DNA from: Bacteroidales bacterium Barb4
Lineage (GTDB): Bacteria > Bacteroidota > Bacteroidia > Bacteroidales > Tannerellaceae
Assembly (NCBI GenBank): GCA_001657575.1
Contig: LBCX01000001.1
Coordinates: 1-64,000, forward strand
Reading direction: 5' to 3'
Length of the DNA stretch: 64,000 nucleotides
Position 1 is the first letter of the stretch. Each line of letters begins with the position of its first letter. Below are positions 1 to 64,000 of the stretch, in pieces. Made by a program: the position numbers and the translations under genes. The notes beneath the pieces were generated by a model. That model had not been told where the DNA came from and did not search any database. It was given only the letters and a program-made list of their open reading frames with translations.

Positions 1-61
1 GTAACATCAGTAACTACTATTTTTCAACCGTAAAGTTGGATATAGTCACCGAATGATTTAT

Positions 62-230
62 CCGGACAGATAGGGCATTTGTCTTGACAAATAAAGTGTT
101 TGACAGGACAAACGAGTTATTTGACTAGACAAATAAAGCATTTGACAGGACGCATAAGTTATTTGACAGGACACATAAAAAATCTGTCCGGACAGATGAA
201 GCATTTGTCTGGACAGATTACAAGTTGTCA
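62..230. repeat. Degenerate 21-bp tandem repeats
   Basis: About seven degenerate units sharing a TTGACAGGACA-like core recur at about 21-bp spacing (cores near 100, 121, 142 and 163). The last two units carry CTGTCCGGACAG, a perfect dyad. The array lies just downstream of the ilvE stop. No gene is seen at 1-241; the short frame reading through it only reflects the repeat. Confidence 0.6.
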
Positions 231-241
231 GGCGGCAACAA

Positions 242-1261
242 TTAGTCTATCACCGTCACCCAGCCGTATGGGTCAGGCTCATCGCCGTACTGGATGGCGC
301 GTAGCTTATTGTACAGCTTTACGCATATAGCCCCCGGCTTGTTGTCGGTGGTGAAGGTGTAGGATTTGTTCGTGTCGAGGTCGTCAATTTGCGAAAGGGG
401 GGCTATGACGGCAGCTGTTCCGCATTCGGCAGCTTCGTCAAAGTCAGCGAGTTCTTCGACGGGGACGGGGCGGCGTTCAACCGTCATTCCCGTGTCCTCA
501 GCTAACTGCATCAGACTCTTGTTCGTAATGGAAGGAAGGATGGAGTCGGACTTCGGCGTGATGTAGGAATTTCCCTTAATGCCGAAGAAGTTGGCAGGCC
601 CGCATTCATCCAAGTATTTCTTTTCTTTGGGGTCTAAATATAAGACGGCGGCATAGCCCTTGCTGTTTGCCAAAGTGCCGGCAGCCAGGCTTGCGGCGTA
701 ATTGCCTCCCACCTTGTAAGTCCCCGTGCCGTGAGGAGCGGCGCGGTCGTATTCGCGCAGGATACACACCTTTGTCGGCTTGAATCCTTCTTTGAAATAA
801 GGACCTACCGGGGTGACGAACACAAGGAACATATATTCATTCGCCGGCTGTACGCCCACCTGTGCACCCAAGCCTATCAGCAGGGGGCGGATATAAAGTG
901 CGGAACCGCTTTCGTAAGGAGGTATAAACCGTTTGTTGAGCTTTACCACCTTACGGACAGCCTCTTCAAACATTTCCTGCGGAAACTCTGCCATGCGGAT
1001 GCCCCGCGCGGAGGATTGCATACGCTTCGCGTTCTCGTCCATGCGGAACACACGTATTTTGCCGTCCTTTCCCTTGAACGCTTTCAATCCTTCAAAAGAT
1101 TCCTGCCCGTAATGCAGACAGGTTGCCGCCATGTGGATGTTGATAATCTCGGAAGAAGTCACTTCCAGCTCTCCCCATTTGCCGTCCCTATAATAACAGC
1201 GCACGTTGTAGTCCGTTTTCAGGTAGCCAAAAGGCAAGCCTGACCAGTTGATATTCTCCAT
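242..1261 (-). CDS. ilvE: Branched-chain amino acid aminotransferase
   Basis: This 339-residue fold-type IV PLP enzyme transfers the amino group between glutamate and the 2-oxo acids of Leu, Ile and Val in the cytosol. The PLP lysine is K183 in TYKVGGNYAAS, and FEGLK (56-60), the GSALYIRP segment (118-126) and the C-terminal ECGTAAVI region are characteristic. The length matches the family. It is transcribed away from metF; a TATATTTG box on the minus strand at 1287-1294 lies about 25 bases before the ATG, so the leader is very short. Identification is by recognised family sequence. Confidence 0.95.
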   Translation of the reverse strand: MENINWSGLPFGYLKTDYNVRCYYRDGKWGELEVTSSEIINIHMAATCLHYGQESFEGLKAFKGKDGKIRVFRMDENAKRMQSSARGIRMAEFPQEMFEEAVRKVVKLNKRFIPPYESGSALYIRPLLIGLGAQVGVQPANEYMFLVFVTPVGPYFKEGFKPTKVCILREYDRAAPHGTGTYKVGGNYAASLAAGTLANSKGYAAVLYLDPKEKKYLDECGPANFFGIKGNSYITPKSDSILPSITNKSLMQLAEDTGMTVERRPVPVEELADFDEAAECGTAAVIAPLSQIDDLDTNKSYTFTTDNKPGAICVKLYNKLRAIQYGDEPDPYGWVTVID

Positions 1262-1286
1262 ATTAAATATTATTTAGATTTGCGCG

Positions 1287-1325
1287 CAAATATAGACCGT
1301 TCCGACCTGCCTTTTCTTATTTTTG
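1287..1325. promoter_or_regulatory. Divergent ilvE/metF promoter boxes
   Basis: The minus strand reads TATATTTG at 1294-1287 (toward ilvE) and the plus strand reads TATTTTTG at 1318-1325 (toward metF). Both match the Bacteroidetes -7 consensus TAnnTTTG. The metF box overlaps a possible upstream TTG start at 1323, which supports initiation at the ATG at 1347. Confidence 0.6.
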
Positions 1326-1346
1326 CCGCAAATAAATATTGAACGC

Positions 1347-2297
1347 ATGAAAGTAATCGACCTGATAAGCAGCGGCAAACAACCCGCTTTCTCCTTTGAA
1401 ATCCTCCCGCCCCTGAAAGGCAACACCATCAAAAACGTGTATAGCGTGATAGACAAGCTGTACGAGTTTGCCCCCAGATACATCAACATCACCTCCCACC
1501 ACAGCGAACATCAGTACAAAACCCTCCCCGACGGCTCTTTCCAAAAAGTCAGCATCCGCAAACGCCCCGGCTCCGTAGCCATCGCCTCCGCCATTCAAAA
1601 CAAATATCATATCCCCGCCATCCCCCATATCATCTGCAAAGGCTTCACGAAAGAAGAGACGGAATACGCCATGATTGACCTCAACTTCCTTGGCGTGCAC
1701 GACCTTCTCCTGCTGCGCGGCGACAATAAATCACAGGAAACACAGCCGTCCCCCGACCTCTACCATTCCCACGCCACTGACCTCCAGCAGCAGGTAAACA
1801 ACTTCAATCGCGGCATCGCCCTTGACGGCTCTGCCTTTGAAGCCAACGAAACACCCTTTTCCTACGGCATGGCTTGCTACCCCGAAAAGCACGAGGAAGC
1901 CCCCAACATGGAATCTGACATCTTCTATCTGAAAGAGAAAGTCAAAAACGGAGCGGATTATTTAGTCACCCAAATGTTTTTCGACAATGCCAAATACTAT
2001 GCTTTCGTGGAACGCTGTCGTGCGGAAGGCATCACCGTCCCCATCATTCCCGGCATCAAGCCGGTCGTCTTCAAAAGTCAGCTGACCGTTCTCCCCCGCA
2101 TCTTCCGCTCCGACATCCCTGAACCCTTTGCCGCCGAACTGCGCAAGTGCAAAGACGACGAAGCCGCCAAAGCTGCCGGCATCGAATGGTGCGTCAGCCA
2201 GTGCAAAGACCTCGCAGCTCACGGTGTCCCCGGACTACATTTCTACACCTTCATGGCGTCCGACAGCGTTTATAAAGTTGCCAAAGAAGTGTATTAA
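1347..2297 (+). CDS. metF: Methylenetetrahydrofolate reductase
   Basis: A 316-residue FAD-dependent TIM-barrel enzyme that reduces 5,10-methylene-THF to 5-methyl-THF for methionine synthesis. Family features visible are PAFSFEILPP near the start (the catalytic-Glu strand), HIICKGFTKEE, the LLLRGDNKS motif, FSYGMACYPEKHEEAPN and the VTQMFFDN segment. The ATG at 1347 is preferred over the in-frame TTG at 1323 because the latter sits within the predicted -7 box. Length agrees with Bacteroidales MetF. It is monocistronic as far as can be seen. Confidence 0.95.
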   Translation: MKVIDLISSGKQPAFSFEILPPLKGNTIKNVYSVIDKLYEFAPRYINITSHHSEHQYKTLPDGSFQKVSIRKRPGSVAIASAIQNKYHIPAIPHIICKGFTKEETEYAMIDLNFLGVHDLLLLRGDNKSQETQPSPDLYHSHATDLQQQVNNFNRGIALDGSAFEANETPFSYGMACYPEKHEEAPNMESDIFYLKEKVKNGADYLVTQMFFDNAKYYAFVERCRAEGITVPIIPGIKPVVFKSQLTVLPRIFRSDIPEPFAAELRKCKDDEAAKAAGIEWCVSQCKDLAAHGVPGLHFYTFMASDSVYKVAKEVY

Positions 2298-2475
2298 ATT
2301 GAGAGGTAAGAATTGAGAATGCGGGACAGTGTTTATAATCAGTTTTGAAACATCAACATCAATCAGGCTGCAAACGTTATGAGCCGGTTTGATATATGCC
2401 GTATAAACTTCCTGCGGACAGATGATGAAGAAAAGGACAAGCCGTAGGGGGCTGTATGCTCCCTGTTTTTACTTT

Positions 2476-3939
2476 ATGAAGAGGTTGCTTGTATGGGTGT
2501 TGTTTCTGGGTTCCTGCACTTATACAGTGCCGGAGGGCAGGAAAACAAACAGTCTGCCGGAGGTGTTTCCGGATTATGCAGGGGTGACCATTCCGCCGAA
2601 TATTGCATCGCTGAATTTTGCACTCGCTACGGAGCATGCGGAGGCTTACGCCGTGTTTCAGGCGGACGGGCGAACGCTGACGGTAAAGGAGAACGGCGGC
2701 GGGCAGTTCCGTATTCCGGAACGAAAATGGCGGGGATTGGTGCGCCCGTCGGCGGGACAATCAATAGCTGTGACCGTTTATGCAAAGGAAGCGGGGGAAC
2801 AGGTAATGTACGACCCTTTCCTTTTACATATAGCTGCGGAGCCGGTTGATCCCTATATCGCTTACCGCCTGATAGAGCCTGGCTATGAATTGTGGCATCA
2901 CATGGGGATTTACCAGCGCAATCTTGAGAGTTTTGCCGAGTCGGCTATTATGGAAAACAAAATGAGCGGGGAAAATTGCATGAACTGCCATTCCTTTTGC
3001 ATGCAAAATCCGGACAAGATGCTGTTTCACATGCGCGGGGTCAATCAGGGGACGATATTGATTGACGGAGACAGGATAGAAAAGCTGAACACAAAGGCGG
3101 ACGGGGCTGTTTCCGCCTTCGTCTATCCCTCGTGGCATCCTTTGGGCAGGTACGTGGCGTTTTCGGTCAATGAAACGCGACAGGCCTTTCATCAGAATGA
3201 CAGGAACAGGGTGGAAGTGTTTGATTTGCAGTCCGACGTGCTGGTCTATGATGTGGAGAAGCATGAAGCGGTGACTACGGGCAGGCTGTTTTCCAAGGAG
3301 GCTTTTGAAACATTCCCCACCTTTTCGCCGGACGGGCGGACGCTTTATTTCTGTTCAGCCACTGCTCGCGATATGCCGAAAGATTTTAAGGAAATAAGAT
3401 ACAGCCTGTGCGCCATTTCCTTTGATCCAGAGACGCGGGGATTCGGGTCGCGGACGGATACCCTGTATAATGCAGAGACGGAGGGGAAGAGCGTCACTTT
3501 TCCCCGCGTGTCACCCGACGGCAAGCATCTGCTTTATACCTTGTCGGACTACGGCAACTTTCCCGTCTGGCATACGGAGGCGGATTTGTACATGATTGAT
3601 TTGTCCACCGGCGAACATCATCCGCTGGAGCAGGCAAACAGCGCGGGGGCAACGGACAGTTACCATTCATGGAGCAGCAACAGCCGCTGGATCGTGTTCG
3701 GCAGTCGCCGCACGGACGGGCTTTACACCCGTCCCTATATCGCTTACATCGACACGGCGGGCAATTCCGCCAAACCCTTCCTTCTTCCCCAAAAAGACAC
3801 GGAGTTTTACGCCCGCCTGATGAAATCCTACAATATTCCCGAATTTATCACCGGCAAAGTGCGGCAACAAGGACGGAAAATCGGGCTGACGGCAAAGGAA
3901 GAGAAGGGGATTGACGTGGGGAAGTTGATTATCCGCTGA
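2476..3939 (+). CDS. TolB-like beta-propeller lipoprotein with CXXCH motif
   Basis: A 487-residue exported lipoprotein. MKRLLVWVLFLGSC is a signal peptide ending in a lipobox, so the ATG at 2476 is chosen over 2422. Residues 168-172 read CMNCH, a single c-type haem attachment motif, within NCMNCHSFCMQNP. After it come TolB/WD40-type repeats containing SWHPLGRYVAFS, TFSPDGRTLYF, RVSPDGKHLLYT and SWSSNSRWIVF. Proteins with this layout occur in Bacteroidales, often described as cytochrome c-like TolB family proteins. Its substrate is unknown. Haem binding is inferred from the motif only. Confidence 0.75.
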   Translation: MKRLLVWVLFLGSCTYTVPEGRKTNSLPEVFPDYAGVTIPPNIASLNFALATEHAEAYAVFQADGRTLTVKENGGGQFRIPERKWRGLVRPSAGQSIAVTVYAKEAGEQVMYDPFLLHIAAEPVDPYIAYRLIEPGYELWHHMGIYQRNLESFAESAIMENKMSGENCMNCHSFCMQNPDKMLFHMRGVNQGTILIDGDRIEKLNTKADGAVSAFVYPSWHPLGRYVAFSVNETRQAFHQNDRNRVEVFDLQSDVLVYDVEKHEAVTTGRLFSKEAFETFPTFSPDGRTLYFCSATARDMPKDFKEIRYSLCAISFDPETRGFGSRTDTLYNAETEGKSVTFPRVSPDGKHLLYTLSDYGNFPVWHTEADLYMIDLSTGEHHPLEQANSAGATDSYHSWSSNSRWIVFGSRRTDGLYTRPYIAYIDTAGNSAKPFLLPQKDTEFYARLMKSYNIPEFITGKVRQQGRKIGLTAKEEKGIDVGKLIIR

Positions 3940-4007
3940 TTAAACCGGTTGTCATTTTCATATCATTCCAAAAGCTGTTTGATTTGAAATTCCTTCGGTG
4001 CAAATAC

Positions 4008-4035
4008 TTGCTATTGGGAGAAATAGTTACTTTTG
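4008..4035 (+). promoter_or_regulatory. Promoter of the exported isomerase gene
   Basis: TTG at 4008-4010 and TACTTTTG at 4028-4035, separated by 17 bases, match the Bacteroidetes -33/-7 pattern. They place transcription start just upstream of the ATG at 4063 and argue against the in-frame TTG at 4033. Confidence 0.5.
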
Positions 4036-4062
4036 GGGCGGCTTAACGGTAATATATTATCC

Positions 4063-5013
4063 ATGACAAACAGAAGAGATTTTTTGAGAAATGCTGCTTT
4101 GCTGACGGCGGGAGGGCTGTTGGCAGGCAAGACAGGCAAGGCTTTGGCTGAAACGGTGCCGGCTACTGGTGCGGAGGCTTCCAAACTCATCGGGTTGCAG
4201 ATCTATTCGCTCGGCAAGGAGCTGTATCCGGATGTGGCAGCGGGGATGAAGAAAATAAAGGACTTTGGTTACTCTACCCTCGAACTGGCCGGTTACGGCG
4301 ACGGGAAGATTAACGGTATTGATATGGAGGAGTTCCGCAAGATAACGGAAGATGCGGGGCTGAAAATCATCAGTACGCACGTCAATCCGCCGGTACGGGA
4401 ATATACGGAGGGGAACAAAGGGCAGATAGTGGATTTTTGGAAGAAGGCTTGCGACGACCATGCCAGGATTGGCGTCAAATACATCATCCAGCCCGGTCAG
4501 CCTTCCACGCGCAGCACGGAAGAGGTGGCTTTTGTCAGCGAAGTGTTTGGCGAAGCCGGAGCAGTAGCCCAAGCTGCCGGTCTGCAATTCGGCTATCATA
4601 ACCATGAGATGGAATTTGCCCGTGTTCGTCCCGGCGGGACGGAGGCTGTCTTCGGGCGGCGCGGTTTCGGACCGGATGTGAAGGATGCCGAGCTGATTTA
4701 CGACGGGTTGTTGAAATATACCGATCCGTCTCTGGTATTCTTTGAATTGGATGTTTACTGGGCTGTCATGGGACAGGTTGATCCGGTGGAATATCTGCGC
4801 AAACATGCCGACCGCATCAAAGTGCTTCACATTAAAGACCGCGCCGTATTGGGCGAGTCCGGCATGATGAACTTTGAACTCATTTTCAAACAGGCTTACA
4901 TCAACGGTATCGGCGACTATTTCGTAGAGTTGGAAGGTGTGCGCGACATCACCCAGTTTGAAGGCGTAAAAGGCTGCGCCGACTATCTGAAAAATGCCGC
5001 CTTTGTAAAATAA
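4063..5013 (+). CDS. Tat-exported sugar phosphate isomerase/epimerase-like protein
   Basis: A 316-residue TIM-barrel (AP endonuclease 2/xylose isomerase-like) protein. The N-terminus MTNRRDFLRNAALLTAGG carries a twin-arginine (RR.FLR) signal, so it is probably folded before export to the periplasm. Family landmarks are IGLQIYSLGKEL, LGYHNHEMEF-like FGYHNHEMEFA, FFELDVYWAVMGQVDP and IKVLHIKDR, which supply metal-binding E/H/D residues. Related exported proteins are common in gut Bacteroidetes and are thought to act on sugars or inositols; the substrate is not identifiable here. It is a single gene with its own promoter. Confidence 0.85.
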   Translation: MTNRRDFLRNAALLTAGGLLAGKTGKALAETVPATGAEASKLIGLQIYSLGKELYPDVAAGMKKIKDFGYSTLELAGYGDGKINGIDMEEFRKITEDAGLKIISTHVNPPVREYTEGNKGQIVDFWKKACDDHARIGVKYIIQPGQPSTRSTEEVAFVSEVFGEAGAVAQAAGLQFGYHNHEMEFARVRPGGTEAVFGRRGFGPDVKDAELIYDGLLKYTDPSLVFFELDVYWAVMGQVDPVEYLRKHADRIKVLHIKDRAVLGESGMMNFELIFKQAYINGIGDYFVELEGVRDITQFEGVKGCADYLKNAAFVK

Positions 5014-5048
5014 CGGTTAATGTTGCATATTGTATTTTGTGTCGTTCT

Positions 5049-5083
5049 TAGCCCCACATTCCGCTTTGCTGTATGTGGGGCTA
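5049..5083. repeat. Half-copy of the dispersed hairpin element
   Basis: A single GCCCCACATTCCGC...ATGTGGGGC hairpin without the second arm of the larger elements found at 8160, 14732, 15805, 52956 and 55050. It lies between the isomerase stop and the surface-protein start and may also act as a terminator. Confidence 0.5.
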
Positions 5084-5123
5084 AAATCTTATATCCTTTC
5101 AGGGTACCCTATTTATCATTATT

Positions 5124-8100
5124 ATGAGACATTCATTGCTGTTTGCCACTCTTTGCTTCAGTCTGTGGGGTACAGCCCGGACTGTTTATTATGTAAGTCC
5201 GAGCGGGACTACGGTTGATACCGGCAGATCTTGGGGGAGATCCGTTACTCTGCATACCGCTCTCGGCTATGCCGCCGCCGGCGACCTTATCTGTATAGCC
5301 GGGGGGCATTACTATGTCGGCGCCGACTATGACCCTTGGACGGTTTTCAAAGACCTGACAATTATCGGCGGTTACAACCAAACGGAAGCCGAGGATGAAC
5401 ATCCGCTGGGGGATGCTTCGGCTACGGTCTTGCACGGTCACAAAGAATCGGATGTCGATGGCCCGCGCAAACGTGTCATGAATATTATCGGGACGAAAAG
5501 TGACACCGTCCGCGTTACTGTTGAAAATCTGACAATGACCGACGGGAATGGAGCGTATGATGATAGCTCAGCCGGCAAAGGAGGAGGTCTGTATAATTAT
5601 TTTTCCGAAACGGTATTGCGGGATGTTATCATTTCAAATAACATTGCTTCCGACAATTATCCCGAGGCTTCCGGCGGCGGGATATACAATGACAGGGCTG
5701 TTCTTACAATAACCGGAAACTCTGTTATACAAAATAATATTGCCGCCACAGGCGATAATTCTTTTGCTCGCGGCGGCGGGATTGCAAACTTTGGAACCCT
5801 TGTTATTTCCGGAAACACAAGAATTACAGACAATACGGCGACTAAAGGATGGGGGGCAGGTGCCGGCGGCGGGATATACAATGCCGGACCCGAGGCGAAA
5901 CTTACTATAAGCAGCGGTACAATCACCGGAAATAAAGCTGTTGATAATCAGCTCAGCCCCGGTACAGCCTGGGGAGGCGGCATAGAAAACACAGGCGGTG
6001 CCGTTGCTGAGCTACTTTCCGGAACCGTCATAAAGGACAACACAACCACTAATGGCTTAGGTACAGGCTTCGGCGGCGGAATAGACAATGCAGGGGCTTT
6101 ATTGACTATTTCCGGCGGACTCATTGCCTCTAATAAGGTTATAGATAACAAGGAGAGCACTGCCGGTGCTCGCGGTGGTGGTTTCTCTAACATTTTGGGA
6201 GGAACGACCCTGCTTTATGCGGGAACCATAGAAGATAACACAGCCACCAATGGACACGGAGCAGGTTTCGGCGGCGGAGTGTTGAGTGACGGAGATTTAA
6301 CATCGTTGAGTTGGGACGATCAGCATACCCTCATAAAAAATAATATCGCTGTCGCCGGTTCCGTAGTACCTTTTGGGGACAACGTTTATTGCAATAACGA
6401 TTCGGGCTTTGTCTGCACGGTTTTTCTTCCTGCCTCTGATCGTATTACTTTTGACAAGGGAGCCGGTTCGTTTGCGATTAAGAGGAAGGGAGCTTTCAAG
6501 TTTGTTATGACACAGGAAGACGATGCCGTGTTGTCGTCCGTCACAGTTGCCAATGCGGTAAACGACCGTATTTTGCTTTTGCCTTTCCAGGACGAGGGGG
6601 GCTATATGTATTCACTGCCGGCAGAGGCAACGGATCTTGCCCATGCAACGGTTTATGTCGAGTTACACTATCGGGTTACGCTTTCCGTCGTCCCTCCGCG
6701 GGGTTTTTCCATGATTCCCGATTCGGGAGAATATCTTGTTCCCCTTGACAGTGAATTTACTTTCTTCCTGGTGTCGGAAGAAGATAAGTATCAAAATGCC
6801 CTGCCGCCCATTACGGCAAATGGCAAGCACCTGCGTCCGTCCGTTGAGGGAGGCGTAACGCCTTATCGGTATTCCTTGCGAATAACAGAACATACACAAA
6901 TTCATTTCGGCGAAATATCAGGATATAAGACCGTTACATTGTCCAATCTTCCGTGGGGTATCTCCGTTATCACACACAAAGCGGGAAAATATTTTGTTCC
7001 CTCCGGCGGTACATTTGACTTCACGCTGTCGGTGGCGGATGAACAACTTAAACACATTGTGCCTACCGTTACAAAAGACAGTGTTGTTGTTGGTTTTTCC
7101 TCCAAGGACAGCTCCGGCATTTACCGGTATTCTTTGGGGATAACAGATGATGCGGTTGTTCAAATCGCATTAAACTACCATACCGTCACACTTCCCGCTC
7201 CTCCGCGAGACATTTATCTTGGTATGAAACAGCCGGGGATATATACGATTACTCCCGACAGTCTGTTTACCTTCACCCTGACGATGTCGGACTACTCTCA
7301 GTACAAAAACGCGCAACCGCTTGTTCGGGTAAACGGCAATATTCTGAAATTCTCTGCCGCGGAGGACGGTGCGATTTACCGGTATTCTCTGAAAGTAACA
7401 GACGATGCGGTTGTTCAAATCGGATTGAATGCCCACACCGTTACCGTTCTCGCTCCGTCAAAAGGTCTTACCGCCGTAGGTTTCCAACCGGGAGAATTCG
7501 TTTCCTTTTTTGAAGACAAATTTACTTTCACGTTAGAGGCGGACGAGAGTCTTCCCAATGCCCGCCTGCAGGTTATTGCCGGTAAGGATACACTGTATCC
7601 TGCCCGGAGCGGCAACGGGTGGTTCACGATATCCCTGCCCGCCGGCATACCAGAAGACATTACTGTTTCCGCCTCACTGTTTTATGCGGTGACCGTCCAT
7701 CCTTCCGTTTTTATCAACATGAATATTCCCTCCGGCGAACATCATGTTTCCCCCGGCGACGGCTTTACTTTCATGCTGAAGCCGTATGAACAATACCAAT
7801 ATGTCGTTCCGGCTATTGTGGTCAACGGGCATGTGCAGAACATATTCCCCGTCGGCAACGGCGGATGGTACAGGGTCTCCCTTGACGTTACGGAAGATGC
7901 CGACGTGCAGGTCATGCTGGAATCGGAAACATCTTCTTTTTCCCCTGCAAATGCGGTGAAGATATACAGCCGCGACGGCAGCCTTGTCATTGAATCTCCT
8001 GCCGGGGATGTGCCTGTAACAGTCACGACCCTTGCAGGACGTATCAAAGCACGGCGGACGGTGACCGGAACGGAAAGCATCGCTCTGCCGGCAGGAATAT

Positions 8101-8156
8101 ACATTGTAAAGGCGGGAACGGAAGTGCGGAAGATAACGATACAGTTGAAAGAATAG
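5124..8156 (+). CDS. Beta-helix surface protein with T9SS sorting domain (paralog 1)
   Basis: A 1010-residue predicted surface protein. MRHSLLFATLCFSLWGTA is a Sec signal peptide. Residues about 30-430 form a parallel beta-helix rich in GGGIYN/GGGI-type turns and N-N-xA ladders, as in polymorphic outer-membrane and pectate-lyase-like folds. Residues about 440-930 hold several repeats of about 75-80 residues, each with FTFTL and YRYSL-type strands. The last 65 residues (IYSRDG...TLAGR...LPAGIYIVKAG...KITIQ) resemble a T9SS type A C-terminal sorting domain. It is a tandem paralog of the gene at 8706. Ligand or function unknown; adhesion is an inference. Confidence 0.75.
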   Translation: MRHSLLFATLCFSLWGTARTVYYVSPSGTTVDTGRSWGRSVTLHTALGYAAAGDLICIAGGHYYVGADYDPWTVFKDLTIIGGYNQTEAEDEHPLGDASATVLHGHKESDVDGPRKRVMNIIGTKSDTVRVTVENLTMTDGNGAYDDSSAGKGGGLYNYFSETVLRDVIISNNIASDNYPEASGGGIYNDRAVLTITGNSVIQNNIAATGDNSFARGGGIANFGTLVISGNTRITDNTATKGWGAGAGGGIYNAGPEAKLTISSGTITGNKAVDNQLSPGTAWGGGIENTGGAVAELLSGTVIKDNTTTNGLGTGFGGGIDNAGALLTISGGLIASNKVIDNKESTAGARGGGFSNILGGTTLLYAGTIEDNTATNGHGAGFGGGVLSDGDLTSLSWDDQHTLIKNNIAVAGSVVPFGDNVYCNNDSGFVCTVFLPASDRITFDKGAGSFAIKRKGAFKFVMTQEDDAVLSSVTVANAVNDRILLLPFQDEGGYMYSLPAEATDLAHATVYVELHYRVTLSVVPPRGFSMIPDSGEYLVPLDSEFTFFLVSEEDKYQNALPPITANGKHLRPSVEGGVTPYRYSLRITEHTQIHFGEISGYKTVTLSNLPWGISVITHKAGKYFVPSGGTFDFTLSVADEQLKHIVPTVTKDSVVVGFSSKDSSGIYRYSLGITDDAVVQIALNYHTVTLPAPPRDIYLGMKQPGIYTITPDSLFTFTLTMSDYSQYKNAQPLVRVNGNILKFSAAEDGAIYRYSLKVTDDAVVQIGLNAHTVTVLAPSKGLTAVGFQPGEFVSFFEDKFTFTLEADESLPNARLQVIAGKDTLYPARSGNGWFTISLPAGIPEDITVSASLFYAVTVHPSVFINMNIPSGEHHVSPGDGFTFMLKPYEQYQYVVPAIVVNGHVQNIFPVGNGGWYRVSLDVTEDADVQVMLESETSSFSPANAVKIYSRDGSLVIESPAGDVPVTVTTLAGRIKARRTVTGTESIALPAGIYIVKAGTEVRKITIQLKE

Positions 8157-8159
8157 CTA

Positions 8160-8402
8160 TCAGATGCCCCGAAGGGGCAAGAGATTTCAGCCCCACATGA
8201 AGCGCAGCGGAATGTGGGGTTACAGGAACGATGCCGTCAGGGGCATCCTGAAAGGATGACAGAATATGTATTGCATTGTGAACCATCATTTACGTTTTGT
8301 ATCGCCCTTTCAGGGCTTTATTGGATTGTATCCGTCCATAAACCCCACATTCCGCTGCGCTCCATGTGGGGCTGAAATCCGCCGTCCCTGCGGGACTTCC
8401 CA
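8160..8402. repeat. Dispersed multi-hairpin element, copy B
   Basis: Layout: outer hairpin GCCCCGAAGGGGC; left arm CCCCACATGAAGCGCAGCGG; small internal hairpins (TCCTGAAAGGA, GCCCTTTCAGGGC); right arm CCGCTGCGCTCCATGTGGGG; outer hairpin GTCCCTGCGGGAC. The arms, about 130 bases apart, pair with one mismatch. No credible coding frame is seen across it. Confidence 0.75.
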
Positions 8403-8409
8403 ACTCCTG

Positions 8410-8545
8410 ACCTCAAACGGTCGTTTGACCCGACTTCACACGGTCGTTTGACCCGACTTCACACGGTCGTTTGACCCGACCTCACACGGTCGTTTGACCT
8501 GACTTCACACGGTCGTTTGACCTGACCTCAAACGGTCGTTCCGTA
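8410..8545. repeat. 23-bp minisatellite
   Basis: Six units with an exact 23-bp period; the CGGTCG core recurs at 8418, 8441, 8464, 8487, 8510 and 8533. Each unit contains GGTCGTTTGACC, an imperfect dyad. It is intergenic, between the two paralogous surface-protein genes. A second 23-bp-period array of different sequence lies at 58058. Confidence 0.85.
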
Positions 8546-8577
8546 TGAGGCGGAAAAGAGTATAGATATTTATTTTA

Positions 8578-8608
8578 CCCCTAACAGGGTTTCAAACCCT
8601 GTTAGGGG
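8578..8608. repeat. Dispersed 31-bp palindrome
   Basis: CCCCTAACAGGGTTT, one central base, then its reverse complement AAACCCTGTTAGGGG. The same palindrome recurs at 46065, 47993, 48240, 52065 and 58152, with degraded copies at 46720, 46955 and 47046. Confidence 0.85.
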
Positions 8609-8705
8609 TTTTCAAAAACAACAAAGGGCTTCACACGTCCCGAAATACTGTAAACTGATATATAATTACCTAAATTATTTCTTACCATATACTTGTATGA
8701 TACAA

Positions 8706-11585
8706 ATGAGGTCTTTACTGCTGATTGCTGCTCTTTGTTTCAGCTTGCCGGGCATGGCTCAATCCGCTTATCATGTAAGTCCTTACGGAACGGCGGGTAA
8801 TGCGGGTACTTCTTGGGATGATGCCGTTACTCTGCAAGCGGCTTTGTCTGCCGCCGCCGACGGAGATACTATCCGCATAGCCAAAGGGAATTATCATACC
8901 GCGAATGCCCGCGGTGCCTGGCAGGTTGCCAAAAGCGTGACAATCATCGGCGGTTATGACGAGACGGAGGATGCGGCAGGGAAACCGCCCGAAAATCCTT
9001 CGGCTACGATTCTGTACGGTAACAGAATACCGGACGGCAACGGAAAGACTACACGTGTCATAAGCATTATCGGCACGGCAGACCACATCATCCGTGTCAC
9101 TGTTGAAAATCTGACAATGACCGGCGGAAACGGAACGTATGATGTTTATGCAAGCGGTCGCGGAGGAGGCTTGTATAACCGTTATTCCGAAACGGTATTG
9201 CGGGGTGTTGTCATTTCAGGGAATACAGCTTCCGACGATGGAAGCAATGATGCCTTCGGCGGCGGGATATGCAATGAAATGGCTGTTCTTACAATAACCG
9301 AAAACTCCGTCATACAAAATAATATAGCTTCTGCCGACGGTGTCGGCAGTGCCTTCGGCGGCGGAATCAGTAACAGCGGCAGCCTCACTGTTGACGGGAA
9401 CACGAGGATAGAAAACAATACGGCTTCTGCCGGGACGGGAGCCGGTTCGGGCGGCGGAATATTCAGTTCCGGAGAAACGGCAAAGCTCTTTGTAAGCCAC
9501 AGTGTAATCATCGGAAACAAAGCGGTTGACAACCCGTCCGGCGATCAAGAAGCATCCGGAGGCGGCATAGATAATACAGCCGGTTCATACGCCGAATTGG
9601 CTGTGGGAACCGTTGTTAAAGACAATATTGCCACTACCGGCTTGGGAATCGGTTTCGGCGGAGGAGTGAGCAATACATCCTTTTCCGCACTGCTTTTTTT
9701 CGCCGGTCTCGTTACATCCAATACGGCGATCAGTAATCTGTCGAACACGGCAGAAGCCCGGGGTGGCGGGATATATAATGACAACTTGTCCACGTTGGAA
9801 TGGGAGGATCTGACGGCTTTCATACACAGCAACACCGCTACTGCCGGCTCCGGAACAAGCACGGGAACCGATATTTATTCAAAGTATGCCTACAACGTCT
9901 TTTTCCCCGTTGTTGAACATATAACCTCCGACAGGGAAATCCGTACCCATGCGGTTAAGAATGGCGGCACTTTCTGGTTTACGCTAAAGACGGATTCCGA
10001 CAACAAAGACCAGACACAGCTTGTTTTGGCTAACGACCGCCCGCTGACGCCGTCCGACAGTATGGGCGATGGGATGTACCAATATACCCTGACAATAACG
10101 GAGGATGTGGTGTTTTATATCGCATTCAAATCCATTATCACGCTACCCGACATTCCACTGATGCCGGGCTTCACCCTTACCCCCGATCCAGGCGAATATA
10201 TTACTCGCTCTGATGGCACATTTACTTTTTCCTTGCAGAAGGAGAAAAAATACAAGGGCATTGAACCGGTTGTCAGGATAGGCGAGACCCTTTTGCTTCC
10301 ATCCGGCATAGAAGGAGATACCATTTACCGGTATTCGCTGTTGACGAAGGAAGATGCGGATATTCAAATCACAACAAACCGCCACGTTGTCATGCTTTCC
10401 GACCCGCCGCAGGGTCTCTCTCTTACCACAGACCAACCGTTAGTGTATGCTACTGCCAATAATACGTTTGCCTTCACCCTGAATGTGACGGATGATCGGT
10501 TCAAATACATCCTGCCGACCGTTCTGGTAAACGGCATCTCTACAATGCCGACCGGCAAAAACGACGGCAGTTACCGGTATATCTTGGATATAAGGGGCTA
10601 TACGGATGTTCAAATCGAATTTAAACACCACTCCGTCACGGTACCTTACTCCCCAACGAGCGTTACTATGAACCGTGTTCCGGGGAGATACGATATTCAA
10701 TCCGACAGCGCATTTAACTTCACCTTGACGGTAACGGACAGCAAACTCGCAGACATAGCTCCGTTTGTTGCCGTGAATGGCAATCCGTTGCTTTTCTCCG
10801 GCAAGCAAGGCAGTTTCATTTACCTGTATTCCTTGAAAACAACGGAAGATGTGCTTATTCGAATCGAAGCAGATTACTATGCCGTCACGTTTGCCGCTCC
10901 GCCGGAAAGTGTCGCAGCTGTCACGCCCGAACCGGGGAAATACTTTGCTTTCGTCGGCACTGACTTCACTTTCACGCTAAATCCAAAGGAACAATACCTT
11001 GATGCCTGTCTGGAGGTTGTTGCCGGTAACGATACGATATATCCCGTCCGGGACAGCAACGGAGGGTTCACGATGTCTCTGAGTGGTTTAAGGAAAGATA
11101 TTTCCGTCACCGCCTTTTTGTTCTATAAGGTAGTGATTCATCCTTCCATTTTTATAGATATGGATATTCTCCCCGGCGAATACAAGGTTGTTCCCGGCAG
11201 TGATTTCATTTTCAAACTGAAGCCGTATGAACAATACACCAATATCGTCCCGACTGTCGTTGTCAACGGGAATATATGGCAGCTTCTCCCTGTCGAAAGC
11301 GATGGATGGTACACAATCTCTCTGCCTGCCACAAAAGACACCGACATACAAATCCAACTGCTGCCGGAAGCCTCCCTTTTCCCTGCAAACGCGGTGAAGA
11401 TATACAGCCACGGCGGCAACCTTGCCATTGAATCTGCTGCCGGAGAAATCCCTGTAACGGTTACCACTCTCGCCGGTCGTGTCAAAGCCCGGCAGAAAGT
11501 AGCAGGAACGAAAAGCATCGCCCTGCCGGCAGGGATATATATTGTGAGGGCGGGGGTAGAAACACGGAAGATAACGGTTAGATGA
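8706..11585 (+). CDS. Beta-helix surface protein with T9SS sorting domain (paralog 2)
   Basis: A 959-residue paralog of the protein at 5124, with the same order: signal peptide (MRSLLLIAALCFSLPGMAQ), beta-helix with GGGIYN turns, repeated FTFTL/YRYSL domains, and a T9SS-type C-terminus (IYSHGG...TLAGR...LPAGIYIVRAG...KITVR). The ATG at 8706 is chosen over 8697 because it starts a clean signal peptide. Several segments are nearly identical to paralog 1 (for example VTVENLTMT, SETVLR), suggesting tandem duplication or gene conversion. The stop overlaps the next gene's ATG by four bases, so the two are probably cotranscribed. Confidence 0.75.
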   Translation: MRSLLLIAALCFSLPGMAQSAYHVSPYGTAGNAGTSWDDAVTLQAALSAAADGDTIRIAKGNYHTANARGAWQVAKSVTIIGGYDETEDAAGKPPENPSATILYGNRIPDGNGKTTRVISIIGTADHIIRVTVENLTMTGGNGTYDVYASGRGGGLYNRYSETVLRGVVISGNTASDDGSNDAFGGGICNEMAVLTITENSVIQNNIASADGVGSAFGGGISNSGSLTVDGNTRIENNTASAGTGAGSGGGIFSSGETAKLFVSHSVIIGNKAVDNPSGDQEASGGGIDNTAGSYAELAVGTVVKDNIATTGLGIGFGGGVSNTSFSALLFFAGLVTSNTAISNLSNTAEARGGGIYNDNLSTLEWEDLTAFIHSNTATAGSGTSTGTDIYSKYAYNVFFPVVEHITSDREIRTHAVKNGGTFWFTLKTDSDNKDQTQLVLANDRPLTPSDSMGDGMYQYTLTITEDVVFYIAFKSIITLPDIPLMPGFTLTPDPGEYITRSDGTFTFSLQKEKKYKGIEPVVRIGETLLLPSGIEGDTIYRYSLLTKEDADIQITTNRHVVMLSDPPQGLSLTTDQPLVYATANNTFAFTLNVTDDRFKYILPTVLVNGISTMPTGKNDGSYRYILDIRGYTDVQIEFKHHSVTVPYSPTSVTMNRVPGRYDIQSDSAFNFTLTVTDSKLADIAPFVAVNGNPLLFSGKQGSFIYLYSLKTTEDVLIRIEADYYAVTFAAPPESVAAVTPEPGKYFAFVGTDFTFTLNPKEQYLDACLEVVAGNDTIYPVRDSNGGFTMSLSGLRKDISVTAFLFYKVVIHPSIFIDMDILPGEYKVVPGSDFIFKLKPYEQYTNIVPTVVVNGNIWQLLPVESDGWYTISLPATKDTDIQIQLLPEASLFPANAVKIYSHGGNLAIESAAGEIPVTVTTLAGRVKARQKVAGTKSIALPAGIYIVRAGVETRKITVR

Positions 11586-12133
11586 AGCACATAACAATCA
11601 CAGGCGATTTAGGCAGCGGAAAAAGTGCCGTATCCCGCATCCTCGCAGAGAAATTGAACGGCAAGATCTTGTCAACGGGCTATATCCAACGGAATATTGC
11701 CGCCCGTTACAACATGACGACGCTGGAGCTGAATAAATACACGGAGACCCATCCGGAAATAGACGACATCATCGACAACGAGTTGAAAAAGACTGCCGAC
11801 AGCAACGATTTACACATCATTGACTCCCGCCTTGCCTGGTTCTTCATCCCAGATTCGTTCAAGGTGTACCTGTCGGTTGATATTCAGGTAGCGGCAGAAC
11901 GGATAAGGGAAGACTCTAAGCGGATTACGGAAACATACGATTCCAGCCTCAAAGCCGCCACCGCCATCGCCGACAGGAAGAAGAGCGAAAACAAACGGTA
12001 TCTGAGCTATTACGGAGCGGATTGTGCCGACATGAACAACTTCGACCTGATTGTTGATACTTCCTCCGTCTCACCGGAGGAAGTCGCCGAAACCATCATC
12101 AAAGGGTATGACAAGTGGAAACTTGGTTGCTGA
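11582..12133 (+). CDS. Cytidylate kinase-like P-loop kinase
   Basis: A 183-residue nucleotide-kinase-fold protein. The Walker A motif GDLGSGKS lies at residues 8-15, and VDIQVAAERI plus the DRKKSENKRYLSYYGAD segment resemble the lid and C-terminal part of cytidylate-kinase-like (AAA_33/Cytidylate_kin2) proteins. The ATG overlaps the stop of the surface-protein gene (ATGA), which implies translational coupling even though the products are unrelated. Substrate unknown; CMP kinase activity is not established because this is the divergent 'cytidylate kinase-like' subgroup. Confidence 0.75.
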   Translation: MKHITITGDLGSGKSAVSRILAEKLNGKILSTGYIQRNIAARYNMTTLELNKYTETHPEIDDIIDNELKKTADSNDLHIIDSRLAWFFIPDSFKVYLSVDIQVAAERIREDSKRITETYDSSLKAATAIADRKKSENKRYLSYYGADCADMNNFDLIVDTSSVSPEEVAETIIKGYDKWKLGC

Positions 12134-14227
12134 TTACTCTTTCAGCCATTTGTCCAGCCAGCGGAAGAAAGTGCGTTGGAAGAGGATGCCGTTTTGCGGT
12201 TGGGTTATCCAATGGTTTTCATTCGGATAGATAAGCAGTTCGGCGGGGATACCGCGCAGTTTGGCGGCGTTGAAGGCACTCATGCCCTGGGAGGCAAGGA
12301 TGCGATAGTCCAGTTCGCCGCAGGAGACGAGGATGGGGGTATCCCATTTATCAATAAAGCGGTGGGGGGAGTTGGCGAAGGTGCGTTGCGCCACGGCGTT
12401 ACCCTTGTCCCAATAGGCACCGCCCATGTCCCAGTTGGCAAACCACATCTCTTCGGTTTCCACATATTGCTGTTCGAGGTTGAAAATGCCGGCATGGGCG
12501 ATGAAAGCTTTGAACCGCTTGTCATGATGCCCTGCCAGCCAATAGACGGAGAATCCTCCATAGCTTGCACCGACAGCTCCCAGATGTGCGGCATCCACAT
12601 AAGGCTCTTTGGCGACTTCATCAATGGCGGAAAGGTAGTCCTTCATGTTCTGCCCGCCATAATCACCGCTGATTTGTTCCAGCCATTCCTGACCGAAGCC
12701 GGGCAGTCCGCGGCGGTTCGGAGCAACCACGATATAGCCGTTTGCCGCCATGATTTGAAGATTCCAGCGGAAGCTCCAGAACTGGCTGACCGTGCTTTGA
12801 GGTCCTCCCTGACAGTAGAGCAGGGCGGGGTATTTCTTATTCGGGTCGAAGTGGGGAGGATAGACTACCCATGTGAGCATATCCTTGTTGTCGGTAGTTT
12901 TAATCAGGCGGGGAACACTTTTGCCTATGGTTAACTGATCCATAACCGCCTTATTCTCGAAACTGATTTCCACAGCTTCCCCGCTTTCGGGATTGACGGC
13001 AAACACCTCAGTCGGGCTTTCCATTGATTGACGCAGAGCGACTATCTTGCCTGCTACGGCATCCATGCCCGTATAATCGTATTGACCGGTGGTGATTTGG
13101 CGGATTTGCTTGTCCAAATCAATCTGCCAGATATGCGTCAAAGCCTCCTTGCAGGCGATGATGTAGAGAGAGCGGCTGTCGGGCAGCCATTGAAGGGCAT
13201 CGGTGTTGTAATCAAACTCGGAGGTGAGGTATTGCTTTTCGCCGGTAATGAGGTTGGCGGTGAAGAGGCGTTTCTTGTCGGATTCATAGCCGTCGCGTTC
13301 CTGACTGACCCAAGCGATATAGGCACCGTCGGGCGAGAAAAGGGGCATGGTGTCGTAGCCCTGCATACCTTCCGTCAGGTTGTCGGTCAGTTTGGTTTCT
13401 ATATTATATAGGTATATGTCGGAGTTGGTGGAAAGGGCATACGCCATGCCCGTCTTCTTGCGGCAGGCATAGGCGATAAACCTGCCGTCGGGACTCCAAG
13501 CCATGTCCTCAATGCCGCTCATGGGCTTCATCGGAGCCTCGTAAGGTTCACCTTCCAGCAGGTCGGTCGCTGCCCCCATAGTCCCCTCGCGGTCGAAAGA
13601 AGCGAGGAAAGGATGCGGAACGGTTTCCACCCATTCGTCCCAATGTTTATACATCAGATCGTCAATGACGCGCCCGCTCGCTTTCGGCAGGTCGGGATAT
13701 ACATCGGCGGTGCGTTGTCCGTACTTGACATCACTGACAAACAACACCTTGTCCTCAACGGGAGAGAGCAGGAAAGCACTGATGCCCCCTTCGTGTCGGC
13801 TGATTTGCCTGCGGTTGGAGCCGTCGGCATCCATCACCCATATTTGCGAGTCTCCGCTTTCGGAAGACAGGAAAGCAATCTGCCCGCCGCCATTTATCCA
13901 TACAGCATTCTGTTCGCTTTTGGGGGTGAAAGTAAGCTGCCGCTTATCCGTACCGTCCAGATTGACAACGAACAGCTCCCTGTTCCCCTTATTCTGTTCG
14001 ACACTCATAAACGTCACACCGTAGAGCACCTTTGTCCCGTCGGGTGACAGTTTGGCATCGCTCACACGCGCCATGCCGTACAACACTTCGGGCGTCAGGA
14101 GACCGTCCGGCACATTTGCTTCCGTCCGACCTATAAGGGGAGCCTGTTCTTCTGTCTTTGGGGATTCTTGGGTGCAAGCCCCTGTCAATACGGCTGCTGC
14201 CATAACCATTGCGATAGATTTATTCAT
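12134..14227 (-). CDS. S9 family prolyl oligopeptidase-type peptidase, lipoprotein
   Basis: A 697-residue periplasmic or outer-membrane peptidase. MNKSIAMVMAAAVLTGAC is a lipoprotein signal with Cys18 as the lipidated residue. Residues about 45-400 form a TolB-like beta-propeller (repeated SPDG motifs). The C-terminal 260 residues form an alpha/beta hydrolase with GASYGGF (Ser555), Asp640 in GELDYR and His672 in NENHW. This is typical of DPP V/acylaminoacyl peptidase relatives, which release short peptides. Converging with the kinase gene; the two stops are adjacent. Confidence 0.92.
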   Translation of the reverse strand: MNKSIAMVMAAAVLTGACTQESPKTEEQAPLIGRTEANVPDGLLTPEVLYGMARVSDAKLSPDGTKVLYGVTFMSVEQNKGNRELFVVNLDGTDKRQLTFTPKSEQNAVWINGGGQIAFLSSESGDSQIWVMDADGSNRRQISRHEGGISAFLLSPVEDKVLFVSDVKYGQRTADVYPDLPKASGRVIDDLMYKHWDEWVETVPHPFLASFDREGTMGAATDLLEGEPYEAPMKPMSGIEDMAWSPDGRFIAYACRKKTGMAYALSTNSDIYLYNIETKLTDNLTEGMQGYDTMPLFSPDGAYIAWVSQERDGYESDKKRLFTANLITGEKQYLTSEFDYNTDALQWLPDSRSLYIIACKEALTHIWQIDLDKQIRQITTGQYDYTGMDAVAGKIVALRQSMESPTEVFAVNPESGEAVEISFENKAVMDQLTIGKSVPRLIKTTDNKDMLTWVVYPPHFDPNKKYPALLYCQGGPQSTVSQFWSFRWNLQIMAANGYIVVAPNRRGLPGFGQEWLEQISGDYGGQNMKDYLSAIDEVAKEPYVDAAHLGAVGASYGGFSVYWLAGHHDKRFKAFIAHAGIFNLEQQYVETEEMWFANWDMGGAYWDKGNAVAQRTFANSPHRFIDKWDTPILVSCGELDYRILASQGMSAFNAAKLRGIPAELLIYPNENHWITQPQNGILFQRTFFRWLDKWLKE

Positions 14228-14281
14228 TGCTTTTATTGTTTACTCCGTGATTAACCTCTTCCCTCTCATATAGAAAAGTCA

Positions 14282-14289
14282 CAAATGTA
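14282..14289 (-). promoter_or_regulatory. -7 box of the S9 peptidase gene
   Basis: TACATTTG on the minus strand, about 55 bases upstream of the ATG, matches TAnnTTTG. A matching -33 element is not obvious. Confidence 0.4.
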
Positions 14290-14731
14290 TGACTTTTTCA
14301 ATATACTCCGCATTCTCCTTCGGCAATCAAGGCAACCACACGAAATCAGGTAATCGGTTTTTTCAGATACCCAATGTTATAAGCAGCATTAAGTCTGCGT
14401 TTCTTAAGGCTAAGTTTATCGGGTTGTTCCTTAATGATTTGCAAAGAAGGTTTTTCTCATTGTCCCGGAGATTTTCAGCTGCATATCTTTTCCCCGCCCT
14501 GCAGGCATCTTGCCCTAATATCACGCCCAAATGCCCTCTGACCTGGGCATTGAAATAACCTGCATTCATTCCCTGGGATCATTTCTTCCGAAAATCTCCC
14601 GCAAGTGTTACCAAACAAAACCATGTTTTCACAATTCTCACCATGACTCAAATAAGTTGAAAAACCTGTTAACAAGATGTCAGAGATTTTGTGAAAACAT
14701 TTTTTCTCCATGCGAAATCCCTCTGTAGAAC
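14290..14731. other. Gene-free spacer, possible degraded coding remnant
   Basis: No intact gene is supported. A 68-codon minus-strand frame (14363-14569) and adjacent stop-interrupted frames could be a decayed transposase or other gene, but I recognise no motif. No start signal or promoter fits it. Confidence 0.3.
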
Positions 14732-15058
14732 TTAAATAACGTGAGTTCGATATAAGAGGCAACCGTAACTATAAGGATATTACATACATTCCAAAGGAAT
14801 GCAAGATTTCAGCCCCACATGAAGCGAAGCGGAATGTGGGGTCAATAAAACGGTTACCAATAAGTTCTGAAAGAACGACCGGCATTATATGTTGCATTTT
14901 GTATTTGTATTGTTCTTTCAGAACTTTCCTGACGTCATTATCTCTAAACCCCACATTCCGCTTCGCTTCATGTGGGGCTGAAATCTTTCATTCCTTCGGA
15001 ATGTATGTAATATCCTTATGGTTACAACTGTTTCTAATATCGAACTCACGTTATTTAA
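14732..15058. repeat. Dispersed multi-hairpin element with long terminal inverted repeats, copy C
   Basis: The largest copy of the element. It has the same internal plan (ATTCC hairpins, CCCCACATGAAGCGAAGCGG pairing with CCGCTTCGCTTCATGTGGGG, internal TTCTGAAAGAA and GTTCTTTCAGAAC hairpins). Outer arms of 22 bases are perfect inverted repeats at 14732-14753 and 15037-15058, and imperfect pairing continues inward through the GGATATTACATACATTCC region. The right arm contains the stop codon of the pseudouridine synthase gene. Confidence 0.8.
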
Positions 15059-15734
15059 CCCCAACGTGTTCTGAAAGTGCCTTCCAAAGCGTATCGGCGG
15101 GAACAACTGCCGTGATTGCCACAAGTTGTTTACTGACGGGATGAATAAACTCCGCCTTGCGGGCGTGGAGACTGATGCCTCCGTCTTTGTTGGAACGGTC
15201 GAAACCGTATTTCAGATCGCCCTTGATGGGGCAGCCTGCCTTTGCCAACTGGGCGCGTATCTGATGATGACGACCGGTTTTCAGGTCTATCTCCAGCAGG
15301 CAATAGTTTTCGGAACGGGCAATGAGTTTATAGTGTAGGACAGCTTTCTTGGAGTCGGGCTTCTCCGTGTCGCAGGCATAGCTTTTGTTCTGTTTCTCAT
15401 TGCGCACCAGCCAGTTGACAAGTTCGCCTTCTGTTGCGGGGGGAGAGTTCTTTACAATCGCCCAATAAGTCTTTTTCACCTCGCCGAGGCGGAACATTTC
15501 ATTCAATCGCGCAAGGCTTTTGGTCGTTTTGGCAAAAAGGACAACACCGCTGACCGGACGATCCAAGCGGTGCGTAACTCCGACAAACACATTGCCCGGC
15601 TTGGCGTATTTCTCTTTCAGCCAAGCCTTCAGCAAGTCCGGCAGGGGCTTGTCGCCGGTCTTGTCGCCCTGCACAATCTCCCCGCAGGTTTTATTAACCG
15701 CAATAATATGATTATCCTCGTATATGATTTCCAT
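15051..15734 (-). CDS. RluA-family pseudouridine synthase
   Basis: A 227-residue RNA pseudouridine synthase converting uridine to pseudouridine in rRNA or tRNA. The catalytic-Asp motif is HRLDRPVSGVVLFAKT (residues about 55-70), followed by KTYWAIV, LKTGRHHQIRAQLA and HARKAEFIHP, all RluA-family signatures. There is no S4 domain, and the short length fits the small RluA-like subgroup. The exact target uridine cannot be assigned. The final Lys codon and TAA stop lie inside the terminal inverted repeat of element C, so the present C-terminus may have been set by the element. Confidence 0.88.
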   Translation of the reverse strand: MEIIYEDNHIIAVNKTCGEIVQGDKTGDKPLPDLLKAWLKEKYAKPGNVFVGVTHRLDRPVSGVVLFAKTTKSLARLNEMFRLGEVKKTYWAIVKNSPPATEGELVNWLVRNEKQNKSYACDTEKPDSKKAVLHYKLIARSENYCLLEIDLKTGRHHQIRAQLAKAGCPIKGDLKYGFDRSNKDGGISLHARKAEFIHPVSKQLVAITAVVPADTLWKALSEHVGVK

Positions 15735-15804
15735 TGTTTTTGGGAAGGTAGAAGTTGGGAGTTAGAAGTTGGAAAATAGGAAATAGAAGTTAGTAGCTTG
15801 TATA

Positions 15805-16006
15805 ATGTCCCGAAGGGACAAGAGATTTCAGCCCCACATGAAGCGTAGCGGAATGTGGGGTTTACGGACAGGGCAACCCTGTGAAATCCTGAAAGGATGA
15901 CAGAATATATCGTTCTTTCAGAACTTATTGGTAATTGCTCTTTTAACCCCACATTCCGCTACGCTTCATGTGGGGCTGAAATCTCCCGTCCCTTTGGGAC
16001 GACCAC
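15805..16006. repeat. Dispersed multi-hairpin element, copy D
   Basis: Same order of hairpins as the other copies. The arms CCCCACATGAAGCGTAGCGG and CCGCTACGCTTCATGTGGGG are perfectly complementary. Outer hairpins are GTCCCGAAGGGAC and GTCCCTTTGGGAC. It lies just upstream of mnmE, and an open frame from 15928 into mnmE is only read-through. Confidence 0.75.
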
Positions 16007-16065
16007 CAAATAAAACAGCGCAAAAAAACGAAAAATATCTTATACGGGGCTTGGAATTGCGCGGA

Positions 16066-16096
16066 TTTGGCAGGATAGATATTTTACTTACTTTTG
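16066..16096 (+). promoter_or_regulatory. mnmE promoter
   Basis: TTTG at 16066-16069 and TACTTTTG at 16089-16096 with a 19-base spacer fit the Bacteroidetes -33/-7 consensus and precede the ATG at 16111. Confidence 0.6.
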
Positions 16097-16110
16097 AAGC
16101 GTTAATTTAT

Positions 16111-17511
16111 ATGCGGATGAATAATTGTGACATTATCTGCGCCGTCTCAACCGCTCCGGGTTGCGGAGGAATAGCCGTAATACGATTATCGGGAAAAGGG
16201 TGTATTGAGCTGACCGATAACGTATTTGCATCCCCTTCCGGCAAGAAATTAGCAGACTGTCAAGCCAATACCGTACATTTCGGGGAAATACGCAAAGGAG
16301 CGGAAGCTGTGGACGAGGTGGTGACGGCACTGTTTCGCGCTCCTCATTCTTTTACGGGAGAAGATACGGTGGAGATTACCTGCCACGGTTCCGTCTATAT
16401 CCAACAACAAATTGTGCAATTGCTGATTGACAATGGTGCGCGTTCCGCCCTTCCGGGAGAATTCACGCAACGGGCGTTCCTGAACGGGAAAATGGATCTT
16501 TGTCAGGCAGAGGCGGTAGCCGATTTGATAGCCTCTTCTACTGCCGGCATGCACCGGCTGGCGTTGAATCAGATGCGGGGAGGCTTCGGCAGTGAATTGG
16601 CGAAATTGCGCAGCCGCCTGTTGGATTTCACTTCATTGATTGAGTTGGAACTGGACTTTGGCGAGGAAGATGTGACATTTGCCGACCGTAGCCGGTTGAA
16701 AGAGTCGGCTACAGATATAGAAGCCGTTATCCGCCGGCTGGCAGATTCTTTTGGTACGGGCAACGCCGTCAAGAACGGCATCCCCGTTGCTATTATCGGC
16801 GAGACAAACGCCGGCAAATCTACCCTGTTAAACCTCTTAGTTGGCGAAGAACGCGCCATCGTTTCCGACATTCATGGTACAACACGCGATGCCATAGAAG
16901 ACACCATCAACCTCTCCGGCATCACTTTTCGCATCATTGACACTGCCGGCATCCGCAACACCTCCGACACGATAGAAGCAATGGGTATCGAACGCACCTT
17001 CAAGAAATTGGAACAAGCCTCTATCGTCCTTTGGATCATTGACCTGACTACCCCCGTAGAACAAACAAAAGCCCTGTCCCAAACAATCCTCCCCAAAGCT
17101 GCCGGCAAGCACCTTATTCTCATCCTCAACAAATCCGACCTCCTGACCTCAAACGAACTGTCTGCCAAGTACTGCCAACTAAGCGACATTTCCGCCTCTG
17201 CCCGCCTCTGTATTTCCGCCAAACAACAAACCAATACCGACCAACTGCAACAGGAACTCATTAAAGCCGCCGCCCTCCCCGCCCTTTCCCAAAACGATGT
17301 TATTGTTACCAACGTCCGCCATTATGAAGCCCTTGTTCATGCCCTTCGTGCTATCCGCCATGTCCTTCACGGATTGGACAACGGTCTCCCCGGCGACCTC
17401 CTCAGCCAGGACATCCGCGAGTGCATCCACTACTTGGGTGAAATAACCGGACATATCACGAATGACGAGATATTGGGGAATATATTCGGGAAGTTCTGCA
17501 TTGGGAAGTAA
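16111..17511 (+). CDS. mnmE: tRNA uridine-5-carboxymethylaminomethyl modification GTPase MnmE
   Basis: A 466-residue GTPase that works with MnmG to modify U34 of certain tRNAs. The N-terminal folate-binding domain starts with DIICAVSTAPG; the G domain has GETNAGKS (P-loop), DIHGTTRD (G2), DTAG (G3) and NKSD (G4). The C-terminus ends in FGKFCIGK, the C-(I/L/V)-G-K motif needed for activity, so the protein is complete. The ATG at 16111 follows a good promoter; an upstream in-frame extension reads through element D and is rejected. A strong terminator follows. Confidence 0.97.
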   Translation: MRMNNCDIICAVSTAPGCGGIAVIRLSGKGCIELTDNVFASPSGKKLADCQANTVHFGEIRKGAEAVDEVVTALFRAPHSFTGEDTVEITCHGSVYIQQQIVQLLIDNGARSALPGEFTQRAFLNGKMDLCQAEAVADLIASSTAGMHRLALNQMRGGFGSELAKLRSRLLDFTSLIELELDFGEEDVTFADRSRLKESATDIEAVIRRLADSFGTGNAVKNGIPVAIIGETNAGKSTLLNLLVGEERAIVSDIHGTTRDAIEDTINLSGITFRIIDTAGIRNTSDTIEAMGIERTFKKLEQASIVLWIIDLTTPVEQTKALSQTILPKAAGKHLILILNKSDLLTSNELSAKYCQLSDISASARLCISAKQQTNTDQLQQELIKAAALPALSQNDVIVTNVRHYEALVHALRAIRHVLHGLDNGLPGDLLSQDIRECIHYLGEITGHITNDEILGNIFGKFCIGK

Positions 17512-17544
17512 CTTGCCAAAAGCAAACAGGAACAAACTACTAAT

Positions 17545-17579
17545 AACCGCTATAATATACTCTATTATAGCGGTTTTTA
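17545..17579 (+). terminator. mnmE intrinsic terminator
   Basis: AACCGCTATAATA, a five-base loop, then TATTATAGCGGTT and a T-rich tract. A 13-bp perfect stem downstream of mnmE. Confidence 0.85.
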
Positions 17580-17707
17580 TTTTTATTATATTTATCGTTA
17601 ATATGCTTTGTTATCTGTTTATTTTAAGAAGAAATCGCCTATTTGGACTAACATGGACTATAGTGGACTATGGTAGACTAAAAAATGGCGAAACAACAGA
17701 AAAGCGC

Positions 17708-18454
17708 ATGAAAGGAAAGCACCCGATTAGAAAGGTATGTGAGTATTGCGGAAATGAATTTGAGGCATTCAAAAGTACTGTACGCTATTGTTCCCACTCA
17801 TGTAACAGAAAAGCGTATAAAGAAATCAAAAGACAAGAGGTTATAGCATTAACCGAATCACTGACGGGTAAAGAAACAAAGGAGAAAACAGTTAAAAATC
17901 TTTCAGGACAAGAGTACCTTAGTGTATCCGAAGCGGCTCAAATACTGGGTTGGTGTAAACAGAGTGTCTATAACTATTGTCACAAGGGCATTATTCCGGC
18001 AATTAGAATATCACGCCGAACCACATTAATACGCAGGATGGATATTGATACCCTTTTTAATGAAATAGGATCATATCAGGTATTGCCTGTAAACAAACAA
18101 AAATTCATTGATGAGTGGTACACCCTTGCGGATATAACAGAGAGATATGGAATACTCCGACATCAGATAAGAAAGATTATCAATGTCGAAAACATACCAA
18201 CTAAAAAGGACGGCACACGTACACTGGCAGCCAAGAACAAAACAGATGCTTATTTCCGCAAGAAAGGTTTTGATGACACTGCGGTTAATCTTGCCGGTTG
18301 GTGCACCTCATCGGAAATAATGGAATGGTACGGGATGAGTGAGCAAGCCGTGTATGTATTTGTTTCCAAGTATGCCATACCCAAAAAACGTGTAAACGGA
18401 AAACTCTTTTACAGCAAACAACATATTGACAAACTAAAGGGTAACAGGAAATGA
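17708..18454 (+). CDS. Helix-turn-helix protein of an integrative element
   Basis: A 248-residue protein. Residues near the start (CEYCGNEFEAFKSTVRYCSHSC) form a CxxC...CxxxC zinc-binding site. Then come three MerR/excisionase-type helix-turn-helix segments: YLSVSEAAQILGWCKQSVYN, WYTLADITERYGI and WCTSSEIMEWYGMSEQAVY. Such proteins sit beside integrases in Bacteroidetes integrative elements and probably regulate excision or gene expression. The ATG at 17708 is preferred; upstream codons to 17462 run through the mnmE terminator. The stop overlaps the integrase ATG. Confidence 0.7.
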   Translation: MKGKHPIRKVCEYCGNEFEAFKSTVRYCSHSCNRKAYKEIKRQEVIALTESLTGKETKEKTVKNLSGQEYLSVSEAAQILGWCKQSVYNYCHKGIIPAIRISRRTTLIRRMDIDTLFNEIGSYQVLPVNKQKFIDEWYTLADITERYGILRHQIRKIINVENIPTKKDGTRTLAAKNKTDAYFRKKGFDDTAVNLAGWCTSSEIMEWYGMSEQAVYVFVSKYAIPKKRVNGKLFYSKQHIDKLKGNRK

Positions 18455-19656
18455 GAAAATTAAAAACCACAAAAGTAACGTTGCGCTTTCGGATGCTTGA
18501 CACAGGCAAGGAAACCTTGTATCTTGATTATTATCCTGCCGTTTACAATCCGCAAACGGGAAAGGAAACCCGTCGGGAGTATTTAGGCATGTACGTTGTT
18601 CCGCTGCAAAACCGCAAAGGCGAATTGCACACGAACAGGGACGGCACCCACAAATACAACGAGGCAGACCGTGAAACAATCCGCCTTGCCGATATTATCA
18701 AAGCCAACCGGCAGAACGAATTAAGCAAGGCGGAGATATATACCGATCAGGAAGCGGAACTGTTAAAAGCCAAAGAGCGCGGCAAAGGTGACTTCATTAC
18801 TTACTTCCAGGACATGGGAAAAGACAAAAGGGATTCCAATTACTGCAGCTGGCAATCGGCATTAAAATATATCCGAGCCTATACATTGAAGTCCGATGGC
18901 AGGGAAACCAAACGATTTTGCGATATTGACCTGCTTTGGTGCGAACGCTACCGTGACTTCCTGCTGAACGTTCAATCACACCGAAGCGACAAAACTCAAC
19001 TTTCAAACAATACGGCAGCCGCCTATTTTGTCAAATTCAAAATAGCATTAAAGTCTGCATACAAATACGGTTATATCTCCAAAGACATCAATGCCGATCT
19101 GAAGAGCATCAGGGAAAAGGAAACCCGCAGGGAATTCCTTACGCTTGACGAACTGAAAATATTGGCAGGCACACCCTGCACAAATCCAGTATTGAAACGT
19201 GCCACCCTGTTCTCCGCCCTGACCGGCTTAAGGCATTCCGACATACGCAAAATGCGTTGGGGAGAAATAACAGACAATAACGGACTATATACACTAAAAT
19301 ACACCATTCAGAAAACAGGAAAATACGAAGAGTTGCCCGTATCGGAACAAGCCATACATCTATGCGGGGAAAGGCGCAGTCCGCCGGATATTGTATTTGA
19401 GGGTTTTAAATATTCCGCTTACGCCAACAAGGCATTGGCTCAGTGGCTGGGTGCGGCAGGCATTATCCGGAACGTTACGTTCCATTGCTTCAGGCATACA
19501 TTCGCCACCCTCCAATTAGCAAGCGGAACACAGATTACCACCATTCAGAAAATGTTGGGACATAAGGATATTGGCACGACAATGGTGTATGCCAAAACAC
19601 TGGAGGAAGCAAAAAGAGAAGCAGCAAACAAATACAAATATTTTAAATACAAATAA
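18451..19656 (+). CDS. Tyrosine recombinase/integrase
   Basis: A 401-residue integrase of the Bacteroidetes type with an N-terminal arm-binding domain, a SAM-like core-binding domain (GDFITYFQDMG...) and a C-terminal catalytic domain. Catalytic residues visible are Arg in ALTGLRHSDIRKMRW, HxxR in HCFRHTFATLQL, His in LGHKDIGTT and Tyr in MVYAKT. It probably catalyses integration and excision of the element that starts after mnmE. Its ATG overlaps the upstream HTH gene by four bases. I could not identify the attachment sites. Confidence 0.9.
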   Translation: MRKLKTTKVTLRFRMLDTGKETLYLDYYPAVYNPQTGKETRREYLGMYVVPLQNRKGELHTNRDGTHKYNEADRETIRLADIIKANRQNELSKAEIYTDQEAELLKAKERGKGDFITYFQDMGKDKRDSNYCSWQSALKYIRAYTLKSDGRETKRFCDIDLLWCERYRDFLLNVQSHRSDKTQLSNNTAAAYFVKFKIALKSAYKYGYISKDINADLKSIREKETRREFLTLDELKILAGTPCTNPVLKRATLFSALTGLRHSDIRKMRWGEITDNNGLYTLKYTIQKTGKYEELPVSEQAIHLCGERRSPPDIVFEGFKYSAYANKALAQWLGAAGIIRNVTFHCFRHTFATLQLASGTQITTIQKMLGHKDIGTTMVYAKTLEEAKREAANKYKYFKYK

Positions 19657-19658
19657 TT

Positions 19659-20000
19659 ATGACTAAGGAAGAAGCATTGGAAAGTATATCAGAGATAGAA
19701 CTTGAAGTGAACTCCCATCTGTATTCCGTTTTTAATGGTAGTAATCCTATTAGCGAAAATTCAATAGATTTAGTTGATAATTTAGTTAACTATGTGTTAT
19801 TAAGTAGCGATAATGATGTGAAAAATAAACTTATTGAATTAAAACCTTATTTTGTTCACTTACAAAGTGATGTAAAGAAGCGAGAATTCTATTTACCGTC
19901 CTTTTATTACGTACCACAACGACCCTTGCAAGGCGATAAGGAAGGCAATATGGAATATGAAAAAGATATATTGAGTATCAGAAAAAATGGCGGATTTTGA
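19659..20000 (+). CDS. Hypothetical protein of the integrative element
   Basis: A 113-residue acidic, AT-rich protein with no recognised domain. It begins three bases after the integrase stop and overlaps the next gene by 14 bases, so it belongs to the integrase operon. The sequence is predicted mostly helical. Function unknown. Confidence 0.55.
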   Translation: MTKEEALESISEIELEVNSHLYSVFNGSNPISENSIDLVDNLVNYVLLSSDNDVKNKLIELKPYFVHLQSDVKKREFYLPSFYYVPQRPLQGDKEGNMEYEKDILSIRKNGGF

Positions 20001-20424
20001 AGCCGACAGATTGATTAAAAAAGGATTGTATCTTGAAGACTATGAGAAAACAAAATCAATAGACTTGCAAAAAATTCAAACGGCAATTGAGAGTATAGAT
20101 AAATTAGCAAATGAAAATATGGATGAGCAACCTAAGACATCAAAAGGAGGAACAATGAAAGTAACTACTCAGGTGATGGAAATATTATTGAAAAAATCAG
20201 GAGTAGATTCTTCAAATGCCGATAAAACTAAAATAGCAACGTTTATTTCGTATATAACCGGAAATAGTGAAAATACTATTCGAACGCATCTTTCAAAGCA
20301 TGACGAATTTACGTCTGCTCAGAAGGATGAGATTGAGAAAGTAAATAAAATGCTTAAAGATTTGAATATTGAGGAAACATTGAAATACAATAAAATTGGT
20401 GAGCGAAAAAATGTAAAACATTAA
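19987..20424 (+). CDS. Hypothetical protein, possible RteC-like C-terminal domain
   Basis: A 145-residue protein. The C-terminal half (about 55-135: KIATFISYITGNSENTIRTHLSK followed by EIEKVNKMLKDLN) resembles the end of RteC-like and related proteins encoded next to integrases in Bacteroides mobile elements. This is a weak pattern match from memory, not a search. The gene overlaps its upstream neighbour and is followed by a terminator, so it ends the integrase operon. Confidence 0.5.
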   Translation: MADFEADRLIKKGLYLEDYEKTKSIDLQKIQTAIESIDKLANENMDEQPKTSKGGTMKVTTQVMEILLKKSGVDSSNADKTKIATFISYITGNSENTIRTHLSKHDEFTSAQKDEIEKVNKMLKDLNIEETLKYNKIGERKNVKH

Positions 20425-20506
20425 TAAACAGAAACAAATATAATAATAAGTAAATCTGTAAGGGTTACAGTAAGGGGTTACACCCTTATTCTATATATTC
20501 TTTTGC

Positions 20507-20538
20507 ACCGCTATCTTATATCAAGGTAGCGGTTTTTT
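20507..20538 (+). terminator. Terminator of the integrase operon
   Basis: ACCGCTA...TAGCGGT stem followed by TTTTT, about 80 bases after the last gene of the operon. Confidence 0.75.
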
Positions 20539-20591
20539 ATTTCCTGCCGGGCAGAGATAGAAGACTTAAACAAATGCCCCATAATAAATTT

Positions 20592-20933
20592 ATGAATGAA
20601 AACATTACATTAGAGACTATGCCTAAAGCATTGGCATATCTCATTGGTAAAGTTGAAGCATTGGAGGGATTTTTGAAAGCACAGGAAAAATCTCCTGTCC
20701 CTGCTACGGATTGTTGGATGAACATTGATGAACTGAGGGAATATTTACCCGACAAACCCGCAAAGGCAACTATCTACGGTTGGGTAAACAACCGTCAAAT
20801 TCCTCATCACAAAGGAGGCAAAAAGCTGCGCTTTCTTCAATCAGAAATAGATAAATGGTTATCTGCCGGAAAGCGGAAAAGCGAAAGCGAATTAGCCATG
20901 GAAGCAGAAAAATATTGTCAAACCAAAAGATGA
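20592..20933 (+). CDS. Excisionase-like helix-turn-helix protein
   Basis: A 113-residue DNA-binding protein of the HTH_17/excisionase type found in Bacteroidetes mobile elements. Residues about 42-90 (MNIDELREYLPDKPAKATIY, WVNNRQIPHHKGGKKLRFL) form the winged HTH, preceded by a helical segment with a KVEALEGFLKAQ heptad pattern. The ATG at 20592 (MNENITLET) is chosen over 20574. It probably promotes excision or regulates the following rep-like gene. Confidence 0.75.
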   Translation: MNENITLETMPKALAYLIGKVEALEGFLKAQEKSPVPATDCWMNIDELREYLPDKPAKATIYGWVNNRQIPHHKGGKKLRFLQSEIDKWLSAGKRKSESELAMEAEKYCQTKR

Positions 20934-21026
20934 AGAAAGGATAAGCTGCAGGAACACTTTTATCATAAGGTGTTCCTGCAATAAGCTGTATTTTTCTCAT
21001 GGCTTAGTAATCAAAGTCACTATTTT

Positions 21027-22321
21027 ATGTTTGATAAAATTTGTTTAGAAGCACGTCAATCCGATTATCCGGATATTAATTTCCGTACCATAATATTCCA
21101 AAGGTTTAAGTATGTCACGAAAGGCAAATCCATCATTGTCTATATAAAAAGTCCCAACCCAAACGGCAGCAATGATGCGAAAATAACCGTAACATCGGAT
21201 AGGATGAAAATTGAATTTTCACCTTGGAAATGGTACAAGGGATTCAATCTTGAACCGTTTACGTACAGGGATTTAATAACTGCTACGGAAATGATTCAGG
21301 ATAAAATAGGTATCCCGCTAAACAAGTTTACTCTTAAATGGCTTGAAATAGCTGTTAATATGCAGATGGAAAACCCTCCCTTTGTTTACTACGAATATCT
21401 TGACGAGCTGAAGCCCTACCCGGAACGCAAGCCCACCGTAGCAATATTAAAGAAGAAACACTTTACTATACAAAGACGACAATACATTTAGTGTTTTATG
21501 ATAAAATCGCCCATGCCCAAAGCGTGAAATACCCCATTCCCGAGCAGTATAAAAAACAACATTGGTTGAGAATGGAATTAAGCCTTCAGTCCGAAGTTAA
21601 AATTAAAGAAATATTCGGACATGATGTAACGTGGGAAATGTTAAGAAGTCCCAAGTTCTTTATACAGGCAGGAGAATTGCTCCTGAAATTTTATGAAGGT
21701 ATTCATAAGCAAGGTTTCCTATTCGATGTGGAACGACTTAAAAACATTGACGATATAAATAGGGATGACTTACTGCATATTGTTTATCCGTTATTGAAAC
21801 GCAGTATATACATTGCTCAAAAATGTAAAGATATAAACAAAAAGGAGGCCTTCAACTATCGGAATAATATAGCTCCGTTTGATACGGATACTTCGAACAG
21901 ATTCTTAGCAGAACTTGAGCAGAAAATAGAAAACGCCATATTACTTTACCGGGACGGGATAGATGAAATCAGGTTCGGGAGGTCAAAAAAAGAAATGGCA
22001 GCAACGCAGGAACATGCAGTAGCTCTCAATGCAGAAAAAGTAAAAGAAACTGCAAATGCCGTCACAGACGGCGCAACAACGGTAGAGGAAGAATGCCTGA
22101 TTATCCATCATTATGTTGGAAAAGGCGTTTCAATTGAATATTATACCGATGAGAAAGGCAGGTTTTTCAAATTTACTTATTATCATGGAGCATTGTTGGA
22201 TACAATATACATGTATGAAAACAAAGAGGCAGTATGTAATCCACAGCTACTACGCGGCATCCCGTTGCAACAAAAACCTGATACCAAAGCAATGAAGAAA
22301 GTGAATGCCAGGCATTTTTGA
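21027..22321 (+). pseudogene. Frameshifted replication-initiation-like protein
   Basis: Two frames, 21027-21491 and 21491-22321, read as one protein of about 430 residues if one A is restored in the run near 21450: the first frame ends LKKKHFTIQRRQYI, whereas the other reads KEETLYY...FYDKIAHA across the same bases. The joined protein resembles phage/plasmid gene II/X-type replication initiators (FYDKI, LRMELSL and a helical C-terminus); family assignment is from memory and moderate. It sits beside an excisionase-like gene and an iteron-like array, which fits a Rep role. It appears inactivated unless the shift is programmed or an assembly error. Confidence 0.6.
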
Positions 22322-22347
22322 AAAGGTACAAACTTTTGTCTGTGTAA

Positions 22348-22868
22348 TCTCCCTGAATACCCTTCAAGAAAGGAACCTAATTCCCCTTATTATAGGAAAA
22401 CGATACAAAAGTTCCGGATTCTAATGCAGTAGTATTATACCCCCGATTAGGTTCCATTATCTTAATTTCATTCGCATGAGTCAGGATACCGTTACAACGA
22501 TTTGCTTGCATGAAAGCAGTATTTCATGCCGGACAGGGAACCTAATTGGGGGGTAATAGACCTCGGAACAGGTTTCCGATTGTCCATGCATACTTTTTTG
22601 TAACCTTTTTAACGGAGAAAAACAATGGTTTTTTCTCCCTGAATATTCTTAAGAAAGGAAGCTAATTTCCCTTATTATAGGGAAACGATACAGAAGTTCT
22701 GGATTCTAATGCAAAGATATTGTACCCCCGATTAGGTTCCACTATCCTAATTTCATTCGTATGAGTTAGGATACCGTTACAACGATTCGCTTGTATGAAG
22801 ACGGTATTTCATGTCGGATAAGGAACCTAATTTGGGGGTAATAGACCCGGAGCAGGTTTTCGAACACC
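22348..22868. repeat. Two 286-bp direct repeats with iteron-like motifs
   Basis: Two imperfect copies start at 22351 and 22637 (CCCTGAAT). Each has three copies of GGAACCTAAT-type motifs: direct at 22372, inverted at 22441 (CCCCGATTAGGTTCC) and direct at 22537 (GGAACCTAATTGGGGG); equivalents lie at 22658, 22727 and 22823. They follow the Rep-like gene directly, so a replication origin or nicking/transfer site is plausible. No coding frame is supported. Confidence 0.75.
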
Positions 22869-22902
22869 ACATGGCGGGTCTGTACCGGCTCTGTGTACGC
22901 TA

Positions 22903-22934
22903 AACGCCTGATTTTCAATTGAAAATCAGGCGTT
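22903..22934. repeat. Perfect 32-bp palindrome
   Basis: AACGCCTGATTTTCAA followed by its exact reverse complement with no spacer. It ends where homology to HsdS begins, so it may mark an element boundary, a recombination site or a bidirectional terminator. Confidence 0.8.
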
Positions 22935-23966
22935 ATTGTTAGTTGTGCTGGGACAATAGGAGAAACATACATTATGCCACGTAATATTCAGAAAGGAATT
23001 ATTAATCAGGCATTAATGAGAATGAAACTCTACAATAATCAAATAGCACCTTTTTATTTGATGTATTTTGATTTCGTTTTAAAGAATGAAGCAATAAAAC
23101 AAGGGAAAGGAACAGCAATTAAAAATATTCCTCCTTTTGATGTTCTTAAACAATTTTTAATTCCCATTCCATCTTTAAATGAGAAAAAGCGTATTATATC
23201 GTCCTTAGAAGAAATAGAAAATAAAATAGACGAAGTAAAAAATAATAAAGACGAAATTTTTGATTTAATCAAACAAACCAAATCCAAAGTCCTTGACCTT
23301 GCCATTCGAGGTAAACTTGTATTGCATGACTCTAACGATGAGCCTGCATCAGTTTTGTTGAAAAAGATTAAGATAGAGCAGAAAAAGATAGGAAAAAAAG
23401 CTGCAGAAGTTTCTGATATTTCACATTATCCGTTTGTGGTGCCAGATAGTTGGGTATGGTGTCAAGGCGAAGACTGTCTCATATCAATGGAAAGTAAAAA
23501 ACCAAAAGGAGATACTTTTGGATATATTGATATTGATGCCATTGACAATAAATCGCATAGTATATCTTCTTCTAAAAAAATAAGAGTTTGCGATGCTCCG
23601 AGTCGTGCTTCTCGAAAGGTTCACATTGGAGATGTGTTATTTTCAATGGTAAGACCTTACTTAGAAAATATAGCATATGTTGATAAGAAATATTCAGAAT
23701 GTATTGCATCTACTGGCTTTTTTGTTTGTACTCCCAATAATAACATATTACAACCTAAGTATTTATTCTTCTTGATGATTTCATCGTATGTGATAAATGG
23801 ATTGAATAATTTTATGAAAGGCGATAATTCTCCATCTATTAATAATGAAAATATTACATCTTTTTTATATCCAATCCCCCCTTTGTGCGAACAAACGCGT
23901 ATTGTAAAACAAATAGAAACAATATTTAATCAATTAGATGCAATTGAGCAATCAATAAAAGCGTAG
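22932..23966 (+). pseudogene. hsdS: 5'-truncated HsdS, silent specificity cassette
   Basis: A type I restriction specificity subunit lacking its start and most of the first target-recognition domain. HsdS-like sequence is open from about 22932 (IVSCAGTIGE, upstream of the first ATG at 22974) and continues through the central conserved spacer (KSKVLDLAIRGKLV...DEPASVLL) and a complete second recognition domain ending IPPLCEQTRIVKQIET. It faces the full-length hsdS across a recombinase gene and shares an inverted repeat with it. The likely role is a donor of alternative specificity domains by inversion. Confidence 0.8.
23278..23320 (+). repeat. Inverted repeat arm 1 (hsdS inversion site)
   Basis: These 43 bases are the reverse complement of 25522-25564 with one mismatch. 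They encode the SKVLDLAIRGKLV spacer in both hsdS copies. A related, more diverged copy in the same orientation as arm 2 lies at about 26310-26350 in the hsdS 5' end. Confidence 0.8.
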
Positions 23967-23987
23967 GTGATTGAGCCCTACGCTTTT
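23957..23987. terminator. Bidirectional terminator between hsdS cassette and recombinase
   Basis: AAAAGCGTAGG, eight-base loop, CCCTACGCTTTT. The stem includes the stop of the partial hsdS and lies between two convergent genes. Confidence 0.8.
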
Positions 23988-23999
23988 ATCATTATCCCA

Positions 24000-24764
24000 C
24001 TACCATGTAACAATCTTATCAACAATCATTTGTTGTTCACTTGCGGTTCTTCGCAAATAAATTCGTGTCGTTTCAATGCTTTCATGGCCCATTAAATCAG
24101 CAAGTAGAGCAATGTCATTGAATTTATCCAAGAAATTCTTAGCAAAACGATGACGGAAAGAATGAGGATAAATCACTTTGGTGTTTAATCCGTATTTTTC
24201 GGCAAAATGTTTGAGTTGTTGCGAAATACCTCTTGCTGTAATTCGTTCGCCAAAACGATTGCGGAAGATATATCCCGAAGAAAAACTTTTTTCTTTCAGC
24301 CATTTTGTTGCTTCTTCCCGAAGTTTTTTAGGAATATAAAGCCTGCGAACCTTTCCGCCTTTGGTGTACATATCCAAATAACCGGTTTCAACATGTTCTG
24401 CCTTTATTTGTAGTAATTCACTAATTCTCGCACCGGTTGCCGTCAGAAACCAAACTACAAAATACCATTCGATATGTCCATCGCTTTTTAGTTTGGTTTT
24501 CATGAACTTGTAATCTGCATCGCTGACTACATTTTCGAGGAAGTTTTTTTGCTGCACTTTCACGAATTTGAGTTTCAAACGTTCTTTGCTGATAAATTCA
24601 AGGTATTTATTCAATGCCTGCAATCGCAAATTGACCGTTTGCGGTTTGAAATGTTCTATCAAATAGCCTTTATAAGCTAAAAGATTTTCTTTGTCAATCT
24701 TTTCATACTGAGTAAGAAAATGATTGATTGTCCACACATAAGATGTGACCGTACTCTTAGACAA
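24000..24764 (-). CDS. Tyrosine recombinase, probable hsdS invertase
   Basis: A 254-residue tyrosine recombinase with Arg in ATGARISELL, Lys in TKGGKVRR, HxxR in PHSFRHRF, His in GHESIETT and Tyr in RIYLRR. Its place between oppositely oriented hsdS copies matches DNA invertases that shuffle specificity subunits in Bacteroides. The frame begins at TTG (24764). In-frame homologous-looking codons (FQKFLEKSN) continue upstream to an ATG at 24803, but a TAA at 24792-24794 interrupts them. Either the TTG is used or the N-terminus has a nonsense mutation. Confidence 0.8.
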   Translation of the reverse strand: MSKSTVTSYVWTINHFLTQYEKIDKENLLAYKGYLIEHFKPQTVNLRLQALNKYLEFISKERLKLKFVKVQQKNFLENVVSDADYKFMKTKLKSDGHIEWYFVVWFLTATGARISELLQIKAEHVETGYLDMYTKGGKVRRLYIPKKLREEATKWLKEKSFSSGYIFRNRFGERITARGISQQLKHFAEKYGLNTKVIYPHSFRHRFAKNFLDKFNDIALLADLMGHESIETTRIYLRRTASEQQMIVDKIVTW

Positions 24765-24856
24765 GTTACTCTTTTCAAGGAATTTCTGAAATTATGTTAC
24801 CATATTCTTTTGATATTTAAAAGTTTATGGAAACAAAAGTACTTTATGAATAAGAC

Positions 24857-26380
24857 CTAGATGTTATTTTGAATGCTATCCAGTATTTGAAACGTAGTTT
24901 CAATTTTTTTTACAATGCGTTTTTGTTCTTCCAAAGGTGGAATAAGAATACTGAAATTTCCTAACACAACAGTATTGATATTTGCAATGTTCGTAGTTTG
25001 TGTTGAGCCATTGGCAAATAAACCTTTGCCAAACATGCTTCGTAATAGATAGAAAATATATTTACTATCAATTTGTTGTGTTCGTATAACCATAACGAAT
25101 CCCCCAAATGTCATTTCTTGTTGAACGGTTTCAACGTATGAAGTTTTCCCAACTAATTCTCTGGAATTAGCAGTGGACATTATTATATCACCATCCCTCA
25201 ATAATTTTGTTGAATTGTTTTTTATGTATTTCTTGTCAATGTACCATAAGTCATCCAATTCTAAAATCTCTTGCACATTTGCTGTTCTTACACATGCAAT
25301 AGAATCACAGGATTTACTCATTTGTTTAGCTGAAGATGGAAAGGTTATTCCTCTTTCATAAACGCATATATCTGATAATTGAGCAATTATCCATCCCCTT
25401 GGCAACTCTGGATAATGTGAATTATCGAAAGTATTTTCGACCTTCTTCCCTGCCTTTTTCTGCTCTGCTCTAATTCTTTCCAACAAAATGGATGCAGGCT
25501 CATCGTTCGAGTCTTGAAGAACAAGTTTACCTCGAATGGCGAGGTCAAGGACTTTGGATTTGGATTGCTTGATGACTTGTTCTAAAGACTGTTTGTTTTC
25601 TTCAAGATTATCAATTATGGTAAAAGCATCTTCAATTATAGAAACAATACGTTTTTGCTCAGATAAAGAGGGAATCGGTATAATAGTTTTTAAGGAAGTC
25701 TCAATAGACAACTTTGGCTGTGCCACTTGATGAAAACGAGAAATAAATCGTTCCTGAACAAATTGGGTAGAAATACAATACATGAGATAAATCTTATCAA
25801 TACTTATTGAGGTTAATTTGACGGCATTTTCTGTCAGATTCATCCCATCGAACATAGTGGGAATAATTCCTACCGCACCTATTGTTCCGGCAATAGTTAG
25901 ATATCAATCATCTTTATTTATTGTGTAGTTTTTTATAGCTTCATAAACATCATCATCAATATACTTTAATCCATCAGTAAGGATAGTATTATTTTTCATA
26001 TCCGTTACACGAATATAAATATGATTCGTTTTTCCTTTAACAAAAGTTCTACCACTTGGAATTCGCTTCCCTCCTTTAATCTGGCATAGATTTCCTAACC
26101 TGCACCATGCCCAACTCTCCGGCACTTCAAACGGAATCTCATCCTCAATACATTTCACCGTTCCATCTGCGAACTTCTGATAATGGGATTTATCTTCACC
26201 ACGAAAAATAAACGATTCATTCTTATCTCGCTTGATTTTCTTTTCCTTGATTAACCGCTCTTTTTCGGCACGAATTTTCTCAACAAGCACCGATGCAGGT
26301 TCATCATTGGGGTCTTGCGGAACAAGTTTGCCACGAATGGCGAGGTCTAATATCTTTTGACGTAATTGCTTTGTATTCAT
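24857..26380 (-). pseudogene. hsdS: HsdS with in-frame TGA stop
   Basis: A type I specificity subunit of about 507 codons that should direct HsdM and HsdR to a bipartite DNA site. The first 158 codons (MNTKQLRQKILDLAIRGKL to INKDD) end in TGA at 25904-25906; the same frame continues YLTIAGTIGAVG and on through the central spacer and second recognition domain to IPPLEEQKRIVKKIET. The expected residue is Leu (TTA or TTG), so one substitution explains the stop. Truncation leaves half a recognition unit. Inversion with the partner cassette could replace the 3' part but not all of the first domain. Confidence 0.85.
25522..25564 (-). repeat. Inverted repeat arm 2 (hsdS inversion site)
   Basis: Partner of 23278-23320 with 42 of 43 bases matching in inverted orientation. 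Recombination between them would flip about 2.2 kb including the recombinase gene. Confidence 0.8.
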
Positions 26381-26480
26381 TTTTTAAAAGTAATGAAATG
26401 TATATTTTCTATACATATAAATTTGTCATATATAGGAAATGGCTATTTTCTTTACCTATCAGATTCTCATGTATCAAAAA

Positions 26481-26592
26481 TTGGAGTTTTTGACACTTGA
26501 TATTATTGTCAGGTGTCAATAATTGGAGTTTTTGACACTTGATGTTATTGTCAGGTGTCAATAATCGGCTTTTTTGACACCTGATGTTATTG
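26481..26592. repeat. 42-bp tandem repeats upstream of hsdS
   Basis: About 2.7 units with a 42-bp period (starts at 26481, 26523 and 26565). Each contains the dyad TGACAC...GTGTCA separated by about 16 bases. The array spans the fic stop codon and lies about 100 bases before the hsdS start, a position suited to operators or an attenuator for hsdS. Confidence 0.8.
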
Positions 26593-27678
26593 TAGTGGAA
26601 TTTCATTAACATTTGCTAAGTATGTAAATAGTTCATTGTTAATGTAATAACTTTCTTTCCAGATTTTTTGTTTATCTAAAATTCCCATTTTTGTCAGCTC
26701 ATCTAAGTAACGTATTGCAGTTGATTTGCTAATATTCAAATCTGCCATCATAAAATCAATTTTTGTGTAGGGATATTTGAAAAGACTGTTTAACAAATCC
26801 TGACTGTAAATTTTGGGCAATTCTGTCCTGATTTTGTGCTTTTGCGTCTGCATGAGTGTTTTTATGCCTTGAATGATTCTTATTGTTTGTCGAGAGGTTT
26901 GCTCAATACCATCCAGCATAAACAATATCCACTCTTCCCAAGCATTTTCGGTTCTTACTTTCTGTAACAAAGAATAATACGCTCCTTTATTTTGATTGAT
27001 GAACCGACTTAGGTAGAGAACAGGAATATCCAATAGATTTTCGTTTACCAAATAAAGAATATTGATAATTCGTCCGGTTCTCCTATTGCCATCATAAAAT
27101 GGGTGGATGCTTTCAAACTGGTGATGAATAATCGCCAATTTTACCAATGGGTCTAAATTCGATAGTGTTTCGTCATTGATAAATTGCTCAAGATTCTGCA
27201 TATAATGCACAATCTCGTCATGATTTTGTGGCGGGGTATAAACCGTTTCACCTGTTCGCTCATTTTTTAGTTCTGTTCCCGGCAATTTTCGAAAACCGGC
27301 TCTTGTTTCTTCTAAAATAGACTGAATATCAATAATTTGATTTAATGTCAAGAGACCGTTTTTCTTCATATCTTCAAAGCCTGACAAAAGTGCATGAGCG
27401 TAGTTATAGACTTCTTTCGTAGCAACAGTTTTAAATTTTTTAGCAGCATAATCAGATTGAAACAGCTCATCTTGTGTTGTGATGATATTTTCAATTTCCG
27501 AACTGTCTTTCGCTTCTTGCAGGGCAAGCGTATTTATCAAAATACGCTCATTAGGAATGCTTAACGTTACGCCTTTCATTTCGGCAAGTGCACTACGTGC
27601 CGATGCAAGTTTCTTTAATATCGACCTTGTTTCAATTTCCCCTTGTAATGGGAGCATCTGTATTTGATATGCGCTCAT
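26587..27678 (-). CDS. Fic family protein (class II) within the R-M operon
   Basis: A 363-residue Fic-domain protein from the ATG at 27678; a longer 375-residue form from 27714 would overlap hsdM. In the longer numbering, the inhibitory helix motif SSEIEN is at 71-76, the active-site loop HPFYDGNRRTGR at 204-215, and a C-terminal winged-helix-like region at about 310-375 (NISKSTAIRYLDELTKMGIL). Fic enzymes usually AMPylate proteins; the loop here has GNRR in place of the common GNGR. The gene lies between hsdM and hsdS in the same direction. Target unknown. Confidence 0.85.
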   Translation of the reverse strand: MSAYQIQMLPLQGEIETRSILKKLASARSALAEMKGVTLSIPNERILINTLALQEAKDSSEIENIITTQDELFQSDYAAKKFKTVATKEVYNYAHALLSGFEDMKKNGLLTLNQIIDIQSILEETRAGFRKLPGTELKNERTGETVYTPPQNHDEIVHYMQNLEQFINDETLSNLDPLVKLAIIHHQFESIHPFYDGNRRTGRIINILYLVNENLLDIPVLYLSRFINQNKGAYYSLLQKVRTENAWEEWILFMLDGIEQTSRQTIRIIQGIKTLMQTQKHKIRTELPKIYSQDLLNSLFKYPYTKIDFMMADLNISKSTAIRYLDELTKMGILDKQKIWKESYYINNELFTYLANVNEIPLQ

Positions 27679-27694
27679 AGTATTTATTTTTATT

Positions 27695-29140
<1,446 letters not shown>

Positions 29141-29985
29141 TTAATGAAAAGTCTGTTCTGTCTGATTATCCGATTGAACATTTCCACTATTGTTAATTTC
29201 TCCAAAATTAGGGATAGAAATAGTAGTATTTTCCGGAATATATACATCCTCTGTAGCTTCTGAATCATTGTTGTTTTTTTGTTCTGTCAATACCTGTCCA
29301 ACTTCATCAATAATTTTTTGTTCAATATTTGATTTTAAATAACTGTTTGAGAATTCAAGAAATTGGTCTGTTGGATAAACATAAAATATTTGTGCAGTTT
29401 CTTTTTTAAACTCTTGTATTAGCTCAGGACGTGGACCTAAGGTTTTTCCTCGAGATTTTAGGAACCAATCCTCTTTAACATCTCCTGTCACTAATATAAC
29501 ATGCTTTTTTTCGGTTCTGCTTTTCTTAACAATCTCTTTCCAGATTAATAAATCACTATAAACAGCTATCCCTTTCTTGTCTTTAACATCCATATATCCA
29601 GGAGGACATTTTTCTGAATAGCGTTTCTCTCCATCCTTATAAATTGCATCAAGAACAGATTGTTCAAATTCATCACCAACTTTTTTTCAAATAAAGTTGC
29701 TATTTTTTCTTTTAGTGGATTATTATTTAATAAAGATTCTATATTCTTAGCTTGTGCGGAAATAACGCTATTCAAATCCTTATGATATTCAAATGCGACT
29801 TTATAAGGTATCCAGATTCTATCTTTTAATGTCTCTATTGCCTTAAAAAGAGCATTAACTGCATTTTCTGAATATCGAAATAAATCTAATAATACATTTG
29901 TATCCAATACGAATAAAGCGTTTTCCCACAATTCTTTGAATTCAACTTCTGTAGGTTTGTAATATCCTGTAAATTTACTTTTCAT
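29141..29985 (-). pseudogene. Frameshifted PIN-like domain protein
   Basis: Two overlapping frames (29566-29985 and 29141-29593) become one protein of about 280 residues if the A7 run on the minus strand near 29681-29687 is extended by one A. The restored protein reads FEKKVGDEFEQ...KCPPGYMDVKDKKG. The N-terminus has FVLDTNVLLDLFRYS (an acidic PIN-type site) and the C-terminal part has SDLLIWKEI and ILVTGDVKEDWF, typical of the PIN-like domain of DUF4935-type proteins, probable RNases. It is directly downstream of the SinR-like gene. As written it is inactive. Confidence 0.75.
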
Positions 29986-29990
29986 ATGAC

Positions 29991-30263
29991 TTAGACTCTA
30001 ATAAGTTGCTCTTTTAACCATTCATTTTTTGCAATGGTATTCTTCCATGCTGCTTCGGCACCGCTTTTTATTACCATTAATCTGTCATCATTATCCAGAA
30101 ATCGTAATAAATAGTCCCTAATTTGAGCTGCGCTTTGAGAAGTTACAACCGCCCATGTGGATTCTGCTATTTTCCCCCAAGTACCATACGACTTTATAGC
30201 TTCATAAAGAGCATCATAATTTCCGTATTTTCTTAAATCATAAATTATTAAATAACATTTCAT
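29991..30263 (-). CDS. SinR-family (Cas2-like fold) small protein
   Basis: A 90-residue protein starting MKCYLIIYDLRKYGNYDALY, with GTWGKIAESTWAVVTS and LLRFLDNDDRLMVIKSG following. The pattern is that of the small ferredoxin-fold Cas2/VapD-like proteins that databases label SinR family. The ATG at 30263 is used rather than the TTG at 30272. It is six bases upstream of the PIN-like gene, and the pair may form a toxin-antitoxin or defence accessory module. No CRISPR array or cas gene is nearby. Confidence 0.65.
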   Translation of the reverse strand: MKCYLIIYDLRKYGNYDALYEAIKSYGTWGKIAESTWAVVTSQSAAQIRDYLLRFLDNDDRLMVIKSGAEAAWKNTIAKNEWLKEQLIRV

Positions 30264-30329
30264 ATCTATCAACTTTTAAAATTCATTTTTATTATCTGCA
30301 AATGCCAATACTCCAATTTCAAATTTACA

Positions 30330-30379
30330 CTTTTTGGTGAGGGATTGCTCGGAGGTGTTATTTTGTTTTGCCATTGATT
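30330..30379. repeat. Direct repeat, hsdM start (distal copy)
   Basis: A second copy of the first 15 hsdM codons, [15 protein letters not shown] in the minus frame, cut off after the repeat. It is an hsdM 5' remnant, not a gene. Confidence 0.8.
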
Positions 30380-30403
30380 GTATTTTATCTTTATTAGAAA
30401 TAA

Positions 30404-32131
30404 CTATTCGCTTTCTTTATCAAATCCAAAAACATTGAATAATTCTTTCTTTATCAAATTGGTTCTATCTTGCTTAAATTCAGCAAAATGTTTCCATTCA
30501 AGGATGAAATCAGGTTTAATATAATTTCGTTCTTTATTTGATTTTATATTTTCTTCATTATCATGAAAGTGTTCTCTTAACCAGACTTCGGGGTCTTTTG
30601 CCTTTTTGTCAAGATTTTCATCACCTTGCAAAAGCTGTAGGTTATACAACGAATTGGCTTCTTCAAAATACACATTTTGTAATTCTATGTTTTTATCATT
30701 GAATCTTGATTTTGGATAAATGTGGTCAATATGAAAAGTGGAGTTTTTGTAATCTAAATTCGGATATAACAGTTGTAATATTGGCAAAATAGCTGGATTC
30801 CCATATTGAAAATCAAGCATTCTGTCAATAAAATCATTTGATATTTTTAACGGTTGTATTTTGCTATTAGATAATTTTGTGTTTATTTCTTCAAATCTGC
30901 TTGAATCTCTTAATGTTTTTGCTACAACCTCTAATTTTCCATCCAATGAAGTTGTGAAATAACTTGTTATTTGAGCATTTCTTACAAATTTCAACATTTC
31001 ATCTTTGTCTGTTTGAGAATAATTATTATTTCTAAAAACAAAATGTGCTACAACAGATAAAATATAAGCAGAAGATAATCTATCTCTATAACCAAATTCT
31101 TGTAAAATTTTGACTGCTTTAAAAATAGTTTCTGTTATTTTTTCCCAATTTGTTTCTATTTTATTAATATTGCTTTTGGAAAAGTTTTTTAGTTGAAAAA
31201 TATGATTGCTGTCTGTTAGTAATAAGCATGTTTTCAATATTTGGTCTCTGTTCATAATGCCAAATCCTTGGTCTTGAATTGAATCAACAAATTTATTCAT
31301 TAAATCTCGAATGTCAGTCGAGAAGTTGGCTGTTAGTATAGACATAAGCAAGTCAGAGTAGGACAGCTGAGTGCCACCACTATTTACGCGAATAAAGATT
31401 TTTAGTACTTTATCAAGATTTTTTTCTGTTTCTTCAAAATAAGAAATCAAACTTTTGGTACAAAAGGCATCTTTTAATTTTTCTAAAATTTCAGCCTCAT
31501 TATCGGATAAATTGTTTTCTCTAGCAAAACTTACTATACTTCCCAAATTTAGGATTTCACCAACCTTAAACCAATAATTATTGACATCACATTTAGGTGA
31601 TGAAGATTTATTATAAAACTCAAATTCAAAGTTATCATCAGGATTTTCCTCATTTGGCTGATACCTAAGATTTAGATATAATTGTTTTTCTTCAAAAGCA
31701 TTTGGATTATCCCACCATGCTTTGGGCTTCTTTAAAGTTCGAGTTCCTTTCAGTCCAATATACAATGAAGTCAAGCGTTGTTGCCCATCCAAAACGATAG
31801 AAAGATCATCTGCATTTATTTGTTCAATATTTACTTTTTCATTATGCGGTTTTCTTTCATCATAATTTTCAATAAACTTATAAAGTTGAAAGTTCAATTT
31901 TTCTGAATCTTCTTTGGCATCTTTATTTGTTTCAATGTCATTCCTTTTCAACTTCCAAAAAAGAAATGAACCTATTGGATAGCCACGCAGGATTGAATCA
32001 AAAAGTTGTTCAATCTTCTTTTCTCTCTCTTTATTCAACCAAACATATTCTCTTTGAATATCTGGAAGAAAACAGCTTTGATTTAATTCCTCAATTACTT
32101 TTTTAATTGACTCATCTTTGAACTGTCCCAT
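30404..32131 (-). CDS. DUF262/DUF1524 GmrSD-like protein
   Basis: A 575-residue protein. The N-terminal DUF262 domain has LPDIQREYVWLNKEREKKI, GYPIGSFLFWK and the ParB-like nucleotide-binding motif DGQQRLTSLYIGL. The C-terminus has FHIDHIYPKS...NSLYNLQLLQ, the His-Me (HNH-type) nuclease signature of DUF1524. GmrSD-type enzymes cleave modified phage DNA using NTPs. It is embedded between hsdR and the rest of the type I operon in the same direction, an association known for restriction islands. It appears intact. Substrate specificity is not deducible. Confidence 0.85.
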   Translation of the reverse strand: MGQFKDESIKKVIEELNQSCFLPDIQREYVWLNKEREKKIEQLFDSILRGYPIGSFLFWKLKRNDIETNKDAKEDSEKLNFQLYKFIENYDERKPHNEKVNIEQINADDLSIVLDGQQRLTSLYIGLKGTRTLKKPKAWWDNPNAFEEKQLYLNLRYQPNEENPDDNFEFEFYNKSSSPKCDVNNYWFKVGEILNLGSIVSFARENNLSDNEAEILEKLKDAFCTKSLISYFEETEKNLDKVLKIFIRVNSGGTQLSYSDLLMSILTANFSTDIRDLMNKFVDSIQDQGFGIMNRDQILKTCLLLTDSNHIFQLKNFSKSNINKIETNWEKITETIFKAVKILQEFGYRDRLSSAYILSVVAHFVFRNNNYSQTDKDEMLKFVRNAQITSYFTTSLDGKLEVVAKTLRDSSRFEEINTKLSNSKIQPLKISNDFIDRMLDFQYGNPAILPILQLLYPNLDYKNSTFHIDHIYPKSRFNDKNIELQNVYFEEANSLYNLQLLQGDENLDKKAKDPEVWLREHFHDNEENIKSNKERNYIKPDFILEWKHFAEFKQDRTNLIKKELFNVFGFDKESE

Positions 32132-32178
32132 AATTATTATTTGTTACTTTGTCTATACTTATATTAGCTCATAATTGA

Positions 32179-34876
32179 TTATGCTACTCTCAAAATAACC
32201 CATGACAGCGACCCCAATACCTCATCCACCACCTCCGGTGACCCAAAACTCCTTACCATTTGGGCAAAGAGCGTGATATTTTCGTCCCTCAATTCATTAT
32301 TCGTATAAGTACCATTGGCAACGATATATTCGACAATCTGTTTTACAACCTCTTTTTGTTGCTCGGTTAAAGGACGTTGATTTTGTCCGCACCACAATTC
32401 AAAGCGTTTGGCTGCAAAGGAAGAGAGTGATTTCAATTCGGGAATTATTTGGAAGGCATAACGAACCAATTGGATTAAATTAGTGAGCGCTTCCCGTTCT
32501 GTTTCAGTGCGTAATTGCGAAACTTTTTCCACATTTACAATGGAGTAAGAATTCCATAACCGCAACATATTGAACCGCCTATCTACTGCAAGTAATTTTT
32601 CTTTCAAATCAGAAAGCATGGAATAGGTAATCGGTTTATTTTGGTTGTTGTAGATGATTCGCAGGGCTTCGATTTCGTCCCGATGCGCTTTTACGTATTC
32701 CTCAAAGGCTTGCGTTGTAGATGCTGCTTCTTCTTTCGAGAAACCCGTATAAATCACTTCATCTTCGCTCGGAATCAGTATTTTAACAAACCCAGCATTG
32801 AGTATCAATAGCTGTTTTCGGGCTTCGGGATTGTTTGCCAATAAGGCGACCGATGCTTTACGTTCCGTATTGGGTTCATTTACATTATTAAATGGCGGCA
32901 AAGTATCCGTTTCAAGTGCGCCGAAAATAGATACTGCCAAATCATACATCGTAATGCCGGCAATATTTGTAAAATCATTCCGCTGCTTTTCCTTGCTTTT
33001 GGCATTGATACGCGAAAGACGGCTTGCTAACAATTGCAAATAATCATCGGACAAATATCCGTGAGTAATCTGTTCCAAAAGTTGTTCAAGAGTTGGATTT
33101 GTCGGAGGAATAATTCCGCCCTGTGGCTTGGGGATAAATTTTTCATGTTCGGTAACTCCCACAGCATCGACCAAAATAGAATAAATCTTTACTTGTTGCG
33201 TTAGGCGTAACATTGCGTAATTGCTCATCTCCAATGGTGCGCACGCCACGACCTTTCATTTGCGTGTATAATATCTCCGAACCGACATCCCGCATGAATA
33301 GCAGTATTTCTAAAGGTCTTATGTCCGTTCCTGTCACCACAAGATTGACTGTAACGGCTATGCGGAAAGATTTGTCGTTGCGGAAACGGCGTATCAATTC
33401 CGTACTGTCGCCTGCCGAATAGGTGATTTTTTGAACGAAATCGACAGACTGATTGGGAAAGACTTCTTTTGCAATGGCTACAATATGCGTTGCATGATTG
33501 TCATTTTTAGCAAAAATCAATGTTTTGGGAATAAAGGCTAAATCCGAACTGCGGTCGGGATATAAATCTGTGTAAACGGCATCTCGGAATGATTCTAAAA
33601 CCAAACGAATTTGAGTAAGATTAACTACCGAACGGTCTAATTCGGTATTGCCGTAAATTTCCTGCACATCCGCCACCACATTTTTAGATTCACCTGTATA
33701 GGCTGTTACTTCGGTAACTTCGTCATCTTTTTCTATTGTACCGCCCTCTGAACTGACTTTTGTTTTGATACGATACACTCGGAAATTGACATTAATGCCA
33801 TCAGCAATGGATTTCTCAAGCGTGTAATTGACAATAAGATTGTTGTTGAAGAAAGCCAATGTTTCGGGAGCTGGTGTTGCCGTCAATCCGATTATTCGAG
33901 CCTGATTGAAGTATTTTAGCACCTGTTGCCAGCGTCCATAAATCGACCGATGACATTCATCCACAATGATAACATCAAAGAAATCAGGAGGCAACAAGAT
34001 ATTGTCGGCAAGCGTAACTTCTCTATCGTCTTCTTGAATTCCTTCAAATTCATCTTCATCCTCAAAATCCTTTCCAGTTAATACCGCAAAAAGTCGTTGG
34101 ATAGTAGAAATAACTATATTCGATTCAGGCGGGATTTTCGGTGATTTCAACCGTTCGGTAACAAAAATTGTATTAAAAGGCTCTCCTGTTTCGGTAAGCC
34201 GGAATGTGCCAAATTCACCTTCCGCCTGTTTTCCCAAGTTATTACGGTCAACCAAAAATAAAATACGTTTTGCAGGCGTATAGGAAAGCAAACGATAGGC
34301 AGCCATACAAGCAGTAAATGTTTTTCCCGCGCCGGTAGCCAATACCATCAACGCTCGCTTTTCGCCTTTTTGCAAGCTGGCTTCTAATTTTGTAACCGCT
34401 TCGTATTGACATTTTCGTAATCCTTTAGGCGATAGATAAGGAAGCCCTACATACTCATTCTGAATGTTCGCTATTTTGGCTAATTCTTTGGGCGTGTGCA
34501 TTGTTTGTAGGGGCGAATAATTATTCTCTCCTACGCGGGTGTCGCGAAACAGCAATTCTTTCCCATTCGACAGATAGACAAACGGTAACGGTTTGTGCCA
34601 ACATTGATACCAATTCAATAACTGATGCGTATAGTTTTCGGCTTGTGCAGCCACTACTTCCGACAATTTTGTATCTTCTCTCTTTGCTTCCAGTACACCA
34701 ATAGCTTTACCATCCAAAAACAATAAATAGTCCACCTCTTTGTGACCTTTCAGCAAGCCTTCTCTAACAGCCATAGCGGAAACGGATGGAGAATAATCGT
34801 CTCTATTGACAACTTTCCATCCGGCATCTTCCAGCTTTTTGTCTATCTCTAATCTTGCCTTTTCTTCGGGCGACAT
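32179..34876 (-). pseudogene. hsdR: Frameshifted HsdR restriction subunit
   Basis: The type I endonuclease/translocase subunit, split between frames at 33143-34876 and 32179-33249. The first frame has the nuclease-domain motif VLEAKRED, Walker A in ATGAGKTFT, DECH in IIVDECHRSIYG, LTATPAPET, and QMKGRGVRT. It then ends FYFGRCCGSYRT, while the other frame reads LVDAVGVTEHEKFIPKPQG across the same bases. Removing one T from the run near 33180 restores one protein of about 890 residues. As written HsdR lacks its C-terminal helical domain, which normally contacts HsdM, so restriction is probably lost. Confidence 0.85.
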
Positions 34877-34979
34877 ATTATTGAAATTAGATTATTTAAC
34901 TTCGAATAGTGTTATATTATCAGAAGTTGGATACAAAAATACGCAATTATTTTATTACTACCCTTTTATTTTGAGAATC

Positions 34980-35255
34980 AATACTATAATTCAAGTTCAG
35001 GTGCAGTGGACTATTGATGAAGAGTTTAACGCAGTATTTTTAGAAGTTACAAAAACGGAGATATATGAAATAGTTGGCGGCGGGGGTTTTGCACGAACAA
35101 ATATTGTTGAGCGATATGTCGGTATGGGGCTTTCCGTAAAGGAGAGTGTCAAAAACTCAAGCGAATACAATATTCAGTTTATTTATCCGCTGTTGGGGCA
35201 GGTTCAAGGGGAATACAACTTCAAGAAAACCGGTAACAATACTATGACATATTGA
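34980..35255 (+). pseudogene. 3' remnant of an unidentified gene
   Basis: The last 85-90 codons of a frame that starts only inside the antisense of hsdR. The terminal part (VQVQWTIDEEFNAVFLEVTK to NNTMTY) has alternating beta-type composition, whereas upstream codons are low-complexity. It looks like the tail of an exported beta-rich protein beheaded at the island edge. No family recognised. Confidence 0.3.
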
Positions 35256-35316
35256 TCACTTGGAGGTTTTGAACTGGACTTGATAAAAATAACAAAGCAA
35301 TAACACCTGTTGTTTT

Positions 35317-35380
35317 CCTTGTAAAAGCCCTGAATGAAAGGGAGAGCTTCAGCATCTGAATGCCGTCCCTTTCATTAGGG
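35317..35380 (+). repeat. Hairpin repeat, copy 1
   Basis: TTGTAAAAGCCCTGAATGAAAG followed by a loop and CCCTTTCATT; the AATGAAAGGG/CCCTTTCATT arms form a 10-bp stem. A diverged direct copy lies at about 35716-35780. No gene is seen at 35256-35605. Confidence 0.55.
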
Positions 35381-35605
35381 TGAGTTTCGGCTATGGCTCT
35401 GAAATTAAAAATATCGGGATTGCGGTTTAATTACGGGATAACCGATATGATTCAGGCTACCCTCCGGTTTCACTTATTTTTTGCCCCAAGACGGCTTGGT
35501 GTATGGAGAATAAATGCGGATGTGCATTAACCTTTTCCATGTAATTAGTCGGATTTTTTTTAATCACGAATATGTTTTATTATTAACTTTTTAATTTTCA
35601 ACAAC

Positions 35606-35734
35606 ATGAAAAAGAATTTTTTGTTTCTAATTGCTTTCTTGGCTATTCTTTTTGTCGGATGCACTAATGACGATGAAATTGGGGTTAATGGCAAGAAACC
35701 TCTTCGTGACCGACTTTGTAAAAGCCCTGAATGA
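35606..35734 (+). pseudogene. Truncated lipoprotein remnant
   Basis: A 42-codon frame, MKKNFLFLIAFLAILFVGC then TNDDEIGVNG, has a complete lipoprotein signal and lipobox but stops inside the second copy of the 35317 hairpin repeat. It appears to be the 5' end of a lipoprotein gene cut by repeat-mediated deletion. The rest of 35735-36247 is AT-rich with no supported gene. Confidence 0.5.
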
Positions 35735-36247
35735 AAGACAGGAAGGCTTTGATACTCTTGAAGCCGTCCCTTTCATTTGAGGTTTTTTTCTTTTGTCTGT
35801 TCCGGTTCGTATTTAGAGCAGCTCCTTTCCGGATATTAAAAGTCACATTAAGTTTTTGGATATGCCGCATCAAATCCAATGCGGCAAGCCGCTATTTACT
35901 TACAATGCGGTCAATCCGGCTATGACATTTTAACACTTGATGATTTTAATGCAAGATTCACTTTTTTATTCTCCGGTTTTTATTTTTTGAATAAAAATAA
36001 GAGGAAAAAAGACCTTCCGAAGACAAACGGCAGATTGCCTGACGCAGTAAAATCAGCTGGGGAGAAAATAGGGTAACGGCATGTTGAACGGAATGTTATT
36101 TTTTCAGATTGAATCCGTCCGCTTTTGTCCGGATAAATTCTTTTACATGCGGGAACGTACAATGGAAGTTTTTCATAAAACCCGCCCTGTTTTAATGCAG
36201 AAAATCGATATTTAGTGCAGTTAAATAAAAATTTAGTGCAATCTCAA

Positions 36248-37063
36248 TCAACACAAATTAAGTCTTAATGCAGGTTTTTCGAGGCTGATTTTAACATTTG
36301 CCTTGTCAGACACCATTCTTTCCTGTTCTCCATATTCACGAGTTCCACCGTAGCCCTCGTCAGGAGTATTAAGCACGGGAACCGTATCAATGAAGTACAG
36401 ATTTCCGTCCCCGTCCTTCATTACGTTCCCCGCATGCAAATCGCTTATGATATAATCCTCATTGAAGTACGTGTTTTCGTCCATGGCTTCAAGCCCTGTT
36501 TTTTTCATTTCATCAACGAATTCGGAAGAAGCGGCACGATTGAAGAAACTTGCGTTTATGTGCGGCTGTTTCAATACAAACGCAAACCCTCTTTGTGTTC
36601 TGCCGAATCCGAGAAGTTCGTAAGCGGTATCCGGAAACAAATAGTTGTGAAGCGATATCCTATTGTCAAGGAAAGACAGTGGGGTGTCAGAAAATACCTG
36701 ATAGAACATGACCTTGTTGACATACGCCGGATCGCCCGCCTCATAAACGGATGCCTCTTCCCCGCGACCGATAAAAGGCTGTTCTCTTATCCTGTCTATA
36801 TCAAACCAGACACCTTCTTTTTTAGCCCAATTCTCTAAAGTTTGCTCCTGTCTTTCCGCAACCGCTTCAAAATTTCCTCGTTTGATCTCATCTGTTCCTG
36901 CTTCTCCTGATAGGAGAGCGGATGCTTCTTCATTTCTTCGACCGCCTCTGCGGCGGCCTGCCTCTTCTGCCAATGATAATCGGTTAACTTCATAATCGCT
37001 GTTTTTATTTGTTTGCTGTTTACCCGAATAGTTCGGATATTTTTCATTGTCAATTCCTGTCAT
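36248..37063 (-). CDS. Polyvalent protein kinase-like domain protein
   Basis: A 271-residue protein. Residues about 1-70 are charged and low-complexity. Residues about 75-240 look like the putative polyvalent-protein kinase domain of phage and conjugative-element proteins: FIGRGEEASVYE (glycine-rich loop), VNKVMF (lysine), and ISDLHAGNVMKDGDGNLYFIDTVP (HxxN catalytic loop and metal-binding Asp). Such domains normally form part of much larger injected proteins. Standing alone beside gene remnants, this may be a surviving fragment of a lost mobile element. Activity untested; the fold assignment is an inference. Confidence 0.6.
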   Translation of the reverse strand: MTGIDNEKYPNYSGKQQTNKNSDYEVNRLSLAEEAGRRRGGRRNEEASALLSGEAGTDEIKRGNFEAVAERQEQTLENWAKKEGVWFDIDRIREQPFIGRGEEASVYEAGDPAYVNKVMFYQVFSDTPLSFLDNRISLHNYLFPDTAYELLGFGRTQRGFAFVLKQPHINASFFNRAASSEFVDEMKKTGLEAMDENTYFNEDYIISDLHAGNVMKDGDGNLYFIDTVPVLNTPDEGYGGTREYGEQERMVSDKANVKISLEKPALRLNLC

Positions 37064-37732
37064 CAGTCCGCTGTTTTTTCCGATGTTATTTATTTCGGTA
37101 TCATTCTCCCGGCACTTTGTCCCCGGGCAGACAAAGTGCTAGCAAAGTTATTGCTTCCCCGTTTAAATCCGGCACGGACAGCCAGAATAATATCCCGCAA
37201 ACTGTCCGTTGATGAAAAACAGAGGGATAGGGGGATGTAGAGGCTGTGTTCGCAGAGGCTGCCATTTCCTCTTTTTTTATTTTTTTTTGAAGGACAGGCA
37301 AAACGTACACAACCACCTGTGCAGCACGGGGGGACATGAATTATCTTTTTTCTCCCCCATGCCCCCGATTACAACGAAGAGAAAAAAATAGCGGAAACTG
37401 CAAAATAAAGCGGTAACTTGTACTTTCATAAAAAAGACTTTTTGATGGCTTGCAACTAAATATTAACGGGCAAACAAATAAGTTTTGACACAAGCTTTCC
37501 CTTGCGTTCGGAATGGCATTCGGTGGTAAATTCAGAACGTCCGGGCTTTTTGGTTTGGATGTTTTTTGTATTGCGCCAATGAGATAATATTGTTATCTTT
37601 GTGTGCTTTACTTATCATTGTCAATTGTTAAAAACCTAACACTTCCCCCATATTTGTACCGATAAAATATAACTGTTTGATAATCAGCGTTAGTTATATT
37701 TTGCATCGACTTGCCAGTATGTATAAAAAAAT
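37064..37732. other. Gene-free AT-rich spacer
   Basis: No coding frame with credible start or domain. T-rich and A-rich stretches near 37260 and 37430 but no clear hairpin or repeat. Confidence 0.4.
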
Positions 37733-37996
37733 ATGCCTGAAATTTGCAGATTCTTTGGTATTATCATTACCATGTTTGCGGATGATCATAATCCTCCGCA
37801 TTTTCATATAAAATATGGAGATTACCAAGCTATTTTTACCATTGACAAAGAAATCATAAAAGGAGAAATTCCGGGAAGGGCTGTAAAAATGGTCTTTACT
37901 TGGATGGAACTCCACAGGGATGAACTTCTTGCCAATTGGGAAAAATTGCAACACGGCGAGGAACCTGATTCTATTGAACCTTTAAAAAGCAAATGA
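37733..37996 (+). CDS. DUF4160 domain protein
   Basis: An 87-residue protein matching DUF4160: MPEICRFFGIIITMFADDHNPPHFHIKYGDY. DUF4160 genes are commonly followed by DUF2442 genes, as here (four-base overlap). The pair has toxin-antitoxin-like genomic behaviour, but no activity is established to my knowledge. Length is normal for the family. Confidence 0.85.
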   Translation: MPEICRFFGIIITMFADDHNPPHFHIKYGDYQAIFTIDKEIIKGEIPGRAVKMVFTWMELHRDELLANWEKLQHGEEPDSIEPLKSK

Positions 37997-38235
37997 CAAT
38001 GGGAGAGCTATCATTAATACGGGTTACGGATGTTGAGTATATCAAGGATTATACGATGCATCTTGAATTTAGTGACGGGACGGAGAAGGTTATTGACTTT
38101 TTGCCGTTACTTAAAGGTAAAATGTTTGAGCCGCTCAGAGATAAGGAGAAATTTGTGCAATTCGGTCTTACTCATTGGACTATTGAATGGTATAACAAGG
38201 CGGATATGGCACCGGAGTTTCTTTATAATTTGTAA
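37993..38235 (+). CDS. DUF2442 domain protein
   Basis: An 80-residue protein with the DUF2442 pattern (LEFSDGTEKVIDFLPLLKG, FVQFGLTHWTIEWYNKADMAPEFLY). It overlaps the DUF4160 gene by four bases, implying cotranslation. An internal ATG at 37999 is an alternative start. The pair may be a small toxin-antitoxin-like module. Confidence 0.85.
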   Translation: MTMGELSLIRVTDVEYIKDYTMHLEFSDGTEKVIDFLPLLKGKMFEPLRDKEKFVQFGLTHWTIEWYNKADMAPEFLYNL

Positions 38236-38259
38236 ATATACATAGTGTGTAATTGCTAT

Positions 38260-39030
38260 ATGGATATTGTGTTTATAGGTGCGGGGAATTTAGCTACGCG
38301 CTTGTCGTTGGAGATGCAACGGGCGGGCTTGAAGGTGCGGCAGGTGTACAGCAGGACGGAAGAGGGGGCAAAGGGACTTGCGGAGAAGCTGGACTGTGAT
38401 TGGACATGCTCGCTTGACGGTGTACGGGAAGATGCGGGATTGTATATTTTTGCGGTGAAGGATGCAGTGTTGGAGGGGGTGATTTCGCAGATGAAGCCTA
38501 ACGGAGGGCTGTGGGTGCATACAGCGGGGAGTATTCCGATGGGCGTGTTTGAGGGTTATGCGGCACGGCACGGTGTGTTTTATCCTTTGCAGACGTTCAG
38601 CAAGGAGAAGGCGGTGGCTTTTTGCGGTGTTCCTGTTTTTCTGGAAGCTTCTTCGGAGGAAGACGAGCGGATATTGGAGTGTGTGGCAGGGGCTGTTTCG
38701 GGGACTGTGCGGTTTCTCTCGTCGGAGAAGCGAAGGTTTGTGCATTTGGCGGGGGTGTTTGCAGGTAATTTTTCCAATTATATGTATGCTGTGGCGGCGA
38801 ATCTGTTGGAGGGTCAGGGGATTGGCTATGAGGCGTTGCTGCCATTGATTATTGAGACGGCGGGAAAGGTGGCAGAGATGTCGCCTTCGGCGGCGCAGAC
38901 GGGACCGGCAGTGCGATTTGACGAGAATGTGATGGCGTTGCAGGAGAGTTTGCTGGAAGACGAGGATTTGAGGGAGTTATACCGGTTAATCAGCCGGGGT
39001 ATTCATAAAGATAAAATGGAGGGATTATGA
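38260..39030 (+). CDS. DUF2520/Rossmann-like domain protein
   Basis: A 256-residue cytosolic NAD(P)-binding protein. MDIVFIGAGNLATRLSLEMQ is a Rossmann GxGN motif, and residues about 130-250 (HLAGVFAGNFSNYMYAVAANLLE...TGPAVR) form the helical DUF2520 domain. It is related to ketopantoate/pyrroline-carboxylate reductase-like enzymes but its substrate is unknown. The ATG at 38260 is preferred over 38245 because it leads directly into the Rossmann strand. Its stop overlaps the KdsC-like gene by four bases. Confidence 0.88.
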   Translation: MDIVFIGAGNLATRLSLEMQRAGLKVRQVYSRTEEGAKGLAEKLDCDWTCSLDGVREDAGLYIFAVKDAVLEGVISQMKPNGGLWVHTAGSIPMGVFEGYAARHGVFYPLQTFSKEKAVAFCGVPVFLEASSEEDERILECVAGAVSGTVRFLSSEKRRFVHLAGVFAGNFSNYMYAVAANLLEGQGIGYEALLPLIIETAGKVAEMSPSAAQTGPAVRFDENVMALQESLLEDEDLRELYRLISRGIHKDKMEGL

Positions 39031-39548
39031 GCAGTATTCAGTATGATTTGAAAAAGATCAAAGGATTTGTGTTTGATGTGGACGGGGTGCTTTCCAAAGA
39101 AGTGATTACGTTGTCGGCAGAGGGCGATCCGATGCGGACGGTGAATATCAAGGATGGTTATGCGTTGCAGCTGGCTGTCAAGACGGGGTATCATGTGGGG
39201 ATTATTACGGGAGGATACACGGAGGCGGTGCGGGTGCGTTTTTCCCGTTTGGGTATTGCTCACATTTATATGCGGAGCAAGGTGAAGAGGGTTGATTTTG
39301 CCGATTTCCTGCAAAAGACGGGCTTGTCGGCAGAGGAGGTGATGTTTGCAGGAGATGATATTCCGGATTATGAGGTGATGCGTATGGCGGGGCTGGCTGT
39401 GGCTCCTGCGGATGCCGCACCGGAGATTAAGGAAGTTGCGGGGTATATTTCGCCCAAGAAAGGAGGAAAGGGAGTTGCCCGTGATGTGATCGAGCAGACG
39501 ATGAAGGCGCAGGGGACTTGGATGGGAGAGGAAGCGTTCGGATGGTGA
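39027..39548 (+). CDS. KdsC-like HAD phosphatase
   Basis: A 173-residue HAD-superfamily C0 phosphatase similar to 3-deoxy-D-manno-octulosonate 8-phosphate phosphatase, which releases KDO for lipopolysaccharide core synthesis. The nucleophile and acid Asp are in FDVDGVLS, and VGIITGGYTEAV, MRSKVKRVDF and FAGDDIPDYEVM supply the remaining HAD motifs. Length is normal. It overlaps the DUF2520 gene by ATGA; this pairing is common in Bacteroidales. kdsC is likely, but related sugar-phosphate phosphatases look the same. Confidence 0.88.
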   Translation: MSSIQYDLKKIKGFVFDVDGVLSKEVITLSAEGDPMRTVNIKDGYALQLAVKTGYHVGIITGGYTEAVRVRFSRLGIAHIYMRSKVKRVDFADFLQKTGLSAEEVMFAGDDIPDYEVMRMAGLAVAPADAAPEIKEVAGYISPKKGGKGVARDVIEQTMKAQGTWMGEEAFGW

Positions 39549-39597
39549 AGAAATGCAATAGTAATTTAGGTATAATCACAAATAGTCATAAAATAAT

Positions 39598-40941
39598 ATG
39601 TCTCAGAAACTTTGGGAGAAGAATACGCAGGTGGACAGCGAAGTGGAACGGTTTACCGTAGGGAAAGACCGTGAGATGGATCTGTATCTGGCGAAGTACG
39701 ATGTGCTCGGTTCGATGGCGCACATTACGATGTTGGAGAGTATCGGACTGCTTGCCAAGGAGGAGCTTGCCTTGCTCCTTGCCGAACTGAAAAGTATTTA
39801 TGTCACGGCAGCAAACGGCAAGTTTATTATTGAGGAAGGCGTTGAGGATGTACATTCGCAGGTGGAGCTTATGCTCACGCGCCGTCTGGGTGATACGGGG
39901 AAAAAGATTCACAGCGGGCGTTCGCGCAACGATCAGGTGCTGCTTGACCTTAAACTGTTTACGCGGGCGGAGATACAGGATCTGGTCGGGCTTGTCCGCA
40001 GTCTTTTTGAGGTATTGACGGCACAGAGCGACCGCTGCAAGGATATACTCATGCCGGGGTACACCCATTTGCAGATAGCCATGCCGTCCTCGTTCGGCTT
40101 GTGGTTCGGCGCGTATGCGGAAAGCCTTGCCGATGATTTGCTGCTGATGCAGGCGGCGTATAAGATATGCAATCGCAATCCGCTGGGTTCGGCGGCGGGA
40201 TACGGTTCTTCCTTTCCGCTGAACAGGCAGATGACGACCGAGCTGCTGGGCTTCGATTCGATGGATTACAACGTAGTCTATGCCCAGATGGGGCGGGGGA
40301 AGATGGAGCGCACCGTTGCCTTTGCCCTCGCCGGCATTGCTGCCACCTTGTCTAAACTGGCTTACGATGCCTGCCTGTTCAACAGCCAGAACTTCGGCTT
40401 TATCAAACTACCCGACCGCTTCACGACCGGCTCCAGCATCATGCCGCACAAAAAGAATCCGGATGTATTTGAACTGACACGCGCCAAGTGCAACAAAATA
40501 CAGAGTCTGCCGCAGCAAATTACTCTGATTGTGAATAATCTCCCGTCGGGTTATTTCCGCGATTTGCAAATTATAAAGGAAGTTTTCCTTCCGTCCTTCG
40601 GAGAGCTGAAAGACTGTTTGCGGATGGTCACCTTTATGATGCGCGAGGTGCAGGTGAACGAACATATCCTTGATGATGATAAATACGCCCTGCTTTTCAG
40701 TGTGGAAGAAGTAAACCGGCAGGTGTCGGAAGGCGTTCCCTTCCGCGATGCGTACAAGGCGGTGGGGCTTTCCATAGAGGCGGGGCAGTTAACGCCTGAT
40801 AAAACGGTGCGGCATACACATGAAGGAAGTGCCGGCAATCTGTGCAACGACCGCATTAGCGCTCTGATGCACAACATCATCAACGGCTTTTCCTTTGAAC
40901 GGGCAAACGATGCGGAAAGAAAACTGACGGAAGGGAAATAA
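39598..40941 (+). CDS. argH: Argininosuccinate lyase
   Basis: A 447-residue enzyme of the fumarase/aspartase superfamily that splits argininosuccinate into arginine and fumarate. Signatures are MSQKLWEKNTQVDSEVERFTVGKD, VHSQVE, IHSGRSRNDQV and the superfamily loop GSSIMPHKKNPDVFEL with its catalytic Ser. Length is normal. It ends one base before the next ATG, so the lipoprotein gene at 40943 is probably cotranscribed. Confidence 0.96.
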   Translation: MSQKLWEKNTQVDSEVERFTVGKDREMDLYLAKYDVLGSMAHITMLESIGLLAKEELALLLAELKSIYVTAANGKFIIEEGVEDVHSQVELMLTRRLGDTGKKIHSGRSRNDQVLLDLKLFTRAEIQDLVGLVRSLFEVLTAQSDRCKDILMPGYTHLQIAMPSSFGLWFGAYAESLADDLLLMQAAYKICNRNPLGSAAGYGSSFPLNRQMTTELLGFDSMDYNVVYAQMGRGKMERTVAFALAGIAATLSKLAYDACLFNSQNFGFIKLPDRFTTGSSIMPHKKNPDVFELTRAKCNKIQSLPQQITLIVNNLPSGYFRDLQIIKEVFLPSFGELKDCLRMVTFMMREVQVNEHILDDDKYALLFSVEEVNRQVSEGVPFRDAYKAVGLSIEAGQLTPDKTVRHTHEGSAGNLCNDRISALMHNIINGFSFERANDAERKLTEGK

Positions 40942-40942
40942 A

Positions 40943-41407
40943 ATGAAACGATGCCTGATTTGCCTGATTGCCTTGTGGGCAACCGCCTGTACGAAAGTGG
41001 AAGAGATACGGATACCTTACCGTCCGGTCTATCTGGAACTGGATTTGGCTTTCGAGGACAGAGGTTTGCTTGAACTTTACAGTCACAGAATATATATGCC
41101 GAACGATAAAACCCTTTTAGCCATAGAGAAAACCGGCTTCGGCGGCGTATTGGTTTTTCACGGCATGGACATCGGCTTCGGAGCCTATCAGGCGTATGAC
41201 GCGGCTTGCCCGTTTGAGGCTAAGGCAAACACAGTCGTTGCTGTTGAAGACGACATCTACGCCGTCTGCCCCGTTTGCGGAAGCAGGTACGACCTGACAG
41301 CCGGCGGCATCCCTGCTCCCGGCAGTGCCAGCACTTACCGTTTGCACCGATACAATGTACAGCCGGCAGCCTCAAGCGTAGGGTCAAAATTGATTGTAGG
41401 GAACTGA
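40943..41407 (+). CDS. Rieske-like lipoprotein lacking His ligands
   Basis: A 154-residue lipoprotein. MKRCLICLIALWATAC is the signal with lipobox Cys. The C-terminal half has the Rieske-fold cadence, but the metal-ligand positions read DAACPFEAK and CPVCGSRYDLTAGGIPAPGSA instead of CxH...CxxH, so both histidines of a 2Fe-2S Rieske centre are absent. It could bind another metal or be a structural relative. Similar argH-adjacent lipoproteins occur in Bacteroidales as far as I recall. Function unknown. Confidence 0.65.
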   Translation: MKRCLICLIALWATACTKVEEIRIPYRPVYLELDLAFEDRGLLELYSHRIYMPNDKTLLAIEKTGFGGVLVFHGMDIGFGAYQAYDAACPFEAKANTVVAVEDDIYAVCPVCGSRYDLTAGGIPAPGSASTYRLHRYNVQPAASSVGSKLIVGN

Positions 41408-41424
41408 TTTTTTCTTGCAAACAT

Positions 41425-41454
41425 TTTGGCGGATAAAAAAAACCGCTACATTTG
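41425..41454 (+). promoter_or_regulatory. tRNA-Gly promoter
   Basis: TTTG at 41425-41428 and TACATTTG at 41447-41454, with an 18-base spacer, end 12 bases before the tRNA. Confidence 0.6.
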
Positions 41455-41466
41455 CCGCCGAAAAAT

Positions 41467-41542
41467 GCGAAAGTAGCTCAGTTGGTAGAGCATAACCTTG
41501 CCAAGGTTAGGGTCGCGGGTTCGAGTCCCGTCTTTCGCTCCA
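41467..41542 (+). tRNA. tRNA-Gly (GCC)
   Basis: A complete cloverleaf: acceptor GCGAAAG/CTTTCGC, D-stem GCTC/GAGC, anticodon stem TAACC/GGTTA with loop TTGCCAA (anticodon GCC), T-arm GCGGGTTCGAGTCCCGT, discriminator T and encoded CCA. Confidence 0.97.
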
Positions 41543-41576
41543 AGGTAAAAATACATTTTTTCGGACAAATCAAGAC

Positions 41577-41615
41577 AATGCTTTTCAAGTCAAGTACTTG
41601 GGAAGCATTTTTTTA
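41577..41615 (+). terminator. Terminator after tRNA-Gly
   Basis: AATGCTT...AAGCATT with a nested CAAGT/ACTTG stem and a following T tract. The 130 bases between it and darG hold no supported gene. Confidence 0.75.
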
Positions 41616-41746
41616 TGTTTCAACTCCAACTGAAAGGCAACATGGCTGGCAAAAAATGAAATGGCACGATTATTCAGTATGTTCGTTTGATGGGTGGAAC
41701 AATCCGCTCGTTACTTTTCTATGATCTTTATGCGGGAAAATTGTAT

Positions 41747-42889
41747 TCAAATATTCAAAGCACTTAAAAGAGGTTCCACATTAGGGAGCATCGTGTCTGA
41801 TTTTCGTCCAATTTTCTTTGCGGATATTTTATTGAAAAAATTTATTCCTTCATTCCAATAATTAATATAAAAAATAGATTTCTCATTTTGAAATTCTTTT
41901 TCATATTTTTCTAATGTTTGTATTTTTTGGCTGTTGATGAGAATTATGTCCGAAGCATTCAGTCTAAATTCTAATGATTTGATACTCTCAAAACTTTTCC
42001 ATGATTGCCTTGGATGAGATAGTGAAATAGTTGTGATTAAATTATTATCCCATAATTGTTTTAAATCGCTTCGTATCTTTAATTGCAAAATACCATAAGG
42101 TAAGACAACGATTGTTTTTAACCCTCTAAGAAGCAGTTCTTTTAAAAGATTAGCCTCCATACTACTATTTAAGCCAACAACATATACTATATTTTGATTT
42201 AATAATTCATCTACACATCCCCAAAAAGCATTTTGTTCTCTTTCAGTTGCTTTTGAATCAATAATTACAGAGATCGTTTTCTCATGAAAAAAACTAATAT
42301 CCCCTTTTACATATAGTTCTGAAGCAGATTTTCCTCTTATCTTAGAGGGGTAATCAGAGTCATTTGGTAAAATATGTTTTATGTCTTTTGCTTTTAATAT
42401 GTCAGAAATTTCATTTGTCATTTTTTTTGTTGTGGAACTTGCTGGTTCAAAAACCAAGATATTAGCATTAAGATTCTTCAAATGTTCTTCAATTAGTTTT
42501 TTTACAATACTCCAATCAAGTCCTCCATGTCCACAACCTAATGCGGGAATAGTTATTGTTGGGTTATTTTTTGTTTTTAAATACTCTTGTAACCATACAA
42601 GTCCTTTTTCTATATATTCATATTCTGATGGTTTCTTCCAATCGTTTTTAGTCGGGAAATTTATAATTGTCAAATTTTTATCAAATAATTCTGGAGTATG
42701 CCAAACATGAGGCTGCCCTGGTCTTATCAACTTTTGGCTACATAACCTTGCATATTCATTAAACATTTCAGGATATTTATTCTTGAAAATTAGAGCGACT
42801 CCAGCTCCCATAACGCCAACACAATTTACTGTATTAACCCTTATATCAGCTTTGTGATCAAAAAAATCTCCTTCTGCAAATGTTATCAT
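41747..42889 (-). CDS. darG: DarG-like macrodomain antitoxin fused to a DprA/SLOG-like domain
   Basis: A 380-residue two-domain protein. Residues 1-150 are a DarG-type macrodomain: VNTVNCVGVMGAGVALIFK (N19, N22, glycine loop), INFPTK with Lys81 at the position of the catalytic Lys in known DarG, and IPALGCGHGGLDW. This domain should remove ADP-ribose from DNA. Residues about 160-350 resemble the Rossmann core of DprA/SLOG proteins (DSDYPSKI, YVVGLNSSMEANLLKELLLRG, TIVVLPYGI, FRLNASDIILINS), which sense nucleotides or ssDNA. The gene overlaps the DarT stop by ATGA, so the two are translated together. The DprA-like part replaces the usual DarG C-terminus and is the unusual feature. Confidence 0.88.
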   Translation of the reverse strand: MITFAEGDFFDHKADIRVNTVNCVGVMGAGVALIFKNKYPEMFNEYARLCSQKLIRPGQPHVWHTPELFDKNLTIINFPTKNDWKKPSEYEYIEKGLVWLQEYLKTKNNPTITIPALGCGHGGLDWSIVKKLIEEHLKNLNANILVFEPASSTTKKMTNEISDILKAKDIKHILPNDSDYPSKIRGKSASELYVKGDISFFHEKTISVIIDSKATEREQNAFWGCVDELLNQNIVYVVGLNSSMEANLLKELLLRGLKTIVVLPYGILQLKIRSDLKQLWDNNLITTISLSHPRQSWKSFESIKSLEFRLNASDIILINSQKIQTLEKYEKEFQNEKSIFYINYWNEGINFFNKISAKKIGRKSDTMLPNVEPLLSALNI

Positions 42890-44238
42890 TTCTTATTTGA
42901 TATTTCCTTTAATACTTTTGATTTAAAAGCAGGTAATTCTGTTTCCACTTTTGATTTCCATGTAGAATTAATTGCTGAAACATCTGCTATATTTAAAGCA
43001 ATCAGCATATCTAATTCCTTTTCATTATCCGCAACATCAACTATTTGTTGAATGTCTCGTTTTTTTTCTATTATATCTGCCACCAAATCGTGATATGTTA
43101 CTAACAGACATATTTTCCGTATTTCATAATCTGATATAGTTTCAAAATCTTCAACTAAAATTCTTTCTAACATGGGAATTGCATCAGCTGGATGGTCAGG
43201 ATATGCTTTTTGTATTCCACCTTCCCATTTTGTTTTTGGACCTTTACCGATATCATGCAGATAAGCCGATAATTCCAATATTTTTTTATCTTTATCCTCA
43301 AAATTTGGATAATCAGTTCCACTTTTGAGTTCTTCGACAACTTTAAGCGTATGGTCGCTTACACAATCTTTATGAGCTTCATTACTTGTCTGAAGTTTAT
43401 ATATATCATTTAGTTCTTTTAAGATGCAAAAGTTAGAATTTATTTTTTGCAAAGCATCATCTATATTACTAAATAAATAATTTCCAGATTGCTCTTTTTC
43501 TCTTTTTTCTTGTATTTCTTTTATGATATTAAAACAATGCAACTTTAAAAAACAAGGGCCTGTTATTAAAGATTTATTTTTTCTTCCTAAGAAGAATTTA
43601 GTAAAATAAAAGTAGAATTTGTTTTTAAAAGTAGCAATAGATATTTCAGGTGGCTTGGTATTATTTTGTTTAAAAACTGTTAGGACTGCTTTTTTTATGC
43701 TATCGTTCCAAACGATAATGTATTCAATTTTTTCAATAGGAACTTTTTCATGAATCAAAACCTCGGCCATTTTTTTATGTCGTTCTTCATATGAATATTT
43801 CCATGCTCTTTTATCAATAATATTCCAGTCTAATTTGTCTAAATCATTTGGAGAATCATAAAAATTCGGAGGCGGATCAGTGTTTGCAGACGCATCTGTA
43901 AATACTGTATCAGCATTATCAATATGGTCTATTGAAACAGCCAAAAATATAAAAAACTGTTGGTCTTTATTCTTTGAATTTACAACAGACAGCAACATTG
44001 GATTGATTGACGTGAAATAAAAAGGCACGTAATCATGTACTTTCCCCTTTGGACCACATGATACATCCATCGTACTTCGGCGTTCTTGAATTCCTTTCGT
44101 TGCAATATCAATATGAGTTATACCTGATTGATTTTTTTTGTTTGTAGAAAGCAATCCATGCTTAATAATTGAATCAAGATTTTCTAAATGAGTAAAATGG
44201 AAAAAATATTTTCCTTTGTGATTATTGGGGATAGGCAT
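42886..44238 (-). CDS. darT: DarT-like DNA ADP-ribosyltransferase fused to an HD domain
   Basis: A 450-residue protein. Residues 1-195 match DarT/DUF4433: FFHFTHLENLDSIIKHGLL (His14), ERRSTMDV (Arg53/54), VHDYVPFYFTSINPMLLSV and AEVLIHEKVP with Glu159, close to the Arg51/Glu160 pair of characterised DarT. It would ADP-ribosylate ssDNA using NAD+. Residues about 285-430 form an HD phosphohydrolase: His296, His328-Asp329 in AYLHDIGKGP, His349, His383 and Asp419. HD enzymes hydrolyse nucleotides or phosphodiesters. The fusion suggests a second nucleotide-directed activity or a sensor. darG follows with a four-base overlap. Confidence 0.88.
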   Translation of the reverse strand: MPIPNNHKGKYFFHFTHLENLDSIIKHGLLSTNKKNQSGITHIDIATKGIQERRSTMDVSCGPKGKVHDYVPFYFTSINPMLLSVVNSKNKDQQFFIFLAVSIDHIDNADTVFTDASANTDPPPNFYDSPNDLDKLDWNIIDKRAWKYSYEERHKKMAEVLIHEKVPIEKIEYIIVWNDSIKKAVLTVFKQNNTKPPEISIATFKNKFYFYFTKFFLGRKNKSLITGPCFLKLHCFNIIKEIQEKREKEQSGNYLFSNIDDALQKINSNFCILKELNDIYKLQTSNEAHKDCVSDHTLKVVEELKSGTDYPNFEDKDKKILELSAYLHDIGKGPKTKWEGGIQKAYPDHPADAIPMLERILVEDFETISDYEIRKICLLVTYHDLVADIIEKKRDIQQIVDVADNEKELDMLIALNIADVSAINSTWKSKVETELPAFKSKVLKEISNKK

Positions 44239-44678
44239 AGCATATAAATTTAAATTCGTACTGCAAAGTTACAAAGAATTTCAACATACAAGTTATATGT
44301 CTGAATTCCTTAATAAAAAGTTTCCAAACTTCGCCAAAGTCCTGGCCTTTTCCGCCCGCAAACGTAGCCATAATATCCATCTTCCTGCCAAGTCTATCCT
44401 CAAAGCGAAGTCCGACTTTCGCTGTTTTTTTCGTCATATTGACAAATTGTCACAAAATAATCGCTTTTTGATGTATTTGTCGCCGGCAGGCATTCCGTAT
44501 CCCCCTTTTGCCTTCTCCATGTTGAAATTTTCACAAAAAATAACTTTGCGACTGTTTGCACTTTCCGATTTCTCTGTAATTTTGTGCTCTTATCCTCTTA
44601 TTTATTTTGCGGGAAGAAATTCCGGCGGCTTTGGCGAAAAACGGCTGTTCACTGCTGAAAAGGCGGCGTTGTCTGTCC

Positions 44679-44873
44679 GGAAATCGGGAATTTCCAGATG
44701 GAAATTGAGAATCTCTCGCAGGAATTGGAAAAGTCTATCTGGAAATCGGAAATTCCTCGCAGGAATTGGGAATTTCCATCTGGAAATTGAGAATCTCTCG
44801 CAGGAATTGACAAAGTCTATCTGGAAATCGGGAATTTTTCGCAGGAATCGGGAATTTCCAGATGGAAATCGGA
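44679..44873. repeat. 41-bp tandem repeats (82-bp higher order)
   Basis: CGCAGGAATTG-type cores recur at about 41-bp spacing (44717, 44758, 44799, 44840), and pairs form an 82-bp unit repeated at 44701 and 44783. Units contain the dyads GGGAATTTCC and CCAGATGG. An open frame from 44225 through the repeats looks spurious. The rest of 44239-44928 shows no gene. Confidence 0.8.
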
Positions 44874-44928
44874 CTTGAAAAAAGGAATTTCAACATTGTT
44901 AAACTTAAAAAAGAAAGGAGGTTATGAA

Positions 44929-45576
44929 ATGAGTTTCAAGAAGTTAAAGGATGTGGAATACGATCCTTGGCTGTACAATCTTGTTCTTATGACGATTAAG
45001 TACAAGGCGAAATTGAGTATTCCGGCGGAGGACGTGACGGCTATGACCGCTATCCAGAATGAATGGCTTGATGTATGGTCTGCCGTAGCCGGCGAAAAGG
45101 AGTACACCGCCGCGCAGCTGGATGCCAAGAATGCCCAGCGCAGGGATACGGCTGTATTTATCATGCAGTTTATCCTTCGCCTGCAGGGAAATCCGGCGAT
45201 GACGCACGAATTGTTCGGTGAGTTTGAAATCCCCGATCCGATGGAAAAGGCTCACGGGATCCGTCCGGTTCCGGACACCGCGCCCTTCTGGGATATTGAC
45301 GTCGGCAAAGGTTTTCTTAAATTTAACCTTCGCGCGCAGAACACCGGCAAACTTGCCAAACCGCCGGGTGCCACGAGCTTCAAAATCAAGTACAAGAAGG
45401 GCAAACAGCCGTGGACGGAGGATGAAATGACACTGCTCGACGAGTTTACGAGAACCCGTCTGAAAGTGCCTTTCTCCCACGACGAGCAGGGCGAGTTCTA
45501 CACCTTCATCTGCTGTTGGAGCAATGTCCACGGCGACGGTCCCTGGAGCAATGCCATTACGGTCGTGATTAACTGA
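44929..45576 (+). CDS. Hypothetical protein, fibronectin-like C-terminus
   Basis: A 215-residue soluble protein with no signal peptide. A strong AAAGGAGG ribosome-binding site, rare in this group, lies just before the ATG. The N-terminal half is helical; the C-terminal half (GATSFKIKYKKG...FYTFICCWSNVHGDGPWSNAITVVIN) has the look of a fibronectin type III-like beta domain. Similar proteins with unknown function occur widely in Bacteroidales. A strong terminator follows, so it is a single-gene unit. Confidence 0.75.
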   Translation: MSFKKLKDVEYDPWLYNLVLMTIKYKAKLSIPAEDVTAMTAIQNEWLDVWSAVAGEKEYTAAQLDAKNAQRRDTAVFIMQFILRLQGNPAMTHELFGEFEIPDPMEKAHGIRPVPDTAPFWDIDVGKGFLKFNLRAQNTGKLAKPPGATSFKIKYKKGKQPWTEDEMTLLDEFTRTRLKVPFSHDEQGEFYTFICCWSNVHGDGPWSNAITVVIN

Positions 45577-45579
45577 GTA

Positions 45580-45619
45580 AAGTCTCCCGCTGCCATCTTG
45601 CGGCGGGAGACTTTTTTTT
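45580..45619 (+). terminator. Strong intrinsic terminator
   Basis: AAGTCTCCCGC, 12-base loop, GCGGGAGACTT and eight Ts directly after the stop at 45576. Confidence 0.92.
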
Positions 45620-45727
45620 AGGGAAAACACAACTTATTGTTGAAAATAATATATTTGGCGGCTTTTTTATGCGGACGGCTGACCTGTTGCACGGGCAGCA
45701 GGGTTCGTAACCAAAATGGAGGAAACT

Positions 45728-45907
45728 ATGAAACTGAAAGAAAGATTTGTAACATTGGTATTTAATCTGGCTACTTGTACTGACAGCCGCAGTCGTTAAC
45801 ACGCTGATAAAGGTCATAGATATGCCAACGAATATAATACTGTTTGCATTTGCAGGCAGCATAGTCCTAATATTGGAGTAATAATAGAAAGGGTAGTAAG
45901 ATGGACG
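45728..45907 (+). pseudogene. Frameshifted first copy of the 60-residue membrane protein
   Basis: Starts MKLKERFVTLVFNLAT like the intact copies at 46409 and 47650, but two bases are missing at the following codons (ACTTGTACTG versus ACCTATATACTG), giving a stop after 23 codons. A further deletion lies near 45865. The next cassette gene starts at 45901. Confidence 0.8.
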
Positions 45908-46050
45908 AAGCATTTTGGGATACATTTTGGGATTTTTGCATAGTTATGGCAGGATGCATACTTGTTTGCGGGGTATTGCCTTTGGTGTTGCTTGAACACA
46001 AGGAGAAGCCCGGCAAGGAGACCGGAGAAGGGGATAACCATAACTCCTAA
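45901..46050 (+). CDS. Small membrane protein, cassette gene 2, copy 1
   Basis: A 49-residue protein: MDEAFWDTFWDFCIVMAGC, then a hydrophobic stretch to VLPLVLL and a charged tail EHKEKPGKETGEG. It has one predicted membrane helix with a charged C-terminus. Homologous copies lie at 46588 and 47829. Function unknown; size and topology recall holin-like or toxic small membrane proteins, but nothing shows that directly. Confidence 0.55.
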   Translation: MDEAFWDTFWDFCIVMAGCILVCGVLPLVLLEHKEKPGKETGEGDNHNS

Positions 46051-46064
46051 AATAAGGTTTCATA

Positions 46065-46095
46065 CCCCTAACAGGGTTTCAAACCCTGTTAGGGG
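46065..46095. repeat. Dispersed 31-bp palindrome
   Basis: A perfect copy of CCCCTAACAGGGTTT/AAACCCTGTTAGGGG, 15 bases after a stop codon, where it may act as a terminator. Confidence 0.85.
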
Positions 46096-46114
46096 TTCAA
46101 AAACAAAAAGAACA

Positions 46115-46330
46115 ATGGAACACTCGGCAGGAATTGAATGCGAAAAGGAAGAAACTGTCCATACTGCTCACGGTTTGCGTTCCGCTTGGTACAAATTACG
46201 TCAAAGATTGGAAGACTGGTACGACCTTTTGTATTGCTGGTGGTATCGGAATGAACCTAAAATTCCGGCGAATGAATTTTTTGAAGAATTAGAAAGAAAG
46301 CGCGGAATAGACGGGGTTTACAGGAGTTAG
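46115..46330 (+). pseudogene. Antitoxin fused to toxin tail by internal deletion
   Basis: A 71-codon frame. Most of it parallels the antitoxin at 47097 (LRSAWYKLR.RLED.YDLL..WWYRNEP). It then ends DGVYRS, which is the end of the RelE-like toxin at 47314-47571 (SGVYRS), and DNA after the stop matches that after the toxin gene. A deletion has removed nearly all of the toxin and joined the two genes in frame. The product could still bind DNA or toxin. Confidence 0.7.
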
Positions 46331-46408
46331 GAATTGGGGAGACAGGAGTTGGGAATTCGATTGCCCTGCTGCACGGGTGCAGGGTTTATAACCAAAATGG
46401 AGGAAACT

Positions 46409-46591
46409 ATGAAACTGAAAGAAAGATTTGTAACATTGGTATTTAATCTGGCTACCTATATACTGACAGCTGCAGTCGTTAACACGCTGATAAGGGTAAT
46501 AGATGTGCCAATAAATATAATACTGCTTGCATTTGCAGGCAGCATATTTTTTGTACTAGTTGGAGTAATAATAGAAAGGGGAATGAGATGA
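46409..46591 (+). CDS. Small two-helix membrane protein, copy 2
   Basis: A 60-residue protein. Residues about 8-30 and 35-55 are hydrophobic helices separated by RVIDVP, with a charged end ERGMR. It is preceded by an AGGAAAC site and by a short CCCTG...CAGGG hairpin shared with the other copies. Its stop overlaps the next gene's ATG. Nearly identical to the gene at 47650. Function unknown. Confidence 0.65.
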   Translation: MKLKERFVTLVFNLATYILTAAVVNTLIRVIDVPINIILLAFAGSIFFVLVGVIIERGMR

Positions 46592-46725
46592 GCGAAGCAT
46601 TTTGGGAAGCATTTTGGGTTATGGCAGGATGCATATTTATTTGCGGGGTATTGCCTTTGATATTTCTTGAACGTAAGGAGAAGCCCGGCAAGGAGACCGG
46701 AGAAGGGGATAACCATAACCCCTGA
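46588..46725 (+). CDS. Small membrane protein, cassette gene 2, copy 2
   Basis: A 45-residue protein (MSEAFWEAFWVMAGC...LERKEKPGKETGEG) with one membrane helix. It overlaps the two-helix gene by four bases, so the two are translated together. It is four residues shorter than the other copies (a WDFCI-type segment is missing). The stop TGA lies within a degraded copy of the dispersed palindrome. Confidence 0.6.
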   Translation: MSEAFWEAFWVMAGCIFICGVLPLIFLERKEKPGKETGEGDNHNP

Positions 46726-46750
46726 CAGGGTTTGAAAACCTGTTGGGGGT
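46720..46750. repeat. Degraded dispersed palindrome at a stop codon
   Basis: CCCCTGACAGGGTTTGAAAACC...: the TGA in the left arm is the stop of the 46588 gene. Confidence 0.6.
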
Positions 46751-46896
46751 AAGTTTTACGCAGATGCCCTGAAAGGGCAAAAGATTTCAGCCCGGCAGTT
46801 TTTTGCCTGTTTATTTGCAGCATTGGATTTTGACTGTATCTTCGCGGCGTGTTTTTCATTATTTATTTTGATTGTAATTGCTAATCTTGACACAAA

Positions 46897-46929
46897 AAAC
46901 GCTCCGCCTGTGAAGATAGAGCGTTTTTA
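46897..46929 (+). terminator. Cassette terminator, copy 2
   Basis: AACGCTC...GAGCGTTTTT, repeated at 48176-48208 with the surrounding 150 bases. Degraded palindrome copies lie just after it at 46955-46983 and 47046-47067. No gene is seen at 46751-47096. Confidence 0.75.
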
Positions 46930-47096
46930 CTTTGAATTATGTGTACAGTTTATCGCTAACAGGGTTTGGAACCCCGTTAGGGGTAAACGGCATAAAATAT
47001 ACGCATCCATGAAACGGGAATACACGGCACATCAAGGGTTTATTAGGGTTTCAAACCCTGTTAGGGGTGGGATTCAAGGTTTACAAATAGAATAGT

Positions 47097-47321
47097 ATGG
47101 AAGAAGAAGTTAAGGTTTTACTGTCGGCAGAAATTGAATACAGAAAGGAAAAGACTATCGGGACTACTAATAGTTTGCGTTCCGCCTGGTATAAATTGCG
47201 TGAAAGATTAGAAGACTTGTACGACCTTTTGCACATTTGGTGGTATCGAAATGAACCTACAACACCTATGCGCGAGGTGTTTGAAAAAGAAGATAAAAGA
47301 CGCGAGATAGAAAATGTATAA
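47097..47321 (+). CDS. Putative antitoxin of RelE-type pair
   Basis: A 74-residue charged protein, MEEEVKVLLSAEIEYRKEK, then SLRSAWYKLRERLEDLYDLLHIWWYRNEP. It overlaps the RelE-like toxin start by eight bases, the usual antitoxin-first order. I do not recognise the family; the call rests on position. A copy fused to the end of a deleted toxin gene lies at 46115. Confidence 0.6.
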   Translation: MEEEVKVLLSAEIEYRKEKTIGTTNSLRSAWYKLRERLEDLYDLLHIWWYRNEPTTPMREVFEKEDKRREIENV

Positions 47322-47571
47322 GGTTATTTTTAGCAGAAAGGCAGAGAAGACGCTAAATAAATTACCTAATGACTATTATCGGTTAGTAAAGAAACATGTT
47401 TCATCTCTCGAACAGAACCCCCGCCCTTTCGGTTATTGTAAATTATTCGGTTCTGATAATAAATACAGAATACGCATTGGCGATTACCGTGTTGTTTATT
47501 CAATAAAAGAGGATATTTTAACGGTGGAAGTGATTAATATTGACCACAGAAGCGGGGTTTACAGGAGTTAG
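47314..47571 (+). CDS. RelE/ParE-family toxin
   Basis: An 85-residue protein with the RelE fold signature: MYKVIFSRKAEKTLNKLPNDYY, then LFGSDNKYRIRIGDYRVVYSI and a final strand VEVINIDHRSGVYRS. RelE toxins are mRNA interferases that cut mRNA in the ribosome. The basic residues in the YRIRIGDYRV stretch and the C-terminal His/Arg are typical. It overlaps the putative antitoxin by eight bases and has normal length, so it is probably intact. Confidence 0.88.
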   Translation: MYKVIFSRKAEKTLNKLPNDYYRLVKKHVSSLEQNPRPFGYCKLFGSDNKYRIRIGDYRVVYSIKEDILTVEVINIDHRSGVYRS

Positions 47572-47649
47572 GAATTGGGGAGACAGGAGTTGGGAGTTCG
47601 ATTGCCCTGCTGCACGGGCGCAGGGTTTATAACCAAAATAGAGGAAACT

Positions 47650-47832
47650 ATGAAACTGAAAGAAAGATTTGTAACATTGGTATTTAATCTGGCTACCTAT
47701 GTACTGACAGCTGCAGTCGTTAACACGCTGATAAGGGTAATAGATGTGCCAACGGATATAATACTGTTTGCATTTGCAGGCAGCATATTTTTTGTACTAA
47801 TTGGAGTAATGATAGAAAGGGGAATAAGATGA
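47650..47832 (+). CDS. Small two-helix membrane protein, copy 3
   Basis: A 60-residue protein nearly identical to the copy at 46409 (differences such as PINIILL to PTDIILF). Two hydrophobic helices and a charged C-terminus. It lies 78 bases after the RelE-like toxin gene and overlaps the next small gene by four bases. Repetition of the toxin-antitoxin genes plus this pair indicates that the whole set duplicated as a unit. Confidence 0.65.
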   Translation: MKLKERFVTLVFNLATYVLTAAVVNTLIRVIDVPTDIILFAFAGSIFFVLIGVMIERGIR

Positions 47833-47978
47833 GCGAAGCATTTTGGGATACATTTTGGGATTTTTGCATAGTTATGGCAGGATGCGGATTTGTTTGCGGT
47901 GTGTTGCCTTTTATATTGCTTGAACACAAGAAGAAGCCCGGCAAGGAGACAGGAGAAGGGGATAACCATAACTCCTAA
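47829..47978 (+). CDS. Small membrane protein, cassette gene 2, copy 3
   Basis: A 49-residue protein (MSEAFWDTFWDFCIVMAGC...LLEHKKKPGKETGEG) with a single membrane helix. It overlaps the upstream two-helix gene (ATGA). Near-identical to the copy at 45901. A dispersed palindrome follows 14 bases after the stop. Confidence 0.6.
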   Translation: MSEAFWDTFWDFCIVMAGCGFVCGVLPFILLEHKKKPGKETGEGDNHNS

Positions 47979-47992
47979 AATAGGGTTTCATA

Positions 47993-48022
47993 CCCCTAAC
48001 AGGGTTTGAAACCCTGTTAGGG
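47993..48022. repeat. Dispersed 31-bp palindrome
   Basis: Near-perfect copy directly after a stop codon; the outermost base of the right arm has changed. Confidence 0.8.
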
Positions 48023-48175
48023 ATTCAGAGATGACATCGACGAAACCCTGTCAGAGGTTCGTTCCATTTTTTTCTGAAGTTTTTTGCCTGTTTATTTGCA
48101 GCATTGGATTTTGACTGTATATTTGCGGCGTATTTTTTATTAATTTATTATTATACATGCTAACCTATGACTAAA

Positions 48176-48208
48176 GAAACGCTCCGCCTGTGAAGGTAGA
48201 GCGTTTTT
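48176..48208 (+). terminator. Cassette terminator, copy 3
   Basis: AACGCTC...GAGCGTTTTT hairpin, a repeat of the 46897 terminator. Confidence 0.75.
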
Positions 48209-48239
48209 ACTTTGAATTTTGAATTATGTGTACAGTAAA

Positions 48240-48271
48240 CCCCTAACAGGGTTTGAAAACCCTGTTAGGGG
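48240..48271. repeat. Dispersed palindrome
   Basis: Copy with one extra A at the centre, about 60 bases upstream of the BspA-like gene. No gene is seen at 47979-48329. Confidence 0.8.
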
Positions 48272-48329
48272 TTCAGACTAACAAAAATAGACGCGGAATA
48301 GAACATATATAAAGAGGATATACCCTATT

Positions 48330-51300
48330 ATGGACGATACTAATATTTTATTATTTGAAGCCTTGACGGAAGGGACGACTACGGAATTTCTCGCCTTAGG
48401 CTTCGGTACTGCATTACCGGGTGCATTAGCCGCTACAGCGGTTATTACCGCTGTGGTAACCAATTTCCAAGTCGCAGCGGCTGTCGTTACAGCTAATGCA
48501 GTAGCTTGGGCGCAAGCGAATCTACTCGCTGCCATCCAAGGTACCATTCCTTATTTTTGGGTGCATGATGGCTGCACTCTATTTGGTGCACTTTCTCGAA
48601 CGTTAAGATTGGTCGGTCCAATAGCCGATGCAGCAAAGGCAAACGTAGCCGCTGTGAATCTGGCAACGGCTTCTACAGCTTCGATTGTAGCAGGAGTGAG
48701 CGCTGTCATTATGGTTCTCTCTTTTATTGTTATGGGAATTTTGACCGCCATCTTTCAATGGAAGAATGAAAGGGAGAATTACACTATTCGTCCGCAGACC
48801 GCCACCAGAACTAATCACCCGACCTTCGGGGGGATAAAAACGTTTGTGTTTCCGACCATAGGCACCAGCTTCTGGCATCAGGAGATAGAGCCTCACTATT
48901 ATTCCGTCAAGGGGGTAGAGAAAGGGTTCAATCTGGCGGACTTTCAGAATGATGAGAGATTCAACCGTGTTTTCTATATTGAAAAGGAGGCATTTAAGAA
49001 CGTAAAGGGCATAGGGAATTTGAGGTATCCTCCCCACCTGAACTATATCGGCGACCGTGCTTTTGCCGGTTCGGATCTGGAAGAGTTTAACTGTAGGCGG
49101 GGCAAATACATTGCCGTCATCGGTGCGGAAGCCTTTAAGGACACAAGGGTGTCCGCCATTGATTTAAGCGAACACTTCGCTCTTTCGTCTGTCGGCGACC
49201 GTGCCTTTGCCGGAAACAGCAGCCTGCATACCTTAAAACTGCCGATAAACATGGTCGGTATCGGCAGCGGCATCGTTGACAATACTCCCAACCTGCACGA
49301 AATGGAACTCGGCTTGATGACCAGACAGCAGTTGGAGCTGATTGAAAGGAATCTTCGGGAGAACAAGGGAGGCCGCCTGAATGATTTTGCGGGTAAAAAG
49401 CTGTTGATTCCTTCCGGCAGTTTTGATCAGTATTACAGGCACAATAAGAACTGTAAATTTTTGGAAGGTAATTTCCTGATAGAAGAGAACTATACCGGGT
49501 TGGAGGTGGTGGAGACGGAGACTGTGTTAAAGGCGGGGGAGAAGAGCAAGCGTACTCTCTTAGTAAAAGACGGACAGTTAAAAGCGATTATGGATGCAAT
49601 GAAATTTGAACCCAAAGAGAAAGACGAAAAGAAAAGGCAAGAAGAAGCGGATGAATATTATCGGGGATACAGCATATTGGAGAAAGAATACAACAGGTCG
49701 GACAATGCAGACGAGAATTCCGGTACATTATATAATGTAGATATGTTCCGCAAAAAAGCCGGCCTGCTGTCGATTCCAATTAGAAAAAGAAGCCGTGAGC
49801 TGACGCTCGACACGGACAAAATAAACTATGACGGCGAGGACTTTGAACTTTTGTTTTTTATACTGCCTGAAGAAACAAAAAGCGTTCTTGTAACTGTGGC
49901 GAATGTTCGCGACAGCCTGCTTTCCCGAGTAGACGGAAATCATCCTTCCTTTACTTTTGCAGATAATATCAAAACCATCGGCAAAGGAGTATTCGGGTAT
50001 AACGATTCGGTAGATGTCTATTTCGACTGGCTTAAGACTGAAGCCAGTGTAAGCGATCGTGCCTTTGGCAAAAATGTCCGTTTACATGCAAGAAACTACA
50101 ACGGAAAGAGGGAGGACTTTACTTATTTCAATTTTAATGCCGACCGCTACAGCGGGGGGGTAATCATGCCGCTGGAGGGAATGACGGAGGAGGAGGTGAG
50201 CCAAAAGACTGTTGACGGGATTACCTACGAATTTGTTAAGCCGGATACAAGCCGGGTAGTGAAAGTAGTCGGCGAGCATATTAATCTGTCAGAGAAAAAA
50301 GAAATTGGAGGCAACCGTTTTTCACTGTCCGATTTTGAACGTTTAGAGTTTTTTAGAGGCAACCGGACGATTAAAACAGTACAACTTCCTGCCGAGATTA
50401 CGTCATTGCCGGCCGGTACCTTTTCTTCCTGCAGCGACCTGGAAGCGGTGGAGGGCACGGTTACATCCGTCGGGGCATCTGCTTTTTCCGGGTGCAGCAA
50501 CCTTCAGACAATACCGTTCGGACAGCAGCTTGTTTCCATAGGCGATTATGCCTTCAGCGATTGCCGGTCGTTAAAGGCACTGGAAATACCGGCTTCCGTG
50601 AAGCGGATCGGCGATTATGCTTTCAGCGATTGCCGGTCGTTGACATCACTGGAAATGCCGGCTTCCGTGGAATGGATCGGTAAAAGAGCCTTTGAAGGCA
50701 CGGGCTTGACTTCCCTGACGCTGCCGGCGACCCCGATACCGCCGGCTGCCATAGCCGCCGATGCCTTTGCCGGAGTGCCTGCTTCCTGCGAGGTGCATAT
50801 TCCCAGAGGTGCGGAAGAGAACTACGGATACACGGGAAACGAAACGGGCAATATGTTCTGGCAGGGGCTTTCGATTGTACCCAATTACTATGACCTTGCC
50901 GCGGGCGAAACCGATACGAAGCGGGGAATCGTAAACAGCAGGAGTTACGAATTTGAAAACGGAAATCTGAGCTACGGGACGATGATGACGCTGACGGCTT
51001 ATCCCGTGCGGGGGTATCATTTTGCGAAGTGGATCAATGCGGCGGGCGACAGTCTTTCCGCCGGCAATCCCTATTCGTTTGTCGTGAAAAACGACGCGGT
51101 TGTCCGGGCTTATTTTGCGCCCAACAGCTACCGCGTGGATTTGTCTGCCGCCGGCGGTGCGGTAAAGTCGGGCGGAGGCCTGTATGCGTATGACACGGAG
51201 GCGACGGCGGAGGCTGTGGCTACGGAGGAAGACACCCGTTTTGTGAAATGGACGGATGCGGGCGGGAAAACGCTTTCGACCGACAATCCCTTTACTTTCG

Positions 51301-52316
51301 TCGTGAAGGGGGACGCCGCAGTCCGGGCGCATTTTGAGGCGTATGCCTTTTCGGAGATTATTAACGGCACGGTTTACAATCTGGACGTTGACCGTCATAC
51401 GGCTGCCATAAGCAGTACGAACAGGGCGCACAATGTATTTGCCGCGCTTGCCATTCCGGCGGAAGTGCGCACTGCCGGCGGGCAGCGGTATGCCGTGACC
51501 ACCGTCGGGGTGGAGGCTTTCAGGGGGAACGGGAGGCTGCAGTCGGTCACCGTTCCGAACAGTCTGACAGGGATAGAAAGGGGGGCTTTTTCGGCTTGCG
51601 CCAACTTGCAGGACGTAGAGCTTGAATGGGACAGTCCGGACAGGGGCAGGGTTGATGCGGATGCGTTTGCCGGCGTGGCGGCGTCCTGCCGGGTTCACAT
51701 ACCGAAGGGGTCGGAAGAGAGGTACGGGTATGACGGGGATTTGAAAGCCGTATGGCAGGGGCTTCCCGTTGTTTCCGATCATTATGCGGTTCGTGTGAAG
51801 TCAAACGATGCGGCGGCGGGGCGTGTGACCGGCGGCGGGGAGAGAATGGTTCTTTATGCGGAGACTACCCTGACGGCTGATGCCGACAGCGGGTATCATT
51901 TTGTGAAGTGGACAGATGCGAAGGGCGACAGTGTGTCTGCCCGTAATCCGTACAGGTTTCTGTTGGCAGGCGATACGGAGCTGACGGCGGTGTTTGCGGC
52001 GGGAGACGGAGATGAGGCAGAGGATGAAGTTGTTCAGGAACCCCAGACAGTATCTCCAACAGAACCCCTGACAGGGTTTGAAACCCTGTTAGGGGTGAAA
52101 GACGGCGAGGCAGGGGTGTATTATGCGGAAGGCGTATTGCGGCTTGTCAATCTGGACGGGGCTGTTGTTTCGGTCAGTACGATGAAGGGGAAAAAGGTGC
52201 TGCAATTCACGGCAGACGATGCCGAATATCCTGTGACTTTGCCTGCGGGAGTTTATATACTGAATGCGGCGAAGGGGAGAGAGAGGATTGTAGCAACGAA
52301 GTTTGTTGTAAAGTAA
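48330..52316 (+). CDS. BspA-like leucine-rich repeat protein with T9SS sorting domain
   Basis: A 1328-residue protein. BspA-type leucine-rich repeats occur at about 205-330 and 655-805 (GDYAFSDCRSLKALEIPASV-type). InlB/Listeria-Bacteroides repeats lie near 860-930, 930-1003 and 1150-1223 (GYHFAKWINAAGDSL). The last 70 residues (LRLVNLDGA...MKGKKV...LPAGVYILNA) look like a T9SS sorting domain. The N-terminus is odd: no cleavable signal, but Ala/Val-rich hydrophobic segments at about 20-70 and 117-143. Residues 1246-1256 are encoded by a dispersed palindrome. Adhesion is a family-based inference. Confidence 0.8.
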   Translation: MDDTNILLFEALTEGTTTEFLALGFGTALPGALAATAVITAVVTNFQVAAAVVTANAVAWAQANLLAAIQGTIPYFWVHDGCTLFGALSRTLRLVGPIADAAKANVAAVNLATASTASIVAGVSAVIMVLSFIVMGILTAIFQWKNERENYTIRPQTATRTNHPTFGGIKTFVFPTIGTSFWHQEIEPHYYSVKGVEKGFNLADFQNDERFNRVFYIEKEAFKNVKGIGNLRYPPHLNYIGDRAFAGSDLEEFNCRRGKYIAVIGAEAFKDTRVSAIDLSEHFALSSVGDRAFAGNSSLHTLKLPINMVGIGSGIVDNTPNLHEMELGLMTRQQLELIERNLRENKGGRLNDFAGKKLLIPSGSFDQYYRHNKNCKFLEGNFLIEENYTGLEVVETETVLKAGEKSKRTLLVKDGQLKAIMDAMKFEPKEKDEKKRQEEADEYYRGYSILEKEYNRSDNADENSGTLYNVDMFRKKAGLLSIPIRKRSRELTLDTDKINYDGEDFELLFFILPEETKSVLVTVANVRDSLLSRVDGNHPSFTFADNIKTIGKGVFGYNDSVDVYFDWLKTEASVSDRAFGKNVRLHARNYNGKREDFTYFNFNADRYSGGVIMPLEGMTEEEVSQKTVDGITYEFVKPDTSRVVKVVGEHINLSEKKEIGGNRFSLSDFERLEFFRGNRTIKTVQLPAEITSLPAGTFSSCSDLEAVEGTVTSVGASAFSGCSNLQTIPFGQQLVSIGDYAFSDCRSLKALEIPASVKRIGDYAFSDCRSLTSLEMPASVEWIGKRAFEGTGLTSLTLPATPIPPAAIAADAFAGVPASCEVHIPRGAEENYGYTGNETGNMFWQGLSIVPNYYDLAAGETDTKRGIVNSRSYEFENGNLSYGTMMTLTAYPVRGYHFAKWINAAGDSLSAGNPYSFVVKNDAVVRAYFAPNSYRVDLSAAGGAVKSGGGLYAYDTEATAEAVATEEDTRFVKWTDAGGKTLSTDNPFTFVVKGDAAVRAHFEAYAFSEIINGTVYNLDVDRHTAAISSTNRAHNVFAALAIPAEVRTAGGQRYAVTTVGVEAFRGNGRLQSVTVPNSLTGIERGAFSACANLQDVELEWDSPDRGRVDADAFAGVAASCRVHIPKGSEERYGYDGDLKAVWQGLPVVSDHYAVRVKSNDAAAGRVTGGGERMVLYAETTLTADADSGYHFVKWTDAKGDSVSARNPYRFLLAGDTELTAVFAAGDGDEAEDEVVQEPQTVSPTEPLTGFETLLGVKDGEAGVYYAEGVLRLVNLDGAVVSVSTMKGKKVLQFTADDAEYPVTLPAGVYILNAAKGRERIVATKFVVK
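52065..52095. repeat. Dispersed palindrome inside a coding region
   Basis: A copy of the 31-bp palindrome in frame within the BspA-like gene, translated PLTGFETLLGV. It lies in the linker between the last InlB-type repeat and the sorting domain. One arm base differs (CTGACAGGG). Confidence 0.85.
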
Positions 52317-52322
52317 CGTAAA

Positions 52323-52787
52323 ATGAAAAATATGAATTCCAAAGTTCTGTCTCTTATTGAGAATGCTGTTGTGTCAGCCGTTGACCGGTTAGTCAAGGAT
52401 AATTTCGGCAAGTCGGTCAGCGACCTTAATCTGCAGGTAAACCCCGAAAACGGGGAATTTCAGATATACGACGACAGCGAAAACCGTTTGGGCAAGATTG
52501 TCATCTTCGACTGGATCAGCAAGGATGAAAATGAGGATGAGTTTAACGAGCAGGTGGCAGCCACCTTGAAAGGCATCGTGACAAACCTTTCCGCCAAAGG
52601 GGTATTCAACAAGTCCTGTTTCGTCAAGCCCCTTTCGATATACCTGACCGATGACGATTTTGTCATCATTGAGGAATTGCTTTTCCTTGGCGATGATGAG
52701 GTTGTACGGGTGGACGACCCGCTGTTGAAGGATTTAAGTGCTGATTTGGGTGATTTTTTGAAGAAACTTCTTTCAGATATGAAATAA
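52323..52787 (+). CDS. Hypothetical acidic protein
   Basis: A 154-residue acidic cytosolic-type protein with no signal peptide or recognised domain. The N-terminus is helical (SLIENAVVSAVDRLVKDNFG) and the rest alternates beta strands with acidic loops (IYLTDDDFVIIEELLFLGDDEVV). It starts six bases after the BspA-like gene stop and is probably cotranscribed, so it could be a dedicated partner. ATG at 52332 is an alternative start. Confidence 0.65.
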   Translation: MKNMNSKVLSLIENAVVSAVDRLVKDNFGKSVSDLNLQVNPENGEFQIYDDSENRLGKIVIFDWISKDENEDEFNEQVAATLKGIVTNLSAKGVFNKSCFVKPLSIYLTDDDFVIIEELLFLGDDEVVRVDDPLLKDLSADLGDFLKKLLSDMK

Positions 52788-52792
52788 CATCC

Positions 52793-52800
52793 TATCTTTG
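52793..52800 (+). promoter_or_regulatory. tRNA-Thr -7 box
   Basis: TATCTTTG, matching TAnnTTTG, 24 bases before the tRNA. Confidence 0.5.
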
Positions 52801-52824
52801 CGCCCTGGAAAAACAGACCTCACC

Positions 52825-52897
52825 GCCGAAATAGCTCAGTTGGTAGAGCAATTCATTCGTAATGAATAGGTCGCCGGTTCGAGTCCGGCCTTCGGCT
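52825..52897 (+). tRNA. tRNA-Thr (CGT)
   Basis: A complete cloverleaf: acceptor GCCGAAA paired with TTCGGC, D-stem GCTC/GAGC, anticodon stem ATTCA/TGAAT with loop TTCGTAA (anticodon CGT), T-arm GCCGGTTCGAGTCCGGC. CCA is not encoded. Confidence 0.95.
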
Positions 52898-52955
52898 CTG
52901 CTGAAAAAGGCAGTTACAGTATTTGTAACTGCTTTTTTAATTGATAACTCATGTT

Positions 52956-53250
52956 ACGCAGATGCCCTGAAAGGGCGACACAGGGGAGTCCTGCAAGGAC
53001 GCCCGATTTCAGCCCCACATGGAGCGGAGCGGAATGTGGGGTTACGGAATGTGGGGTTACGGAAAGGACGCCCCAATGAAATCCTGAAAGGATGATACAA
53101 ATACAAATCATATTTACAATGCAACCTGTAACAATATATATTTATCGTTCTTTCAGAACTCCCTTGTCGGCGGCGTCCTTTATAACCCCACATTCCGCTC
53201 CGCTCCATGTGGGGCTGAAATCCTGTATTCCTTCGGAATGTGCAATATTT
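52956..53250. repeat. Dispersed multi-hairpin element, copy E
   Basis: Outer hairpins GTCCTGCAAGGAC and ATTCCTTCGGAAT; arms CCCCACATGGAGCGGAGCGG and CCGCTCCGCTCCATGTGGGG are perfectly complementary; internal hairpins TCCTGAAAGGA and GTTCTTTCAGAAC. The GGAATGTGGGGTTACGG segment is duplicated in the left arm. It fills the gap between tRNA-Thr and the lactate permease; no gene is seen at 52898-53364. Confidence 0.75.
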
Positions 53251-53304
53251 CAAATAATCATGATTATTTCTTATGTTAAACTCATGTAATTAAATTATGC
53301 TACA

Positions 53305-53312
53305 TATATTTG
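53305..53312 (+). promoter_or_regulatory. Lactate permease -7 box
   Basis: TATATTTG, about 50 bases upstream of the permease ATG. No clear -33 box. Confidence 0.45.
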
Positions 53313-53364
53313 CGCCCATGCCATAGGTTTTGGTGGCGGTGTTCAATTCTAAATTAATAGTTAT

Positions 53365-55017
53365 ATGGAAAAATGGATTCAGAATTATGATCCGTTAGGG
53401 TCATTGGCGTCGGGCATGCCGACTTATCTGCTTTCGGCACTTGTGGCGGCTATTCCGCTGTATCTGCTGTTCTATTTGCTTGCGGTTAAAAAGACGCCCG
53501 GGCATAAGGCGGCTCTTGCCGGCACGCTGATTTCCATTCTTCTGGCAATCTTTGTCTGGAAGATGCCGGTTTCCATGGCAATCAGTTCGACGGTCATGGG
53601 GGCTGCTTTCGGTATCTTTCCCATTATCTGGATTGTTATCACGGCGGTATGGGTGTACAACACGACGGTGGAGTCCGGCGAGTTTGAGATTATCAAACAT
53701 TCGCTGGCAGGACTGACGGACGACCGCCGTCTGCAAGCTATTTTCATTGCCTTTGCCTTTGGCTCCTTTATTGAAGGGACAGCCGGCTTCGGGACGCCTG
53801 TGGCGATTACGGCGGCGATGCTGGTGGGGCTTGGCTTTGAGCCGCTCTATGCTGCGGGCATTTGTTTGATAGCCAATACGGCTCCGGTGGCGTTTGGGGC
53901 TATCGGGGTGCCTATTGTTACTGCCGCCACGACTTCGGGGCTGGATGTGAATCATATCAGTGCGATTGTTGGGAGGCAGTTGCCGTTCCTGTCGGTGATT
54001 GTGCCGTTCTGGGTTTGCTGTACGATGTGCGGCTTCAAGAAGTCGCTGGAAGTGATGCCGGCGTTGCTGGTCAGCGGTCTTTGCTTTTCATTCTCCCAGT
54101 TTGCGTTCTCCAACTTTCACGGGCCGTATCTGCCTGATGTGATGTCTGCGCTGATTACCATTGTCGGTCTGGTTATCCTGTTGAAGTTCTGGAAGCCGAA
54201 GAATGTATGGCATTTTCCGGGTGAACAGGCAAGTATGGTTATCAAGAAGTACAAGCCGAGCGAAGTGTTGCGGGCATGGTCGGCTTATATCATTCTGGCG
54301 ATTATGGTGTTTATCTGGGGGCTGACTACGTTTAAGAACCTTGGGTTTGTCAAGGGTTGCAACATCAGTATCGAATGGCCTGCCTTGCATCAGATGGTTG
54401 TCAAGACGATACCTATCGTTACGGCGGAAACCGACTATTCTGCCATCTACTCCTTCAACCTGTTTGCGGCAGGCGGGACGGCTATCTTCCTGAGCGGTCT
54501 GATGGCTTCGCTGCTGATGCCTAATTACGGTATCGACAAGGCTCTTGCCTGTTTCTTCCGTACCATCAAGCAGTTGAGATTCCCCATCATGACGATTGCC
54601 ATGATATTGGGTTTGGCTTACGTGATGAATTATTCAGGCATGAGTTCAACGCTGGGGCTGGCGTTTACGAAGACAGGGGCTTGGTTCCCGCTCTTTGCGC
54701 CATTGCTTGGCTGGTTGGGCGTGTTCCTGACCGGTTCGGACACTTCGTCCAATGCCTTGTTCAGCAGTCTCCAGCGGACGACGGCAGAGGCTATCGGGAT
54801 GGATCCCAACTTGGCGGTAGCCTCCAACTCATCGGGGGGGGTAACGGGTAAGATGATTTCTCCCCAGTCTATTGCTGTGGCTACTGCGGCTACCAATATG
54901 ATTGGCAAGGAAGGGAACCTGTTCCGCTTCACAATATTCCACTCGCTGGCAATGACTGTGGTGGTCTGTCTTATCACACTGCTGCAGGCTTACTGGCTCA
55001 GCTGGATGCTTCCCTGA
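53365..55017 (+). CDS. lctP: L-lactate permease
   Basis: A 550-residue inner-membrane transporter of the LctP/GlcA family that imports lactate (or glycolate) with protons. About a dozen hydrophobic helices are visible. Family motifs are FGSFIEGTAGFGTPVAI, NTAPVAFGAIG and, near the end, GVFLTGSDTSSNALF and SSGGVTGKMISPQSIAVA. It starts the lactate locus with glcD, glcF and lutABC downstream. Length is normal. Confidence 0.95.
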   Translation: MEKWIQNYDPLGSLASGMPTYLLSALVAAIPLYLLFYLLAVKKTPGHKAALAGTLISILLAIFVWKMPVSMAISSTVMGAAFGIFPIIWIVITAVWVYNTTVESGEFEIIKHSLAGLTDDRRLQAIFIAFAFGSFIEGTAGFGTPVAITAAMLVGLGFEPLYAAGICLIANTAPVAFGAIGVPIVTAATTSGLDVNHISAIVGRQLPFLSVIVPFWVCCTMCGFKKSLEVMPALLVSGLCFSFSQFAFSNFHGPYLPDVMSALITIVGLVILLKFWKPKNVWHFPGEQASMVIKKYKPSEVLRAWSAYIILAIMVFIWGLTTFKNLGFVKGCNISIEWPALHQMVVKTIPIVTAETDYSAIYSFNLFAAGGTAIFLSGLMASLLMPNYGIDKALACFFRTIKQLRFPIMTIAMILGLAYVMNYSGMSSTLGLAFTKTGAWFPLFAPLLGWLGVFLTGSDTSSNALFSSLQRTTAEAIGMDPNLAVASNSSGGVTGKMISPQSIAVATAATNMIGKEGNLFRFTIFHSLAMTVVVCLITLLQAYWLSWMLP

Positions 55018-55049
55018 TTTATTGAAGAAGAATTGAGGAAGATAGTTGG

Positions 55050-55284
55050 GAAGCCCCGAAGGGGCGGGATATTTCAGCCCCACATGAAGCGAAGCGGAAT
55101 GTGGGGTTAAAGATAAAACCGTTAAGGAAGTCCTGTAAGGACGCCAGAAAGTGCAAACAGTGAACAACCATATAAATTATTCGGTCGTTCTTTCAGAACT
55201 CCCTTACCGCTACCATCCCATAACCCCACATTCCGCTTCGCTCCATGTGGGGCTGAAATATTCCGCCCCTTCGGGGCTTCTAAT
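55050..55284. repeat. Dispersed multi-hairpin element, copy F
   Basis: Outer hairpins GCCCCGAAGGGGC and GCCCCTTCGGGGC; arms CCCCACATGAAGCGAAGCGG and CCGCTTCGCTCCATGTGGGG with one mismatch; an internal GTTCTTTCAGAAC hairpin. It lies within the lactate locus between lctP and glcD, so it would be transcribed if the locus is an operon. Confidence 0.75.
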
Positions 55285-55307
55285 TCTCAATCCTTGATTA
55301 AAATGAA

Positions 55308-56696
55308 ATGACCATGAATGCAAATTTGGTAAAGGAGTTTGTCGGTATTCTAGGGAAGGAGTATGTCCTGACAGAGGAGGCTGACAGGCAGTCTTATTCG
55401 TATGATGCGGCAGTGCTTGCGCCCCGTATTCCGGCATTGGTGGTTGCACCGGGAAATCAGGAGCAGTTGGGGCGCACGGTCAAGCTGGCTTATGAAAACG
55501 GATTGCCCATTACGGTGCGTGGGTCTGGCACGAACCTTTCCGGCGGGGTCATACCCGAACCGGGGGACAGCTTGGTGATACTGACCAACCGCCTGAACCG
55601 GATTATTGAGATTAACGAACCGGATTTGTATGCCGTAGTGGAGCCGGGGGTGATAACCTCGCAGTTTGCCGATGCGGTGAGTGCGCGGGGACTTTTCTAT
55701 CCGCCCGATCCGGGGTCACAGACGGTATCCACGCTTGGCGGGAATGTTGCACTCAATGCCGGCGGTCTGCGCGGTCTGAAATACGGGGTGACCAAAGATT
55801 ACCTCATGGGCATAGAGTTTTTCGACTATAACGGGGAGTTGGTGAAAACCGGTTCCCGCACGGTTAAATGTGTTACCGGATACAATCTGGGCGGCATGAT
55901 GATCAGTTCCGAAGGGACGCTGGGCGTTTTCTCCCAACTTATCCTGAAACTTGTACCCCCGCCAAAGGCTTCCAAAGCCATGATGGCGGTCTATGGCGAT
56001 ATTAACAAGGCATCGGAAACGGTTGCCGCAATCATCGCCGCCCATATCCTGCCCTGCACGCTGGAGATACTGGATCAGAAATGCCTCAAATATGTGGAAG
56101 CACATACCAAGGCGGGGCTGCCGACAGAAGCGGCGGCTATCCTGCTGATTGAAGTGGACGGCAGTCACGCACAAGGCGTGGAAGAAGACGCGGACAAGGT
56201 CATGAGCCTATGCAAGAAGCATGGAGCAACTGAAATCCGTATCGCCCGTGATGCCGCCGAGAAGAACAAGATATGGGAAGCACGCCGCAATGCCCTGCCG
56301 GCTTTGGCACGGGCACGACCGACGACGGTATTGGAAGATGCCACTGTGCCCCGTTCCAAAATCCCCGCCATGGTAGCCGACATCAACCGTATCGCCGACA
56401 AGTATAAACTTGAAATCGGTACCTTCGGTCATGCCGGCGACGGCAACCTTCACCCTACGATACTTTGCGACCGTCGGGACAAGGAAGAGTTCCGCAGGGT
56501 AGAGGAAGCAGTGGACGAAATCTTCGACACTGCCCTCAAACTGCAAGGCACCCTTTCGGGGGAACACGGCATCGGCATGGCAAAAGCCAAATGGATGGAA
56601 AAGGAAACCAACCGCGCCACAATCAACTTCTCCAAGAACCTGCGGCGGGCACTCGACCCGAAGTATCTCTTCAACGCCGGTAAAAAAATCATATAG
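55308..56696 (+). CDS. glcD: FAD-linked D-lactate/glycolate dehydrogenase subunit
   Basis: A 462-residue flavoprotein of the GlcD/D-lactate dehydrogenase family. The FAD-binding PCMH domain has ALVVAPGNQEQLGRTVKLAYE, GSGTNLSGGVIPEPG and DPGSQTVSTLGGNVALNAGGLRG; the C-terminal FAD-oxidase domain has FGHAGDGNLHP and GTLSGEHGIGMAK. It should oxidise D-lactate or glycolate, passing electrons to the Fe-S partner encoded 10 bases downstream. ATG at 55314 is an alternative start. Confidence 0.93.
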   Translation: MTMNANLVKEFVGILGKEYVLTEEADRQSYSYDAAVLAPRIPALVVAPGNQEQLGRTVKLAYENGLPITVRGSGTNLSGGVIPEPGDSLVILTNRLNRIIEINEPDLYAVVEPGVITSQFADAVSARGLFYPPDPGSQTVSTLGGNVALNAGGLRGLKYGVTKDYLMGIEFFDYNGELVKTGSRTVKCVTGYNLGGMMISSEGTLGVFSQLILKLVPPPKASKAMMAVYGDINKASETVAAIIAAHILPCTLEILDQKCLKYVEAHTKAGLPTEAAAILLIEVDGSHAQGVEEDADKVMSLCKKHGATEIRIARDAAEKNKIWEARRNALPALARARPTTVLEDATVPRSKIPAMVADINRIADKYKLEIGTFGHAGDGNLHPTILCDRRDKEEFRRVEEAVDEIFDTALKLQGTLSGEHGIGMAKAKWMEKETNRATINFSKNLRRALDPKYLFNAGKKII

Positions 56697-56705
56697 GAAG
56701 CTGTT

Positions 56706-58028
56706 ATGCCGAAAGCACTCAAATCAACTGTATCCGTGTCGGAACTGGCCGGGCAACTGATGGCATTGGACGACCTGCTCGCATCCTGTATGCGCTGCGG
56801 TCTCTGTCAGGCGGTTTGTCCCGTTTACGGTGCGACGATGAAGGAGGCGGATGTCAGTCGCGGCAAGATAGCTCTTATTGAAAATCTGGCGCACGAGATG
56901 ATAAAGGACGTGGAGGCTGTCAGCCAACGGCTCGACCGCTGTATCCTCTGCGGCTCCTGTCAGAGCAACTGCCCTTCGGGCGTAAACACGACGGATATAT
57001 TCCTGCGTGCCCGCCAGCTGATGGTTGCCTATAAGGGGTTGCATCCTGTCAAGAAGATTATCTTTCGGTTCGTTCTGCCGCATCCCGGGCTGATGAGTTT
57101 CGGCACGAGGGCAGGCAGTTGGTTTCAAGGGCTGTTTCTGCGGAAAGTCAATGAAAAGACGGGGACTGTTGAGGCACCGCTTTTGCGCCCCTTTGTCGGC
57201 AGGCGGCATTTCCAGCCCCTTGAAGGCAGGAGTTTCTCCGCCAAATCCGGTGCGATTGATACATCGGCGGGAGCAAGCGGCATCCGTGTGGCGTTCTTTC
57301 CCGGTTGCGTGCCCGACAAGCTCTTTGTAAGGCTGGCGGATGCGACGATGAAAGTGTTTGAAAAGCACGGGGTGGGAGTCTTTATGCCGGACGGTTTGGT
57401 CTGTTGCGGAATGCCGAACTTGGTGTCGGGCGACCGCAATTCGTTCAATCGTTTGGTGCGGACAAACCTCAAACGGCTTGGCGGCGGCGACTTCGATTAT
57501 ATAGTGTCGCCTTGTGCCACGTGTGTATCCGGCATTAAGGAGAATTGGCTGCGTTTCCGTGAAGACTTTACTCCGGAAGAACAACGCGGGATAGAGAAGT
57601 TGCAAGGGAAGGCGATAGACATTACGGCGTTTATTGCCGATGTGCTCAAAGCGAATTTCACGGCTTCGGAAGCGAAGGAAGGCGATACCTGCAAGATGGT
57701 TACCTACCACGATTCCTGCCATTTGAAGAAATCCTTGGGCGTATATGCACAGCCGAGGGCTATATTAGACGGTCTGCCCGGTCTCCGCTATGCGGAGATG
57801 CCGGAAGCCGACCGCTGTTGCGGAAGCGGCGGCAGTTTCACCCTGACGCAGCACGACCTCGCCGATAGGATAGGGAGGAGGAAGCGGGACAATATCGTTT
57901 CGGTCAAACCGGACTTGGTCGCCGTCGCCTGCCCTGCTTGTATGCTGCAACTGATGGATATGCTGTCGCAAAACGGCGACGATATACCGGTCAAACATGT
58001 TGTCGAATTGTATGCTGACAGTTTGTAA
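56706..58028 (+). CDS. glcF: Fe-S oxidoreductase subunit, GlcF-like
   Basis: A 440-residue Fe-S protein. Two 4Fe-4S clusters are bound by CMRCGLCQAVCPVYG and CILCGSCQSNCPSG in the first 100 residues. The C-terminal half has two cysteine-rich CCG domains (FFPGCVPDK...LVCCGMPN and YHDSCHLKK...RCCGSGGSF). It should accept electrons from the GlcD-like subunit and feed the respiratory chain. It follows glcD with a 10-base gap. Confidence 0.93.
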   Translation: MPKALKSTVSVSELAGQLMALDDLLASCMRCGLCQAVCPVYGATMKEADVSRGKIALIENLAHEMIKDVEAVSQRLDRCILCGSCQSNCPSGVNTTDIFLRARQLMVAYKGLHPVKKIIFRFVLPHPGLMSFGTRAGSWFQGLFLRKVNEKTGTVEAPLLRPFVGRRHFQPLEGRSFSAKSGAIDTSAGASGIRVAFFPGCVPDKLFVRLADATMKVFEKHGVGVFMPDGLVCCGMPNLVSGDRNSFNRLVRTNLKRLGGGDFDYIVSPCATCVSGIKENWLRFREDFTPEEQRGIEKLQGKAIDITAFIADVLKANFTASEAKEGDTCKMVTYHDSCHLKKSLGVYAQPRAILDGLPGLRYAEMPEADRCCGSGGSFTLTQHDLADRIGRRKRDNIVSVKPDLVAVACPACMLQLMDMLSQNGDDIPVKHVVELYADSL

Positions 58029-58057
58029 TGCCCCATTGTCGGCGTTGCGTCTCCCGC

Positions 58058-58138
58058 GTCGCAGGCTACGTCACCTTGACGTCGCAGGCTACGTCACCCC
58101 GACGTCACAGGCTACGTCACCCCGACGTCACAGGCGTT
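58058..58138. repeat. 23-bp minisatellite
   Basis: About 3.5 units with a 23-bp period (GGCT at 58064, 58087, 58110; last unit degraded at 58133). Each unit carries GACGT...ACGTC dyads. Same period as the array at 8410 but unrelated sequence. Confidence 0.8.
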
Positions 58139-58151
58139 ACGATATAATCGT

Positions 58152-58182
58152 CCCCTAACAGGGTTTGAAACCCTGTTAGGAG
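58152..58182. repeat. Dispersed 31-bp palindrome
   Basis: CCCCTAACAGGG...CCCTGTTAGGAG, one base changed in the right arm. Confidence 0.8.
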
Positions 58183-58212
58183 TATAGTAAGTATTTGTAG
58201 TTATAACATTTA

Positions 58213-58249
58213 TAAAACAAAATACCATGAAAGTAGGATTATTCATTCC
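58213..58249 (+). repeat. 37-bp duplication of the lutA start (upstream copy)
   Basis: Exact copy of 58837-58873, covering 15 bases before the lutA ATG and its first codons. Here it encodes only MKVGLFIP and then a stop, so it is a lutA 5' remnant. Confidence 0.9.
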
Positions 58250-58312
58250 TTAAACTACTGACCCCAAACTGCTAATCCTCTATATATTTAATTTACATCA
58301 GACAATAAAAAA

Positions 58313-58756
58313 ATGAAGAAGTTATTATCATTACTATGCGCGGTAACAATGTTATCCGCTTGCAGCAAAGACAGTGCGTTGCCCGGATCAGGCGACGAGT
58401 CCGCTTACTCGCAAACGCCGTCGGAAAAGTCGTACACCTTGACTTTTGTTAATACCGACACGGGAGACTCCACGGTATTGGATTTGAACAATGACGGTAT
58501 TGCCGAGTATTACCGGATAGACTTTGATCGGTTTGGCGATTTAAACATCTTCATGGAAAGCCTGGAAGCAGTTGACAGCTTAATCTCATGGCTGCACAGC
58601 ATAGATTTTCAGTTCCATTCGTCTTGGGGGAATAGCAAGAAATCTGGTGATGACAGATATCATGGTGTTGCACTATCAGAGGATTGGTACCTGCCCGGAT
58701 ACGTCATTTACACCGAACAGGACGGGACAGCCTACAAATGGCCTGAAATAAAGTAA
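58313..58756 (+). CDS. Lipoprotein inserted between glcF and lutA
   Basis: A 147-residue lipoprotein: MKKLLSLLCAVTMLSAC is the signal with lipobox Cys. The mature part is acidic and includes DLNNDGIAEYYRIDF, a calcium-binding-like Asp/Asn loop. No family recognised. It is flanked by the two copies of the 37-bp lutA-start repeat, so it appears to have been inserted into an ancestral glcF-lutA junction. No role in lactate metabolism is implied. Confidence 0.75.
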   Translation: MKKLLSLLCAVTMLSACSKDSALPGSGDESAYSQTPSEKSYTLTFVNTDTGDSTVLDLNNDGIAEYYRIDFDRFGDLNIFMESLEAVDSLISWLHSIDFQFHSSWGNSKKSGDDRYHGVALSEDWYLPGYVIYTEQDGTAYKWPEIK

Positions 58757-58836
58757 CCGGAAATAACGAAGCCCGTAATCATTAGCCTTGTGTGGGGCAG
58801 TCAATGTGTGATAATTTGCAGTTATTATAACGAATG

Positions 58837-58873
58837 TAAAACAAAATACCATGAAAGTAGGATTATTCATTCC
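58837..58873 (+). repeat. 37-bp duplication of the lutA start (genuine copy)
   Basis: Identical to 58213-58249. The copies are 624 bases apart and flank the lipoprotein gene. Confidence 0.9.
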
Positions 58874-59591
58874 CTGTTATATCAATGCCGTGTACCCCGA
58901 AGCCGGTGTGGCAACGTACAAGTTGCTGGACTACTTCGGTGTGGAGATGGATTACCCGACGGCGCAAACCTGTTGCGGACAGCCGATGGCAAACGGAGGC
59001 TTTGAGGGCGAAGCTGTTTCGCTGGCGAATAAGTTTGAGGAGCTGTTCGGGAAGTACGACTATGTGGTGGCACCCTCTGCCAGTTGCACCGCTTTTGTGA
59101 AAGAAGTCTATCCGAAGCTGCTGAACAAAGAACAGCACGCCTGTCAAACGAGCGGGAAGATTTACGACCTGTGCGAATTTCTGCATGACATACTGAAAGT
59201 GAAAGAGATGCCCGGCACCTTTCCTCACAAGGTGAGCATACACAACAGTTGCCACGGCGTGCGCGAACTGAATCTTTCCTCTGCCAGCGAGCTGAACATT
59301 GAGCGTTATTCCAAGATAAAAGACCTGCTGAAGCTGGTGAAAGGCATTGAAGTGTTTGAGCCGCATAAGGCGGACGAGTGTTGCGGTTTCGGGGGAATGT
59401 TCTGCGTGGAAGAACCCGACGTATCGGTATGTATGGGACAGGACAAATTGAAGAACCACATCGCCACCGGTGCTGCATACATTACGGGAGCCGACAGTTC
59501 CTGCATGATGCACATGCAGGGCATCGTCAAAAGGGAGAAACTGCCGATCAAGTTTATACATGTTGCACAAATATTAGCCTCCGGATTATGA
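58851..59591 (+). CDS. lutA: Lactate utilization Fe-S protein LutA
   Basis: A 246-residue cysteine-rich (CCG-domain) protein: FIPCYINAVYPEAGVAT, QTCCGQPMANGG, PSASCTAFV, HNSCHGVREL and DECCGFGGMF. With LutB and LutC it forms the L-lactate dehydrogenase complex that oxidises lactate to pyruvate. It overlaps lutB by four bases. The 5' end is duplicated upstream of a lipoprotein insertion (see 58213), which may have separated the gene from its original promoter. Confidence 0.93.
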   Translation: MKVGLFIPCYINAVYPEAGVATYKLLDYFGVEMDYPTAQTCCGQPMANGGFEGEAVSLANKFEELFGKYDYVVAPSASCTAFVKEVYPKLLNKEQHACQTSGKIYDLCEFLHDILKVKEMPGTFPHKVSIHNSCHGVRELNLSSASELNIERYSKIKDLLKLVKGIEVFEPHKADECCGFGGMFCVEEPDVSVCMGQDKLKNHIATGAAYITGADSSCMMHMQGIVKREKLPIKFIHVAQILASGL

Positions 59592-60997
59592 GCACGAAAC
59601 ATTCAGAAGCGGCGAAACGCTTCATTGCAAATAAGGAACAGAGAACATGGCACAATGAAACGCTGTGGCTCGTTCGCGAGAAGAGAGACAGGCTGGCGAT
59701 GGCGGTGCCCGAATGGGAAAAGCTCCGCGAACTGTCGAGCGAGATAAAGCTGCATACCATCACGCACTTGGACAAGTACGCCGAACAGTTTGCGCAAAAG
59801 GCGGAAGCCAACGGTGTGGTCGTGCATTGGGCGAAAGATGCCAAAGAGCATAATGAGATTGTACACGGCATCCTTGCCGCTCACAATACGAAGAAGCTGG
59901 TGAAAAGCAAATCCATGCTGACCGAAGAGTGCCACTTGAACAAGTACCTGATTGAGCAGGGCATTGACGTGGTGGAAACTGACCTCGGCGAGCGTATCAT
60001 ACAGTTTATGAACATTCCCCCCAGTCATATCGTGATGCCTGCCATTCACATCAAACGGCAGGAAGTGGGCAAACTGTTTGAAGAAAAGCTGGGCACGGAG
60101 ACGGGCAACAGCGACCCGACCTACCTCACGCGCGCGGCGCGGAAGCATCTTCGCGACCAGTTTCTGAGTGCTGATGCCGGCATGACGGGCTGCAATTTTG
60201 CCATTGCCGAAACGGGCGACATCGTAGTTTGCACGAATGAAGGGAATGCCGATATGGGTACTTCTTTCCCCAAGGTGCATATTGTGTCCATCGGTTTGGA
60301 GAAAATCATACCGAACCTCAACGCACTGGGCGTTTACACCCGCCTGCTGGCACGGTCGGCAACGGGACAGCCGTCCACCACTTACACCTCGCATTTCCGC
60401 AAGCCGGGTGAAGGGCGCGAACTGCACTACGTGATTGTGGACAACGGGCGAAGCGACATTATTGGCAACGAGGAACATTTTCAGACGCTGAAATGCCTCC
60501 GTTGCGCCGCTTGCATGAACACCTGTCCGGTCTATCGCCGTAGCGGGGGATATTCCTATACCTATTTTATTCCGGGACCGATCGGTATCAATTTGGGTAT
60601 GTTGAAATCGCCGCAGCAGTACGCTGACAATGTATCGGCTTGTACCCTTTGCTACTCCTGCAACAACGTTTGTCCCGCCCATGTGAACCTTGCCGATCAG
60701 ATCTACCGCTGGCGGCAGGATTTGGATTCGCTGGGGAAAGCCGACCCGATGAAGAAGGTGATGTCAAAAGGCTTGAAGTTCCTTTTCGGGCTTCCCGCCT
60801 TGTACAATACCACGCTGAAGTTTGCGCCGCTTGTCAACCACCTTCCCCGCTTTACCGTCTATAACGGATTGAACGCATGGGGCGAAGGGCGCGAGTTGCC
60901 TGAGTTTACCGGCGACTCGTTCACTGCCCTTTGGAAGAAAGGCAAAGTGACGAAATCCGGAAAGAAGTGTTCAACCCTTAAAAAACAAAAGCCATGA
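59588..60997 (+). CDS. lutB: Lactate utilization Fe-S protein LutB
   Basis: A 469-residue protein. The N-terminal LUD domain (about 50-300) has VHGILAAHNTKKLVKSKSML, GCNFAIAETGDIV and NEGNADMGTSFP. Two ferredoxin-like motifs follow: CLRCAACMNTCPVY and CTLCYSCNNVCPAH. It is the electron-transfer subunit of the LutABC complex. ATG at 59588 overlaps the lutA stop (ATGA) and is chosen over a longer frame that overlaps lutA. The stop overlaps the lutC ATG the same way. Confidence 0.95.
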   Translation: MSTKHSEAAKRFIANKEQRTWHNETLWLVREKRDRLAMAVPEWEKLRELSSEIKLHTITHLDKYAEQFAQKAEANGVVVHWAKDAKEHNEIVHGILAAHNTKKLVKSKSMLTEECHLNKYLIEQGIDVVETDLGERIIQFMNIPPSHIVMPAIHIKRQEVGKLFEEKLGTETGNSDPTYLTRAARKHLRDQFLSADAGMTGCNFAIAETGDIVVCTNEGNADMGTSFPKVHIVSIGLEKIIPNLNALGVYTRLLARSATGQPSTTYTSHFRKPGEGRELHYVIVDNGRSDIIGNEEHFQTLKCLRCAACMNTCPVYRRSGGYSYTYFIPGPIGINLGMLKSPQQYADNVSACTLCYSCNNVCPAHVNLADQIYRWRQDLDSLGKADPMKKVMSKGLKFLFGLPALYNTTLKFAPLVNHLPRFTVYNGLNAWGEGRELPEFTGDSFTALWKKGKVTKSGKKCSTLKKQKP

Positions 60998-61578
60998 GCA
61001 GCAAGAATGACATACTGGAAAACATCAAGCGAAACATCAAGTTCACCTGCGACCTGCCGGACATCAGCTGCCTGAAAGGGATGGAATATGCCGACAAGAT
61101 CGCCCAGTTCATTGAAATCACTCAGGGAGTGGGTGGCAACGCCTACCTGCTCAAAGAGGGCGAAGACATCAACGACCTGATAAAAACGCTCTACCCCGAA
61201 GCCAAAGAGATAGCCTCCAACCTGCCGGACATCACCATCGCCACACGCAACCCCGACACCATCGACGATCCGCACGCGCTGGATGGCACGGACTTGGGCA
61301 TCATACAGGGCGAAGTGGGCGTAGCTGAAAACGGCTGTGTATGGATACCGCAGAACGTGAGGCAGAAAGCCGTTTACTTCATCTCGGAATATCTCGTCAT
61401 TGTTTTGGACAGGAAGAACATCGTCCACAATATGCACGAGGCTTATCGGCAGATTAAGTTTAGCGACAAATACGGCTTCGGCTTGTTTATCTCCGGTCCT
61501 TCCAAGACTGCTGACATTGAACAGGCATTGGTGATGGGTGCGCATGGAGCCAAAGGTGTAACAGTCATACTTAAATAA
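60994..61578 (+). CDS. lutC: Lactate utilization protein LutC
   Basis: A 194-residue LUD-domain protein, third subunit of the lactate oxidation complex. Signatures are ALDGTDLGIIQGEVGVAENGCVWI and GFGLFISGPSKTADIEQALVMGAHGAKGVTVIL. It overlaps the lutB stop by four bases, giving a tightly coupled lutABC set. Confidence 0.93.
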   Translation: MSSKNDILENIKRNIKFTCDLPDISCLKGMEYADKIAQFIEITQGVGGNAYLLKEGEDINDLIKTLYPEAKEIASNLPDITIATRNPDTIDDPHALDGTDLGIIQGEVGVAENGCVWIPQNVRQKAVYFISEYLVIVLDRKNIVHNMHEAYRQIKFSDKYGFGLFISGPSKTADIEQALVMGAHGAKGVTVILK

Positions 61579-61629
61579 TGGCGTTTATTGACCCTGAAAT
61601 ATACAAATGCAATAAAAACAGTTTAAGGT

Positions 61630-61896
61630 ATGTTAGAGAAAGAGTTTAAGTACTATTTGGACAATCAGGAAGAGCTGGTGGAGAAGTACAACGGTAAGCA
61701 TTTGGTTATTGTCGGACATGAAGTGGTCGGAGCGTATAATGATGCGATGGATGCACTTGTTGAATCACGCAAAAGATATGAACCGGGGACTTTTCTCATA
61801 CAACTATGCACACCCGGGGAAGAGGCGTACACCATGACCTTTCATTCACGTTTTACTGTGACAGCTACTGCCTTGTTAAGCATGAGGATATTATAA
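61630..61896 (+). CDS. DUF5678 domain protein
   Basis: An 88-residue protein with the DUF5678 pattern: FKYYLDNQEELVEKYNGKHLVIVG...VGAYNDAMDALVESRKRYEPGTFLIQLCTPG. Such genes often precede aspartyl-protease-like genes. It is AT-richer than its neighbours and, with the N-terminal extension of the next gene, looks like an insertion between lutC and the dehydrogenase. Confidence 0.75.
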   Translation: MLEKEFKYYLDNQEELVEKYNGKHLVIVGHEVVGAYNDAMDALVESRKRYEPGTFLIQLCTPGEEAYTMTFHSRFTVTATALLSMRIL

Positions 61897-61937
61897 TTAT
61901 ACACGACTATTGATTTTTATGCAACAAATAAAATTAT

Positions 61938-63278
61938 ATGGATATGGGAAAGTTACAAATGGTTCTTTGGGGCATCAATTTTGCTGATGACGCATCTTAC
62001 AAATTGGAATGCAGACTTAATACGAGTGCTGGTAGTTTTGAATCACATTCGGTTCCTTTTAAAAAGATGACAGAAAGCCGTAACCCTGCTACCGGTTTTT
62101 ATTATGGTTCGTTTATTACGGGATTTGAAGAAGATTCTCCTTTGTATAGTAAAATGGGGTTGGATGAAACGGAAATTGCTAAAACGGTTGCGTTTTTGAA
62201 GGCTTTTATTAAAGAACCGTATGAAAGGAATGCTGGAATAGCTGGTTTGCTTGATTCTAATAATGCCGAATTTTATAATGAATATGCGTTTACTCTTTCT
62301 CATGGAAAGGTATTTAAGTTAAGTGATGTGTTCGACCGATTAGATTTATATTTTGCTTTGGCTAATGGTGCCATTGTAACTCCTGTATCTGAAGATAATC
62401 CTGATTTTCGTGATGTTCGGTATATCATTAAGGATGTGAGGACGAAGATAAAGATGAAAATAGCATTGATTGGCTACGGCATTATCGGTACGGCGTGGAG
62501 CAAGAATTACATTGCCGACGGACATGACCTGAGCATTTGGAACCGGACACCGAAAGACATTCCCCATTTTGTAAAAGACTTGGGCACAGCAGTCAGCGGA
62601 GCAGAAGTAGTGCATATCGTAATTGCCGACCCTCCCGCGATTGATTCGATACTACCGACAATTTCTGCAAACCTGTCACCGGGCACATTGGTCATACAGT
62701 CGTCCACCATCTCGCCCGATGCCTCGGACAAGTTCAAGGCAGCATTCACCCAAGCCGGCGCAGCCTACGTGGAATCGCCCTTCACCGGCAGCAAGATAGC
62801 GGCGGAGAACCGCGAGACTGTGTTTTTCATGGGCGGCAGCAACACAGACAAGGAACGGGCAAAGAAAGTCCTGTCCGCCTTGGGCAAAACCTTCTTCGAC
62901 CTCGGCGGCAACCGTCAGGCTTGCTCCATCAAGCTGGCAATGAACCTGCAAATAGCCTCCATCCTGCAAGCCCTGACCGAAGGGCTAGAGTTTGCACGTG
63001 CGGCAGGCATTGACGATGAACTGTTCTTCAGCGTAGTGGAAAAGAATGTAGTACATTCGGGACTGAGCGATTTGAAGCGTCCGAAGCTGATTGCCGCCGA
63101 TTATTCCCCGCAGTTCTCGGTAAAGCATTTGCACAAGGACTTGCGGCTCGCATTAGCCTCAGCCCCTGCCAAACTGCTGCCGCTCACCGCCCGCATAGCC
63201 GACATACACTCGGAAGGCATCAAGCAGAACCTCGGTGAAGAGGACATTTCCTCTCTGATAAAGTTGTTGCAGAACTGA
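61938..63278 (+). CDS. 3-hydroxyisobutyrate dehydrogenase-like enzyme with unknown N-terminal fusion
   Basis: A 446-residue frame. From Met173 (ATG at 62454) it is an NAD(P)-dependent beta-hydroxyacid dehydrogenase: MKIALIGYGIIGTAWSKNYI, VESPFTGSKIAAENRETVFFMGG and KLAMNLQIASILQALTEGLEFA (catalytic Lys). Residues 1-172 (MDMGKLQMVLWGINFADD...VRYIIKDVRTKIK) are AT-rich, unlike any dehydrogenase N-terminus known to me, and resemble an independent domain. Either the two form a real fusion or the dehydrogenase starts at 62454 and the upstream gene has lost its stop. The 274-residue dehydrogenase part is near normal length. Confidence 0.75.
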   Translation: MDMGKLQMVLWGINFADDASYKLECRLNTSAGSFESHSVPFKKMTESRNPATGFYYGSFITGFEEDSPLYSKMGLDETEIAKTVAFLKAFIKEPYERNAGIAGLLDSNNAEFYNEYAFTLSHGKVFKLSDVFDRLDLYFALANGAIVTPVSEDNPDFRDVRYIIKDVRTKIKMKIALIGYGIIGTAWSKNYIADGHDLSIWNRTPKDIPHFVKDLGTAVSGAEVVHIVIADPPAIDSILPTISANLSPGTLVIQSSTISPDASDKFKAAFTQAGAAYVESPFTGSKIAAENRETVFFMGGSNTDKERAKKVLSALGKTFFDLGGNRQACSIKLAMNLQIASILQALTEGLEFARAAGIDDELFFSVVEKNVVHSGLSDLKRPKLIAADYSPQFSVKHLHKDLRLALASAPAKLLPLTARIADIHSEGIKQNLGEEDISSLIKLLQN

Positions 63279-63322
63279 CAGTTAATTCCTATTTAATACA
63301 CATTATAAAAAACAACACAGAT

Positions 63323-64000
63323 GAAAACTAAATTGTGGCTGGTGCTTTTGGCAGTGTCATTCAACCTTTGCACCCTCTCCGCTCAGGAAGAGAAGAAGGG
63401 TTTCACCCTTCCGGGACTGGCTAATTCGTATGACCTGAAATTCGGGGGATACGGCTTGCTGCTCTATCAATATGACGATGCGAACGCTGTGAAGCCGCAC
63501 GAATTCAAGCCTCGCGTGGCATTCCTGTGGATGGAAGGGAAAATAAGCAATACGATACGCTACACGGTCATGGCGGAAGCAGTGTCGGCAAAGATGTACG
63601 AATATTACATGGATTGGGTGCCGTCCAATGCCTTCAAGGTACGCGCCGGACAGTTCAAAACGGCGTTTACGCTGGAAACGCCCGTGTCCATGACCGTACT
63701 CGAATCGGTAAACTATGCGCGTAGCGTTTCCACATTGGCAGGGCATTCGGCAGGGATGGGTCTTGCCGGCGGAGGCGGACGTGATATAGGCGTTCAGGTA
63801 TCCGGCTCACTGCTTGAAAACAGCAATCATTCGTATGTGCATTACTGGGCAGGTCTTATTCAGGGTACGGGGATTAACACGGTGGAAAACAACAACACCA
63901 AAGACTTCTACGGTACACTCGCTCTGGAACCCCTCAAAGGCTTCCGCGTATCAGGCGGACTCTATGCCGGTCAGGCACGCTACCAAAAAGCCGGTGCGAC
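63323..64000 (+). CDS. Outer-membrane porin, N-terminal part (runs off the window)
   Basis: The first 226 codons of a beta-barrel porin. MKTKLWLVLLAVSFNLCTLSAQ is a signal peptide; the mature part has alternating amphipathic strands (YDLKFGGYGLLLYQYD, RYTVMAEAVSAKMYEYYMDW, FKVRAGQFKTAFTLETP) resembling phosphate-selective porin O/P-type proteins. The 3' end lies outside the window. The substrate is unknown. Confidence 0.75.

Follow-up and report, generated by a model that had tools for sequence, protein, structure and literature searches.

A putative DarTG subtype whose toxin carries an HD domain and whose antitoxin carries a SLOG domain

In the DarTG system, the toxin DarT modifies thymidine in single-stranded DNA (ssDNA), the macrodomain of the antitoxin DarG erases the mark, and the C-terminal domain of DarG holds the toxin (PMC7003065). 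Here, we analysed a 64,000-nucleotide stretch of the Bacteroidales bacterium Barb4 genome (contig LBCX01000001.1, positions 1 to 64,000; hereafter the window), which carries a gene pair related to this system. The pair has in common with DarTG of the DarT2 type (Thermus, EPEC and M. tuberculosis) a DarT toxin, a macrodomain antitoxin, an overlapping operon and the catalytic residues; however, the toxin here adds an HD domain, and the antitoxin has a SLOG domain instead of the toxin-binding C-terminal domain. ShosTA/PsyrTA shares an antitoxin with a DprA/SLOG domain, and ShosA is the nearest solved structure, but the toxin here is DarT-HD rather than a phosphoribosyltransferase, and the SLOG domain here is fused to a macrodomain and lacks the GSR motif. 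DarT-NADAR also combines a DarT-family toxin with a hydrolase antitoxin, from which our pair differs in that its antitoxin is a macrodomain and its toxin is far nearer to Thermus DarT (E 3.4e-21) than to E. coli DarT1 (E 0.45 only). Since toxin and macrodomain are held in common while the canonical DarG C-terminal domain is absent, the best reading of these sequences is that the pair represents a variant rather than ordinary DarTG, namely a new subtype distinct from the canonical one.

An ORF check bore out the two open reading frames of the earlier note on this DNA, including their coordinates and ATGA overlap; both lie on the minus strand, with the toxin gene first. The features are as follows.

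42886..44238, minus strand: toxin gene, DarT ADP-ribosyltransferase fused to HD, 450 aa (ORF, Pfam, NCBIfam, AlphaFold2/Foldseek)
43612..44202, minus strand: DarT domain, residues 13-209 (Pfam PF14487, Foldseek, conservation)
43384..43623, minus strand: DarT-to-HD linker, residues 206-285, mostly helical and fast-evolving (model and conservation)
42919..43383, minus strand: HD domain, residues 286-440 (Pfam, NCBIfam, conservation, weak Foldseek)
41747..42889, minus strand: antitoxin gene, DarG macrodomain fused to DprA/SLOG, 380 aa (ORF, Pfam, NCBIfam, Foldseek)
42434..42889, minus strand: macrodomain, residues 1-152 (Pfam Macro, DarG 5m31/5m3i)
41783..42394, minus strand: DprA/SLOG domain, residues 166-369 (Pfam DprA, profiles, Foldseek 8zva)
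41467-41542: tRNA-Gly, near the pair

The adjacency of the two genes in one operon is kept in homologues. GC content over the pair is 28-36%, against about 50% between 38500 and 41500 on the argH side, and this low GC together with the nearby tRNA-Gly makes it likely that the window pair was horizontally acquired; the 3' end of the tRNA has no repeat within the window, so an attachment site is not shown. A 41-base unit is repeated in tandem at 44682-44886, just upstream of the toxin gene, and 45776-48274 holds duplicated segments in which a 24-base palindrome-like repeat (AGGGTTTCAAACCCTGTTAGGGGT) is present seven times.

The N-terminal part of the window toxin matched Pfam PF14487 over residues 13-209 (E 3.6e-50), and the toxin scored above the NCBIfam DarT cut-off. 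Its AlphaFold2 model was confident (pLDDT 92.5, pTM 0.88) and matched Thermus DarT in Foldseek (7omy, E 2.5e-15). In the alignment, R53 falls on the Arg of the Thermus DarT motif IQERR, and E159 aligns with an Ala in the crystallised Thermus protein, a position which we take to be the catalytic E160, mutated for crystallisation. As R53, R54 and E159 were also unvarying in all 31 aligned toxins, the DarT-type domain with Arg53/54 and Glu159 that had been proposed for this locus holds. The same is true of the proposed DarG macrodomain with Lys81 in FPTK: Pfam Macro matched residues 18-132 of the window antitoxin (E 2.5e-15), the macro-SLOG model, which was fair (pLDDT 86.1, pTM 0.62), matched the DarG macrodomain 5m31 (E 1.1e-14), and K81, unvarying in 25 of 25 antitoxins, aligned at the site of K80, the essential Lys of T. 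aquaticus DarG (PMC7003065). Sequence-profile searches pointed to the same families as the structural matches. Judging from these sequences and models, reversible DNA ADP-ribosylation as the first step of the system appears well supported.

The remainder of the antitoxin departs from DarG. The NF048014 profile reached 234.3 bits, below its cut-off of 250, and was covered at positions 1-167 of 338, without the canonical C-terminal domain, and the PADLOC DarG profile was matched over 1-156 of 329 only; because both are matched in their N-terminal halves only, the usual DarG C-terminus appears to be replaced by the SLOG domain. Residues 166-271 matched Pfam DprA (E 4.6e-8), which was detected in 14 of 21 homologues, sequence profiles matched ShosA/DprA with ShosA as the nearest defence profile to this new part, and Foldseek retrieved ShosA (8zva, E 8e-11) and DprA (3uqz, E 9.6e-10), in line with the macrodomain-DprA/SLOG fusion suggested earlier. 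Two SLOG residues, E218 and S289, were unvarying across 25 antitoxins. The GSR motif of DprA was absent from the aligned SLOG domains, in which columns 212-213 are variable, and its loss weakens the plain reading that this domain binds ssDNA like DprA. A somewhat unlikely alternative is that the SLOG domain serves as a DNA-repair arm, which would bind DNA in a ShosA-like manner and, by homologous recombination, repair lesions missed by the macrodomain. Its closest solved relative, ShosA, is reported to bind DNA and probably to promote recombination (Pu et al. 2025, relayed in PMC12593503), and RecF recombination repairs ADP-ribosylated DNA (PMC7003065); however, the lost GSR motif and the fast divergence of the domain (24% mean identity) would suit a surface that senses or binds a partner better than a conserved site for DNA. 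Given that the DarG C-terminal domain was exchanged for a ShosA-like one, we infer, with moderate confidence, that the SLOG domain took over toxin holding and trigger sensing.

For the HD domain, Pfam matched residues 294-405 of the window toxin (E 3e-5; E 2.4e-6 with the domain alone) and detected HD in 26 of 26 homologues, and the nearest NCBIfam model to this part was GlnD (E 4.9e-7). Foldseek returned PDE5A, PDE2A and GppA, which are of the HD-superfamily type, but the matches were weak (E about 0.01-0.03) though the model was confident, and the HD assignment thus rests on the Pfam matches and the invariant ligands. The ligands H296, H328-D329, H349, D384 and D419 were unvarying in 31 of 31 toxins while overall toxin identity drops to 37%, and H289 and R394 were unvarying as well; the proposed set (H296, H328-D329, H349, H383 and D419) was found unvarying except at H383, which is His in 21 toxins and Asp in 10. 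These data suggest that HD is a second catalytic domain, apparently active, and that catalysis by the DarT, macro and HD domains looks maintained, as judged from residue conservation. It is unlikely, in our view, that the HD domain processes the DarT product, acting as a nuclease or pyrophosphatase that trims or cuts ADP-ribosylated DNA and so leaves a lesion that the macrodomain cannot erase. Its fusion to an ssDNA-modifying enzyme, its unvarying metal ligands and the weak profile matches of some DarT-HD members to the HD domain of Cas3, which belongs to a family of DNA nucleases, all fit this idea; however, the model nearest to HD describes phosphohydrolases of the GlnD type and not nucleases, and no part of the system is better conserved than the macrodomain (61% mean identity), so reversal still seems essential.

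About 30 full-length DarT-HD proteins, 37-54% identical, were found in several phyla, on plasmids and in prophages. The genomes belong to Bacteroidota, Bacillota, Pseudomonadota, Desulfosarcina, Fibrobacter, a deltaproteobacterium MAG and an archaeal MAG; whole DarT-HD occurs on three plasmids, and viral (mostly proviral) contigs carry it too, as seen with an alignment query, a single-protein query having returned nothing. The fusion is rare: of 395 genomes sampled across its phylum, only the window's own had it, with all the relatives searched coming from outside its genus. Chance or an assembly artefact was rejected as the origin of the four-domain layout, which is found in isolates, complete genomes and plasmids. 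The tree placed the HD-bearing DarTs in one clade (support 100/99) and the macrodomains of their partners in one clade (support 97/88), and the DarT-HD fusion therefore probably had a single origin followed by horizontal spread. The fusion of an Epulopiscium MAG (L045, 5260-7308) has Sel1/TPR repeats ahead of DarT-HD, and its antitoxin was not found on the fetched stretch. A literature search that reached few subscription papers and no preprints found no published account of DarT-HD or macro-SLOG toxin–antitoxin pairs; in PMC9503650, viral fusions of SLOG to macrodomains and DarT systems are noted, whereas this pair is not. The earlier note's view that the layout is undescribed is in keeping with what we found. 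The two proteins recur together in distant phyla.

The pairing of the two added domains was strict in two-gene loci. A SLOG domain was present in the complete antitoxins of all 28 two-gene DarT-HD loci (27 by profile, plus the window) and, with the same profile, in none of 17 ordinary DarGs, counts that speak for a pairing retained and not repeatedly gained, because the DarT-HDs are one clade. The profile was built without five members, and these held-out five scored 130-188 bits. An antitoxin-led scan of viral contigs showed that each of the six contigs on which macro-SLOG has DNA upstream of it carries DarT-HD (six being the number corrected for one contig counted twice), while two further macro-SLOG genes start at the contig edge; all 31 loci with a DarT lacking HD have a macrodomain without SLOG, and none of the 38 lone macrodomains has one. 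Three trio loci (L039, L040 and L041, about 6001-9056), the last of them from an isolate, Duncaniella muris, are operons of three genes, in the order DarT-HD, ordinary DarT (with the conserved Arg and Glu retained) and ordinary DarG; the SLOG profile found the domain in none of these three antitoxins, which indicates that HD does not strictly need SLOG. Mean pairwise identity was 61% for the macrodomain, 47% for DarT, 44% for HD, 31% for the linker and 24% for SLOG. In partial Mantel tests corrected for DarT, SLOG distances tracked linker and HD distances, a covariation confounded by the fast evolution of the linker, which also follows the macrodomain; this is a hint from sequence that SLOG may touch the added (linker-HD) half of the toxin.

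The genomic context of the homologues is rich in phage and defence genes. In E. coli S1-SRB-02-B the pair is flanked by the tail fibre assembly gene and the tail sheath gene of a P2-like prophage, and in E. coli LR-28 it directly follows the tail fibre assembly gene of a P2-like prophage that is degraded; loci L065 and L066 likewise have genes for tail fibre and fibre assembly upstream of the pair. The fun gene of P2 lies between G and FI. PMC9519451 reports a second P2 locus enriched in defence genes, and this locus holds fun. Another E. coli copy lies beside icd and adjoins a phage integrase, and neighbours of other copies include integrases, CI repressors, restriction-modification genes and BrxC/D, with a BREX-type helicase 20 bases upstream of the pair in L049. 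The icd-adjacent prophage of E. coli S87 (L083, 13150-16319) has an intact DarT-HD, a decayed DarT-HD of another type and then the latter's intact macro-SLOG, and in E. coli S1-SRB-02-B (L084, 6001-8446) DarT-HD is split in two pieces, next to an antitoxin protein identical to that of LR-28. A HerA ATPase and a SIR2 protein, likely a defence module themselves, adjoin the Sinorhizobium copy (L031, 261-3604).

In three genomes the pair is associated with the defence system HMA (helicase-methylase-ATPase). The gene order in Desulfosarcina (L043, 2548-13386) is HmaA, DarT-HD, macro-SLOG, HmaB, HmaC; in one MAG (L051, 7346-11339) HmaA likewise precedes the toxin and macro-SLOG is fused to the HmaB methyltransferase (DUF1156), and this fusion occurs again, with a different linker, in another MAG (L056, 675-4859). 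These fusions suggest that methylation-based defence and DNA ADP-ribosylation may be linked, which would be new to us. Most copies, including that of the window, in contrast stand alone with no HMA genes recognised alongside; inspection of the ORFs beside the window pair, rather than a profile search, made no HmaA, HmaB or HmaC evident, and no recognised defence gene was seen among the window neighbours. The anti-phage role put forward in the earlier note gains its support from context, that is, from the P2-like prophages and the HMA and BREX-helicase neighbours. That the pair instead serves to maintain plasmids or prophages, or to control growth, is also unlikely: several copies are on plasmids and prophages, and M. 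tuberculosis DarT-DarG is reported to coordinate stationary-phase growth (PMC12170906), but the HMA and P2 cargo contexts indicate defence. Lone viral macrodomains that are 54-59% identical to the window DarG macrodomain were seen in four loci (L093, L094, L095 and L149), where DarT was not found on the fetched stretch; they are possible anti-defence erasers, for comparison with a described phage antitoxin mimic (PMC11481870).

On the whole, we lean towards a DarTG subtype that is a two-gene toxin–antitoxin system, most likely anti-phage, in which SLOG docks and senses and HD is a second effector. The DarT domain would attach ADP-ribose to thymidine in ssDNA and thereby block replication, and the partner macrodomain would remove it from the DNA, as the conserved residues and named families imply. 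The SLOG domain would dock on the linker-HD half of the toxin, in place of the DarG C-terminal domain, and would let the toxin go on a signal from the phage, be it ssDNA, a nucleotide or a protein. HD would then be a metal-dependent phosphoesterase, adding a second such activity to the system and acting as second effector on DNA or nucleotides where DarT works; the HD substrate and the SLOG ligand are guesses, and we infer toxicity, DNA ADP-ribosylation and the trigger alike. In the earlier note, HD was suggested to hydrolyse a nucleotide or modified DNA and SLOG to sense ssDNA or nucleotides, roles that are likewise conjectural. Quite improbable is a two-step DNA toxin, in which DarT marks ssDNA, HD converts the mark into a cut or irreversible lesion and SLOG reads the damage or a nucleotide, with DNA ADP-ribosylation, in the HMA-embedded forms whose antitoxin is fused to the methyltransferase, acting as the effector of a self/non-self system based on methylation. 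It is highly doubtful that the pair is ordinary DarTG whose HD and SLOG domains merely stabilise or pair the proteins, with neither catalysis nor sensing: the SLOG residues are degenerate relative to DprA and the DarT and macro halves alone could form a working system, but all the proposed HD ligands but one are unvarying across phyla, the exception being His or Asp, which is unexpected for an inert domain.

Annotation pipelines label the two proteins simply as DarT and macro-domain proteins, so the putative subtype, which is widespread and has an apparently active second enzyme domain, is easily missed. The HD-SLOG pairing described above is a clean case, open to testing, in which a toxin and its antitoxin have acquired domains jointly.
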